A stretch of 64,000 nucleotides of DNA from Acorus gramineus (Eukaryota; Streptophyta; Magnoliopsida; Acorales; Acoraceae). The translations under genes were made by a program, and so were the position numbers. The notes under the pieces are model-generated. The model was not told the DNA's origin, searched no databases, and saw only the letters and a list, made by a program, of their open reading frames with translations. Positions 1-64,000 of this stretch are shown here, piece after piece. The stretch covers positions 24,159,774-24,223,773 of the forward strand of contig CM060850.1 in NCBI GenBank assembly GCA_030737835.1, read 5' to 3'. Numbering within the stretch: position 1 is the first letter of the stretch; each line of letters opens with the position of its first letter.

Positions 1-50
1 TTTTATGTGAAATGTTAAAATGGGGTCTTTTATTCATAAATATATTTTTA

Positions 51-295
51 AGGCTTGTTTGGAAATGGGATAAGTAGTGGGATAAGAGGATAATTATGAG
101 GATAAATAAAAGGAAATTTTTTTATCCCATAATATAAAAAATAATTGGTAAGTCTATCCCGATTTTTTAAATGAAAATAAAGATTTTTTGTCCTGAATTT
201 GACAAATGTGAAAAAGAACAAAATTACTAGATTTTTTATCTCTAAAAATTAGAATAATTTATCTTCAAAACATTAACCATATACCAAACTAGCCC
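51..295. repeat. Tourist-like (PIF/Harbinger) MITE
   Basis: The ends read AGGCTTGTTTGG and, on the other strand, GGGCTAGTTTGG, with TTA on both outer sides (48-50 and 296-298). Terminal GGnnnGTTTGG with a TTA target duplication is the Tourist/Harbinger pattern. There is no coding capacity. The family assignment is inferred from the ends only. Confidence 0.55.
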
Positions 296-2538
296 TTAAA
301 TATTACATGGCATAAAATACAAAATTTTAAAACTAACTTTTAAAAAATTACTTAAAAAGATCCCATTTAAAAGAAATCTCAATAAAATAGGTTCACAAAA
401 TTAATAAATAAACAAAGGAATAGATAAGCTTTAAAAAATAAAATAAAAACAAATCTCAATAATATAAAAAAAATTACTTTTTGGGATTCCAGGGCTTTGT
501 AAATGAGGGCCCAGACGACCTTTGTCTTGGTCACCAATACCCAGAGCCCGCCCTGGTGGATGTATATTCTTTATGAATTAAAAATAAATATAATTTTTTT
601 TTTTTAATATCTTGAAAAATCTTAAATTTTGTATATCACAATATGATGTAGCCTGAACAAACTTTTGATGGACTGTTTGACGTACACATATTCACAGAAA
701 AATTCATGGAGTCATTTGTTCTCTTGAAAATTTAATTAGAAAAAATAAAATTTTAACAAAATATATCATAACCCTAACCGTAACCCCAAAAAAAAAATTA
801 ATAACAAAATTATTCAAAAAGATCATTCCTGTTTTTAAAGATTTATCCCTCTCTTATCTTTAATTCCATAATAGAGTTTCATAACAAATACATGTAAAAA
901 TGAGATATAGTTTTTTGTAGATAAAATTAAAACATGTTAGAATTGAAAAGGAATTCTTATTATATTAGAAAAGTTAAATGTTCTATTTATAGATACATAG
1001 AGAAAAATCTAAAATATCAAAAAAAAATAATAATATCACAATAATAACAATAAAAATATAATATTCTTCTAATAATGACTTTTTAACAAAATATTTGGAA
1101 TTCAAGAAAAGATGCCACGGATGGTAGAGTTTGGATATGTCAGATCTTTAAACTATTTTTTTTTTTTTTTTTGTAAGATTTGTTGTGATAAGCTAACAAG
1201 AGAGTCGGTCAACTTTTGTTGTTGTTGGCTATCTTAAAACAATTTTTTTCTTGAAAGTATACTTGTTTTATTGGTTCCAAATTAAAAATTATTTGAAAGA
1301 GTGAAGAAAGAATCTTCTGAGCCTGCTTTGTTAATTTAGTTTGGCATTTCCATTTAGTTTATTATAGGACCCACTTGAAGTTGGTAACATGAATCTACTT
1401 TATTCATCTCAAATTTTGTGGTGACATTTTCTGGGTGGAAGACTTTAATTTGCATAATATTGCATATTCTATGTGCGACATTTTTAGTAGGTAGCGGGAA
1501 AAAAAACTTATATTTAAAGGAAATGTTAAACTCAGTTCTGGTTTTTAGCCCAATATAGTTCATATTTTTTTAAAATAATATATCTTATTTAATAAAATAT
1601 GTAATTTTATAAATAAAATATATATTTTAATATATTGTATGAATTTATTTATAAAATATTTTTAGAATAATTTAACTAGATATATATTTGTTACAATGAG
1701 CAGTGAGTGAGCGCACGTGTCTAACAATTAATAAGTCATACATAGCTGTATGACTATTATGTTTACAACACTCCATTTGGATACTTCATAAGACTACTAT
1801 GGGCCTCAACGTTTGGGTCCTTCTTAGTTCATATAATTATTTTGAAAGAAAACTTCTTAAATTCATTTTGTTAGGGGGGTTCTTGACTTTTTGCCCTTGT
1901 TTGTATTGCTGTTATCTTTGTTTGGGTCGAACTTTTTTACAACCCTTTTTTTCTCTTTTTTTTTACTGGTTCGGGCTTCTGCCTTGATTACTATCATTCC
2001 TCAAAAAAATCGTTTTATTAAAAATTTATTTTTTTAAAAAATTATTTTTATTAAGAATTAACATTTTTTCATAAATCCATATTCTCATACATGTTAAATT
2101 ATAATCAAAATTAAGTTATTAGAATGTTTATAACTATTTAGTATAAATAAGAATAAAATGATTATTTGTTTAGTTGTATTTTGAATTATTCTTATTGAAA
2201 AAAATAAAGTTTTTGTTGTTTGGATAAAATGTGAATAAGGTGTAGATAAAGATTTATAAAAGGTGAAAAAAATGATGATAGTTGATTAATTTGACAGTTG
2301 ATTTATAAAAGGTAATGACAATTGATTTAATAATAGGCCCACGTATCTTTCAGATTGAAGAACTTGGAAAAACTTAATTCCAGGAGTTAGTTAAAATCCA
2401 TATACCATTTTATTTTATACCAGTAAAATTTGGCATACAGATTCTCCTTTATTTCAGCCTTCTAAACACCTATTTTGATACTATTCTGATTAATTCTCAC
2501 TTATTTCGAACTCTATTCTCAAACCAAATGAAAGCTTA
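296..2538. other. AT-rich intergenic, no gene seen
   Basis: Very AT-rich sequence with homopolymer runs. The small ORFs at 1354-1563 and 1799-1987 have no recognisable domain and biased low-complexity composition. I see no RNA gene or conserved motif. Confidence 0.6.
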
Positions 2539-2732
2539 GGCTGTGTTTGGAAGGGCATTATGCTCGATTTTGCGTCGGCAGATGCCGGTGGACGCATACG
2601 GCGTTCGATAAAAATCTATGCATTTTATGTGTATTTTTTTTGTATTTTTTTAACGCATTAAAACAACGTTTTATAAAATACCACCCGGCATTATCTGACG
2701 TGATGGCCCCAAAAGCGCTCCCAAACACAACC
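2539..2732. repeat. Tourist-like (PIF/Harbinger) MITE
   Basis: The left end GGCTGTGTTTGG matches the inverted right end GGTTGTGTTTGG. TTA flanks both sides (2536-2538 and 2733-2735). The 194-bp size is typical of Tourist MITEs. The 68-aa ORF inside it has no recognisable domain and is regarded as chance. Confidence 0.65.
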
Positions 2733-2735
2733 TTA

Positions 2736-4030
2736 TATTGTTTTGATATTTGACTTGCATACTCTTGAACAGATAGGTGAAATGTTATCCATTAGATTAA
2801 TTTTACTCTTTTTTAAGATTTAAAAATCATAAACTCTTATCCACCATCATTGTGAACCAAACAAAAAAAAAAAAAAAATCACATTTACCTTTGGTAATGA
2901 GATTAACAACAAAGAAATTAACAAACAAAATCACTTATTCTACACATATAATTATCTATCTCAATATAGTGGTTAGAGGCCAATGATTATATTCCTCACC
3001 CCAAACGAAGAGATTATATTATAGTTATAGATTAGACTTTATAAGTATAAATAAATTATAGTTGTATTCTTTAGATTTAGCAGTTAAGGTTTATTATAAC
3101 ATATTGATGCATAACTATTATATTTCATCCATACTAAATAAATGTATATTTTTTTGAGATTTACATTCACTTGTCCACCCTCTTTTCCTGAAACAAACAT
3201 GGGATAAAGTCGGTGCACATTTAAAACCCTTCTGAACATTGACATTGGCTAATTTTAGAATGCACATATGGATATTTAAACAGGTTCTTGAAAAAGTGAA
3301 AAAAAAAAAAAGTTCAACCGTACTGATAACATCCTATGAAAGAATAATATTAAATAATAAAAGATATTGTCTGATATCTAAGTTTAGTAAGATAGATCAT
3401 TGATGATAGGGTGGGATATGATGATAGAATGTGAGGTATAAATATCTGGGTTTAGATCTACCTGTCTCCCCCTATCAATTTTATCCAGCATGAGCTATAA
3501 TATTCTCCCATACCACACTACATTGGCCCATAGAATGCATGTGGCCAGTAGTTTTTTTTTTATTGAAAGTGCAACTTACGTTTATGCGAAGCATAAATTG
3601 CAACTAGTGCTTTTGAAAAAGATTTTTTAAAAAGAGGGGACAAAACATCTGCATCTGTCGCGTTATCCCCACTTTCAATCAGGGGAACAAAACGAGATCT
3701 TACGCTTTTGTTTCAAAGGTTATGCATTTTATGTCAGTGGGAACCGACCACTCAATCCAAGGGCTTTTTTCTTTTATAGAGCCCCATCATGGTGGACCCA
3801 AATAAATATTTTTCATTAAATGCTTGTTCCTTTTTGTGTGCCTAGTTTTCATGAGCAGGATGTTGAGTGAAATTGCAATTTGAACCATAATTTGAGACAC
3901 ATGACCCCATATTTTTACAGAAATTTTTCATATTAATGCATATTAATGAAATCTCAAAGTTACGTAGTTGAATGTGTGACTTGTGTTCATTAAAAAGTTA
4001 AAAATATTTTACTAAAAACAACACGACGAG
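2736..4030. other. Intergenic, no gene seen
   Basis: AT-rich sequence. A short inverted pair (ATTGAAAGTG near 3564 and CACTTTCAAT near 3670) may mark a small old element, but I could not define target duplications. Confidence 0.5.
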
Positions 4031-5150
4031 GCTAATCCCGATCAGATCAAGGTGAACCTGGAGATGGAAGCCCCACGAACCAAGACGGAGGTTCAGAAAG
4101 ATTGACCATGCTCAACCGGTTCATCTCTAAAACTATTGATCGCTGCCAACCCTTCTTCTTAGGGCTGCAACTTGGGTCGAGTCTAACCCGAATCCGATTG
4201 GTTGAACCTGATTTTTACGTAGGTTGGATTGTCAAAATTAGGTTCGGGATCGGGGGTTCGGGATCGGGTTCGGGTTGATGGGTTCGGGTTGATTAAAAAT
4301 TCAGGTTGGGTTCGGGTTGGTGTCCCTGGCAACCCGACCCCATCCGAACCCGAACTTAATACCTAATGTGAAATACGATCTGGACTGTTGATTTTCATTT
4401 GTAAATCTCCACCATTCATTACTTTACACAAACCTAATCTATCTTTCTCACAAACCCAGCCGTAACATTCAAATTCAACCCGCCTCCTTTCCCTTTCTTC
4501 CTCTTCCAACCAAATCCAGCCACACCATGGTTAACATGAAAATACATGCTTTCGTCATCTTCCGGCCACATCTATCCACAACAAAATGAAATACATGCAT
4601 GTCTCTCGTTAACATAAAATACATATGGGATACACTCTCTCTCTCTCTCTTATGTTTGGATGGAAAGATTATGGGTTTTGTTATTTAATTTAATTTTTTT
4701 TTTTGTATTCAATGTATTATATTTTTCAGATTGTTTGATTTAGGATCACTATATGTAAATAAATGTATGATTTCTTTGTTACAAATATGATTTTCTGTTT
4801 TTTTTAACCAAATTCGGGTTTTTCGGGTTGGGTTCGAGTTGGGATCACCGGATTGAAAATCAGGTTAGGTCAAGTTAGGATTGAGTGTTTTGAATTTCGG
4901 ATTGGGTTTGGGTTGATCCCAATCCGCCCGAGCAGTTTTTCCAGCTGTTGAGAAAAGCCCAAAAATTTGAGTGGACATCGGAGTGTCAGAAGGCGTTTGA
5001 GGGGATAAAAAACTACCTCAGCGAGCCTCCACTTCTGGTGTGCCCACTACCTGACGACATCCTGCTCCTTTAAATCGCGGCTTCAGAACACGCTGTTAGC
5101 TTTGCGCTACTAAAGGACTAGGACAGGGACAAAGGGCGATCTATTATGCA
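4031..5150 (+). mobile_element. Decayed Ty3/gypsy reverse transcriptase-RNase H fragment, split
   Basis: Conceptual translation from 4031 reads ANPDQIKVNLEMEAP and, after a frameshift, LNRFISKTIDRCQPFF. This is the end of a Ty3/gypsy reverse transcriptase. The RNase H entry continues at 4936 as LLRKAQKFEWTSECQKAF, then LSEPPLLVCP and AASEHAVSFALLKD, with in-frame stops. The two halves are adjacent in intact gypsy polyproteins but lie about 775 bp apart here, so a later element (4161-4935) separates them. No LTR, gag or integrase is visible nearby. It is a dead fragment, read from residues characteristic of the family. Confidence 0.75.
4161..4935. repeat. GGGTTCGGG-rich element inserted in the gypsy fragment
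   Basis: The segment starts near AGGGCTGCAACTTGGGTCG and ends near CCGCCCGAGCAG. Both edges carry repeated (C)GGGTT(C)GGG-type motifs, and the centre is an AT-rich stretch with a short CT tract at 4633-4650. It interrupts the gypsy reading frame, so it is younger. The ends faintly resemble hAT termini, but no clean 8-bp duplication is left. Boundaries are good to about 10 bp. Confidence 0.5.
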
Positions 5151-5939
5151 AACAAGATAAATTTCACTGGTGCACTTTGATGGGCATGACTCGCCCATCC
5201 AGACACGTTCACAAAATCAATTAATTGAATGATCCATTTTGACCATCATGTTCACAAAATTAATGAATTGAAGTTGACGTTACATTTTAGTCCACAAAGA
5301 AGTGGCAATGTAAACTATAAATTCAAGACACTGTCATCACAAAATGAATGAATTGGAGTAGGCATTACCTTTCATCTAAAAAAAATCTGGTACTTTTCAC
5401 TGATTTTTTATTGTTTTATTTGACTAACACAGAAAAAATGAGAGAATGTCACACGTGACATAAAAAATTTCTTAATGTAAATTTCTTTTTATTTGAATCG
5501 ATATTGATGCGATTATAAGCACGTGAACTTAATTTGTGTCATTTACGTGGTAAACACTCACTAAACTATATAAAAAAAAAATTGACTCTTCAACTTAGAG
5601 GATCACATCCCTTACTCTGTTGAGGTCATGATCAAATGTTAACAAAATATAGTGTATGAGTAAAATGAGCCGTGTTGGGCCGGTTGACCCGTTAAAGAAA
5701 TGACTCAATGAGATATCCGATTTAGTCGGACCGGCCCATTAGTTCAATGTGCTGGCCGTCATTTAAAAAAAAAATCTATTTTTTTGAACTTTAAACTTAT
5801 TTTTTCTTTATATTATACATACACACACGTATTCTATAAACATAATATCCACAAACACATTATTTATATTTGATATATATACACGAGCACACACACACAC
5901 AACGAGATAATTCACTTAATAACAATAAATTTTGTTTTA
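5151..5939. other. Intergenic, no gene seen
   Basis: AT-rich sequence with a short CA tract near 5887-5900. I see no gene or defined element. Confidence 0.5.
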
Positions 5940-6440
5940 GGGTAATTAGCTTTTTTAACCTCATAAAAATAGCCCCGTCAGTTGAATATTAACAAAAACT
6001 AGCCCCGCTGTCCCGGTCAACGCTGTCACGTTAGCGTTGGTCGTTTTTTTTTAATGTTTGTATTGAATACAGATTATATATAATCTGTCTCCAGTGTTTT
6101 GTCAGATTAACAAAGGAGACGGATTATATATAAACCGTCTTCCATTCAAACATATTCATCCCTATGAAATACAAGGGAGACGGTATATATATATATGTCG
6201 TCTCCAAGATCTTCTTCATGTAACGATTTTCCTTGTATTTTCACGAGGATGAATATATTTGAATGGGAGACGGCTTATATATAATCCGTTTCTCTTGTTA
6301 ATCCTGCAAAACACAGTACAAACATTAAAAAAAAGCGGTTAGCGTTGACCGGGTCAAGGGGTTAGTTTTTGCTAATATTCGACTGGTGAAACTATTTTTG
6401 TGAATTTTTATTTTTGTGGGGTTAAAAATGTTAATTACTT
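5940..6440. mobile_element. Foldback (long inverted repeat) element upstream of RPS17
   Basis: The two arms are inverted copies. The left arm starts GGGTAATTAGC and holds the motifs CCCCG, GAATATTA and CCCGGTCAACGCT. The right arm read backward gives GTAATTAAC, GAATATTA and CCCGGTCAACGCT. The middle carries several GGAGACGG..TATATATA..CCGTCT palindromic blocks. Arm length is about 105 bp. The 9-bp flanks TTTGTTTTA and TTTTTTTTT are too T-rich to prove a duplication. The structure resembles MULE-type foldback MITEs. Confidence 0.6.
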
Positions 6441-6472
6441 TTTTTTTTTTTTTAAAAAGGCTGTTGAAATAT

Positions 6473-6645
6473 TGGGCCCAACGGCCCGCTTGTAGGCCTG
6501 AAGCCTGGGCCTGACCCGGCGGGCATGTGGATAAGGCACCGACCTGGTTTTTTTTAGTCCTGGGCCGGCCCGGCCCGTTGCCGTTGCCTATTCGCTCCGC
6601 TAACGGACCCGCCGACGTCTTTCCCAATCAGATCCCAAACCCTAG
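6473..6645 (+). promoter_or_regulatory. RPS17 promoter: site II motifs and telo-box
   Basis: Three TGGGCC site II cores lie at 6473-6478, 6506-6511 and 6561-6566. A telo-box (AAACCCTAG) lies at 6637-6645. In plants, site II plus telo-box is the well-known signature of ribosomal protein and other growth genes (TCP and Telo-box binding factors). No TATA box is seen at a suitable distance. All four motifs lie within 260 bp upstream of the RPS17 ATG, which supports a live promoter. Confidence 0.7.
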
Positions 6646-6731
6646 CCGCAGCTGCCACACCCGGGCACGCAGGGCGAAGCACGTTAACCAAAGAAGGTAG
6701 AGAAGGCAAGGCAAGGCAAGGCGAGGAGACG

Positions 6732-7160
6732 ATGGGGCGCGTGCGCACGAAGACGGTGAAGAAGTCGTCCCGTCAGGTGATCGAGCGGTACTACTCGCGC
6801 ATGACCCTCGACTTCCACACGAACAAGAAGGTCCTGGAAGAGGTGGCGATCATCCCCTCCAAGAGGCTCCGCAACAAGATCGCCGGGTTCTCCACCCACC
6901 TCATGAAGAGGATCCAGAAGGGCCCCGTGCGGGGGATCTCTCTCAAGCTCCAGGAGGAGGAGAGGGAGAGGCGCATGGACTTCGTTCCCGACGAGTCCGC
7001 GATCCGCATCGACAACATCCAGGTCGACCAGGAGACGCTCGACATGCTCGCCACACTCGGCATGGCTGACCTCCCCGGCGTCGTCAAGCAGGAGGCAATC
7101 GCCGGTGCTATGCCCTCCGTTCCCCCCCGCGGCGGCGGCGGATTCCGCAGGACCGCCTAG
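6732..7160 (+). CDS. RPS17: 40S ribosomal protein S17 (eS17)
   Basis: Structural protein of the cytosolic small ribosomal subunit, eukaryotic/archaeal family eS17. The 142-aa reading frame is intronless. It starts [20 protein letters not shown] and continues with the diagnostic [20 protein letters not shown] and [19 protein letters not shown]. The tail is the plant-type C-terminus rich in Gly and Arg ([12 protein letters not shown]). Length and the N-terminal Met-Gly-Arg match plant eS17, so the start at 6732 is secure. Codons are strongly GC-ended, in sharp contrast to the flanking AT-rich DNA. Site II and telo-box motifs lie just upstream, and a foldback element ends about 290 bp before the ATG. 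The frame is intact, so this is a probable functional copy rather than a pseudogene. It is not a clear retrocopy, as no poly(A) tail or target duplication is visible downstream. Confidence 0.97.
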
Positions 7161-8154
7161 GTGCGTGATGTGTCTTTGTTAGGGCTTTGATTTGGAATTC
7201 TTGTTGGAATCTATGTTTTTGGATCTGGTTGATTTTGATTTCTTTTTCGAGACCGTGTACCGTACTTTATTTGATATTCAAATTTTAGATTTTTCATTGA
7301 TATAAAGATGTTCTTTCTGGGTGTTACGTTGATGAAGCATTGATTGCTGGTTATTTGGAGTGTTGATTTCTAGGGGTTGCTATACAGTTGGTGCCGATTG
7401 TGATTTAGTTACGAATTTTATAGATTTAATGATTGTGGTTGATGCACTGCTTGGGCATAAGGGCTTATAAATAGTTGCATTTGTTTCATGTGTATGGATT
7501 AGCCTATGAGTAGCGGGTGGGAATGGATTTGGGGTAGTTAAGGTGATGCTGAAGTTTGACAAGTTCTCGACAGTGTACCATACTAACATGATGTATTTTT
7601 TTTTTTTAATCTTCCCATCAATTGAGTCAAGAACTGTGGGCTGCACAGATTATGCAGGAGTTTGTGTAGTTCATGACTCTAACTAGGTACTTCAGCATAC
7701 TGCATACCGTGATAATTTGATTCGCCTATTTTGATAACCCAAAAATTTAGTCAGGATGTACTGAACTAGCTTATATCATTGATGCCGATTTGGACAGGAG
7801 TTTTGAACATTAATATAAATAAGCATTGGTGATTGGGCTAACTATATTTCCCTTCTTTGTTAATTTGTTTCCTTTTGATTATGTGAAACTAGTGTTTTTT
7901 GTAGTCATTTGAACTTAAGAAGATGCAAATTTATCTTAGATGAAATATGAGGATAAAAGGTTGCCCTCCTTATTTTTGGAGTGCAATCATGGATGACATA
8001 TTGCTTCTGTTGTACGATGATTTTACTTTCGTTAGTCAAAGAGAAGTATTTGAGAGTACAAGAGTGTGTCTATTTATTTTCGATGAGTTAGATACCTCGC
8101 TGATGGAGAGGCACAATGGAATAAGGATGGTCTGTAGTTATGAGGTGCATGGTA
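7161..8154. other. RPS17 3' flank, no further gene seen
   Basis: T-rich sequence consistent with a 3'UTR and downstream flank for the first few hundred bases. The ORFs at 7380-7646 (-) and 7947-8171 (+) show no domain. Confidence 0.5.
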
Positions 8155-8427
8155 TAAAAGTCCCCATGTAAACTACTAGAAATTCATATAACCCCTTTCA
8201 CTTTTTCTGAAATCTATATAACCCCCTGAAAACACACATGTAAATTTAAATAACCCTCTAAGTTAAATTTCTGTTGATAGAGGAGGAATATTCTATAAAT
8301 ATTATGTTTGATCAACTCTGGCTAAAAATATAGTATATCAAAAATCCTATATAATGTGTTAAAAATGTGAAAAACCTTCTATAATTGATGATTTTACCCC
8401 TCTGGATAAAGTTCTCTAATTCTCTGG
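8155..8427 (+). mobile_element. Truncated MULE-type MITE (one arm)
   Basis: It carries the repeated CATATAACCCC motifs and the block TGTTAAAAATGTGAAAAACC also found in the complete elements at 36444-36970 and 40064-40599. Only the left arm and part of the centre remain. It ends at the target duplication of the neighbouring LINE insertion. Confidence 0.65.
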
Positions 8428-8803
8428 TATTAGTTTGGTTTGATCCTTTTTTTTGTGGAAATTAAAACGGGTGGGCTATGCGCCACCTATGAATTAATTG
8501 CAATCCAAGAGGGTTACAAATCTGAAACAGATTAGGAAAATAGAAAAAAACAGAAAACTGGCTTTAGATGTCTACAAGCACCTATAACCGGAGCCCCATT
8601 CCACTACTACTCGATAACCAATCTGGGAGATGAATAAAGCTGCCAACTCCCAGGTCCTCTCTGCAAGCACCATGCCACCGTGGAAGACCACTTGTTTCCT
8701 AGACAACAACCATATAGCCCAAACCACCACAGGGACCATGATTTGGGAGGTATTGCCTTTTTTTTATTTTTTATTACGATCTTCTTATTAGTTTGGTTTG
8801 ATC
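8428..8803 (-). mobile_element. 5'-truncated LINE (non-LTR) insertion with 18-bp target duplication
   Basis: The 18-bp direct repeat TATTAGTTTGGTTTGATC flanks the insert (8428-8445 and 8786-8803). The insert (8446-8785) begins on the + strand with a T run, which is the poly(A) tail of a minus-strand element. The minus strand translates without a stop for nearly 60 codons, including VVVWAIWLLSRKQVVFHGG. That resembles the segment after the RT zinc-binding domain in plant LINEs. Target-primed insertion with 5' truncation is the normal LINE outcome. Confidence 0.75.
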
Positions 8804-9790
8804 TTCACAAAAATGACAGTATCCATATCAAATGAAATAAGTTTATAGCAGCATGCTTTTAATTTCTCACATGTGGATGTGTTCAGGATAACCTGTATCA
8901 TAATTTTAAACTCATAAATCAGGCATAGAGTTTGATCTAAGGAAATGTTCCATCTTTTTTTAGTTAATATTTCTTCTATTATAAGCATAATACCTTAGCC
9001 CATTTTTATATATCTGGTAGCCTGTTTTTGAATGATAACACTTTCCTCTATATCATTATGGATTCCCAAGGGTATGGTGATGAGATATTTGAGTTGTTGC
9101 TTAATGCTAACATTGAAATAATGAGGCTCTTTCCATTTTAGTTTGATATTGGTGAAGGCATGAGGCATTAGAGTTTTGGGGCAATCTTTGGATAATGTTA
9201 TTGCAATGTTGTGTGAGTGCTTAATTTTTTAATGAGCATGATGGATGCTGTGTAATTGTGCTTGTTGGTACTTGGTGCGATGACTGTTCTTCTTTAAGAA
9301 GATAGAGTATGGCTTGGGAGATATTTTGTTGAGTTTTCCATTAATGTTGCAGCTATTTGTTGAACAAAGGACTCAAATATTCTTTATTGTGTCTGATTAT
9401 TTTTATTCCCAGCATGCTCGGGGTTTTAGGGTTAAGCTATGTTGTATCTTGATAGCCTTCATGATTATGAGTCTGTGTGATCATAGAGGAAGTGCAACAG
9501 ATGGGTAAGGGATATGTTTCCTGACCCAATTTTTTTAAAAAAGTCTGTTTCCAGTCGTTTCTGCTAGATTTTAGGAGTTTAAATATTTACCAGTTTAGGT
9601 TGGCTTCCTTGTCATGCGCTGTGATTTTAAATTTAAAATGAAGAAGTATTGCTTTGCATGTTGATTAGTTGATACATGGTGTTAGGCTTATACATTTATT
9701 GTATCTGTGGTGCTGCACATGCCCCATTATATGAACCTCACTCATAAATCTCATAAGGTATCAAATTATTATTGACTGCATGGTTAATCT
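8804..9790. other. Intergenic, no gene seen
   Basis: No domain-bearing ORF, RNA gene or clear repeat boundary recognised. Confidence 0.5.
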
Positions 9791-12700
9791 TTACAAAATG
9801 GTAAAAAAACAGAGTACATAAACACCCCTCATTAAAACACTCATTAAATTACACCATTTTCCCCTCTTTTTCGCTTTTTGGGTTTCGTCCTCCCGTCCCT
9901 CTTGGTGATTGAAAACAATTTTTTGAATCTCTAGGATTTCCTAAAACGGAAATCTCATACGAAATCACTCCAACAAACTATTTTCCTTTCGTCGAAAACA
10001 TCCTAAAAACCTAAATCTTGATTGCTGAATCACTATCAATCAGTTAATCAAATTTTTTTTCATCCGGTTGATTAAATCCCTGAAAAAAATGGGTATGCAA
10101 AGTTTTTTTTGTTCTTTTTTAGATGATTTTGTTATTCCTATGACTGTGATACATGAATGTGATGTTGTTTTAGTTACAATGGATTAAAAAGTAGCTAGAA
10201 TTTGTTGACAAGCATATTAGATGTATGTCAATTTTGAGTGCTTTTATGTTAAAATTTTTATTAATTTTTTCAAAGAAAAATAACTAAAAAATTGGAGGAA
10301 TGTAAATTGACTTTAAGTAATTTCAGTTACATATGTGTGTGGTGATGTGTAGTTACATACCTTTGTTACATATGTTTGTTTAATCCGTTGAAAACGCTGA
10401 TAATTAATATATTTCCACCTATCTCATGGGATTGTAAAGACTCCTCAATTGAATTGCAAACACATTCAAATGCCCTCATTAAAAAAAAGGGTCTTGTTAC
10501 ATGGACTTTAAAATTTGAGCTTCATTGAGAAGTTCTAATAGGTGTCATTAATTTATTGGTTCACTATGTGACCTTTTTAAAAAGAAAAAAATGCAGAGAC
10601 AATACTACACTTCTTTTATATTTGAATTTTTCATTAGAAAAAACAATCTCTCATTAATTGAGATTGAATAACCGCCTCTAGAACTCTTTCTTTGAAAAAA
10701 AAAAATTTTTACCCTCATAAGGCATCCACTACTTCAAAAATTCATTCCGGTCGACCTTCTCATCTCCGGCGATCGGCATCACTACCTTTGGATTGCTCTC
10801 ATCGCCCTCTATCATATGAGAGGTGGATTGGCTACCTTTCGAGCACTCCTCCGATCTCCATTTCTTCCGACCTCTACCTCCATATTTTTTCAAATACAGC
10901 TACAAATGAATATATTAGAATTTCATATACAGATGAGTATATTCATATGAAACAATTATATTCTACCTGTTAATGAAGCATTGCTTAGATGATTAATAAA
11001 AATATTTAAATATACATGACAAAACAATTAAATATTATTCAGATACACATTAATCAAATCCATTAAAAAGAAAAATAACAAACAACAAATTGAGCTGGGT
11101 AAATAATTCAGATACACGTGTATCTGAAATCTGAAATAACAACTTTACATTAGATACAAGTGTATTTGGAATCTGAATGAGTTTAAAAATGAAAATTATG
11201 GTTTATATGCTAATGAGACATTGCATAGATGATTAATAAAAGTCTTTAAATATAGATGTCAAAAAATAATTAAATATTATTCAGATACACATTAATCAAA
11301 TCCACCAAAAGAAAAATAACAAACAACAAATTGGGGTGGATAAATAATTAAGATACACATGTATCTGGAATCTGAATTAACAACTTTACATTAGATAACA
11401 ATGTATCTTGAATCCGAATGAGTTAAATAATGATCATGCAAGGTTAAAAATATACTGAACGACTCAATATGCATACTTATACACATACACAACAACAAAA
11501 ACGATTATACAAATCATACTTATTTAGATATAAAAAATCGTACTGAATAATATTATACAAGGCTAAAAATTCAGATACAGTGGCAATGTATCTGAATTTA
11601 AATTAAATTCGATCTCAAAAATGTATTGATGATTCAAAGATGAATGTAAAATCAGAACAATATGTTTTATTCAGATCGAAAAGCTTAACCTGAATGGATC
11701 GTCATTATTTGCACCACAATTAGATCGCAAATATGAAAAAATTACTCGAGTAATTATAATCTTCTCCTCCAATCCCCACCAAAACTGAATTCGATATTTT
11801 TTCCACGTATCAATCTGAATAAAAAAATTTAAATCTTATTTTTTGATATTCAATTGAATTGATTGCTTTAAAAAGAGAGAATATCCTAAATCATAACCAA
11901 CTCGAGACTTAAGGAATCGGTTATGGAAAAAACTTTTCCAGTTAGATAGGAAAAATAAAGTGAGTAATTCAATCTTGTCACCTCATGGAGCTTGAGATGG
12001 GGTCTACCAATTGGAGCCTAAAAATCATTATTGTAAAAAAAAGGGACAGCAAAAAACCCTATGGGCCACTTTTGTAAGAGTTTGACAATAGTATAAATTT
12101 TACAAATATGCACCCATAAAAATATTAAGCCCCAAAATAGATATTAACTCAGATTGGCACTTGGCAGTCAATTTAGAAGAGTGTTAAATCTATCAAACTA
12201 TCTTTCATATAGATGCAAAGGATGAAGATGCAAATTTCTACCAACTTATCTGTCATTGTAGTCTGAAGATGCTAAGGATTTCACATGACATTTGATTTCA
12301 TAGATGTGTAGTGAAAGAACAAACGCTCAACAATGCACAACATTGACAACTGAAAACAAGCATTGCAATTAATTCAAACATTTTAGAGAAAGATACACAC
12401 TATACCTCACTATATTTATCACAAGCAACATCAAAATAAAGACATTTACATCATAAATATAAAATGTAGACATGGTTATGGTATAATATATAAATTCAGA
12501 AGCGGTATTTCATTCTTCCTCTTTTTAGCTTGCTGATATTTTGCAGAACACAACTCAAACTGGGTAATGAAAGGATTCTAAATTAAAACTTTGATGCACC
12601 TGAAACTTCAAACTTCAGACAAGCAATTCAATAGAGTTCACCCCTAAAGAAAAGATGAAAGTTCGTAACATTTCTTTCCAATAATGAAGGTCACTCAACA

Positions 12701-13935
12701 AGAACCACTATAATAAATGAAATACAAGGGATAGCAATGTGTTGCAACAATGACGTGAAAAAGAATAGATGACAAGAAAAATGAGACATGAAAGTTGAGA
12801 TTTCTAACAAATATTGATACAATGAACATCCAGTCAAACAGACGGTGAGTTACATTGAACAGAAAGCAACAGATAACACCAAACATAGACTATACAACAT
12901 TAATGCAGTGCTTAGTGAGAAACTCCTCGCTATAAACCTTTTGAAATCTAATAATTCAACATTCAACAATCATGCCCCTCACAACTGAATGCATAGAAAT
13001 TTCAAAGTCCCGACACATTCTTCACCAAAAAAAACCGATGAACACTATAAAATTCTATAACTAGCTTTTCCATATATCAAATAGATAGTGAATGTCAAAA
13101 CATTCAAATTGGAGTTTATATTAACTGGAAGGTGCAAAAGAATCATCACCAATCAAAATTTACATCAACACCATCCAGAACATATGCCCTCTAATCAAAA
13201 TGTGAGTTAGATATACCACCACCGTCAGTACTTTGTCGAAAAGAAATCACCATGAATAGTCAGTGCACCCAAAAACCCCCAAATTTCCAAAAACCGTTAA
13301 CCTGAAAAAGAATAAAATCCATATTTCCTTCACAAATTCAAATTTATTATATGATCTAAGAAACCCTAAACAGTATAAAGAAGTTCAGATCTGATGAATA
13401 AAAGCGAAAAAAAGGAGGAGATTTCATGGGTTTTACCTTGATCGTTGGCTGGGGTGAAGATCCAAAGCAGCTATGAAGCATATTGGACTGTTGGGGCGTT
13501 TGTTGGAGACAGTGAGAGGGAGATCGAAGTGTATCTGCGCTCTTCGTGGTCTAGTGACAGATCGAGAGGAAGGATCAGTGTACGAACATCATCGTCTTCT
13601 CAAGGGAGATCACCAAAAACGAGGATGTCATTCGTGAGAATGTCGTTCGGCATAGACGAAATAATATACATCGAAGAGGTTCGGCAGTTCTTCTGTCGTC
13701 CAAAAATAGAGTTTACTTGTGGGTATTTTCGGCGCTGAAAGGAGGAGGAGAGAGAAGACTTCAGTAAAATCTTATTTATATACCCTACGTAAATAACAAA
13801 ATGTGACGGGGGAAATCTCGTCTTTTCACAGACGGGTTGGATCCACTTGATGCATAATCAGGTTTTTTAAGTGGATCATTCAACGCTGAAAAATTTGGGT
13901 GAAAAATGTCTTAATGAGGTAATACATATGTGCTT
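9791..13935. other. Unassigned 4-kb block, possibly one large degenerate element
   Basis: No protein domain is recognised in any frame. The outer edges show weak inverted similarity. Inward from the left: ACATAAACACCCCTCATTAA. Inward from the right: ACATATGTATTACCTCATTA. An internal tandem duplication lies at 10971-11443. On the minus strand a TATATAAATA box (about 13772-13782) is followed by a GC-richer, CT-rich leader ending at a good donor (AAG then GTAAAACC near 13437), but no long ORF follows. It could be a non-autonomous transposon or a non-coding transcript unit. Confidence 0.3.
10971..11443. repeat. Two-copy tandem duplication, unit about 240 bp
   Basis: The copies at 10971-11209 and 11210-11443 share long matching stretches, for example TTAAATATTATTCAGATACA, AATAACAAACAACAAATTG and CAACTTTACATTAGATA, with scattered differences. 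Each copy contains the palindrome-like GATACACGTGTATC or GATACACATGTATC. The function is unknown. Confidence 0.75.
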
Positions 13936-14025
13936 ATTTGAACACCTACCAAACACAATTAAAGAGGATTTTAAGCTTTAATCTAAATAAGCACTGATTA
14001 TCAGTGCAAACAAACACTACCTTAG

Positions 14026-16070
14026 GGTCCGTTTGGTTTCATGTAGTTTGATTTTCTAAGGATTTTCTTTTACAAAGAAAAAGTTTTTCTGGAAAATGAA
14101 ATTCATTTCCAGCATTTGGTTGTATTGAAATTATTTTACGGAAAATGATTTCAGTTGTTTGTTTTCACGTAAAATATTAGTCTTCTAGTGTTTGATTCTA
14201 CAAATATGTGAAATCTTATTTTTCATCTATAGGCATTAATATCAAATTATGAATAAAAAATATAATAACTATAAACAGATCAAAATCATTGATAAATTTT
14301 ATTAAAAAATTAGTATTGCATTATATTTTGTTCAGAATAAAAATATCTGCTATGTTTACCTTACTTATGGAAAATGTCTAGCACAAAAAAGTTCAAATAC
14401 CATGTAAATCCAAATTTTAAATTTAAATTTAAATTTTGAATTTTGAATTTAAATTTCAAAGTGAGATCAAACTAGAAAATATATGAAATATTTAGATATC
14501 CTATAGTTACTTACAAGGGCGGAGCTACATGGGGGCCTAGTGGGGGCAGCTGCCCCCAGTGACCCACTACTCACTCACCTTTTTATCTAGTTGTTGTTGT
14601 TGTGTTCAGTTAGTGTAGATGATTTTTTTAATTTAATTTATACAAAATATTAACACTTTATTTTAAAAAGGTCGGCTACTCCCCGTCAATTTTTTAGCTA
14701 GCGGTAAAGTTGGATTAAAAATGGGTGATTTTGATTTTCAAATGATCAAGTGTTACACGCATCAATATAAATGTTGTCTAATTAGTTTATTTTATTTATG
14801 AGTGGTATTTAGTTTCTATTATTGTTTCTTAATTTGTAAACATTGAATAATCTTATTTAACTAATCCATACACCTACATCTACAAGAAAATGTTCATCAC
14901 CCTAGTAATTTTTTATCAACTTTTTACATAATAACAACTAAATAGTGAATACTGGCTAGTTTACTTTTCTACCCACTCTTTGTTTTGCTTTGTTGCTTTT
15001 ATGTTCTTGTTATTCCTCTCTTCCTCTCACCCCCCCGGGACATGTTCTATTTTGTAATTTTTTTTATGCCATCGAAAGGACCACCTCCCCTTCAAACTGC
15101 AAGAGCTATATAATAATAATAGTAATATTTGATTTTTAGATTTTTTTTTCTCTTCCCTTGCTCTCTCTCTTTCTGATCTATGAATACAGCAAACAAGAAA
15201 AAAATTTCATTTACTCTTTTCTGATGTCTGTGCCTTATCTTCTCTCTCTCTCTCTCAACCTAGGAAAAAAAAGTTACACTATCATGTTCATATATTATTA
15301 TATTTCATTTTTGAATAATTATAAAAGATGTATTAGCTATTTTATATTATTGTTATTTCATATGCACCTTGTAATCCTGAATTTTTTTATTTTATGTTTA
15401 ATGCTAATGGATCTTGATTAAGAAAATAGCATATGAATATTCTCGATTAAAAAAATAAAACATTTAGTTAAATATCGCCCCCGCTGAAGCAAATTTTTGG
15501 TTCCGCCACTGGTTACTTAAGGATATTTCTGAGATAAATTTGATCAATTAAATTTACATCCAACATATTTTAAAATTCTTTGAAATTTGATTTTTACTTA
15601 CAAAAACTATTTTTAGTTATGAGATATAAATCATTTTATAAATTTTTCTACATATATATCCTGAAATCTCTCTAATTAAAATTTAAATATTTATCATAAA
15701 GAAAAAAAACTATTAAGATTTAATTAAATCTAAAAATTTTAAATATTTGAGAAAAAAAAATTTTATATTTAAAAGATGTAAAAATACATTTCATTTAATT
15801 AGATGATATATTCTAAAATTTAAAATTATTATTTACAATTTTAAAATAAAAAGAAGGTTAATGAAACTTTAAAAAAGTTCTGATATATGGAGTTTTGAAT
15901 CCCTGGAAAACGGCATACAACTCCTTAAGCCGGATGTCAAAATCTTGATTTGAAAGCGGTTAAAGAAATAATTTTTCATAACCATTTTTTTCTAAAGCTA
16001 CTAACATTTCTATGTGACTACTTTTTCTGAAAACTAGAATTTTCAAGGATTTTTACGTTGAAACAAACAC
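14026..16070. mobile_element. hAT-like element (older), carrying a nested hAT
   Basis: The left end GGTCCGTTTGGTTTC pairs with the right end, which read backward is GTGTTTGTTTCAACG. The 8-bp sequence TACCTTAG flanks both sides (14018-14025 and 16071-16078). In fact 18 bp (AAACAAACACTACCTTAG) precede both breakpoints, so the duplication could be read in more than one way. A second element (14514-15511) sits inside. No transposase ORF is seen. Confidence 0.5.
14514..15511. mobile_element. Non-autonomous hAT with perfect 8-bp target duplication
   Basis: The ends CAAGGGCGGAGC and (inverted) CAGTGGCGGAAC match the common plant hAT terminus CAGnGGCGGAnC. GTTACTTA is duplicated exactly at 14506-14513 and 15512-15519. 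Just inside the left end is a G/C palindrome around TGGGGGCAGCTGCCCCCA. The ORF at 15158-15421 is T-rich chance sequence. There is no transposase, so it would need one supplied in trans. Confidence 0.8.
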
Positions 16071-16078
16071 TACCTTAG

Positions 16079-16899
16079 TGTATCACCCATGCATAATGTG
16101 TGCAAAAATAAAAATAATATAATTATATCATATGATATGTTGAAAAATATTTTGAGAAAATTAAATTATATAAAATAATTATTATATTTCAGATAATATG
16201 AAATTATACTCAAAATATTTTAAAAAGTTACGTAAAATTGGTGGTTGGCCATTTAACCTCTACCATCAACATATATAGATATAGTTGTTAGGACTTTTAA
16301 TATAGTCACACGGTTCTTTGTGCATGTACAAGGGTTCCGCTACCATGTATTCTCTCTTCTCTCGGTTCTCTTTTTCGTGAAGTGATCTTCGAGACATCTC
16401 ACCCATGCACACACACTCATATATAACGAAAATGTCTTTTTTTGACATTCAAAAATAAATTTAATTATAAATTCACGCATTCCCAAAATATATTACACAT
16501 TTCCTATTAACGAGTATACATTGATGTTTCTAAGAGAGGAGCAAAGCCTAGCCAAATAAAATTCATTTACAAAGATCTCCTATCACTTAATCCCTCATTC
16601 ACATAAAAAAAAAAAAAAAACCAACTTCTATTCTAATTAGGTTTTTCTAAAACCCAAAAACATTATGAAAACGATCACTTTTATTTAGACAAAGATACAT
16701 ATTCAATTAGGCCACAACATTAACTCATTTTTAATAAACCAAAAATACAAATCCATGTAAACCCATCAAACAAATAAATCCAACACAGTTATCCCAAATC
16801 TCACTCTTTCAACCACACAAACATCTTGATGTAATAAACACACACAAATTGTTTATATATATAAAAACATTCACTAAAAAGAAGAAAAAGACAAAAATC
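16079..16899. other. Intergenic / 3' flank of the F-box gene
   Basis: AT-rich sequence. The last few hundred bases probably hold the 3'UTR of the minus-strand F-box gene. No other gene is seen. Confidence 0.5.
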
Positions 16900-17991
16900 T
16901 CAATCACTAGAAGGCACGTCACCAAAACCATCGAACAAGCAAGGCGAGAATGGAAACACACAGTGCGTCCCCACCCTACACACCGCTTTCATCCTCCGGC
17001 TCACGAGATCCACCGAGAACACCACATCCATCACCCCCACAAAAACCACGCCCGAGCTCGGATGAAACGCCACCGGCGTCATCTTCATTGGGAAAACCCG
17101 CACCATATTCATCAAATCCAACGACAACAACCCACAACTCAAATCCCCAAACCCCTCCACATCGATCCTTAGCCGCTCGACCCACTCGCTCCTCTCCTTC
17201 AGCACCCACACCGTGAGTTCGCGTCCGTCGTGGTTCGCGTAATGAACGCGCCCTTCCGATTCTCCCAAAATCTCTTCCAATCCCACGGATTCGGATCCGG
17301 GCAACCCGATCATCCAACGCTCCCCCGTTTCGACGTCGAACCTTACCACGTGACGCCGCGGCGGGAGCAGCACGTGTAGAGCTCCGTCTGCGAAGACGCT
17401 GTGCCGAAACATCAGTGGTTGTGGTTGTGGTTCGTCCAACACTCTCTTCTCAACCCACCGACCGGTGCCCGAATTGAAAACCGCAACGTCTAAAGTCGAT
17501 GAGAGGTTCGTGTAGTGAATGACTTGGAAATAGCGTGGCCTGCGGGGGTCGAAAGCGAGCACAGCCATGGTGAGTGTTGTCGGGTGGGTTTCTTTGGGGG
17601 GTTTTGGGAGAGTGAACCATGTTTTCGTCATCGGGTTGCAGAGATGGAGAGTGGGTTGTGGACCCGTTTTGGGGAGGCAGAGGAGCAGTCCGTTGCGGCT
17701 GTCGAGGATTCTGAGGTCGGATCCGCACGGCATGAAACCGAGGTCGATGTCGAAGAGTCCGTCGTAGTCGTCGGTGTCGTCCAAGAGACGAGCGTAGCTG
17801 TAGTCGCTGTTTTGGTGGTAGAGGAGGCCGGATGCGGGTAAGGTTGTTGTTGTTGCGAGTTTTCTTGAAGCCTGGAAGAGGAGGTCGTGCCAGTGTTTCG
17901 ATACGCAGCGGAGCTGGAAGAGGTTCTTGATGGGCAGTTTTGAAAGCACTTCGATGAGGATATCTTGGTTGATGTTTTCTAGAGAAGCCAT
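16900..17991 (-). CDS. F-box protein with F-box-associated C-terminal region
   Basis: Predicted substrate receptor of an SCF (SKP1-CUL1-F-box) E3 ubiquitin ligase. The gene is intronless and encodes 363 aa. The F-box occupies roughly residues 5-45 (INQDILIEVLSKLPIKNLFQ, then RCVSKHWHDLL), which is the SKP1-binding motif. After it come DSRNGLLLCLP and LCNPMTKTWFTLPKPP, then RYFQVIHYTN and VAVFNSGTGRW. This pattern is characteristic of plant F-box-associated (FBA) proteins. I see no Kelch or LRR repeats, so the substrate cannot be inferred. A TATA box lies about 60 bp upstream of the ATG. The coding strand is moderately GC-rich and the antisense strand carries several long shadow ORFs. The large plant F-box family evolves fast, so orthology is not assigned. 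Confidence 0.9.
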   Translation of the reverse strand: MASLENINQDILIEVLSKLPIKNLFQLRCVSKHWHDLLFQASRKLATTTTLPASGLLYHQNSDYSYARLLDDTDDYDGLFDIDLGFMPCGSDLRILDSRNGLLLCLPKTGPQPTLHLCNPMTKTWFTLPKPPKETHPTTLTMAVLAFDPRRPRYFQVIHYTNLSSTLDVAVFNSGTGRWVEKRVLDEPQPQPLMFRHSVFADGALHVLLPPRRHVVRFDVETGERWMIGLPGSESVGLEEILGESEGRVHYANHDGRELTVWVLKERSEWVERLRIDVEGFGDLSCGLLSLDLMNMVRVFPMKMTPVAFHPSSGVVFVGVMDVVFSVDLVSRRMKAVCRVGTHCVFPFSPCLFDGFGDVPSSD

Positions 17992-18047
17992 GGATAATGG
18001 ATCTCCAGATGATTTTGGGCAGTGGAAGTTGATGGATAACCAAAGGG

Positions 18048-18058
18048 TTTATATATAG
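18048..18058 (-). promoter_or_regulatory. TATA box of the F-box gene
   Basis: On the minus strand CTATATATAAA lies 57-67 bp upstream of the ATG (17991). This predicts a short leader of about 25-35 bases. Confidence 0.6.
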
Positions 18059-18189
18059 CCGATTAAGATTTTTTTTTTTTTTTTTCATGCGATAAAAATT
18101 TATCTCTTTCTTACTTATTTATAATAACAATCTCATGGACCATCAATCTTTAAAATAATGAGATACCCACTATTTTAGAAGGATAATAT

Positions 18190-18446
18190 CCCATATAATT
18201 TTTTTTTTATCTCAATTTCGAATTACACATGTTTTTAATTTTTAAAAAATAATATAAATTCATCTAATGATGTAATTATATTTATAAAAAAATGTTTAAC
18301 ATAATTTGTATGGGTGCATTTGTAGAAAATGTAAAAATTTCTATCGAAACATATATCTAGTCAACGTGAATATATAATCCGATAAATGTCAATCAACGTG
18401 TAAGAGACTAGAATAAGGGCAAAAAAAAAAAACATAATAACACTCA
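18190..18446. repeat. Copy of the high-copy 'CATCTAATGAG' short element
   Basis: It contains TTCATCTAATGA, then a gap, then ATATCTAGTCAACGTGAATA, and ends AACATAATAACACTC. It is a diverged member of the family best seen at 26078-26352. Confidence 0.5.
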
Positions 18447-18687
18447 ATTTGGAAAGATAAATCTATAACTATAATAAATTTATGAAATTTATGAAGTTGA
18501 ATTTGAGAATTTAATTTTTCTTTTTAATTGAATTCAATATTTTAAATCTAATAAATATCTTGTGATTCCTTAATAAAGTCATTAATAAGGGTGATTGAAC
18601 CATATAATAACAGTATTAATTTGAGTGTCATTTGTCCGTTATAATATGAGGTTTTTAACCTGTGTTGAAAGAAAGATGAGAAAACTA

Positions 18688-19539
18688 AGTCTGTTTGGTT
18701 CTAAGTAATTTCAAATTCTTAAGAATTTATTTTACATAGATAAACTGTTATAGGAAAACAAAAACTAAATTGCATATTTGGTGAAAGTGATTTTATTTTA
18801 CTGAAAACAATTTCCATTGTTTGTTTATCGGAAAATATTTATATATATATTTTTAATCTAGAATAATTATTCCAAAAAAAATTACAATGTTGTTTCATAT
18901 AGTTACGTATATAATATAAAAAAGTTATTACAAAAATTATATATAGGTTGTTTCACAAATAAGAGGTATTAAAATCTATGAATATAATATTCAAATTTAT
19001 GTAAATCATATAAATAAATTTTTATATATGTTGTTTTATATGTTCATTATCTACATAATCTCTGTATCACTTTTATTATATCCTAAAAATTCTCTTATAA
19101 ATAAGGCAATATTCAAAATTTAGATCTTTTATGTTGTTGTTTTATATGTTCATTTTCTACATAATCTCTGTATCACTTTTATTATATCCTAAAAATTCTC
19201 TTATAAAGTATTATATCCTATTTTATTATATCTTTCTATCTCTTTCAAATAATAAAGTATTCAAAATTTTCTAATTTACTATATTTAAAAATTTGGATTA
19301 AATAATAAATTAAATTTATAGAGAACATAAAATAAAAAAATAATTGTGAAAGCAACTGAGAAGATAAGATATTTTATTTTTCATAAAATACGGATGCTAA
19401 AATCAGAATTCAAGAACAGTTAAAAAAAAAAAAAAGTTTTAACCTTTTTCTTAAAGCCCCCCAAACATTTACAAGTAGCTACTTTTTTTTAAAAGTAGAG
19501 TTATCCGTGACTGACTTTTACGTCAAAATAAACGGACCC
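18688..19539. mobile_element. Possible hAT-like MITE
   Basis: The left end AGTCTGTTTGGTTCTAAG pairs with the inverted right end GGGTCCGTTTATTTTGACG. Terminal and subterminal sequence (TTTTACGT near the right end) resembles the element at 14026-16070. No target duplication is recognised, so boundaries are approximate. Confidence 0.4.
19031..19207. repeat. 71-bp direct repeat, two copies
   Basis: The sequence starting TTGTTTTATATGTTCATT occurs at 19031-19101 and 19137-19207 with one visible difference. It lies inside the putative hAT-like element and looks like a local tandem duplication. Confidence 0.85.
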
Positions 19540-20247
19540 AGAGGCAACGCAAAGCAATGTTTGCAAGCGAAGGCTCTTTTGTCGGTTATTAATCTATGGA
19601 GATGGCCACATGTCAATCATGAAACAGCCGGTGTAGATGGTTCTTAATCGATGAGGACAGATGGAAGCAGTGTCGATTCACGTACTATTTTTTTAGATTT
19701 TTTTTAACAATTATTATTATTATATGTCGAGAGCGTGTTTCATTCCATTTCATTTTCAATTTTTATATATATATACAAGAGACTGTTACGTTTTATTAAT
19801 TCGGTTTTTTACCTCGTAAATTTCATACACAATACATTAACGAAACATGCATTTTATATAATTTTTTTATAAATATTCATAAAATTCAAAAATATAAATA
19901 GAAACATATATTAATTTAGTATATTATCTTTGAAAGATAGAAAATTAAATAAAGTATATTATCTCTAAAAAACAGAAAACATGTGTCGCTTATATGGAAT
20001 TTTATATAACATTTTCGTCTGCATAAATCAAAGTTCGTTTTTTTTTTATATTGAAGTTTATAAACTTATTAAGTTCTATTTGAATTCGCATTTGAACATT
20101 TTCAATCTTTTTTTCTATAAATTTTTTATGTTTAAAAATCTTTCAAAATAATTTTTTAAAGAAAACAAACTGGGCTTTTGAAAAATTGATGATTTAATTG
20201 CACATCTAAATAAGCCCTAAAATTTTTAAAAAGTAATTTATATGAAC

Positions 20248-20530
20248 TTTATTACACTTTGTTTTTTTATAATCTCAAATGCAATTTCATATATCTCGTT
20301 AGCTCCCTCCACTCATTGTAATTATGTATTAACCACATTAAAATCATATAATTCATCTAATGAGATATATATACTTTTAATAAAAAAATAAAATATATAT
20401 TCTAATAGATTGAAGAAAATATAAAATTTAACGAGATATACACATCTCATTACAGAATGAGTAGATGGTGCTAATGAGGTATATAGGACTACATTTGGAC
20501 TGTAAAAATGACTAAGTGTAATAACACTCG
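20248..20530. repeat. Copy of the high-copy 'CATCTAATGAG' short element
   Basis: It contains TTCATCTAATGAGATATATA, TATATTCTAATAGATTG and a second AATGAGGTATATAGGACT. It ends GTGTAATAACACTCG, and the left end shows TTTATTACACTTTG as the inverted partner. Confidence 0.6.
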
Positions 20531-20665
20531 AAAGAGTTTTGGTTATCACTTGTCCAATTGTGAAGATACGATCATTAGGTTGATTTCATGAAATACATGT
20601 TCGAAATTCTTTTTAGAATTAATAAATTTTCGTTAACGCATTACAAAATAAACCGTTTATGATAG

Positions 20666-21590
20666 GGGCGCCGATATTCGCACCCCGAGTTACAAGAAAC
20701 CCATCCCTTTTTTTTAAATTTTTTTTTTCTATGTATTGTAACCCCGAGGTCGACATTCCCTCTAGCGACGGTGATGAATGATGGTCGCTAAAGATTCTGG
20801 CAAGTGTATCAACCCAGGTCGGCATTCCTTCTTGCGACGATGTTAAAGTGTGGTCGCTCGAAGGCTCGGTGAGCTAAAGTAAGAGAGAATAAATTCACAT
20901 TTTTACAAGCTTCAAACCAAATAAATAAATTTCACATTTAAACACATATAACAGACAGCCATAGCAGCATTTAAAACACATCAAAATATGACGTTCACAT
21001 TCCATAACCAACTATTCATGTGACTACACAACAAAATACATGTTCAAATTCCACAACCATTCATGTGACTATATTGATTTTTTCATATATAAAAATAAAT
21101 AACATATCCAATAAAAAACAATTACTCATTTTTTCAAAAAATAAAAATAAAGATAAAAATAATTTGAACATGTATTTTGTATTGTAGACATATGTCGTTA
21201 TGAAATGCTAACATCGTATTTTGATGTGTTATAAATACTAACATCATATTTTGATGTGTTTTAAATGCTACTATGTCTGTCTGTTATATGTGTTTAAATA
21301 TGAAATTTGTCTATTTGGTTTGAAACTTGTAAAAATGTGAATTTATTCTCTTTTACTTTAGCTCGCCAGGCTTTCGGGAGACCACACTTTAACACCGTTG
21401 CCAGAAGGAATGCCGACCTGAGTTGGTACACTCGCCAGAACATCTGGCAACTATTATTCACCACCGTCGCCAGAGGAAATGCCGATTTCGGAGTAGGTTT
21501 CCGTTTACTGCTACAATACATAAATTTTTTTTTTAAAAAAAAAAAAGAGGGGTGGGTTTCTTGTAACTCGGGGTGCGGATATCGGCGCCC
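20666..21590. mobile_element. MULE-type foldback element with perfect 9-bp target duplication
   Basis: The two arms, each about 430 bp, are inverted copies that fill nearly the whole 925-bp element. The terminal sequence is GGGCGCCGATATTCGCACCC on the left and GGGCGCCGATATCCGCACCC on the inverted right. The 9-bp TTATGATAG is duplicated exactly at 20657-20665 and 21591-21599, the Mutator superfamily signature. There is no transposase. If transcribed, the arms would form a long hairpin. Confidence 0.85.
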
Positions 21591-21599
21591 TTATGATAG

Positions 21600-23306
21600 C
21601 TGAAGAGAAAATATCAGGATGACCAACCATACTAGAGATTATAATTAGATTAAAATATTGCTTTTTCTTAATTAATGAAGAACCATAATATAGTTTCAAA
21701 TGGTGTATCTGTTAGTAACACATGGAATTTTTTTTATTATCTAAATTTTAATTTTTTATTTTCTGTAATTCAGATTTCAAATTTATGAGAAATTTGAATT
21801 TAAATGGTCATAAATATACCATCATTTTTCCTCTTCTTTCTATTTTGGTCATTTTAGGATTCAATTGACTATTAATATAATTGTTTTTTGAAAAATTAAC
21901 ATTCAAATCGTTGCATTATTTAAATCATAGATTTGAATCAGACAATAATTCACTTCTCCAATGCATTTGGTAGTTAAATTTATTTGATTTAGATCATAAA
22001 TTATTCTTGTTCTTGTCGTTTTTATTGTTTAAAATTTAAATTTTAAAAATCGGATTCAACTATTATTAGGTTGTCTTTTCCATTTTAAACAGTACATGTA
22101 AAAGACCCATCTCTTCTCTTGATTGAGATAGACAGAGATATTCTATCTCCGTATCTCTGACAACACTCCTTTTCCACCCGCAGTTTTAAAGAAAGTCTCT
22201 CCTAGATGCTTATTCACTCTATTTCTTTCAACTCGTAGGTCCTTCTTAGATTTACGTTTAGACAGACTCTGCTTTTAAAAAGTAAAAGATTCTCAAAATC
22301 AAATCCAAACATATTTTTAATATTTAAAATTTTAAATTATTATCTTATCTTTTGAAGCAAAAAAGTCTATCAATTAAAAAAATTAACAAAACAATAATAA
22401 TTTTCAAAAATTAAGTTTAAAAATGAATGATTTTAAGAATCTCAATATTTTAATCTCACATCCAAACACAATCTTAGTTTAATATTCTCATTTATTTTAT
22501 TTATTGAATTGATTAAATAAACATTTAATATAATGTATTTCTCTAACAAAATTTTGAAATGGATGTGATACAAACCCTGTTTGAACATTATGTTTGAACA
22601 TGTCATCCAATAATATCATTAATTAAATACCGTTGATGATGCATTGATGGTAACGTACGACCTGAAAAATTCACAAAGTGTGAATTTCAAGCGTTGGCGA
22701 CAACAGATAAAAGGGGACAGTTATTTTAACCCCATTGTTTTTTAATCCCACCCCGTTAGAAGACCCATACCATTCAAAATTCATGAACATCAAACCCACC
22801 CCTATCTATATATATATATATATATATATATAACACTACACTATGTGATCCCACCCCTATGGATTTTCTTTTCCTTCTTCCTTTCCCTCTCTACCTCCGC
22901 CAGTCCAACTCTCTTCCTCTGCTGGTGGTCGTCTCCTCCCCCCGTGCAAGAACTGCGTATCCTGGTGCCTTCGCCTCCCCTAATGCCAGCACTCGTCGGT
23001 CCATCCCTCATGGTTGAGCCTCAAGGAGATCTTTTTCATTCTCCTCTCGCCATCTCTGCTTCAGCTATCACCTCTCAATAATTTTTATGACTTATCCCTC
23101 TCTCCAACTCTCCCTTTGATGAACTTTCGCTCAGTCACTGACTCTCTCTCGTTTTCAATGTTGTCCATTAATTCTCTCCATTTAGCTCAATAGATGTTTG
23201 ATCATTTGTCTGAACCATATAGAGCACCTGCGCTGACTGTGGAGAGCATCAAAATTCTCAGCTGCTTGGTTATTCCATTTTGTTAGAACCATTAAAAACT
23301 ATAGAT
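21600..23306. other. Intergenic, (AT)n microsatellite, no gene seen
   Basis: AT-rich sequence with a (TA)n tract around 22805-22832. The ORF at 22845-23081 is rich in Ser, Pro and Leu with no recognisable domain. Confidence 0.5.
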
Positions 23307-23307
23307 C

Positions 23308-24107
23308 ATAAATGTGTAGCCATCAACATCATGTCCCCGCCCATGAAGGCTCTCGCGTTCGTCGTGAACTCCACGGGGTCAATGTCAGATGGGTAGCACG
23401 TGCCGTCGCTAACTCCACGAGGTCGATGCCTAGCAACCCATGCAACCCATCCACTGTCGCCACCGCGCTCATTGTGGGCGTGCTGAAAACATGCGGAAGC
23501 CGCTTCATGGCCTCCGCCTCTTCAACCGCAGCAAGGAAGGGCCGGCTATGAGATTAGTGATTTTAGATAAAGCCCTAAGCGAACTTATAAAATGAGCCCA
23601 ATATATTTTTTTAAAAAAATTGAATGTAAAAAAACATTTTGTAAAATGACAAACTTAAAAAACTTATGTTTTTTTTTTAAAAAAAATGAAAAAACAAAAA
23701 CAAAACAACAAAAAAAAGCAAAAATTGAAAATCTAAACCGTATTTAAATCGGAAAACTCTTTTTTTTTTTCTCTTTACCAAAGAATAAAAAAATCCTTAA
23801 ATCAAGGGATTAGTTGTTAAAAAAAATTATTTTTTTATAAGCAGATAAATAAATCTTATAAAATAGGAATAAAAAATATGGATAAGATTTTAAAAAATAA
23901 AAAAATTTAAATGGATGAATGGATATGTTTAAATTTTTTTATAAAAAATTAAGTTTATATTAAAAATGTTTATTTTGAAACCCATTTTGGGGAGGGGGCC
24001 CTAGACCATTGTCTTGGCCCAATGCCGACCTTACAGCAAGGTTGCCTCGAGTCGAATATTGGGACCCTCTACAGCAGCTGCTCCTTGCTCTCCTCCTCCT
24101 CCTCCAT
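23308..24107 (-). pseudogene. Broken CONSTANS-LIKE (COL6/COL16-type, B-box) fragment
   Basis: Reading the minus strand from 24107 gives M, five Glu, SKEQLL, a TAG stop at 24069-24071, then RVPIFDS. COL6/COL16-type B-box proteins have an acidic run followed by EEQLLYRVPIFDP, so the stop replaces the expected Tyr codon. A hAT (23537-24033) then splits the frame. Past it lie VEEAEAMKRLPHVF and, in a shifted frame, YPSDIDPVEFTTNARAF. The latter resembles the PSDMDLAEFAADVE motif of the same family. The B-boxes and the CCT domain are absent. The segment is GC-rich against an AT-rich background, as expected of former coding DNA. The assignment rests on remembered family motifs and could be wrong. 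Confidence 0.45.
23537..24033. mobile_element. Non-autonomous hAT inserted in the COL-like fragment
   Basis: The 8-bp CAGCAAGG is duplicated exactly at 23529-23536 and 24034-24041. The ends AAGGGCCGGCTATGAG and (inverted) TAAGGTCGGCATTGGG are imperfect inverted repeats. The interior is A/T-rich with no transposase. Confidence 0.75.
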
Positions 24108-25465
24108 CAACCCATCATCGCTTCCGATCTCCAGCTCTTATCTCCGGCTTGGTTTTGTTTTTGGGGTGGGTTATGCCCATTGTTTTATAAGTATCAAATC
24201 TATTTTTTTAATTTTTTTAAAGGTTTTGGGTTCTTATTTGATGGGGTGGGTTTACTCACAACAATTATCTGCCATCCTTTATCCTACACCTACTGATCTG
24301 GTAGAAAATAACACATAAGAAAAATATAATGATTGTACATCTCAGGGAAATCACAACCAAAACTGTTGATTGAAAAGATTTTTTTGTGTCAATCCAGGGA
24401 ACAACAATAACATTCTCTTCAAGATTAAATCCAGGCAGCAACGATAGGATTCTCTTCAAGATTCAAACCTTTAATTTGAACATTTTGATTTAAGGCTTGA
24501 TATTCAGTGAAAAGTTATCTTCCAACACCATTATTTTTAACACCTTATTTTTGTCATAACGAAACCCAAAGTTCATGAACAGATTTTATAGGATAATAAA
24601 TGTCAAACAATTCATCAGACAAACAACTCAGAATCAATTTCATCGTGATTTTCAAGATGTTGGAAAAAACAGTGCCATGTCTTTGTGCTGTGGAGGTGGA
24701 AGATGGAGCGAAAGCAGTAACAATCAGCAATGATAGTTTAGTAATTGTAGATAAGAAATTGGTTAATCCAATAATGCATACATAATTGCCATAAATGAAA
24801 CCCAGAAAAAAAAAAAATTTCAGTTTTAATTCGAGTTTCAAATGCGTCTAGAATATCATCGGAACGTATACTTACACTAATGATGTATATAGTTCAATAA
24901 AAAAAAATTTATATTTTTAATAAATGCATTCATCCAATTAAAAAAAAATACCTTAGTGTTTATAAAAACATGAACCTATTATTTTTAAAAATCAAAACAA
25001 AAAAAAATATTGCAGGTAACATTATCTTTATATTTAAACAAGGAAAAGAGGCGCTACATCAAAACGTGCCCGGGTTTCTTGCATCACATTGGTGTATCTT
25101 TCATAACTAACTCTTTTTTAATGGATTTTTTTTACATTGAATGCCCATATTATAAAAACAGAGACCCCACGAAAATACAGCCAATGACACTTTCTCACGC
25201 ATTTTCAGTTTAAATCACGGCTTAATTGCCGCCGACTGTACGGGGTATGCCTTTTTTTTTTTTTTATGGACTCGGAAACAACCAGTCATAGCATATGTCC
25301 TGGCCTATAAATTGAACTACATAACTTATTAATTAAATTACATAATTAATTATTGGATATACGTATCACTCTCTTATACGCTTCACATTATATTACATGT
25401 ATAACTCTAATTGTCTTGTTTGGGACTAAAGCTTGTTGAGCCCATTATCCACCCATAACCCATTA

Positions 25466-25755
25466 CCTAATGGCAAATGTTAGACTTAATCATTTTTATT
25501 TATTAAAACTTACATCAAACATATTTTTATTTTTTTTAAAATAGTAAACATTATCTAATGAAGTATATGTTTTGATAAAAAATGTATATCACTCCATTCC
25601 GTGACGAATGAAGCCATTTTTAGTAAGTGTAAAAAGAAATTTAATGAGATATTTACATTGTCTAACGAGATACATGCTCCATTGGATTTTTAATGAGATA
25701 TATAAGACTGTATTTTAAATTGTAAAAAAAACTAAATGTAACAACGCCCTTATTT
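25466..25755. repeat. Copy of the high-copy 'CATCTAATGAG' short element
   Basis: It contains ATTATCTAATGAAGTATATG, TGTATATCACTCCATTCCGT and TAATGAGATATATAAGACTG. It ends near AAATGTAACAACGCCCTT, with TGTTAGACTTAATC near the left end. Confidence 0.6.
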
Positions 25756-25825
25756 AATACATGATGATGTTCAACAGTCGTATTCGTGTTCAAGTTTTGT
25801 CCCTACATAAGACTGTCTCGCACTC

Positions 25826-26012
25826 AAAGAACGTAACCAAATTAGATGTTTAAACTATCGAAATTATTGCAAGTTGCGCCTGAGACCCATCGGGTCGAGG
25901 GCACACTTGCTTGGACGTCACACCTCCCGCAAAAAAGGGAATACCAAGCAAAAAAAAAAAAAAAAAGAACGTAACACCAGATTAGATGTTTAAACTATCG
26001 AAATTATTGCAA
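25826..26012 (+). mobile_element. SINE-like A-tailed insert with unusually long flanking repeat
   Basis: About 91 bp (25873-25963) begins GTTGCGCCTGAGACCCATC and ends in a run of more than 15 A. It is flanked by about 47-bp direct repeats (25826-25872 and 25964-26012) that differ only by a small indel. An A tail plus a target duplication points to retroposition. The GGGTCGAGGGC core is faintly B-box-like. The duplication is far longer than the usual 7-20 bp. Confidence 0.5.
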
Positions 26013-26077
26013 TAATGTACGTGTCGGTTTATGTTAAAACTTATATGCTGATCCATCATCCATCGTATTATTAAACT

Positions 26078-26352
26078 AAGGATAATGTTACTCGCTGTCT
26101 ATTTTTCAGTCTCAATTCTAATCTATAAATGTTTTAAATTTTTTTAAAATAGTGTACATCATCTAATGAGACACATGCTTTTATTAAAAAAAAAAAAAGT
26201 ATATACTCTAATAAATTACATTAATGCATTTATTAAGAAATTTAAAAATTTTAATTGAAACATATACCTCATTAACATGAGTATATAATCCAGTAATTTT
26301 CTATCGACAAATTGAAATTGAGGCTAAAAAAAAAATTGTATAACAACACTCT
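26078..26352. repeat. Best-preserved copy of the high-copy short element
   Basis: The left edge GGATAATGTTACTCGC pairs loosely with the right edge AACAACACTCTG as inverted ends. Internal marks are CATCATCTAATGAGACACAT, TATATACTCTAATAAATT, ACATATACCTCATTAACATG and AGTATATAATCC. There is no coding capacity. About ten diverged copies occur in this window. Confidence 0.65.
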
Positions 26353-27039
26353 GTATGTAATGGTCATCTAGATGGAGGGTGGCTGTGATGTGTTTGGATT
26401 GAATTTTGAGTTTTCATTTGGATTTCAAATAAACCATATGAATTTAAAAACATTCGTAAAAATGTTTTTTAGAAGTTCGAATAAAATTTCGACATGATCA
26501 CGCAATGTTGCTATTAGATGGATTAGTGTGACTTCATCCTTTATTTTCCTTTTTTTTTTAATTATTATTATTATTTTGAATCTTCCGAGTATTGATACAT
26601 TAAACGTGTATATATGTATGCATATGTTAACAAGATAACAAGCTCATAAAAAATACACCTTTAGGACTCTTAATCCTCATCAAGCATGTGGAACTAGATA
26701 TGTTTGGTATATTTTAGAAAATGAAGAAATACGGGTCCGATCTAGTCAGGAATAGTTTCAGAGAGTCTCGTCAGTATCGAACTGTACAACTTATGAATCA
26801 AACTACACAATTTATGAATTGAACTACACAATTAATTATTGAATACAAATTTTCCTTTTTCATTGTATTCAATCAACTATTGAATAAAACATGAATTCTT
26901 CCCATCAATACCCAATTGGTAGAGGTGGAGACAATGGGAACAGGATGGGGCTCAGCCCCTCAGCCCGTCCCCCTTGTCTTATATTGTTCAAACAAAATTG
27001 GTTGATAATGTAATGAAATATGTATTGAAGTGAAAATGA

Positions 27040-27650
27040 TAATGTTAGGCGGAGCCTTTTTTTAGCCTTATTTCCAATTCACACACGTTTTGATTTTTTG
27101 AAAACAATATATATCATCTAATAAGATACATTCAGCCATAAAAAATGAAGAATATATTTCAATAAATTGCATTGTTCCTTTTTTAAAAATATAAAAAATT
27201 TCTAAGAGCATCTCTAATTCTATTCCCAAATGTGTAGAAGTCACCAAAAAATTTCTCCAACTATTACCTATACCAAATAAAACTTTTATGCAAATCAAGG
27301 GATATTCAAACAGTTCCTCAAAAATGCTATTTTTCTTCTTCAACTCTACATTTTTTGTATTGATTTTGTATTTTGACGCTTTCACTCTTGCAATACAATT
27401 TCGAACTTCTCTAAAAAAAAAAAACCTCTACATTTTTTAAAAGATTTAAGTAAACATAAAGTGATAATTTGAGACACACCATGTTAAATAAAGTTTTTAC
27501 TCAAATTTTTAGTATAATTTGAATATAGGTTTAAGTAAGGGCTAGACATTGCCTCACGAAACATATACTTCGTTCATATAAGTATATGACGTTAACTAAG
27601 CATATAAGACTGGAATTGGAGATGAAAAAAGATTGTATGTAACAGCATTT
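27040..27650. repeat. Copy of the high-copy short element, enlarged by an insert
   Basis: Family marks are present at both sides: ATCATCTAATAAGATACATT near 27112 and ATGTAACAGCATTTG near 27640. In the middle (about 27225-27480) lies extra sequence starting GAGCATCTCTAATTC, a start seen in other plant MITEs. Confidence 0.45.
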
Positions 27651-28983
27651 GATTGAAAAAAGTTGTGTTTAATTTCGTTTGCAGTTCACACATTTTTGAA
27701 TTTTTGAAAAACATATATCTATTTAATGAAGTACATGTTATGTTAACCAATTTCATATACTGTTTTAGTTATGACAATTGTAAATAGAATAAAAATAGAC
27801 CCAGTATATCGACATTCATTGGAAATTTTGAGATTTGGAAATTTTTATAAAATAATTTTTTGAGAAAAGCTTTGTTTTCTATTCTCTGGTTCTAAGAAAT
27901 AAAAAAATTACAATTTTTAACTCAAAGACTATATCATTATCCTATGAATTTTTTTTCTTCAAATTATCATGTTTTTATATACTTATATTTTCTTATGAAT
28001 GCTTCTCATTTTTTACTTTTAAGTCACCTTCTTTTTACTCTAAAAGTCACCTTGTCCTGTCACCCTATTCTAAATCCGGGCTCCACCCTTATCAATAGGA
28101 GATGTATAATTCGATTGATAAACTGTCTGGTTCAATTTATAAACTGTACAATTTAATATTGATGGAACTGACTAAAATCAATTCTGACCAGATCCAAGCT
28201 CAAGAAATACTATATTTTAGCAAATGAAGAAATACAAAATGAAAAGTGTGTCACACTCACCACCAACGAGATCCCCACTATTAAATTATTTTTACACATT
28301 CTATAAAATCAATTCAAATGTTTCATTAGAGTATATAATTCATTCTTTACAAAATTACAGAACTCATTAGATGAGTATATTACTTAGGTTTAAAAAGTGG
28401 TACGGGGTGACACAAGGCTGAGTGTATCGTATTCCAAATGACTATGTCGTGGGTAATGTCCCAAGTTTAATCAGGGAGTTACTATTCACTACTTTTTATT
28501 GTATGAACAGTTTTAAAACCCTTCATGGTGTATAAAATTTTGTTCACAGAAAAGCAAAAAATAAGATGATAAGAGGTACTGCTTCATTATACAGAATTAC
28601 TTGTGAATCTTTGTATTATGATTCTCCATAGTTAGCGGAAACTATAATTGTCCTTCTCAAAGCAATTTTTTTATAGCCACTCTACCTGTAGCATGATGTT
28701 GATACAAGGAGGAGGCTTCCTGAAGTCTTATGGAATACAAGACCACTAGCGCCAGACATGAGAACATTATCAACATATTAACTACATTATTTTGAGAGGG
28801 CATACAATGAATGCAACTTGGCACCTACTTATGAATAAGAGACATATAGTCCACAATCAAATCGCCGAGGGAATAAAAACGAACAATAAATAGCGCGACT
28901 CAGATGCATTGGATAGCCAAAGGAGAGAAACAAGAACAAAAAACTGGGTAACAAAGACTACTAAAGCGGGCAGGTTAAAATGA

Positions 28984-31900
28984 TCAGGCCTGTTGCTTCC
29001 CTTTTCGTAGTCTGTCAAGCTCCACATTTGCCTCCTCAAGCTGTAACTTCAACGTTGACACCCGCAGTTCAAGCTCCTCGATAGTGCCTCTGGTAATGGC
29101 AGGCTTGTAAGGCTTGATGAAATTGTGTGAAAACTCTTTCAAGGCTTCAACTCCACAAACCTGCAAAGCGACCTCAACTTATTAATCAGGAAAGAAAATA
29201 TTACAGTCAGTCCTATTTGTAGTTCCTTTTGCAGGCACATGTTTTTTATTTTTTTCTAAAGTATATACCTAACTAATTAATTGCATTCGGTTTTTTTTAA
29301 AAAAGAGCATATCCATATGAATTGAATGCATATATTTTTCATTATAGAGCATATACTGACGACATACTGGAGTAAATACAGCATTTAATGTTTTCATATA
29401 CTGCGTTAGTGTATAACTGTGTTAGTGATGTGACGACTACGAATGGGGCTGCAAAACGAACTGAGCAAATCAACGCCCATCTCAGAATGGATGGTCCTCC
29501 ATGATTTGTCAGAACCCTGGAAAATTATCATACCTCTTGGGGAAGCAAGGGCAACTTTGTGATGTGAAAATCATCATAGAGCATGTAGAACTGGTCTATG
29601 TATTTCTGTTGCATCCGCATCCGTGCTTTGAGCAACTTGGATTCAACAACTGTGACAAAACAAGAAAGTTTAATGCATGATCAGTAACGGAAAAGAGCTT
29701 GAGGCCTTGTGAAAACGAGTCATCTGCACAGGTGAAACCCCTAGTGGGGGTGTCTAAATTCTTATTGAACCTTCGTCATCGAAAAGGACTTGATTAATGA
29801 TGATGTTGTGAGTGTCGATCTCAAACTTGGCGAGTTCTTGGACCAACCTCTCTGTTTCATAGAGAGAAAGGAACTCCGGGATACAAACACATACGAAGGT
29901 TGTCAGGTCCTGTACAAGGGAAAAAAGAATTGATGGGTCAAAAAACTCTACATGACTGAAAAGTGAGACATGTGAATATATTAATGTGGGTCTTGTAATT
30001 GAATTAGCTTATGCACGCAATTAAAGAAAGGGAAATGTTAAGGACAGCCCCTACTTGCAGCCCTGACGTTTTTTTTTTTTTGGCGTGTACCTCATTAAAT
30101 AGAGCATGTACTTCCATAAAAATAATGTATACACTTGAATAAATTGAATATATATATATTTTTGTTCAAAAAAATCATATACGAGGATAAACTAGTATAT
30201 AATGTGCATGATGCCATTATATTTTCAATGAGTGATTTGATGGACCAACCTGATTCAATTTAAGAGCAGAATCCATGAACACAATAAATGATCAATTACA
30301 TCATAATTACCATAGATATTTAGAACCTAATTTTTGCCTTTATAATATAAAGCATCATAAGAGAAATAACTGATTATTAACATAGAGAAGATATTAAAAT
30401 GATCAAGGAGGTTTAAGATGACTAATTTTGTGAATTTTAATCAATAAGAAACAAGAGTAAAACAAAGGTAATTCATCAAAGATATAATGAAATAACAGTG
30501 CCCCAAATTTCAATCAAATATAAAGAACATCTTGGAAGTATGATACTACCGGATCCTTGAATTGTTTGTTAACTTGTTCAATGACATCTTTCATGCCCTC
30601 AAGCTTTCCAAGAATGGCATCCTCAGAAAATTCATCATCAAGACCGAACATACGAGTTGCCTGGCACAAACAGTAGCATATATCACTCACTTCAGGATTT
30701 AACAAAGGTTTAATACTAGTGTAACCTTTTACACATGCCAACAGAAAATGGTGAGCTTGAGTACTGTTCCCACACCCAAATGAAAAGAACAAGCATTAGC
30801 ATACACAAATGCATAAAACAAATCCAGACAATGCACTTAAATAATTATCTATAACAAAAAAAGTTTAATGTACCGAAATATTCCATACAAGAAACTTTCA
30901 TGGGAGACATTTTACCAACCAAGGAAACAGCACAATTCCATATTAGCAACCACCAACAAGTCCAACTGGGCAGGCTCAGATGGACTTGGAGGCCTTTAAC
31001 AGATTTTGGTCCCATCCTTGGATGCATGTGTAATCATTTGACTGCTATGCATAACACAGGAAAACTTTCACCCGGGGCCTGTTCCAGCATGAAGATCTTA
31101 TTCATTCTACATTCAAGACAATATTGACATATAACTTATCCATTTCAATTTTTTAACATTTCATCATTCAATATTTTTGGCTTCTTGTGCTTTCTTAACA
31201 TTTTGATCGATTTGGTTGTTCATACCCACCAAAACAAACAAAAAAAAAAAAAAAAACAATTGGGGCAACCATGTTCTCTGACCAGAGGAGATTTATGTAG
31301 AGAGGGAAGACCCAATTCTAATGGAGTAAAAGAGTCCATTCCTCTATAGGGGCTAGTTGGGAACTTTCATTTTATCACCTTCTTCCTCTCTATCCTTCCT
31401 ATCTTTCTTTTCTTTTTGCTTGTACATGGTTATTTCCATTTCTATTTAACAGAGTTTGGTGGACACCACCTTCCACCGAAAAAATGTTTCTTTCATTCTA
31501 AACATCCTTCAATTGCACCCCAACCTTCCCATACAAGAGCACAATAGAAAAGTTTCCACATTGCTGCTTCATGCAAGTATGATGTCGAGCATACTTGCAC
31601 TTGCACCAAAGTCTGTCAGCATATTTAAAAACACGCCGATACAATAAAGCAAAATGTCCTAAATTCATGAGATAAATCATCGAACGGTATCGGATCCATA
31701 GAAGTACATCATAAAACTAGAAAAACAACTTGCAGTGCCAGCTACAGTTCTTTCCCTGCCCTGGCATCCACTATCCATGCAATATCTTCTTGGCATTCTG
31801 GAGCCAGTGAGTTTATAAATAAATAAATAAATAAATAAACTACGTACATTGCAAGACTTGAGAGGATACCTGGCTTAGAAGTCCACCAAATCTATTTTTC

Positions 31901-34900
31901 AATGTCATCATTTTCGCCAACCCTTTCTCCAAGGTCGATGGGAATTGCAATAGCCGCAGTGTATGGCCAGTTGGAGCAGTATCAAACACAATTACTGAGT
32001 AATCCATTGTTTGAACCAACCTGTCATAAGACGAAACGACAACAAAAATTAGATGAACAATAAACAGTAGTAATGACAACATGCAATCAGACCATATGAC
32101 AATGTCAGGAGGTGTCAATCACAACCATGTAAAAAAGGCAATAAATTGAAAGATACATTAACATGTTCAAAATCATCAAAAGAATATCTTTCACACATTC
32201 AAATAGAACAGCAAATGATCAATATCATCAAATTTAACTTGTTACGGACAGACATCACCATCTTTTAATTTCTCAAAGATAAAATTGCTTTACGGTCCAT
32301 TTGGGAACCTGTTTAAAAAGTATAATTTTTCAAAAAGTAGTTTAATAATACTCGGTTCCTAGGAAGCTCACTTTTTTTGCTTTTCTAAAAGCATATTTTT
32401 GTACCAACAACTGAAACAAACTTTTAAATTAATCATGTTTTATTTAAACCATTTGAAAACACAGTTGCAAAAGCGCATCCAAACAAGTTTCCAAACAGAC
32501 CCTTAATGAAATCTTCTTTAAAAAGCTGGTATCACTTCTACATCCACAACTAAGAACTACTAACTTGAAAATCTTTTAACTAGAAGTAATGATTATACCA
32601 TGAACCACTTAGAACCACCCTTCCTTCACAAATAGTTCCTATGCACATTCTCCAGAATTTAGAGAATGATTGTCTTGTCGGGATGGGTTTGCCAAGGCCA
32701 TTCAGTGGAGGATTGGGCTTCTGATTCCGTTTCTTCTAGCATGATGTTTGGATCAGGGATCGAGGATTTTTGAGTTGTCAACAAGGATGGAAAAAATTTT
32801 CCAGTTCAGGTTGGACTATGGGGATGGGAGACATTGGGAGGTCTTGGTTCATAGGAACCTCAATGATGAGGAGGTTATCGGTTGTGTGGCGCTGTCAGGT
32901 GACTTGCAGGAGTTCATAAGGGGCACAGAGGAGCACTGCATTGTGGTGTGGAAGCTGAGGCCCAAGGAGGGCCTCTCTGAGTTGTTAGGACAGGTGCCCA
33001 CAGGACCAAGCTGATTACGCTGGCGACAACACACATATCAAAGGAGGTGTGGGAATTCAAGTTCCCACTCAAGGTCAAAGCTTTCATGTGGACAGTGTAC
33101 TTGAAGAATATGATGAAAACCCATAGAGCACAGTGGGATCCAGAAGAGGAATTGATGTGTGTCCTATGCAGGGTGAAGTCGAAAGCTGTGGAACCCATGA
33201 CTAGATGAGTTTGGGGATGGTTAAGCTCGGAATCAGGGTTAGAGGCTGATTTCTCATCACTAGAGGGGATGTAGGAGACAAAGAAGAAGCTGAGGAAGAA
33301 AGGGGACAGGAGTGTTCAAGCAAAGATCTCCCAATCTACTGTGTCACCTATGGTTTGGTCTACGTTGTTGACACGGAACCAGGTTTTGTTCAAGGGCGCA
33401 ACACCATATGCAAAAACATTTATGGGAGTCGGCAAGCGAGTTTACTCAAGACTCGGGTCATTTTCATGTTGGCGCTAGCTCGATGACTTCATCAAGGGGA
33501 TCTTGATATTCAAGAGTAATTTTTCTATGATTGTTTGCACTATTTGGTTTGCTTAATAAATCCCTCTTTTACTAAAAACCTCCTTGATGCTTTTACTTTT
33601 GTATTTTTTTTTTTTTTTTTTAAACAGTATGAACTTTTATTAATTAAAAGCCCTAGAACAAATGAAGACAAGATATCTCCAAGAAAAAGCATAAAAGAAA
33701 AATTGAAAAGGAACAAACTCCCAATCGCTTAAAAAAAGTAAAATAACTAACTCCTCACAAACCAAGAGTGACCTATAATGGAGGAAGGATTATACACTTG
33801 GAGAATCATCTTCACCAAATCCCTTATCGTATATGAAATTTACGCCCAAGTATTTACCATATACAACCTCTTTTTTATGAAAGATTCCTTCATTTTGAGT
33901 CAACCAAATACACCAACAAACCACTTGAGGAATTAGCCATTGAAATTCCTTAGCGTACTGACCTTTGCTTTGTTTGTATGCTTTGGACATTCTCGTTCAT
34001 TAATATAATGAGGCTAGAACTCTACTATTTATAAAAAGAAAAAAGGATTTTGAAATACGCTCTCTCTTTGATTCATTAAACCTAAATCTATACATCCCCC
34101 AAATATCTGACACCTCCTCTTCCACTTGAAACCCCCAAAGCTCTCTCCTTTGTCACTCATTCACTCAAACACAAATATATACAACCCTTCTCCCTACAAT
34201 CCCTCCCATACAAAAAAAAAAACTCACACAAATCCTACAAGAAAATAAAATAATCACACAGCAACAAATGGTGGATTGATTTGGACATTGATGATGAAGA
34301 TAGTGAATTTGATTTGGACATTGATTATCTTACTTTTCTTCGTTTATCTCATGCACATTTGTCTTTTTGTAATATTTTGATGCATTGTCTCCTTGGAATG
34401 GCTTTTCCTTTTGATCCTTATATTGGTGGCTCAACAATGGCCTGCTTCCTCATCTTCTCACTGCCCGTTTCGAGTGCATGATTTGGGGTGCCTTATCACC
34501 GCTGAAGCTAAGAGGCTTTATGTGGCTACTTTCCCTAAACAAGCTCCTCACCAAAATTAATCGTGCGAAATGGTCAAATGATGGTGATACTATGTGCGGA
34601 TTGTGTGGCATTGAGGAAGAATCCCAAAACCATCTCTTCTTCTCATGTTCCTTTAGCCAAATCTGGAAGAAGATTGGGAAGGCTCTGGGGACAACTTGTC
34701 TGTTTTAGGATGTGGAAGGTATGTGGAAGTGGTTCTGGGATCATAGAAAAAAGGGGGATAGGAGCAATCAGGCTAAGTTCCAATGGCTAATTCCTCATGC
34801 AATTTGTTGGCCCATTCGGTTAACGCGAAATGAGTCTTTCAACACAAAAGAATGTATTTGGAAAATACTTGGGCCACAATTTCTTCTATGCTAAGGATTG

Positions 34901-36204
34901 GGTAAATTCATTTTAGAGGAGCCTCTGCCTAGATCCATCATGGGCAACAGTTGGGGAAGTGGATCGTTTTATATATGTATTTGGTTATCATTGTAATTTG
35001 CTCCTTTCTTTTATGATGTAAGGAGATCCCTCGTCTCCTTTTTTTTGGGGTTTCTTGAAATTAGATTCACCTATATTCTCTTCAAAATGAAAAAATATTT
35101 TGATGTACATGAAATATTAAATTTCCATATTACTTTTGATGATATTGCTTGAACTAAAGTACTATAATTTCAAATCTTATACATACAAGTTTTTGTCCTA
35201 TTCTAATTTGTTGCACCATTGGTTCATTAGGAAATCATGAATTTGATTTAGGATTGTAAATATTGCATTTTAGAATTTTTTTTTTTTTTGTTGATTCAAA
35301 ATTTTCCTGAATCTATCCCCAATTTTACTGCATATTACGATTTGTTGCTATCGGCGCATCATTCCCAAATTGCATATTGGTGAGAGGGTTACAAAAACAT
35401 GTGCATGTGGAACATATGCAGTCTCCAATGTTCAGAATATGGAAGAGTTATTATGAAGTAGCAGGTTTGAGAATCCAGCCATTCAGCATAACGCAAGGCA
35501 TAGTGATAGCAAAACTATAAATTTCAAGAATGTCCTACCCATTCAGAAAAATAGATTATTCAAATAAATTCAACTCACTTGAGCATTTCAGCAAAACTCA
35601 TGGCTTCATCAATCCCCGGAATTGCATTAGTTAATTCCGAAATAAAACCATCCATCCCTTCCACATTTGGCAAATCATCATTCTCCACACTAGGATCCAC
35701 CTCCTGAAAAAATAAAAATTGAAAAAGATAAACAATCAAAAATCAAATTTTCAGACCAATCCTTTTCTCTCTCTCCCTACCAAACAATCAAGAAAACTGT
35801 TTTATCCAGATTTTGAACCCATCAAAGATGAGACCTTGAGATCGCAGAATCAGAGATCGCATAAATCAAGATTGGATCAAAAACATATAGGGCCATATAA
35901 GAAAAACCCACTTCTCAAAACCATCAAACAATCCCAAAAACCACAAACCCAATACCATGGCGTAGAGGTTGGTGAAGCCATTGACGAGGGTAGGGCTCTT
36001 GGTGAACTTCTGTTGGAAGGCGTCGCTGAGGTTGTGAGCAGGGTCGGTGGAGATGATGAGGACCGACGATCGGACGGCGGAGAGAAGTATAGAAAGGATT
36101 GAACTGCAAGTGGTCTTCCCAACCCCACCCTTCCCACCCACGAAGACCCACTTCAGGCTCTCCTGCTCCAACAAATTCTCCACAGTCCCCTCCAACGCCT
36201 CCAT
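28984..36204 (-). CDS. GET3: GET3 ATPase, guided entry of tail-anchored proteins
   Basis: Cytosolic ATPase that carries tail-anchored proteins to the ER receptor (ArsA/GET3 family). Seven coding exons on the minus strand: 36204-35956, 35703-35579, 32020-31870, 30660-30550, 29909-29771, 29649-29534 and 29160-28984. Together they give 355 aa with every phase kept, a normal length for plant GET3A. The deviant P-loop GKGGVGKT is at residues 24-31. Switch [13 protein letters not shown] holds catalytic Asp54. Switch II is [15 protein letters not shown] (Asp138). Then come the substrate-groove helices, [28 protein letters not shown], and a C-terminal coiled coil ([18 protein letters not shown]). The CxxC zinc motif of yeast and animal GET3 is absent where it should lie ([15 protein letters not shown]). 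Intron 2 (3.6 kb) holds LINE and MITE remnants. Two G-boxes lie upstream. Confidence 0.95.
29230..29470. repeat. Copy of the high-copy short element in GET3 intron 6
   Basis: Diverged copy. It has GTATATACCTAACTAATTAA, GAATTGAATGCATATATTTT and CATATACTGCGTTAG, and ends near GGGGCTGCAAAAC. It lies within an intron. Confidence 0.45.
30028..30250. repeat. Copy of the high-copy short element in GET3 intron 4
   Basis: It contains GTGTACCTCATTAAATAGAG, TGTATACACTTGAATAAATT and ACTAGTATATAATGTGCATG, the same order of marks as the 26078 copy. Confidence 0.5.
32293..32502. repeat. Tourist-like MITE in GET3 intron 2
   Basis: The left end CGGTCCATTTGGGAACCTG pairs with the inverted right end GGGTCTGTTTGGAAACTTG. 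TTA flanks both sides (32290-32292 and 32503-32505). It is 210 bp with no coding capacity. Confidence 0.7.
32748..33473 (+). mobile_element. LINE fragment A (RT zinc-binding region) in GET3 intron 2
   Basis: Translation shows [20 protein letters not shown]. After a frameshift it reads [15 protein letters not shown] and [12 protein letters not shown], the reverse transcriptase zinc-binding domain of plant non-LTR elements. It continues [10 protein letters not shown] and [10 protein letters not shown]. The frames are broken, so it is inactive. It is sense relative to the + strand and antisense to GET3. Confidence 0.7.
33606..33990 (-). mobile_element. LINE fragment B, inverted relative to A and C
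   Basis: A T run at 33606-33621 on the + strand is the probable poly(A) tail of a minus-strand insert. The minus-strand ORF at 33790-33990 contains [20 protein letters not shown], clearly related to [20 protein letters not shown] in fragment C (34712-34894, +). Confidence 0.65.
34478..34894 (+). mobile_element. LINE fragment C (RT zinc-binding region) in GET3 intron 2
   Basis: The first frame gives [19 protein letters not shown], then [18 protein letters not shown], a C-x2-C...H-x4-C zinc-binding motif. The overlapping frame continues [17 protein letters not shown] and LTRNESF. A frameshift separates the two. Fragments A, B and C come from related elements of one LINE family. Confidence 0.75.
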
Positions 36205-36374
36205 CTCCGTCTCTCTCTTTCTCTATGAATTTTATCTCGTCTTTTGTTTCGAAGTTCCCTTTTTTTTTTTTTTTTTACTTTTTATGCGGGGATTTGAAGA
36301 AGAGTCACAGGGAAGTAATGACTTGTCCGAGAACGGAACGGAACGGAAACAGAGAATCTGACGGGGGTCCTGTG

Positions 36375-36403
36375 CACGTGCGCTTTGTAGGTGTAAACAC
36401 GTG
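36375..36403 (-). promoter_or_regulatory. Two G-boxes upstream of GET3
   Basis: CACGTG occurs at 36375-36380 and 36398-36403, 171-199 bp upstream of the GET3 ATG and 23 bp apart. G-boxes bind bZIP and bHLH factors, and paired ACGT cores are common in stress- or ABA-responsive promoters. The motifs are plain in the sequence, but their use is inferred. Confidence 0.5.
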
Positions 36404-36443
36404 AGTGATCGGAAGGATGTGCATCTGGGAAAGATTTTGGGAA

Positions 36444-36970
36444 GGGAAAAATCCATATAACCCCCTGTAAACGGACTGCAATCCATAAAACCCCCGGTCT
36501 TTTCTTAAAATTCATATAACCCCTTGAAAATAACTAATAAATTCAAATAACCTGCTGAATAAAATTTACATATAATGAATATTTTATAAATATCATATTT
36601 AGTAACTTTGATAAATAACACAATATACATAAAAAATCTTACAATGTGTTAAAATATGAAAAATCTTCTGTAAATGACGATTTTATCATTCTGGATAGAG
36701 TTTTATAATATATCAAGAAAGAGTAAAATTATCATTTTCATAAGATTTTTTGCATTTTTAACACATTCTAGAAGTTTTTTAGTATACTGTGTTTTCAATC
36801 AGGGTCAATCAGATAAAATATTTATAAAATATTCATCATCTATCAACATAAATTTTATTTGGGGGTTATTTGAATTTATTAGATGTTTTTAGGGGGTTAT
36901 TTGGATTTTAAGAAAAGAAGGGGGTTATATGGATTTCAATCAGCTTTAAGGGGGTTGTATGGATTTTCCC
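36444..36970. mobile_element. MULE-type foldback MITE 1, upstream of GET3
   Basis: The ends GGGAAAAATCCATATAACCC and (inverted) GGGAAAATCCATACAACCCC continue as long inverted arms with tandem CATATAACCCC / GGGGTTATATGG motifs. The 9-bp flanks TTTTGGGAA (36435-36443) and CTTTGGGAA (36971-36979) differ by one base. The length is 527 bp. The termini are shared with the larger element at 36988-40049, so it is probably mobilised by the same transposase. Confidence 0.8.
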
Positions 36971-36987
36971 CTTTGGGAAAATATTTA

Positions 36988-39900
36988 GGGAAAAATCGAT
37001 ATAACCCCCTATAAACTTGCGTAAATTGATTCCAGTCCCTGTAAAATTGGATAATCGTCATAAGTCCCTGTAAAAATTGAAAAACAGTCGTTTCAGTCCT
37101 ATCGTCACAATTGTTAACTAGGGGTATAGTTAACTCTCACCACATATGCAAATGACTAGATTTCCCTTCATATACCTTTCAACCCTAACATTTGACCTAA
37201 CTATTCAATCTCTCTCTCAAACATACTCTCCCCTCTCGTGGATGGTCTGCGCAACCAGCGTCTTCCACGGCGACGACCGAGCATCTTCCACGGTGACCAC
37301 CAAGCGAAGGGATTTGAAGGGCATCTCGAAATCTCCATTTCATCGACTGAGTAAGTGCATTTAGGGTTTATAAATTATGAATCAATTGAACTAGGGTTTT
37401 GAATGTTTTATTTTTGAAAATTTTTGGGGTTTCTCATATTTATTTAGGGTTTTGAATATACGAGGATATTGGGATGGGTTTTTTGGGGGTCCTGAGATTT
37501 GTCCCTCATATTTGAAATATTTTTGGGTTTGCAAGGTTTGATCTTTTAAATTGTTTTGGGTATTAGTTTGATTTTTGTTCATTTTTGGATGTTTTGGGTT
37601 TACATTTGAAATGCTTATGTGATGAAGGCCCCTATTCGATGTTGAAATGGTGCATGTGAGTTGTTTTTTGTTTTGAATAGCACATGTACACCAACAAATC
37701 TTGCATTTTGTTATGGCATTTTCAGTACTGTTATGGTTTTGCACTTTTTAATTTTGAGTTTGATATTTTTATTTCTCCTTTGGTGTATATTGGTTTTCAA
37801 TTTTCTGATTTGTCAATTATCTTAGTCAATTCTATGAGATTGAAATATTTTTGTTTGTTGGTTATTTCAATCAGTATAATGGAAGATTTATATCGTGTAA
37901 CATTTCTATCCAGTGGATATTGGAAGCCTGTCAAGTCACGAAATGGGCAAAATTATGTGGAGGGTAAACAATTCAGTAAAATGTTAGATCGGGATAAGAT
38001 TGCGATGATAGATATGTGGGATGATTTTCCAGAGTGGTCCAAAACAAACAGTACAAAGTCTATCACGTTTGCATATTTGTTGCCTAATGTATTGCCAAAA
38101 AAATATGTTGAGGTAAAGGCAGATGCCCAATTGCTGGATATATTCAAAGAGAATGAGAAGACCCACACGTTCAGTCTATATGTGATCAACTCAGATAAAT
38201 CAACAGATGAAGTGGTGGAGACTGTTGAGAGATCAAGGACAGACAAGCACTCAGATATGGTGGACCTAGATATACATGAAGAAGGGGCTGATAGACCTAC
38301 AGAAGAAGAGGCTGAGAGACCTGCTGAGGTAGAGGCTGAGAGACTAGCTGAAGAAGAGGTTGTTAGATCTGATCGGTTTGAGGTAATGGCTGATGTAGTG
38401 GCTGATATAGCTGTTGATGCTGATATTGCAGAGATAAGGGCCTTGAAGCAACTGTTCCCATAGTTTTTCCTAGCGCAGAGCATCATACTTGTGTTAGACA
38501 CTTGTACAAAAGTTTCAAAAAGAAGAATCCAGGTGAATTGCTTGAGAGACTAGTGTGGTTGTGTGCCAATTCATACCACCTGTCAGCATGGGAGCCGATT
38601 CACCAAGCATGGGAAGATTCCCACATGAAATTAATTTTGGTGGAATTTCAGCCCAAACAACTAGCAGTGGAATGAGATATACTCTTAGCTAATTTATATG
38701 AGTAGACACTAGTTGATTTAGTAATTAATGTTTTTAATTTTTCTCATTTTAGTATTAGTGTTGGAGGAATGAATGTCAGTGGTCCTAGTACACAAACTAG
38801 TGTACATCATTCAAGGTATAAATTTTTTTTGATGTGTATTACATATTAGCCTGACTAATTTAATGCTTTTCACTGCAAGTACACAGAGTAGTGCCCATGA
38901 ATTCAGGTACTGATGATGTTCAATTTGAACCATTTTTGTATATAGTATTGCAACAAAATAAACATAGTTATGTTCAGTTCTGGCACCAGGTCCAATGTTA
39001 TAGGGGGGAGAGGCAGAACCTTGGGAGTTGGAAATAAGATCCTGACCAAGAGAGGCCAGCATTTCCATTGAGGATGACAGGTCTGTTCTACTTTGTTTAA
39101 CACAAAAAAATAAATAAAGAATGAGTAAAATGCAAGAGGTGCTAAATATATTGATTTTCTTTTGATGTTTAGTGCTGCTACAAGGTGATCAAGGTGCTGA
39201 AATTGCTGCTGCTGCTACTTTTGAAGACTTCTGAAGATAATTGAGTGTTTAGTGCTTGCTGCTACTTCTGAAGACAGCTTGTTTCAGGCTGCTGCTGCTC
39301 AAGATTCCTTATTCAAGGCTTCTGCTGCTGTTGGAGACTTTTTTTTTCTCTAGTTTGTTGCTTTTGAAGATTGTGTGTTATGCTTGCTTTAGATCAATGT
39401 ATCATGTGTTTAAACAATGTGTATTATGTTTGTTATGGAACAGTGTGTGCTGTTGAACTTGTGGTTTTTTGGTTGTTGTATGTTTATCTGCAAAACAAAT
39501 GATTTAATTTATGATGTGTTGTTTACAAATGTTCAGGTTTCAACTATGTGTTGTTTATAATGTGAGATAATATTCAGGTCTGCTGTTGATTAAGTAGGTG
39601 TAGAATATTCAGGTCTGTTGTTGATTAAGTAGGTGCAGAATATTCAGGCTGAAAATGCATAATGTTTATAAGTATGTGCAGAATTTTTAGAATTTTTTTA
39701 GCCGTTGGAGTTGTCTCAAAAAAACCAAAAAAAAAAAAAAAAGTTGCCCGTTGGAGAAGATGAGGGCAATTTTGAAATTTCACTTCGCTCAAGGGCATTT
39801 TAGGCATAGAAAAGAATCTATATAGATTTACTCACTTGTGTAGGGACTTTTTCGAATATTAGTTTCACGGAGTCCGTTACCCGGACGGAATATTCGCAGC

Positions 39901-40049
39901 GTATACCATTTTTTTTTTTTTTGGACTTTTAACTCGGGGACTAAAATAGTTAACTCAGGCAAAATATAAGGACCTATATCGATTTTATGATTTTGCAGGG
40001 ACTGAAATCGATTTTCCTGACTTTACAGGGAGTTACATCGATTTTTCCC
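36988..40049 (+). mobile_element. Mutator-like element (MULE) with exact 9-bp target duplication
   Basis: The termini GGGAAAAATCGATATAAC and (inverted) GGGAAAAATCGATGTAAC begin inverted repeats that remain recognisable for about 150 bp (repeated CAGTCCCTGTAAA-type motifs). AAATATTTA is duplicated exactly at 36979-36987 and 40050-40058. The interior holds a broken MULE transposase (37879-38675) and a Ser/Leu-coding GCTGCT-rich repetitive tract near 39170-39370. At 3062 bp it is an internally deleted element. Confidence 0.88.
37684..38675 (+). pseudogene. Internally deleted MULE transposase
   Basis: The open frame to 38463 encodes 259 aa. From Met66 (37879) it reads MEDLYRVTFLSSGYWKP and continues to an acidic Glu/Ala/Asp tract, the usual N-terminal part of plant MULE transposases. 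At about 38436 the frame shifts. The other frame then reads KGLEATVPIVFPSAEHHTCV, RHLYKSFKKKNPGELLERL and AWEPIHQAWEDSH up to a TGA at 38673. VFPxAEHRxCVRHLYxNFKK is the diagnostic motif of the MULE catalytic domain. The catalytic core before it (first two acidic residues), the zinc knuckle and SWIM parts are missing. The open N-terminal frame may still yield a protein, but not an active transposase. Confidence 0.8.
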
Positions 40050-40063
40050 AAATATTTATTTTA

Positions 40064-40599
40064 GGGAACAATCCATATAACCCCCTGTAAACTACCTAAA
40101 ATCCATATAACCCCCTTCTTTTTCAAAACTTTATATAACCCCTGAAAACACCTGTGTAAATCCAAATAGACCCCTGAGTTAAATTTTCTTTGATAGATGA
40201 AGAAATCATGTGTATATTCTGGTTAGTTAATTCTAATTGAAAATATAGTATAACAAAAACCATCTGCAATGTGTTAAAAATGCGAAATATTATATGTAAA
40301 TGACGCTTTTAACCCTACAAATAAGGTTTTATAATCTATTCATATGGGTAAAATAGCCATTTGCAGGAGATTTTTAGCATTTTTAACAAACTGTAGAGGG
40401 GTTTGGAATACTGGGTTTTCAATTAGGGTTAACCAAACAAAATATTTGCATAATATTCTTCATTTGTCAACAAAGGTTTAATTCAGAGGGTTATTTGGAT
40501 TTACATAGGTGTTTTAAGGGGGTTATATGGACTTTAGGAAACGTCAAGGGATTATATGAATTTAGAACAATTTACCGAGTGGGTATTTGGATTTTTCTC
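40064..40599. mobile_element. MULE-type foldback MITE 2
   Basis: The left end GGGAACAATCCATATAACCC and inverted right end GAGAAAAATCCAAATACCC have long inverted arms with the same CATATAACCCC motifs as MITE 1. The 9-bp flanks TTTATTTTA (40055-40063) and TTTTTTTTA (40600-40608) differ by one base. It abuts the right end of the MULE, and their target duplications overlap. Confidence 0.75.
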
Positions 40600-40939
40600 T
40601 TTTTTTTATTGGGGAGTGTGAACCAATTTTTTTCATTTCTATTTTTTTCCTATAAAATTATTAATTATTTATATATATTTATTCAAAATTTAAGATTTTA
40701 TATTAGAATTAGATAAATCATAAATATATTTTAAGATTTCAAAATCAAATTTAAGTTTAACATATCATTATATTCAAAAAATTTAAAATTTAAAATTAAA
40801 GATGTTCATTAAATATATCTCAATTGTATTCTATAAATATTTGTCACTTTAATTCTATTATAATACAAAAAAATAATTGATGTTATACAAATTTATTATC
40901 TTATATGTTAAATGGAATTAACTTTTTGGATAATTAACA

Positions 40940-40965
40940 CTAGTCTTCCCCACATGCACAATGTG
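40940..40965 (-). mobile_element. Helitron 3' terminus (minus strand)
   Basis: On the minus strand a small hairpin (CACAT-loop-ATGTG) is followed by GGGAAGA and the terminal CTAG, then T. The end GTGGGGAAGACTAGT closely matches GTAGGGGAGACTAGT of the Helitron ending at 60762. The 5' end was not found. Confidence 0.5.
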
Positions 40966-41866
40966 CTTGTAAACAAAAAAAAATTGAGAGAGCTATCCAC
41001 AACTAATACTCTCAATTTTTCAATATATCATATTATATATATATATAAATGATATAATAAATTTTTTAATAATAATTAAATAAATCGTTTATAAAATTTA
41101 TTATAAAATTACACATAAAGCAGATGTGTTACAACATAAAATGAATTTTTTATATATATACCCCTCAACCAACCTTAAATTGTAAAACTATCCCATTTGA
41201 AATTCTGAATCAAGAATATCGTTTGAATACATAGAAGCAAAAAAACAAAAACCATTAAGATTTGGTGGATATTTATGATATTATCCAATTTATATATAGA
41301 TACAAAATAAATCAAGAATTAAATAATATATAAAATTCTTCAAAAATTCAGAAATTTTCAAGTATAACCCTGATTGGGGTGATCATTAGTTGTTGGAAAG
41401 AGCTTTTCGATATATATTTATGACTATGAAATAGATTTTTTTTCCCCAAAATGACAATTTCACAATCAAAAGTTTTTACGATGAAAAGTGAGATCAAACG
41501 TGGAAACTCATATTTGATCCGAAATTAGCTATTTATCATCTATATTTCATGATTATCTCAATCTAAATCTATTAAAAAATGACAAAAAAATAATAATAAT
41601 GTGGCACCATCACCATTCATTCATATTAAAAAGATAAATTTAATGAATATATCACATTACCCTTTATTTTTATTCCATTCTTACACTTAATCCAAAAAAT
41701 AATGATTATAAAAAATAAGGGTACATTCAAATTTTAAAGTGTTAGAAAGAAACAAAATTGAAAAACTTAAACACTTTTGATTAGTATACAAATAGATTCT
41801 ATAAGCATTTTGTCTATATTGTATTATTCATATGAATATTATAGTTAATCTTATACATTTAAGCCC

Positions 41867-41895
41867 ACGTGCATTTGGCACGTTTATAAAACTAG
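41867..41895 (+). mobile_element. Helitron 3' terminus (plus strand)
   Basis: A hairpin with stem ACGTGC/GCACGT (41867-41883), 8 bases, then CTAG (41892-41895) followed by T. Hairpin plus CTRR is the Helitron 3' end. The 5' end was not located. Confidence 0.5.
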
Positions 41896-43019
41896 TAATT
41901 ATTCATTTAGAAGGAAAAAATACTGATAGTTATATTCAGATAAGTTTTGATAAAACCTTATGACTATTCTAAGGCAACTGAAATTATATATAAAAGTTTA
42001 TGTATGTCAATGAATGAAAATATACTTTCATGTTATTTTAAAAAAATTATCTCATATAACACTCTGGCATGCATTCTCAAAAAATATCACATCTATCATA
42101 TCATGCACATATCTTTCACACTTCTTCCCAAACACAAAAAATTTATGAAAATGTATAATTGTCATTTAAAATTTTCTGAACTCTTATTCACCACTATGAA
42201 CCAAATAACAAAAATATCACTTTTACATTTTTCAATTAGAATAACTAAAATAACAATCAAATAAAAATGTGCTTGTTCTACATGGATTATTATCTATTCT
42301 GATATAGTTATCAAATATAGTTATCAAGGACAAATGATGGAGGAGTTCCGAAGATAGACCATGTGAATACGTTTTTTGTTTCAAAACTAGGCAAAGTTTT
42401 ATTTTTTTTTCAATCTTTTTTATTTTTTACATTTGGCACAAATGAGTTCGTTTAATTTAAAATTGAGCAATATACACTTTACGTCAAAATATATATTTTA
42501 TTAGACGATATTTATTAGTTTTAAAAAATTAAAACATGTTGAAATTATAAGTGACTGTCGAAAGAGTGCCCCTTTCCACAAATTTTTGAAAACACTTAGA
42601 ACATCTTTTTTAGCAAAAATTTTATAACCCTTCACTAACTAATGGAGTGCAATCATCCCTACTTTCTTCTTTTTTTCCCTTTTTTTTAAGATATCTGACT
42701 GACTAAACGAACTGTTAACCTCCACCCCTCTTCATCATCAGTTTAGGTGCAGATGTTATTTCAATTCCAGCACACAAGACGACTTGCATGAAGACCAATT
42801 TATGTTGCTTCCCATAACCAGTCAAGAAATATTAACAAGCTCATCCATGGAAAGCTATCCAAATATAGCCTGCAGATTTACAGGCAGGTGTTTGAGTTGA
42901 CATGGGACTTAACTGTGCATAAAAAATCCATGGAGCAACAGCTCAAAGAATATCACACCTCATGCGCAGACAGAGATCCAATTGGATGCGGGGACTTGAG
43001 GGTAGGGAAAGAATGACAA

Positions 43020-46000
43020 CTAAAAGAGAGAGTTGTAGGTGAGCAACGTTGCAGCAATGGAACCGATGCAGATTGCCAGGGATGGGAGTAGTGTGATGTT
43101 CAAGAGCTTGTTCTCGCCCAAGTATCCGGCCAACGTTATTGTACCATCAGCAACCACGCGAGCAAGAGTGCCAGCTTCCGTAGACAATAACCCTCCATTG
43201 TATGTTCCACGAGCTAGCCGAGATGACATGACTCGAGAGAGGAGAGATAAGTTCACACCTGGATCGGGTCAAGAAAACAAAGGTTAGTGTCACAAATCAA
43301 TCTTGGCAAAATATTTTGGCATCCTATGTTAAATGCACAACCTTAATTCGAACGTCTACCAGATATGAATGAGAGATGAGGAATTTAGACAGGTGGACAC
43401 CATGGATTGAAAAAAACCTAATTGTAAGACACGTTCTTCTAATTTGTTCCAGTTTCTACACCACAATGCAATCCATCATCACTTTTTAAAAGTGAAGATC
43501 AATCCTAGGTAAGCTATGGAGCCCACAGCAGAAACTGGGATGGTGGTTGTAAAAACAAGATATTATTACATTTTCTACAAGAAATTTCTGCATAGCCTCT
43601 CATGGTTAGAAAAGTTATCAAGGCTTCAAACACTCCTATAATGTCAGATATTTGAGCCTAAATTTCTCTTACATACACCCATTGATATCAAATTTAGCTC
43701 ATGAACTGAAAAGAAAGAAACACATACGCCTCAATGTTTTAATTAACTTGGTAGATGTTAGACTGTAGCATGACAGTTAGAAAACTTCGCAAAGTAATGT
43801 CCACGTCAAAGTTTCAATGAGGAAAAAAAATAAGCGAAGATCAAAATAGAAAATTTCCAATTGCTCTCTATTTCCAATTGCACCAAGGGAACACAAACTT
43901 GAAAGAAGTTAGATGTGAACTGGTAGTGTTGAAACATGGCTTGGAAATATGCCCACCTCCGCTGCCGATGTATAGTTAATTGATAGAGCAGTTATGCAAG
44001 TGGCACAGAGAATAGTGAAGATGGATGAGAAATTCCAAATCCTTTGTGCAGAATATGCAAGTAAGTGGACAAACTATGAGCCAGGGTTCATTGAGGAGAT
44101 TTTCTGAAATGATGTGGAATATGTGTGTAAAAGGCATTGATAGATAAGGCAGTGAAATAGTTAAATCTAAAAGACAAATATGAAGCTCTCAGAACAAGAG
44201 AATTTAAAATGGTAATACAAAAGAAATAACTATTATGTATCGGCTATTCCAGATTTCCAGGCCTACACAGCAAGAATTTCAGAAGCAGAATCAATCTGTA
44301 CTTTCATTATAAATATTATTGTAGAACAAGAGCTACAAGGGATGGAAGATGTTGCATTAACAAAACATATCCAGAGCATCAACTGGTTTATAATAAATGA
44401 TGAAGAAACAAGTGAAGAATGCCCTACGATGACGGAAGGACGATTGGGTTATAGGTAAGAGAATTGACATTTTCAGGGTTTAGAGCTTGGCCAAGAAAAA
44501 GCAACACACCAAAGGAAAGCACACAATTAACGAGCAATGTATATGACAGTCTACATAGAGCAATAATGTGGCAGTCATGCACTAAATCTGAAAAAGACAT
44601 GTGAAATATACACATCCAATCCATGTTAAGGATTTGTTGAAACAATAATGTAGAATGTAGCTGGAAAGGGGTGGAATAATGGGATCTTTTACCACTCCTT
44701 GCACTTAATATATATACAGGAAGAAAGACAGATTGGAAATGTAACTATGAAGAACAGATGCAAAAGAGGTGCACAAACCAATATCAGTCAGAAAGTTGAA
44801 AAATGAAATGTAGATGTTGAAACAGCCCAAGTAAACGAGTCTGAATTAGTCCTACCCTACCTAAGCACACTAAAATGATCTGATCACCAGTTCTAGAACA
44901 CCCTAAAACCTCTAAATACCAAGTAACGTTGTATCGCTTTAGGTGATATACCCAATGCAACCTAAAGTTGAATCAAGAATTCAAAGTTTCAATTCCAAGC
45001 CCACTGAGCCCAACCCGGGTCTCTGAATGTGAATAACATCAGTCAGTTTTAATGACATGAAAATGGTGATTGCAAAGAGAAAATGAGAAAAAAATATGTA
45101 TCTCGTTGTTATACAGTTGAAGAGGCATAAAAAGAAATGTTTAAATAACCACTGGAAACATTAATGGGCCAAAGGACAGACAAAGGAGTAGGCAAAATTT
45201 AAGGAAGTATACATATATAATATATATTAAGAATAGATTACAAAAATATCACATGAAATATATAATTCTGAGTAGCAAACAGTTAGCATCAGATAATCAA
45301 AATTTGATAACTATTCTTAACCCCTGATCAATTCATAATTTACCTTCAAGAACTTCGGAAAATACAAATGTAATAAGCGCTGAGCAGATGTATTGTGGTA
45401 CAGAGTAATGGCTGCTGATATTGAAACTTAGGACTATACCAATGCACACCATAATTTCAGATGCCAGTAAAATTTGCCTGCAAAATTATCAACCCAATAA
45501 GAAGATCAGAAATGAGGCAATGGAAATTTTTTTTTGAAAATAAAGCATGTAGCGCAGGGCACATTCATGCATCAAGAATCAAACAAATTATAGAGTTGAT
45601 GATACAGTACAAAAGAAATAAGAAACAAGAAGGAAATAATTGAATTTTGATTTAGATATTTTAGTGGATGACATATTAGGCATTTTAGGTTTTGTTTCCC
45701 TGCTATTTCTAATGTTATGTTTGTAGCATTAAGATCTATTTCTCATTTCTTTCCTGCTTTTTTGGAATATTTTAAAATGTCACTTTCTTTACAACTGCTG
45801 GATTAGCCGTGGGACTTGCTTCTATAGTAAGGGGCCAATTAATGTTTACTTGGGTGCCTTTTAGTGGTTACATGGTTTCTTCAGGTTCTTGAAGTTGTTT
45901 CAGGACCTTAATATATTAAGTACCTTGGTTAGCTGCACAATAAATGAAAATTACAGTTATTTTTCAGGATAGTAGGATCCGTAAATGACCATTATGAAAT

Positions 46001-49000
46001 GGAAGCTATTAGACACAACCCCGTTTACAGCCCTTGCGTGCACTACACACCCGTTTTGATTTTTTTATAAAAACAGTAAACCTCATCTAATGAGGTATAT
46101 ACTTTTTTAAAATATGAAATATATACTCCAATGAATTGTATGGACCCATTTTTAGGAAATATATATTATTGGACAGCTATCGACTTGTAGTATATATGCA
46201 CTCAAAGAGTTTGACATATATATATTTCACATGGTGAAAAATAAAGTCATATACCCAAGTTTGCATTTTTCCATGCTCGGAAACGTAAAAAAAAAAAACC
46301 AGAGTACTATCACAACTTAAGTGCCAAAACTTTCACAAGGAAAACACAATTAATGAAGAGTAACACTATTTGGCGTAAATACTGTAATGCTGAAATAGTG
46401 ATAGAACTCATAAAGCCATGATATCACATAATGCCACATGCCTAACAATCTTTCTGAAGTCGACCATAAAAAAAAGTCCTCAATGGAATCTTTAGTAAGA
46501 AAAACACAAAGAAATTCATCAACCTAGAAATTTCTCTGTCAGAATTACACTACTCATGGACAAGGTAAAGGGCTCTTTTGGAAATAAAACACTATATAAC
46601 CAACAAATGAAATTATACTCGGGCTCCATCTAAATAAAAGAATCTGTAGAGAATTATTCACTAGGCTATTAGTTCATGGTTTCTTGTTGATCAGCATTAC
46701 GCTTCTGAAATATAGATCAGCATAAATACATATTTTCAATACCTGTCTTCAAACATGTTACTGATGTAGCTTCCAACAATGATATTCACAGGAAGAACTG
46801 TGAGACCCAGGCATGCAAGAAATATAGCAACAGAGCTAGTTGTCCAATTAAAATAATACGTTGTAATGACACTCGACTCTGAAAGCAAAATCTCCATAGC
46901 ATATTTGAGCATGAAATAAATCAACAACTGGACCTGCAAATGTGGAAGAAATCAATTGAAGAAAACCTATATTAATGCTACATCATCATTATGGAATAAT
47001 AATAAACATCTATAGTGTGCTAAAAGAAGTACAAGAATGAGTTCATTTTGCATCTAGGTGTAACAAAAATTTAAAAAAGATGTATTGGAATCAATAATAT
47101 GAAACAACATTCCAATTCAGATGTGATGGAGGATGGTGCAAATCGGATACCAGCCCATAACTTGATTAACTTTACATTGGAACCAACACTCAAGATATCC
47201 CAGTACAGAACATGCATGGAGGAGAAGGCCACACATGTAACACAGAGTGCATTGAACGTATATTTTTCACAAATTTGTAAATATGTTCATCACTATATCT
47301 ACTTAATGTGAAATCCCTTGACTATTAAAAGAAATCCAATGAGTGGCCAAGTTCTTTCTGTGTGTGTTAAGTCCTGTCTCAAAAGCATGGGATTTTTATG
47401 GGGCATGTCTCAATCCACCCTATTGTCAGAGTGATTAGATTGATTTGACAGTTAGGTTGAAGAACTAATATAATTTGATATAGGGGAATGCTAGATCCTT
47501 GACCAAAATCAGTTGGCAGTTTGGAAACTGCATTGAAGGTAGAAGACCAATCATGATAGAATAAGTGAATCATCCTTTAATCTATCAGTATTCTGTGAAC
47601 TAACATAATCAAGGATGCAAACAAACCAAATAAAGAAAATAGGCATGAATTTACACAAGAAACTCTATCAGAAATCCGATCCTAATTCAAGCACTAGGCC
47701 TACCCTACCTGATTCTATTAACCAAGAGCCATGTGTCATAGGACACCAATGGTACTATTATGTGCCATGCCCTCCATAAAAAATAGGGTGAATTGCCCAA
47801 ATACCCCTGCAGCCAACCCCTAATATTTCTTCTGCCCCTGCCTTTTAAAAAAAAAAAAATTTACCCCTGCAGCAAACACCTAATTTTTTTTCTACCCTCA
47901 TCCCTTTAATTCCCCCAGCCCCACAAAATCGCAGTTTCCCCCCTGTAAGTGCATATATGTTTTCTGTGATTTTTGAAACACAAAATGTAATTTCTGTAAA
48001 TATTATTTATAAGTGCATTACTATGCATGTCATGCAAAAATGCTAACTTGCAAAACACTAGAGAAACATACATTAATGCATAATACTTGAAAATATTTTA
48101 TCACAATAAATACATCAAAGCACTTGAATTCATCTAATGTTTGTATTCCGATGTTCTTTTCCTACCCTAATGAACTAAGATGTTGTATTTAATCTGATCA
48201 TCTTCATGTCATTTTGGTTGAAATCAAATCCATTGTTACACCTTCGAGTTAGCAAACGTACATCATTAGGAAGAAAGCGCAGTTCAAACTATATTAGAGA
48301 TGTAATAATTAGTCAAACACTCAAATAAATCAAACACCAACAAGTGTGTACTTCATGACAATATAAGAACCACATATATATTAATGTTATGCATTAATGT
48401 ATGTTTCTCTAGTGTTTTGCAAGTTATCATTTTTACATGACATAATATGCACAGATAATATTTACAAAAATTCCATTTTGTATTCTCTAAGCTACAGAAA
48501 ATATATATGCACTCACAAGGGGGAAACTATGATTTTGTGGGACTGGGGGAATTAAAGGGATGAGGGTAGAAAAAAAATTAGGTGTTCGTTGCAGGGGTAA
48601 ATTTTTTTTTTTCAAAAGGTGGGGGCAGAAAAAATATTGGGAGTTGGCTGCTAGGGTATTTGGGCAATTCACCCTAAAGAATATTGCTTGATGTCCTTTC
48701 TCCCCAATTCCACCTATAAATCCTCATTCACACTATCTCTAGCATACAATGCATATACACATACCATAATAAACAATTCTTTCTCATTCTGTCGTCCATT
48801 GGTGCTGTTCTTAGACTCCTTCCAAAATGTCCAATTGTAGATCCACAATTCAACAATTCATTCATCTCAAAATTCTCATATGCACAGCACTCGCTGATGC
48901 ACGGGGGATCCAGGATAAGAGAGAGGACTCGGAAATAAGAATGAAAAGGAGAGTAGAATTTCACTACTCTCAACAAAAACCAAAGAGAACTATAAGTTGT

Positions 49001-52000
49001 GGGTGCTAGAAGCTTCGTCAAACAACTAGATATGAAAATGAAACTTGGATGTGTCTCCTTTCAAACAATAGGTCCCTTTATAGACTCCAAACCTATTTCA
49101 AGTTGGTTGATAAAAATGATGCTTGCTATAACAGACTTGGAAGTTCGTTACAGTTGACAGCTAATAGTTGAAATTTCCAGAGCCGAAAGTTATCAATAAA
49201 GGTTCATCATTGATATAGTCAATCTGGATAAGATCTAGCCAAGTTAGTGACAAGGTTTGTTGGTCAATGATTAGACAATCTGATCCACAGGTTATAATAG
49301 TCCTAAATCCAATATCAAGTTGCTTAAGTCGGTAGGGTCCACGGCTTGAATCAGTGTTGAGTACTTTAAGCTATTCATCAGCCTGGATTGCATTTCCTTA
49401 TAATGGTGTCGCCTTCCATGCTACCTTCTCCTTTAGCCGAGCATGATGATTTGCAACATCCTCTCCAGATTAAATGGAGTTGTGCTAGAACTAATATCAT
49501 CTTTGCTTTCCAGAGAGCATCCATGAAAGGAAACAAGGTGCTTTACGTTGAAAAAGTCCATGGCCTAGATTGCGAGGGTAAATAGGGCCAAAGCGTTGTT
49601 GTTGATGTGCTCAAGGATCTTGAAGGTTTCATGCTTTCTCTTACTTAGATTTTCATATTCTCTAACAGGAGAGCAATCTTCTGGAACACCACCCGCACCA
49701 AGTCTCATGGTTAATGATGAGGAGATGCCGATGTAGATTGGTCTTTTCTGTGTACTCCTCAGTGAATTGTCAAAGTTCTCCTTCAAATATTTGCGGATGT
49801 AATACAAATAGTTCATAAGCTCTTCTACCTCCGCATGAGGCCACCTGGGTACTACCGTAGAAAGCATCTCTATGGGGCTTCTCATATTTTCACCACATAG
49901 GACATGGAATAAACAGAATCCAGTGGAGCGGTTGATAGTGTGATTGTAAGTGAACTCCACGTTGTAATGCCAATAATCTCATCCTTGAGATCACCATCAA
50001 TTAAGCATCACAATATTTTTACTAGGATTTTCAACCACCTCAATTTGTCCATCGGTCAGGAAGTGATATGCATTGCTATATTGGCGTTGTGGTAAGAGAC
50101 AATGAGCTCGGGTACACTGTGTAGTCAGTGTATCTATCTAAAGTACAAGTGTGCAATGGCGCTTCAAAGGGGTCATTTACTGAAACAACCCACACAAATA
50201 TGGAGTCGACCATGCTGGCTTCGTGGTATTCCAAGCATGAAGTCCATACTCACATTCCTATGGTTGCATTAGGATGGGGAGAGGGGTGTAAGCCGTACTT
50301 GGTAAAGCTCTTTAACTATCTTGCAGATGTGGTATCTTTCAGCAAAATAGTAAGACATAACACCACAGATTGTGCCAAAGGAAGATTGACAGCCAAAGCA
50401 TACGTCTTGTCCCTCCCAAAATGTCCTTCACCATGGAACTTTTTCATGATGCAGTGCCAGAATCCCCCTGGGGATACACAAGTGACTTCCCTTGACGAGG
50501 AAAACTCCCACAAGTGGATATTCATCCCTCTTTCGTGTCTTGACATCCTCAAGAACAAGTGCAAAGGCTGAGTTTGATGCGTAGAAGTCAGAGACCCATC
50601 ACAGTGGCCTCATTCTGCACTTGTTTGTTAGAGAAGTGGTGGAATTTGAACCCAGCCCTCACGGTTGCAAATAATGTTATCAACCATTGAGCTGTATGTC
50701 CAAGCACCATTCATTTTGTAGCTTAGAGCATCCGCAACCATGTTTTCAGCGGTCGGTATGTAGCAAATGACAAATGAGAATTCATGTAGGAACACCACCC
50801 ACTTTTTTTTTTTTTTAATATCGGAGAGACCCTCCATGGCTGACCTTACAGTCGAGCTGAAAAGGCTACCTCTACCTGTTTGCCTTAGTCCCATGGAAAA
50901 TACTTTCGAAACATCGCTAAAAACGTCCAATATGGGTCATTGTAAAGGATCTCAAAGAGTTTTTTGAAGTCAGGGAGGCAAGGACAAGAGCCTTTGTCGA
51001 CAACCTCGTGATTAGCAAAACCTCTCTTCCACCTTATTAGGGTTTCATGTGATGTTCCACTTGTTGAGAAGAACTATTTAAGGAGCCATTATAGTGGAAA
51101 GGTTGGGAACAAGCATCTAGTAGAAGGATGCAAACTCGAAAAAACTTCAGACCTGGTGGATGTTTGACGGAGATGATCAATCCCAGGAAGAGGAGATGCT
51201 CTACACTGAGAGCCATTTTTTCAGAGCCTCATACAGTTTGCAAGTATTCAAGGTGGGACTCGTGATCACAACTACAAATCATGGTGTTGTCAAAGTAGAC
51301 ACAACAAAACTTACTGAATGGATAAATAGCTAGAGTCCTTGATTTCTCATTCTCATGAATGCCTCTGAAACATTAGATAGCTCAAATGGCATCATTATCC
51401 ATTCATATCACCATTTTTGTGTTTTAGAAGCACAACAAACTCAGATTTTATGGTAACCTGATTGAAGATCCCACTATTTGGTCCCCCCCCCCACAAAAAA
51501 AAAAAAAAAAAAACAAAGCTTGCATTTACTCACAAGGGAATTTCAATCCAATCATATCCATAAACTTAAATGATATCCTACTTCCTTATTTCTTTCTTCA
51601 AGTTCCTTGATTGTCCATTTTCTCAACAAGAGAGAGAGGGAGAGAGAGAGAGGGAGAGAGAGTGAGAGAGAGAGAGAGATGTTTTTCGATTGTCCCTTTC
51701 ATATTGAACCTAATAATTTGTGGAAGAGGTCACCATCCACCTTACACTTTACAAGTCTCCCTAACCAGAAAGTCAAAAATTTATGAATATAGTAGGGGTT
51801 AGCAGAAAACCTATTAAATTCAAGTCTCTTCAGAGATATTAAAGTTCCCCGTGAATAATTTTAATTGAAATCTTCAACTGCATCATTACAAAAATTGATA
51901 ACAATCAGGGACAATAAAAAAGAAGGAACATGGGAGGTATCACTGTGATTTATTGACAGGAAAAAATTGTAAAACCATTACAAGGGTATGACTAGGATTT

Positions 52001-55000
52001 ATTAACAGAGAAATCTTCATATAACCATAACACATCCATCTTTCTATGTGAATAAAACACCTCTTCTAAGATTTAGAAGCTTCTATTTTTTCATGAAATG
52101 TGCATCATTGAAGCAGTAAGATTTTTCCTTTGAAGTGGTTGAGTAACAACAAAAGTAGATGACAGGTGTGTGTGTGTGTCTGCGTTTGTGTGTCTACATA
52201 TATATATATGCACCTATAGAGTTGGACATTTATGAAAATTTAAATCACACCTTCACAGATGGTGTAAGCAATCTGTATGCTGAAGCTATTGATGTTGCAG
52301 GTTTGCGTGACTCTTCGGGAGCTTCTTCACTTTCATCATACTCCGGGTCTCCATCTTCATCTTGTTTCTTATCTTCTGAACTTAAGATCAAAGGTTGCCT
52401 CAGACCATTTTCTAATCCTTCATTCTCTGTAGTTCCTGCTGTTAAAAAATGGTAAATAACACCACATTGAACATTTTCTCAAAAAAAATATATATTGAAC
52501 ATTCAATCATTTGAAAAGTCCACATCAATTATGGAAATTAGATAAAAAGGCACCTGAATCAATTGGAAAATTATTCTAAAGAGATTATCTTGCATACACA
52601 ATATAAGTATGGGTATTATTTGAATTAGTAATTGAAGTTCCTGCTCGCAATATTACAGATATAAAAATTCTATAGGAATCATGAAGTAGACGGTCGGATT
52701 GAAGGTCATGAACAGAAGACCTTAGCCTGATGATAGGGGAATAAAAGGAGAACCAGGAGTCAGACTCAATAGAAAATGAATAAGCAGAACTGCCTTAAAA
52801 GAATCTATAGATCATATTCAATATCGACATAATCAATTTGAAGCTGGAGTGATTTTTCTGATTAATTTAAGTTAAGAAGATATTGTCCACCATACTTTTA
52901 TAAGAAGATGGTCAAATATACAAAATGAAATTATTCATGAACATATGGTGTTAGAAGTGACTCACCAGCGTCAACTTCCTCAGGCACAACATGGTCCTCA
53001 GTCTCACGATGAGGCTCTTTAAACGAAATCCACACCCAAAGTAGATAGACAAGCCAAGCCAAAGACATGACCCAACCAGGTAGGGTAACTTGATTAAATG
53101 TCAATGCATAAATCTTGAAATTGGTTTGAAGTAAGCCAGCTAGGGCGGGACCACAAGCCATTCCAAGAGCACTGGCACTAACAAAAGCTGCAGAAGCCTG
53201 CATGCGTATTTTCAGAGGTACACAATCACTGATGTACCGCCGGTTAACAGCTCTTGCAGAACCTAATCTGTAGTAAATGACAGCTCAGTATATTAAATAT
53301 ATGTAGAATATCCACTTCTTGTTAAGAATTACTTTAAGCTAATAATAAAAATAATAATATTCAGTATAAAAAAAAAAAAGTGGTACATAGAAGAGAGACA
53401 TAAAAACTGTTGCCAACAAGATGTTGCAGCCTTTGACTTGAATGTCTAGAATAAAATTTTTCTTCGACTATACGGGCCCAAAAGGGCAAAAATCATGGTG
53501 CAGTCAATTAAATATAAGTTGGCGTTTCTTACAATGTCACTATAAAGTAAATAAGAGACGCTTCTAGAAATGTTGATTAAAGAGAAGGCAGTGATGACCA
53601 ATGGGACTTGGGAACCTTCAATATCAAGTGTTGCAATATCTAAAATACATGGCATGCAGTAAAGAAGAAGACATAAAGTTGAGACGAAATCCACAACCGG
53701 TCCTCATGCATGGATGGAAGTCTAACTATGCCAAGAATGGGAGGCAGACCTCTAATGTATGTCAAGGTCAAGAAAATGTTTACTTTGATAGCTTACTCTA
53801 TATGATGTTGTGGAAAGATTATAGGAAAATGATACATTCAGCCTTGTTTGCGGCCCCGTTTAAATCACGTAGTTAATGAAGTAGATTATTCTATAAAAAA
53901 ATGATGTACATACTCATACAAATTGAACGCATATTTTTTTACGTTCTTCATAATGAAGTATATACTGAGTTAGTAGATTATATATTGCATTAGGCAATTC
54001 CATACATTGTGTTAGTGACATGGAGAATCTAAAGGGGGCCAAAAAAGGACTGAGTTTCCGCTGCCTACTTGACCTTTTTTTAACAAGCAAGACCACCTCT
54101 CCTTTAGCTGTGACTCTGCCAAGAATGGGATTGGGGTTATGAACTCATAATCATGGAATCGAAACCAAGATACAAATTACAGTATCATGAGCACAATTTG
54201 CAAGCGCACTTGAAATTTAACCTTTTTTTTCAAAAATGGTCATCACGTGCCAACCGATTCATGATTGGCTCGTTCCATATACATAGGCACCTCAGGTGGG
54301 TAATTACAAACACAGATCTTTTGGTAGAGGCACAAAAGAAAAGTTCTCCCAGAAATAACATTACGGAGAATTGTATTTGTAAGAGGAAGAAAACACAACA
54401 GGAAACCTGCATTTTTTTCATAATTATGGCAGTACCACACAACTAGCATTAACTTCACAAGCAATAGTCAAAATTAATTAAAATCAGGTGATTGATGAAC
54501 ACGTCATCTACATCACATATAAATGAACTTATATGATTTGAATAGAACTATGGTAATAAACAAGATTAATTAATTTCAGATGATTGATGAACACATGCCT
54601 CATGCTTCATATATAGATGAATTGCTTACCCGCAGAACAAACGGCCAGCTATTAGAACTGTTAGTGAATCAAGATCATAAGCGAGTGCATACATGGTGTT
54701 CCCCAGTAGAAGCACAATACTGCTGAAAACAAGAGGTCTGAAGTATGATTTATTTGACCAAGCACTAAAATATATTGACGAGAACACCTGAGCAACAGCC
54801 ATCGACCCAATAATGACACCACAAACTGTTGCAGCAGCTCCAAGGCTTAGTGAGTAATCATCAGCTGTTGGGACAATGATATATGTGTTGACCATATAGA
54901 GGAAAGTGTTTGCCAAGTTCAAGACAAGAGACATAAAATGGTATCTTTCTTCCTCAGCTTGCTCCTCTTGTGGGGTCGGTATCTCTTCTGGTTGAATAAT

Positions 55001-58000
55001 AAGAGCATGTTGCCCTAAGAACCCAAGGAAATTTGTTGAGTGTGTTAGCCTGTCCACAGCTGCTTTTATAGTATCAATGACAGGGTCCTGCAATTTACAA
55101 GATAAGGGCATTAGTAAAAATAAAGCTCAGATTATAGCATTTGCAAACATTATATGATGGATATTTTAATTCAATCTAAACCCAGTTACGGGTTTGGAGA
55201 CAAACCCTCAAACCAAAGCATGCTTAATAAAAGTTTAAGAAATTCTAAGTCAAAGGTACAAGGAGAAATGACCTTAAAAGTAACAGATGGTTGGTCATAA
55301 ATTGATAAGTAGCTCCCCTGGCGATCTTGAATATCAGCAAGATTGCGAGATAAAGCCCCAACAACAGCCCCTATGCCCTGCATGGTACATTATAGTGGAG
55401 ACAAGAGCTTCTAAGTTGTATGTCTGACAATAAAGACATCCTCTCTCAAGTTTAAGATAGTTCTGGTGCTACTTGCATCAGGAATATAAAAAAGAAAATC
55501 TATATCGAAGCTCAATCATAAATAAGAACTTACCACGTGCTTGAACACTTGTTGTAACTGAGAATAAGGATGATTTGACCGACTAGACACATAATAATCT
55601 GTGAATCTATAGCCACAGCGTTTATCAAATTTCTTCAATATTTTCCTCAAACCAGTAGCATTTATCTCTACAAAGTGCAGAAGTTTCAAAAGATCTCGAC
55701 CAACTTCCCTATATGCCTCACGTAGTTCAGATATCTGAGATATATCTGGCTGCTCTTCTAGAGCTGCACGCTGCTCTCCTAATTTATCAATCCTGCCCGC
55801 AAGCACCCCTTGCTGTTCCAACACAAACAGAACAATCTTCTCGATCTGGAATAATGAACACATAATGGGTCAATAATTTAATTTGACAAATAACTCAAGA
55901 GAAAATAAAAAAGAATTCCAATTTACAGGAATGGTTCCAAAAATTTTCTTGGAGTCCCTTCTCAAAGTCTCAAACAATCCAGATTTGCCGATGTTGCAAG
56001 AAATTCAAGAAAATAAAACAGATATTTTGTGAAAAATAACAATCCTGATAAAAAAAAAATCCGACAAGCAAGAAATCTGTACTTTAGGAATGGCATAAAT
56101 AATAAACCTGTGATCTACTCATTTTATACAGATGTCAACTTCACAAACTATAAAAGATCCAACAATGCTAGCCTTCAATCCTGAGTTACTACAAGAAATA
56201 TCTGGCTTGATTTTGTCCTGCCATAATTCACTTATACAACATGATATTGTGGGATGTAGAATTTTAAACAGCGCATGACAACAGGACAATCTGCAAGTTA
56301 TATCTTTTATTTTCCTTTTTCATATTTGAGTTATCACTATCACCTCAGTAAATGAAGGCCTGTGGAGATAAAAATCCATGCCATTGCCATAGCACATTAC
56401 TTCATCTCAGTGAAGGACAGAATGCTAAGAACTTCTTGATTTCTAAGGAGTCTCACAGATGCATTAAATTTTGATAGTTATATAATATATAACTTCATAT
56501 GCCTAGATATTTTGTGAATGCATCCCCCAATCTCCCAAAAAAAAAAAAAAACCAATAAGGGAAACGGAAAAAGAGAGAGAGAGAGAGAGAAATGATAGAG
56601 GATAGAAAACCAATTCCACCAGTCAGACATGCTTATTTCGATGTATCCAGAAAGACTGTGTGCACATGTTTGTGTGTGAGGGAGAAATTTCAATCAAGTG
56701 TACCTGGGTATCTAGCATCCTTGAGAACTCCTTGAGGACATGGCGTCGATCTTGTCCACTTACTTGAATCTGCTGAGCATATTGTTTTACTTTCTTCTTC
56801 ATTAGCTTGTAATTCATATAGTACCTGGGAAAAAAAATAAATTGTAAACATTTGATAAGCTTTCATACACCTTGAAATTGAGGATAAATATTGAAAGGAT
56901 ATGATGCACGGAGAAACACTTGTGATAACTATACTAAAATTTCCCTCCTAGTGACTTCTGAAGCAAAGACAAATAATATAATAGAAAAATTGGAAAATCA
57001 ATGCCAATCGAACGGTTTGGTTCAGCTAAAAGAGAAAATTCTCAAACCTTCTAAAATAGTTGAGAGGACATAGGGAATAAAATGAACAACTGCTCCACAT
57101 GGGAGAGTTATTAATTCAATTGCTTGGGGCCCCATTTAATCATCGCACAATCAAACATGTAAAAATAATAGAAATAGAAATTAATCGGGTGGAGGTTTAT
57201 AGAGTCAGTCTAAAAAAGATTTCAAAGTACTTATGCTCCTTTGCACAGGGTATGATTTTAAAATATGGTTATTGAAATGATTATAATTGTGCAAAATTTG
57301 TTGTATCAATCTAGTAACAGAATCACAGTGTTCTGTAACTATACTGCAAGTTGTGAAAACAAACCCATATATTTCCTGGAATATTCAATGTGAACTATAA
57401 ATAAGCAAAATTAAGAATAGTACATAGAGTAAATTTCTTGTAATTTGTCATACACGTCCCAAGAACATCACTTTAGTCACAGTTGACTGGAAATCCTCAA
57501 AAAGATAATAACATGTTTGTGAATACACCTGATATATGCATTTGAATGGCATCAGTCATGATAAGATAAATTTTGTAAATGAAGTGTCATATCTGACGTC
57601 CCAGAGAAAAATTAAATTTATTGCAGTAAAGTATTTTACCTCTAGCTTTCAGGTAAAAATTCCAATTTTTCTATTATCTTATCCATTGTGTTGAAAATCA
57701 GGCTTTTTGAACGGTCAAGTTCATCTAAGGCATATTTCCAACAATCAAGCTGTTTTCTACTTGGACATTCACATGGTAATGAGATCCACACACACACTGT
57801 CGAATAAAAAATGATGTCAACAAACACGCATTGCTCTAAGACACTAATAGTGGCCAAATGAAAAATAGTAACAACAGTGCCAATGAATTGAAGAGGAAAT
57901 GTCATGTGACTTGCATGTCCTGGACAGCCATAAAATTTATAGAAATTTAGGTGAGAGGAAGAAACTTAGGGGCGGAATGGTATAGACTCTGGAGAAGAAA

Positions 58001-58616
58001 TTGTATTATGGTTTGTCATTATCAATTTACAAGTTCATTTCATTGATTTTGTAAAGGAGATATGGATGGAAAAAGAAACTGTCATGTTTTTCCATCAAAT
58101 GCCGCTTCAGTAGACCCAAAAATCTTTGATTTCCATCACCCAATATGATGGAGGGGGGCATCTGAATAGCCAATAACATAAAAGTAGCAAAATTTTACTC
58201 AATGAAGATAGAGCATCCTCAAAATTATCCTTGTAGAATAAGCAAAAGCTAAGCAGCAATCCAGATATCTTGTTTCCTCTGAGGCACAGTCATGAAGCTA
58301 TATCATGCAAGTTTTTAAAGTTTGAGCTCAGCCAGTCTTCCACAGTACTTTTTTCGCTGTAGATAATGTATCCAGGCAGTACATTCAAATATGGATGACT
58401 CAGATCTACACATGCTTCTGAGTATACTGTATGCACAGATTCATGTATAAAGGCATGTATGTCAACATGGATACATATATGCATGTGTGTATGTATCAGC
58501 TAAATCTCTTGACCCAAAAAAAGCAGTAATAAAGGAACACTGAAAGAACAACAACATACATACTTCTGCCATTCCGGAAACTGGCGTTCTTTGAGCTTCT
58601 TTCCGAAAGCAACCAT
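43020..58616 (-). CDS. PHT5: SPX-MFS vacuolar phosphate transporter (PHT5/VPT type)
   Basis: Moves inorganic phosphate into the vacuole; the cytosolic SPX domain senses inositol pyrophosphates. Ten coding exons, minus strand: 58616-58564, 56824-56704, 55845-55534, 55377-55273, 55087-54630, 53267-52966, 52438-52251, 46933-46743, 45477-45344, 43258-43020. The joined frame is 700 aa with all phases kept, the normal family length. Residues 1-140 are [35 protein letters not shown] (Tyr23, Lys27) and the Lys cluster KILKKFDKR at 126-134. The MFS part begins near 235 ([20 protein letters not shown]), with [16 protein letters not shown] and [15 protein letters not shown]. An acidic loop ([20 protein letters not shown]) splits the helices, and the end is [20 protein letters not shown]. 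Exon 7 has two acceptors 3 bp apart. Intron 7 (5.3 kb) holds transposons. A 772-bp intron lies in the 5'UTR. Confidence 0.95.
46005..46220. repeat. Copy of the high-copy short element in PHT5 intron 8
   Basis: It contains CCTCATCTAATGAGGTATAT, AAATATATACTCCAATGAAT and ACTTGTAGTATATATGC in family order. Confidence 0.5.
47786..48674. mobile_element. MULE-type foldback element in PHT5 intron 7
   Basis: The inverted arms are about 47786-48085 and 48378-48674, and look roughly 90% identical by eye. The terminal sequence GGGTGAATTGCCCAAATACC is identical on both ends. The 9-bp flanks TAAAAAATA (47777-47785) and TAAAGAATA (48675-48683) differ by one base. It is 889 bp with no transposase. As part of the PHT5 pre-mRNA it would fold into a hairpin of about 300 bp. 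Confidence 0.85.
49430..51480 (-). mobile_element. Decayed Ty3/gypsy pol in PHT5 intron 7
   Basis: The minus strand holds polyprotein pieces in correct order. Reverse transcriptase: [12 protein letters not shown], then VYFDNTM in place of the catalytic YFDD (about 51430-51250). RNase H/connection: [26 protein letters not shown] (about 50850-50710). Integrase zinc-binding: [15 protein letters not shown] (about 50490-50400). Integrase C-terminal: [20 protein letters not shown], then [11 protein letters not shown] and [11 protein letters not shown] (about 49960-49490). Frameshifts and stops are many, and the integrase catalytic core is not recognisable. I could not find paired LTRs. It is in the sense orientation of PHT5. 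Confidence 0.8.
51634..51680. repeat. (GA)n microsatellite
   Basis: Imperfect GA/GGGA tract inside PHT5 intron 7. Confidence 0.9.
53845..54055. repeat. Copy of the high-copy short element in PHT5 intron 5
   Basis: It contains TAATGAAGTAGATTATTC, ATGATGTACATACTCATACA, CATAATGAAGTATATACTGA and ATTATATATTGCATTAGG. It is a diverged member of the family. Confidence 0.45.
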
Positions 58617-59467
58617 CTTTCCGTGAATTTAGCGGACCTACAAAGTGTAAAAAGAACCAACAAAGAAAACAAAAGCAAAACTGTCTGTCAAGATCATCAT
58701 GGCTTCATAAAATTCCACCTATATAACAAAAGAAGATGTGCTAAAAATGAGGAGAACATCAGAATCAGATATCAAATATCAAAATTAAATTTTAACATAC
58801 CAAACATATGAGAATCATTCTCAGCTAGATTAAATTTCATTCATAAAAAGGAATTTCTGTAAAACAAATCCAATCTCCACCTCTCAAATTTCAAACCCCA
58901 CGAGTAATTCATTTTCACATGTGTAGATATTCACTGTTCCATCTATAATTTAAGTTCACCAACCACACTTACATCTAAGATCAGCTTCCTTCCTTCAACC
59001 ACAAAAAACTCGTCCACCAGATTTGATTCCAAAGATTCATCATTTCCACACCCGACATGTCTATCTCTGTTTTCCAACCACACTCATCACGAAAATCTAA
59101 GACTCGTTTGTCTCATTTCATCATTCCTCGCTCTCTTTATCCCAATCAATACACCACACCATGCTCCTTTCAATCATGTACAAAAAAACAAAATAATTGA
59201 AAGAAAGAAAGAAAAAAAAAACACTTCAAAATTCTGGATTCCCAATCATACGAGGCCAAGAATCGCTCGAGTTCTCCACATATAAAAGCCCCATTCATTT
59301 GCGAACAGAAAAAAAAAAAAAAATCCACGTCAACCATAAACACAAGACTTCATAATCCGAATCCGTAAAAATCCTTCAACAACACAAAAACAGAGACCGA
59401 AAGCATTACCTACAATGGAATCAAAACAACTCCGTCGTTGAAGACGCTCCGGTTCGGTCGAAACGAC

Positions 59468-59479
59468 TTAGATGATCAT
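59468..59479 (-). promoter_or_regulatory. Three-codon upstream ORF overlapping the miR827 site
   Basis: ATG ATC ATC TAA on the minus strand is the only ATG in the distal leader (59411-59660). All its bases lie inside the miR827 target. It could reduce initiation at the main ATG, or it may exist only because the target sequence contains GATGATCATC. Confidence 0.6.
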
Positions 59480-59488
59480 CAACAAACG
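59468..59488 (-). promoter_or_regulatory. miR827 target site in the PHT5 5'UTR
   Basis: The + strand reads TTAGATGATCATCAACAAAC plus G, so the PHT5 mRNA carries its complement. miR827 (remembered sequence UUAGAUGACCAUCAACAAAC plus U, Arabidopsis form) would pair at 19 of 21 positions, with a C:A mismatch at position 9 and a mismatch at position 21. miR827 is known to target the 5'UTR of PHT5/SPX-MFS transcripts in rice and most angiosperms. Position and strand both fit, so this is a target site and not a MIR827 gene. Confidence 0.85.
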
Positions 59489-59688
59489 ACAGAGACCGAA
59501 ACGGAAAACGCAATAAATCCTCTAAAAATCTTCACAAGAGCCGAAACTGAGTCGGCGGAGACGGAGAGAGAGAGAGATTAGGTTTCTGCGTTTCGGACCG
59601 ACACGAGAACGTATAGAGCGACACTGTGCACCGCCAACAATAACGGATCGCTTGGTTTCTGTGGAGTTTTTTTTCCTTGGGTACCGAT

Positions 59689-59696
59689 GTTTATAG
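59689..59696 (-). promoter_or_regulatory. TATA box of PHT5
   Basis: CTATAAAC on the minus strand, followed downstream by a T/C-poor, GA-rich leader. It predicts a start near 59660. A G run of more than ten lies just upstream (59696-59709). Confidence 0.55.
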
Positions 59697-59858
59697 GGGG
59701 GGGGGGGGGATGTTCTGAGCAGGAGCAGAGGAGAGAGAGAGGGGGGTGTGATTTTGATTTACGTACGTGTTTTTTTATTTTAATTTATTTATTTATTAAT
59801 GATTGATAAGGTGACAATGTTAAAATAATAAAATTTGGGGGATATATATATGCTTATG

Positions 59859-59866
59859 AATATTCG
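59859..59866. promoter_or_regulatory. P1BS-like (PHR1) box upstream of PHT5
   Basis: GAATATTC fits the palindromic consensus GNATATNC bound by PHR1, the phosphate-starvation regulator. It lies about 165 bp upstream of the TATA box. The motif also appears elsewhere in AT-rich DNA here (for example near 39603), so position and gene identity are the only support. Confidence 0.4.
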
Positions 59867-60051
59867 GGGACGACAGCGTTGGAAGTGGGGCCCATTTCTC
59901 TTATTTTGGAGGCTGGAAATGGATGGGGTCGTCTCTTCCGCCTGAACCGGGGGTTATCGTAACGTGGTGGGTGGTTCGTATCCTCCGCTTAAGCTTACAC
60001 TCGCTTTACTTCATGTGCGCCTCTCATCACACTTCTGTCTACGTATCGGTA

Positions 60052-60762
60052 TCTATATATATTACTAATATTATATAATAGAAAGTTCTCAAATTCATTC
60101 TTTCACATATAATATTTTTATTTTTTAATTTTACCTTTAGTTATTTATCAATTTTGGGTTTACGTTAAAGGTAAAAATGAAAAAAATATATATTTTAATA
60201 TTCCAAAGAAAAAAACAAAAAATCTATTAAATCTCAATATTTTTAATGGATTTTTTTTTGTATATATATCTCTAAAAAAATCACATTTTGATAAAATAAT
60301 CTACATGATTTGTTATTTTCAATAATACCTCTCAAAAGTGTTTAAATTGTATATGAGAACTGTTTTTTTACCCATTCGACAAATATTGATGGTTTTACCG
60401 TTTTAAATAGAGGATTTTATTTTTAATATATGTTTTAGTTACATTATAAGGCACTAAATTGATATTTGGAGGAGAGAAATTCGGTACAGTGGGAACCAGG
60501 TATAGTGGGAACCATGTGGGAGAGGGAGGTTTTATTTCTTGGGATTGACTGGCTTATATTGAATGTTATTTTTAAATTTTTTTGGTGGGCTGTTGTTAGG
60601 AATTATTTTATTATTTAAAGAATTCATTTAGATTAAAGGGTTTGATCATCAAATTATTTTATTTTATTTTTTTATTTTTAAGATTTTCTTATAAATTTAT
60701 TAACATATCACATTATTCATTAGGTTTATGTTTACGCGCGTCATGCGTGTAGGGGAGACTAG
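60052..60762 (+). mobile_element. Non-autonomous Helitron
   Basis: It begins TCTATATATATTACTAATAT directly after A and ends CTAG directly before T, the Helitron insertion rule. The 3' end carries a GC-rich hairpin (ACGC...GCGT, 60734-60748) 8-11 bases before CTAG. It is 711 bp, AT-rich, with no Rep/helicase. One further 3' end of the same family is seen at 40940. Confidence 0.7.
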
Positions 60763-62147
60763 TGAAAGTCTGTTAGTACATTGATCATGATCGAGCAAGA
60801 CAAATTAAAATCCCTTAACTTCTGTTTAGGAATCCCACCGCATTATGTTATCGTATTCTCCCAAATCCCATCGTATTCTCCCAAATCCCATCGTATTCTC
60901 CTCCTGGATCCCTTGCCTCGGTGGCAAATAGTAGATCTGGGACTGGGAGGGAATTTGGTATGATCAGAATGGTTAGAGGATATAAGAAGAAAGGGAAATT
61001 AAAACAAAAAAATAGAGGCATGTAGACTATCCCTTACAAAAACCATAGTACAACAAAAACAAAATCTAACTTGGTCATCAGAAGACCAGTTTGCAGGTTG
61101 CCCCTCCTTCGTTGATCTGATGGACTCACACGCACATGTTTTATTCTCAACTAAAAAAAATTTCATGTTTTTCTATTGTTTATTAATTAGTTGAGTGGGG
61201 TGTACGGAAAAATGTTAAACTCGGGTGAAAGAGTGTTTAAACATTAAATCATAAAAAAGCATTTTAGATTAGAAAATTGTTAAGGAATATTTTTTTAGAT
61301 AAAATTACTAAAAATGACTGAAATGGAAATTTCAAAAGATTTTCTTGAATCGTGTATCTTTTAATCTGTCAAAATTACCAAAAAAAAGAAATTTTTGTTA
61401 GTACCCTTTAGTAATTTTTTTAGGACGAGTTTAATTTGGTTGATCTCAATGCTAGCCCTGGTTCAATAGAATGGCAGAAAACGGAATGAGTTGGAACATA
61501 TTGTATTATAATTGAATCCTCCTTTGATACTGTCATTATCAATATCAATGTAATTAAGAGTAGATTAAGAAAATGATCTCTCATATTTCGGGGGGGGGGG
61601 GGGGGGTGTTGGGGAATCCATAAATGGATTAGAATAAAAGAAGAGTACACACACCTTTTTAAAATTCTGTTAAATTTAACAAGTATTGATTTAATAATGG
61701 ATGAATGATCTCTAGAGCTTCCATCAATTTTGATCACGTGCAAATCTTTCCTCTACCAACTGTCTTAGTTGTCAACTAGCCAAGTGTATCACACACTGCA
61801 TGTCTACCCGATTTTAGACAAGTGTGTGAGAGTTTGGAAACTCTGTGGTGAAATCAAAGAAATCCTATGTGACAGTCAGTCAGTGATCATTGGACACCTC
61901 GACACATAAGCAGTGTAAATTTTTTTTACTTTTTAAAATAAACTCTTATCGAAAATTATGTTCATATTTTAAATAAGCTCTCAGTCACTTATATGGCATC
62001 TCATGAGTGGTTGTGAAATTCATATGACAGTCACATAGAAGATCCTAATTGAGTGAGCCAGGCTTCCCTCTGTATAATTAGCGGGCTGACCCCATTGTCT
62101 TAAATATTATTCTTTATCTATGTTGGTCAAGAGTTATTATATGTATT
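60763..62147. other. Intergenic, short tandem repeat, no gene seen
   Basis: It holds a 20-bp tandem repeat (TCGTATTCTCCCAAATCCCA, about 2.5 copies, 60851-60900) and a G run of about 17 near 61591-61607. The ORFs lack domains. Confidence 0.5.
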
Positions 62148-62430
62148 TTAAATAGTGTTATTATACAATAATTTTTATTACAATTTCAATTCCAGTTTTA
62201 TATGCGTTGATAAAAAATTATTAGAGCGTAGCAAGATATATACTTTGATAAAAAAAAAATTCACATTTTTCACAAATGTATCTATACATTTCATTAGAGT
62301 ATATGTTTCATTTTTTCTTATAAAAACGCGTACCTCATTAGATGAGGTATACTATTTTAAAAAATTTTAAAACACTTGTAGATTGAATTTAGGGCTGAAA
62401 AATGGATTAAATGTAACATTATTCTTTAAA
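62148..62430. repeat. Copy of the high-copy short element
   Basis: The left edge AGTGTTATTATACAATAA pairs loosely with the inverted right edge AGAATAATGTTACATTT. Inside are TTCATTAGAGTATATGTTTC and ACCTCATTAGATGAGGTATA. Confidence 0.6.
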
Positions 62431-63017
62431 ATATATTGTTTTCTTCAATTAAATTTAAAGTTGAGCCATATATTAATAAAGACTTTGATGTACAAAAAGA
62501 AATTCATAATCTTAATTTAAGCTGCTGCATTGATTTGTTTAATCGTTAACCAAATATTTTGTAACCATGAAAATTATTTTCCTTTTTTTTATACCCCAAG
62601 TTTTTATTCTTGATGCTAGTTTACATCATATTTAGGCTCCGATCATAGTTGGATAGAAATATTTTCCACCAAACTAATGTTTATGGTTACCCGCTCTGTT
62701 TTTTTCTTTTCTTCCGTTAGTCTCTGTTTCTCGTACTCCATACTCTCATCCTTGTTCGGATATTATCTATTTTTATAAAATAGAAAGTCACATTTTATCT
62801 ATAAAAAAAAAATTATAAATTAAAGGGTGTTGTTATACATGATACATTTTATCTCTCAAATACAGTTTTATTAGCTCGCACGTTAGCCATCCAACACGTT
62901 GTATTAAAAATTATCTTTCATTATCTTTCATTAAATATAATATAATGATTAAATAAGTTGTATTGAAAATAAAATTTATTTGAATTATCTAGAAAGTCAG
63001 CATGTATCCCTTATCAA

Positions 63018-63152
63018 GGGAATCCTAGGTTATTTAATTTTGTTTTCGTTTTATTGTCCTCAATAGATGTTGTAATCTCGTTTTATGTATGAAATCGGGG
63101 TAGTAACTGTCTACTAATTACATAAAAAAAAAAAAAAGAGGGAATCCTAGGT
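63018..63152 (+). mobile_element. Short A-tailed retroposed insert with 13-bp target duplication
   Basis: GGGAATCCTAGGT flanks the insert at 63018-63030 and 63140-63152. The insert ends in a run of 14 A. It may be a severely 5'-truncated LINE or a SINE piece. Confidence 0.6.
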
Positions 63153-63578
63153 ATCTTAAAATTTAAATCAAGTACAAAAGGTAAGTAAATCAATAGTTAA
63201 TGTGATTTAAAATTGGTGTCGAATTTTAAATCAAGTATAAAGTACAAGCAACTTTAAATCAATGAAAACTTGGTGTCGAATGGTTTGGGAAAGTTTAAAA
63301 TTTGGTGCAGTTTGTTATGAAGCTTTAATACATTATAATAAAATAATTTGTAAATAATTAAAACAAAAGGTAAGTTAATATCAATAGTTAATGTGATTTA
63401 TATGTGCTATATCATAGTGCATTACACGTGTAATCTCATGTGTTATATCATAGTTTATTTTGTTTTCGTTTTATTGTCCTCAATAGATGTTGTAATCTCG
63501 TTTTATGTATGAAATCGGGGTAGTAACTGTCTACTAATTACATAAAAAAAAAAAAAAGAGGGAATCCTAGGTATCTTA
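63037..63578 (+). repeat. 122-bp perfect direct repeat, 420 bp apart
   Basis: Positions 63037-63158 and 63457-63578 are identical, including the A run and the right-hand flank GGGAATCCTAGGTATCTTA. Sequence between the copies (63159-63456) is unrelated AT-rich DNA with a smaller internal near-repeat (TCAATAGTTAATGTGATTTA). Confidence 0.9.
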
Positions 63579-64000
63579 GAAGATAGGTTTTACGAACTTG
63601 ATATAGCAAGTCAATTAAAATATATTGGAAAAATCTTATTCACTTTTATCCTATATAATATATGAAAAGGAATATCATAGAAAAAATTTTAAAAAAATCT
63701 TGGACAAACTGTAATCAGTTAAAGATCTATAATTGTTTATGCTTTGTATTATACCCCCTCACAAATACGTTTATACAAATGTCCGCATCTATATGTTACC
63801 TCTTTGTATATAATAAGCAATCCTCTACCACGGTAAGAAAAAATATTAAAATAAAAACTATAACATAACCTAGGTGTGGCCACATCTCACATAGGTAAGT
63901 GAATTTGTTCCCTATGAAATAAGTAAAATATTAATAATGATATAAAAAAAAATATAAGTAATTATTAAATAAGTTAACAAGTATATATATATATATAGGG
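63579..64000. other. AT-rich window end, no gene seen
   Basis: AT-rich sequence with no recognised feature. The ORF at 63662-63868 has no domain. Confidence 0.5.

Follow-up and report, generated by a model that had tools for sequence, protein, structure and literature searches.

The miR827 target site in the leader of the PHT5/SPX-MFS gene described here is an ordinary, well-paired member of the miR827-PHT5 module. We consider it highly probable that the module in this plant has undergone corresponding base changes in miRNA and target, such that positions 1-20 of the plant's own miRNA are paired with the target and slicing is to be expected. Compared to canonical plants, position 9 would have changed from C to U in the miRNA (U9 instead of C9) and from G to A in the target. 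By this mechanism, miR827 (UUAGAUGAUCAUCAACAAACA) would bind the PHT5 leader through positions 1-20 during phosphate starvation and the slicer would cut between positions 10 and 11, resulting in less of the vacuolar phosphate transporter. The miRNA is presumably expressed, and the leader presumably sliced, in this plant. Features of the window (i.e., the whole stretch of 64,000 nucleotides analysed) and of related loci elsewhere in the assembly are listed in Table 1.

Table 1. Positions of the modelled PHT5 gene, the miR827 target site and related features. Coordinates without a prefix are those of the window.
Feature	Position	Strand	Details
PHT5/SPX-MFS coding region	43020..58616	minus	10 exons (model), 700 aa; ATG 58616-58614; stop 43022-43020
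Leader exon 1 (modelled)	59410..59700	minus	AG/GTAATG splice signal; stretch common with paralog leader
Leader intron (modelled)	58638..59409	minus	GT...AG
miR827 target site	59468..59488	minus	CGTTTGTTGATGATCATCTAA; own miR827 pairs at positions 1-20 of 21
Three-codon uORF ATG-ATC-ATC-TAA (MII*)	59468..59479	minus	inside miR827 site
Predicted slicing point	59478 (T) / 59477 (G)	minus	AT/G of uORF; plant miRNA rule
Predicted 5' end after cut	59477	minus	G of GATCATCTAA; plant miRNA rule
MIR827-like hairpin, mature 20-mer	C5:26669851-26669870	minus	exact match to PHT5 leader site
PHT5 paralog, gene and leader region (15.7 kb)	C10:16889001-16904700	minus	

The PHT5 gene model was built by hand with GT-AG splicing, with one acceptor picked to hold the frame, and the modelled frame was found to be intact, with a single stop at its end. 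When the 700-aa model was compared to Pfam, matches to SPX (2e-19, 71.2 bits, cut-off 27.8) and MFS_1 (4.6e-24, 85.4 bits, cut-off 33.4) were detected, and a PDB search returned one SPX chain (5ijj, E 2e-11). As judged from its sequence, the gene of the window is PHT5/SPX-MFS. The region 59468-59488 is likely to be within the transcribed leader, as judged from the splice signals of the model and from a segment that is also present in the leader of a paralog; the upstream end of leader exon 1 at 59700 is an arbitrary boundary. Within a 5.3-kb intron of this gene (window positions 46934-52250), translated pieces resembling a decayed retroelement were seen by eye, and upstream of the gene are two direct copies of a 131-nt segment (63031-63161 and 63451-63581) that are 98% alike and 420 nt apart. 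Elsewhere in the window, open frames similar to ribosomal protein eS17 (6558-7157, plus strand) and to an F-box protein (16903-18048, minus strand) were noted by eye.

The plus-strand letters at the target site are TTAGATGATCATCAACAAACG, and the mRNA strand reads CGTTTGTTGATGATCATCTAA. Positions 9 and 21 are the only two at which the site departs from Arabidopsis miR827; the first-pass annotation, which had described a miR827 target in the PHT5 leader complementary at all but two of 21 positions, is thus borne out for the Arabidopsis form. Scanning of the window revealed three further places within the limit searched, each with 6 differences from Arabidopsis miR827. With the plant's own miR827, which carries U9, the site was found to pair at 20 of 21 positions, with only position 21 mismatched. 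The mismatch penalty is 1 with this form and 3 with the C9 form, and the duplex energies are -29.7 and -25.0 kcal/mol, respectively. The next-best site in the gene has a penalty of 8 with the plant's own miRNA and 7 with the C9 form.

The assembly comprises 398.6 Mb in 137 contigs, of which C1-C11 are at least 17 Mb long and eight others inspected are 76-140 kb. The query TTAGATGANCATCANCNAAC was sought in it at up to one mismatch, with very common words skipped. By this approach, the 20-mer TTAGATGATCATCAACAAAC was found to be exact at two places, the PHT5 leader and a MIR827-like hairpin on C5, compared to an expectation of 0.0007 to 0.0036 exact matches in random sequence for the whole assembly. 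At up to one mismatch, three places were detected in total, compared to two for a reversed control pattern; the one-mismatch place was therefore discounted, and only exact matches were counted. Within three mismatches, 194 places were present in the assembly. Other candidates from related scans were set aside: a plus-strand hairpin at the target site (z -1.84, with 9 of 200 shuffles as good) was without a miRNA-like arm there, and a scan with the leader pattern gave two bacterial places among prokaryote contigs, which were taken as chance, and none among viral contigs. No Rfam match at gathering score was detected in the window.

The hairpin on C5 was the sole MIR827-like hairpin found in the assembly. 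It encodes UUAGAUGAUCAUCAACAAACA, with U at position 9, and the 21-mer at this locus is TTAGATGATCATCAACAAACA. Its predicted fold has an energy of -41.8 kcal/mol (z -7.55, with none of 200 shuffles as good). It matches the Rfam family MIR827 (RF03692) with an E-value of 3.3e-6 and 43.1 bits, short of the gathering score, which is 65; a match to this family was also obtained with the opposite strand, at 36.8 bits. P1BS-like motifs (GNATATNC), as would be expected under PHR1-type control of MIR827, were found 210 and 177 nt ahead of where mature miR827 begins, but with eight copies across 8 kb (C5:26667000-26675000, minus strand) they are a weak sign. Within the fold, U9 faces a G in the opposite arm, whereas no partner is present for position 10. 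The simplest and probable route to the present pair is a C-to-U change in the miRNA, accommodated by G:U pairing in both hairpin and target, that was followed by a G-to-A change in the target. This route is proposed because the hairpin retains a G opposite U9, and it would place the change in the miRNA before that in the target.

A text search with a 16-mer of the U9 form and its complement was used to ask where else this form is printed, and all seven papers with a match in the collection searched were found to concern Vitis. In grapevine, vvi-miRC827 is reported on chromosome 5 with U9 and the star sequence TTTTGTTGCTGGTCATCTAGTC (PMC5050227), and the same U9 miRNA is listed as va-miR023 with 9,128 reads (PMC3353164). 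In one report, Vv-miR827 is given 0 mismatches to its grape target and At-miR827 is given 2; the gene is unnamed there in the text available to us, and elsewhere in this report a MYB factor is listed for Vv-miR827 (PMC3145640). The table of this report also has the same 20-mer under Vv-miR529 and Vv-miR827, which is probably a table slip. An NPR4-like gene is listed beside a miR827 form ending in U in the accessible portion of another study (PMC6896114). The named grape miR827 targets in these sources thus differ from PHT5, which counts slightly against the matched change within a miR827-PHT5 module. Two further Vitis miRNAs, searched in the assembly at up to two mismatches, gave 0 places each. 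A text search with 16-mers of the other arm of the C5 hairpin matched three papers on yeast and one on Murraya. The C9 form is printed for Murraya miR827, and a 5p read listed alongside this C9 mature read is identical over 19 letters to that arm of the C5 hairpin; a common hairpin origin of the two reads is not stated in the part of that text available (PMC8747174). For barley, C9 follows from a published probe (PMC4919326).

The first-pass annotation had also described a minimal uORF, ATG-ATC-ATC-TAA, embedded in the miR827 site, and this uORF is present at 59479-59468. It has the sole ATG of the modelled spliced leader, as counted from the arbitrary start at 59700, and in the spliced model its stop is 79 nt upstream of the main ATG. 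When canonical miR827 is complemented, the frame obtained is ATG-GTC-ATC-TAA (MVI*), compared to ATG-ATC-ATC-TAA (MII*) for the plant's own miRNA. At the uORF, the position-9 change thus converts ATGG to ATGA and Val to Ile, with loss of the G at +4. The suggestion that the base change helps to create the uORF is consequently false, as the canonical complement already spells a closed frame. More generally, the uORF would come with the site, as the complement of miR827 positions 1-12 spells ATG-NTC-ATC-TAA; given miR827 pairing, the uORF is bound to exist, and its presence is no separate signal. In random 21-mers, a closed frame of this kind is found in 3.4 to 6.0% of cases, depending on base composition. 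With T in position -3 and A in position +4, the uORF start is in a context that is weak by general rules, and by the same rules losing the G at +4 weakens it further; the MII* uORF is probably weak. Plant miRNAs direct slicing between positions 10 and 11, and the predicted cut is within the start codon of this uORF.

A second PHT5 gene on C10 was matched by 9 of 18 stretches at 74 to 92% identity. Its upstream sequence aligns in part with the leader of the window, with CGTTTGT common at the site and divergence after. In the 15.7 kb of the paralog, no miR827 site was detected (the best place has a penalty of 8 with either miRNA), and no ATG was present in its putative leader. From these sequences, one PHT5 copy may be under miR827 control and the C10 copy free of it. 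For this single pair (n=1), the site and the uORF are absent together, and the comparison extends no further.

Several other readings of the site were weighed against these data. In a reading built on the first-pass annotation, a true C:A mismatch at position 9, close to where the cut falls, would reduce slicing and move PHT5 control toward translational repression, and the same base change would give rise to the uORF. A mismatch of this kind exists only when the site is paired with C9 forms of miR827, as in Arabidopsis, rice and Murraya, and the unusual features were described because the miRNA of another species was used for the pairing. In this plant there is no mismatch at position 9, because its own miR827 carries U9 and the target A is paired with it; the C9 form was not found in the assembly within one mismatch, and the canonical complement already contains the uORF, with G at +4. 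The argument for weakened slicing and more translational repression has thus lost its basis, and we regard this reading as extremely improbable. What stood of the annotation is a miR827 target with a minimal uORF in the PHT5 leader, and what fell is the mismatch and the creation of the uORF. The annotation had left its claim dependent on whether the miR827 of this species pairs here, and the miR827 of its own hairpin does so at positions 1-20. In another reading, for which the modelled nature of the leader speaks, the site matches by chance or as a relic and is untranscribed or uncut in this plant. This is made very improbable by the exact 20-nt identity with the plant's own hairpin at the leader of a PHT5 gene, which is far from the chance expectation given above.

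With regard to the uORF, it may serve as a working second layer of control, in which ribosomes on its ATG would occlude the miRNA site and compete with the slicer, or in which translation is lowered when miR827 is absent. The sole leader ATG belongs to the uORF, its stop is 79 nt ahead of the main ATG, and the predicted cut lies within its start codon, all of which speak for such a role. By contrast, the letters of the uORF are dictated by miR827 pairing, its start context is weak by general rules, and in the one paralog, the putative leader of which is without an ATG, the uORF was not retained without the site; thus, a second layer of this kind appears quite unlikely. A related proposal, which we also hold to be unlikely, is that the start of the built-in uORF coincides with the slicing point so that translation and slicing are mutually exclusive, with the position-9 pair having changed together, perhaps separately in grapevines, such that pairing and uORF were both preserved. 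In the portions of the literature on miR827 and uORFs available to us, no description of a uORF within a miR827 site was found. Any plant in which PHT5 carries a miR827 site would allow this constant coincidence of uORF start codon and slicing point to be examined.

Taken together, these results favor a conventional miR827-PHT5 module in which miRNA and target carry corresponding changes at position 9. The claim of weakened slicing is removed, and the case illustrates why pairing should be assessed with the miRNA of the species from which the target comes. The matched change, together with the G:U pair that the hairpin retains, provides a small, testable case of co-change between a miRNA and its target.

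The module itself is known from other plants. In barley, degradome analysis indicated that miR827 cuts the 5'UTR of SPX-MFS1 (PMC7941915, as seen in part), PHT5 homologs are given as miR827 targets outside Brassicaceae and Cleomaceae in the section available of a review (PMC11062440), and in Arabidopsis overexpressing miR827 the PHT5;1 transcript is reported to be lowered (PMC8091714, likewise in part). Similar to the module of rice, barley and other angiosperms, a near-perfect site was found here in an SPX-MFS leader, together with a MIR827-type hairpin in the same genome; the features in common are thus the SPX and MFS domains, near-perfect pairing of the leader with the plant's own miRNA, and the MIR827 hairpin. 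The difference from the canonical module is at position 9, with U in the miRNA and A in the target here, compared to C and G. Grapevine miR827 is closest in this respect, with all 21 mature letters identical to those of this plant, U9 included, and with a G opposite U9 (by eye) in the star sequence that is printed (PMC5050227, in part); by contrast, its star arm departs from that of this plant at 5 of 22 letters, and PHT5 is not given as its target in the text available. The uORFs of PHO1, OsNLA1 and GmPHF1 are likewise in the leaders of phosphate-homeostasis genes, whereas the uORF described here is inside a miRNA site and its letters follow from miRNA pairing.
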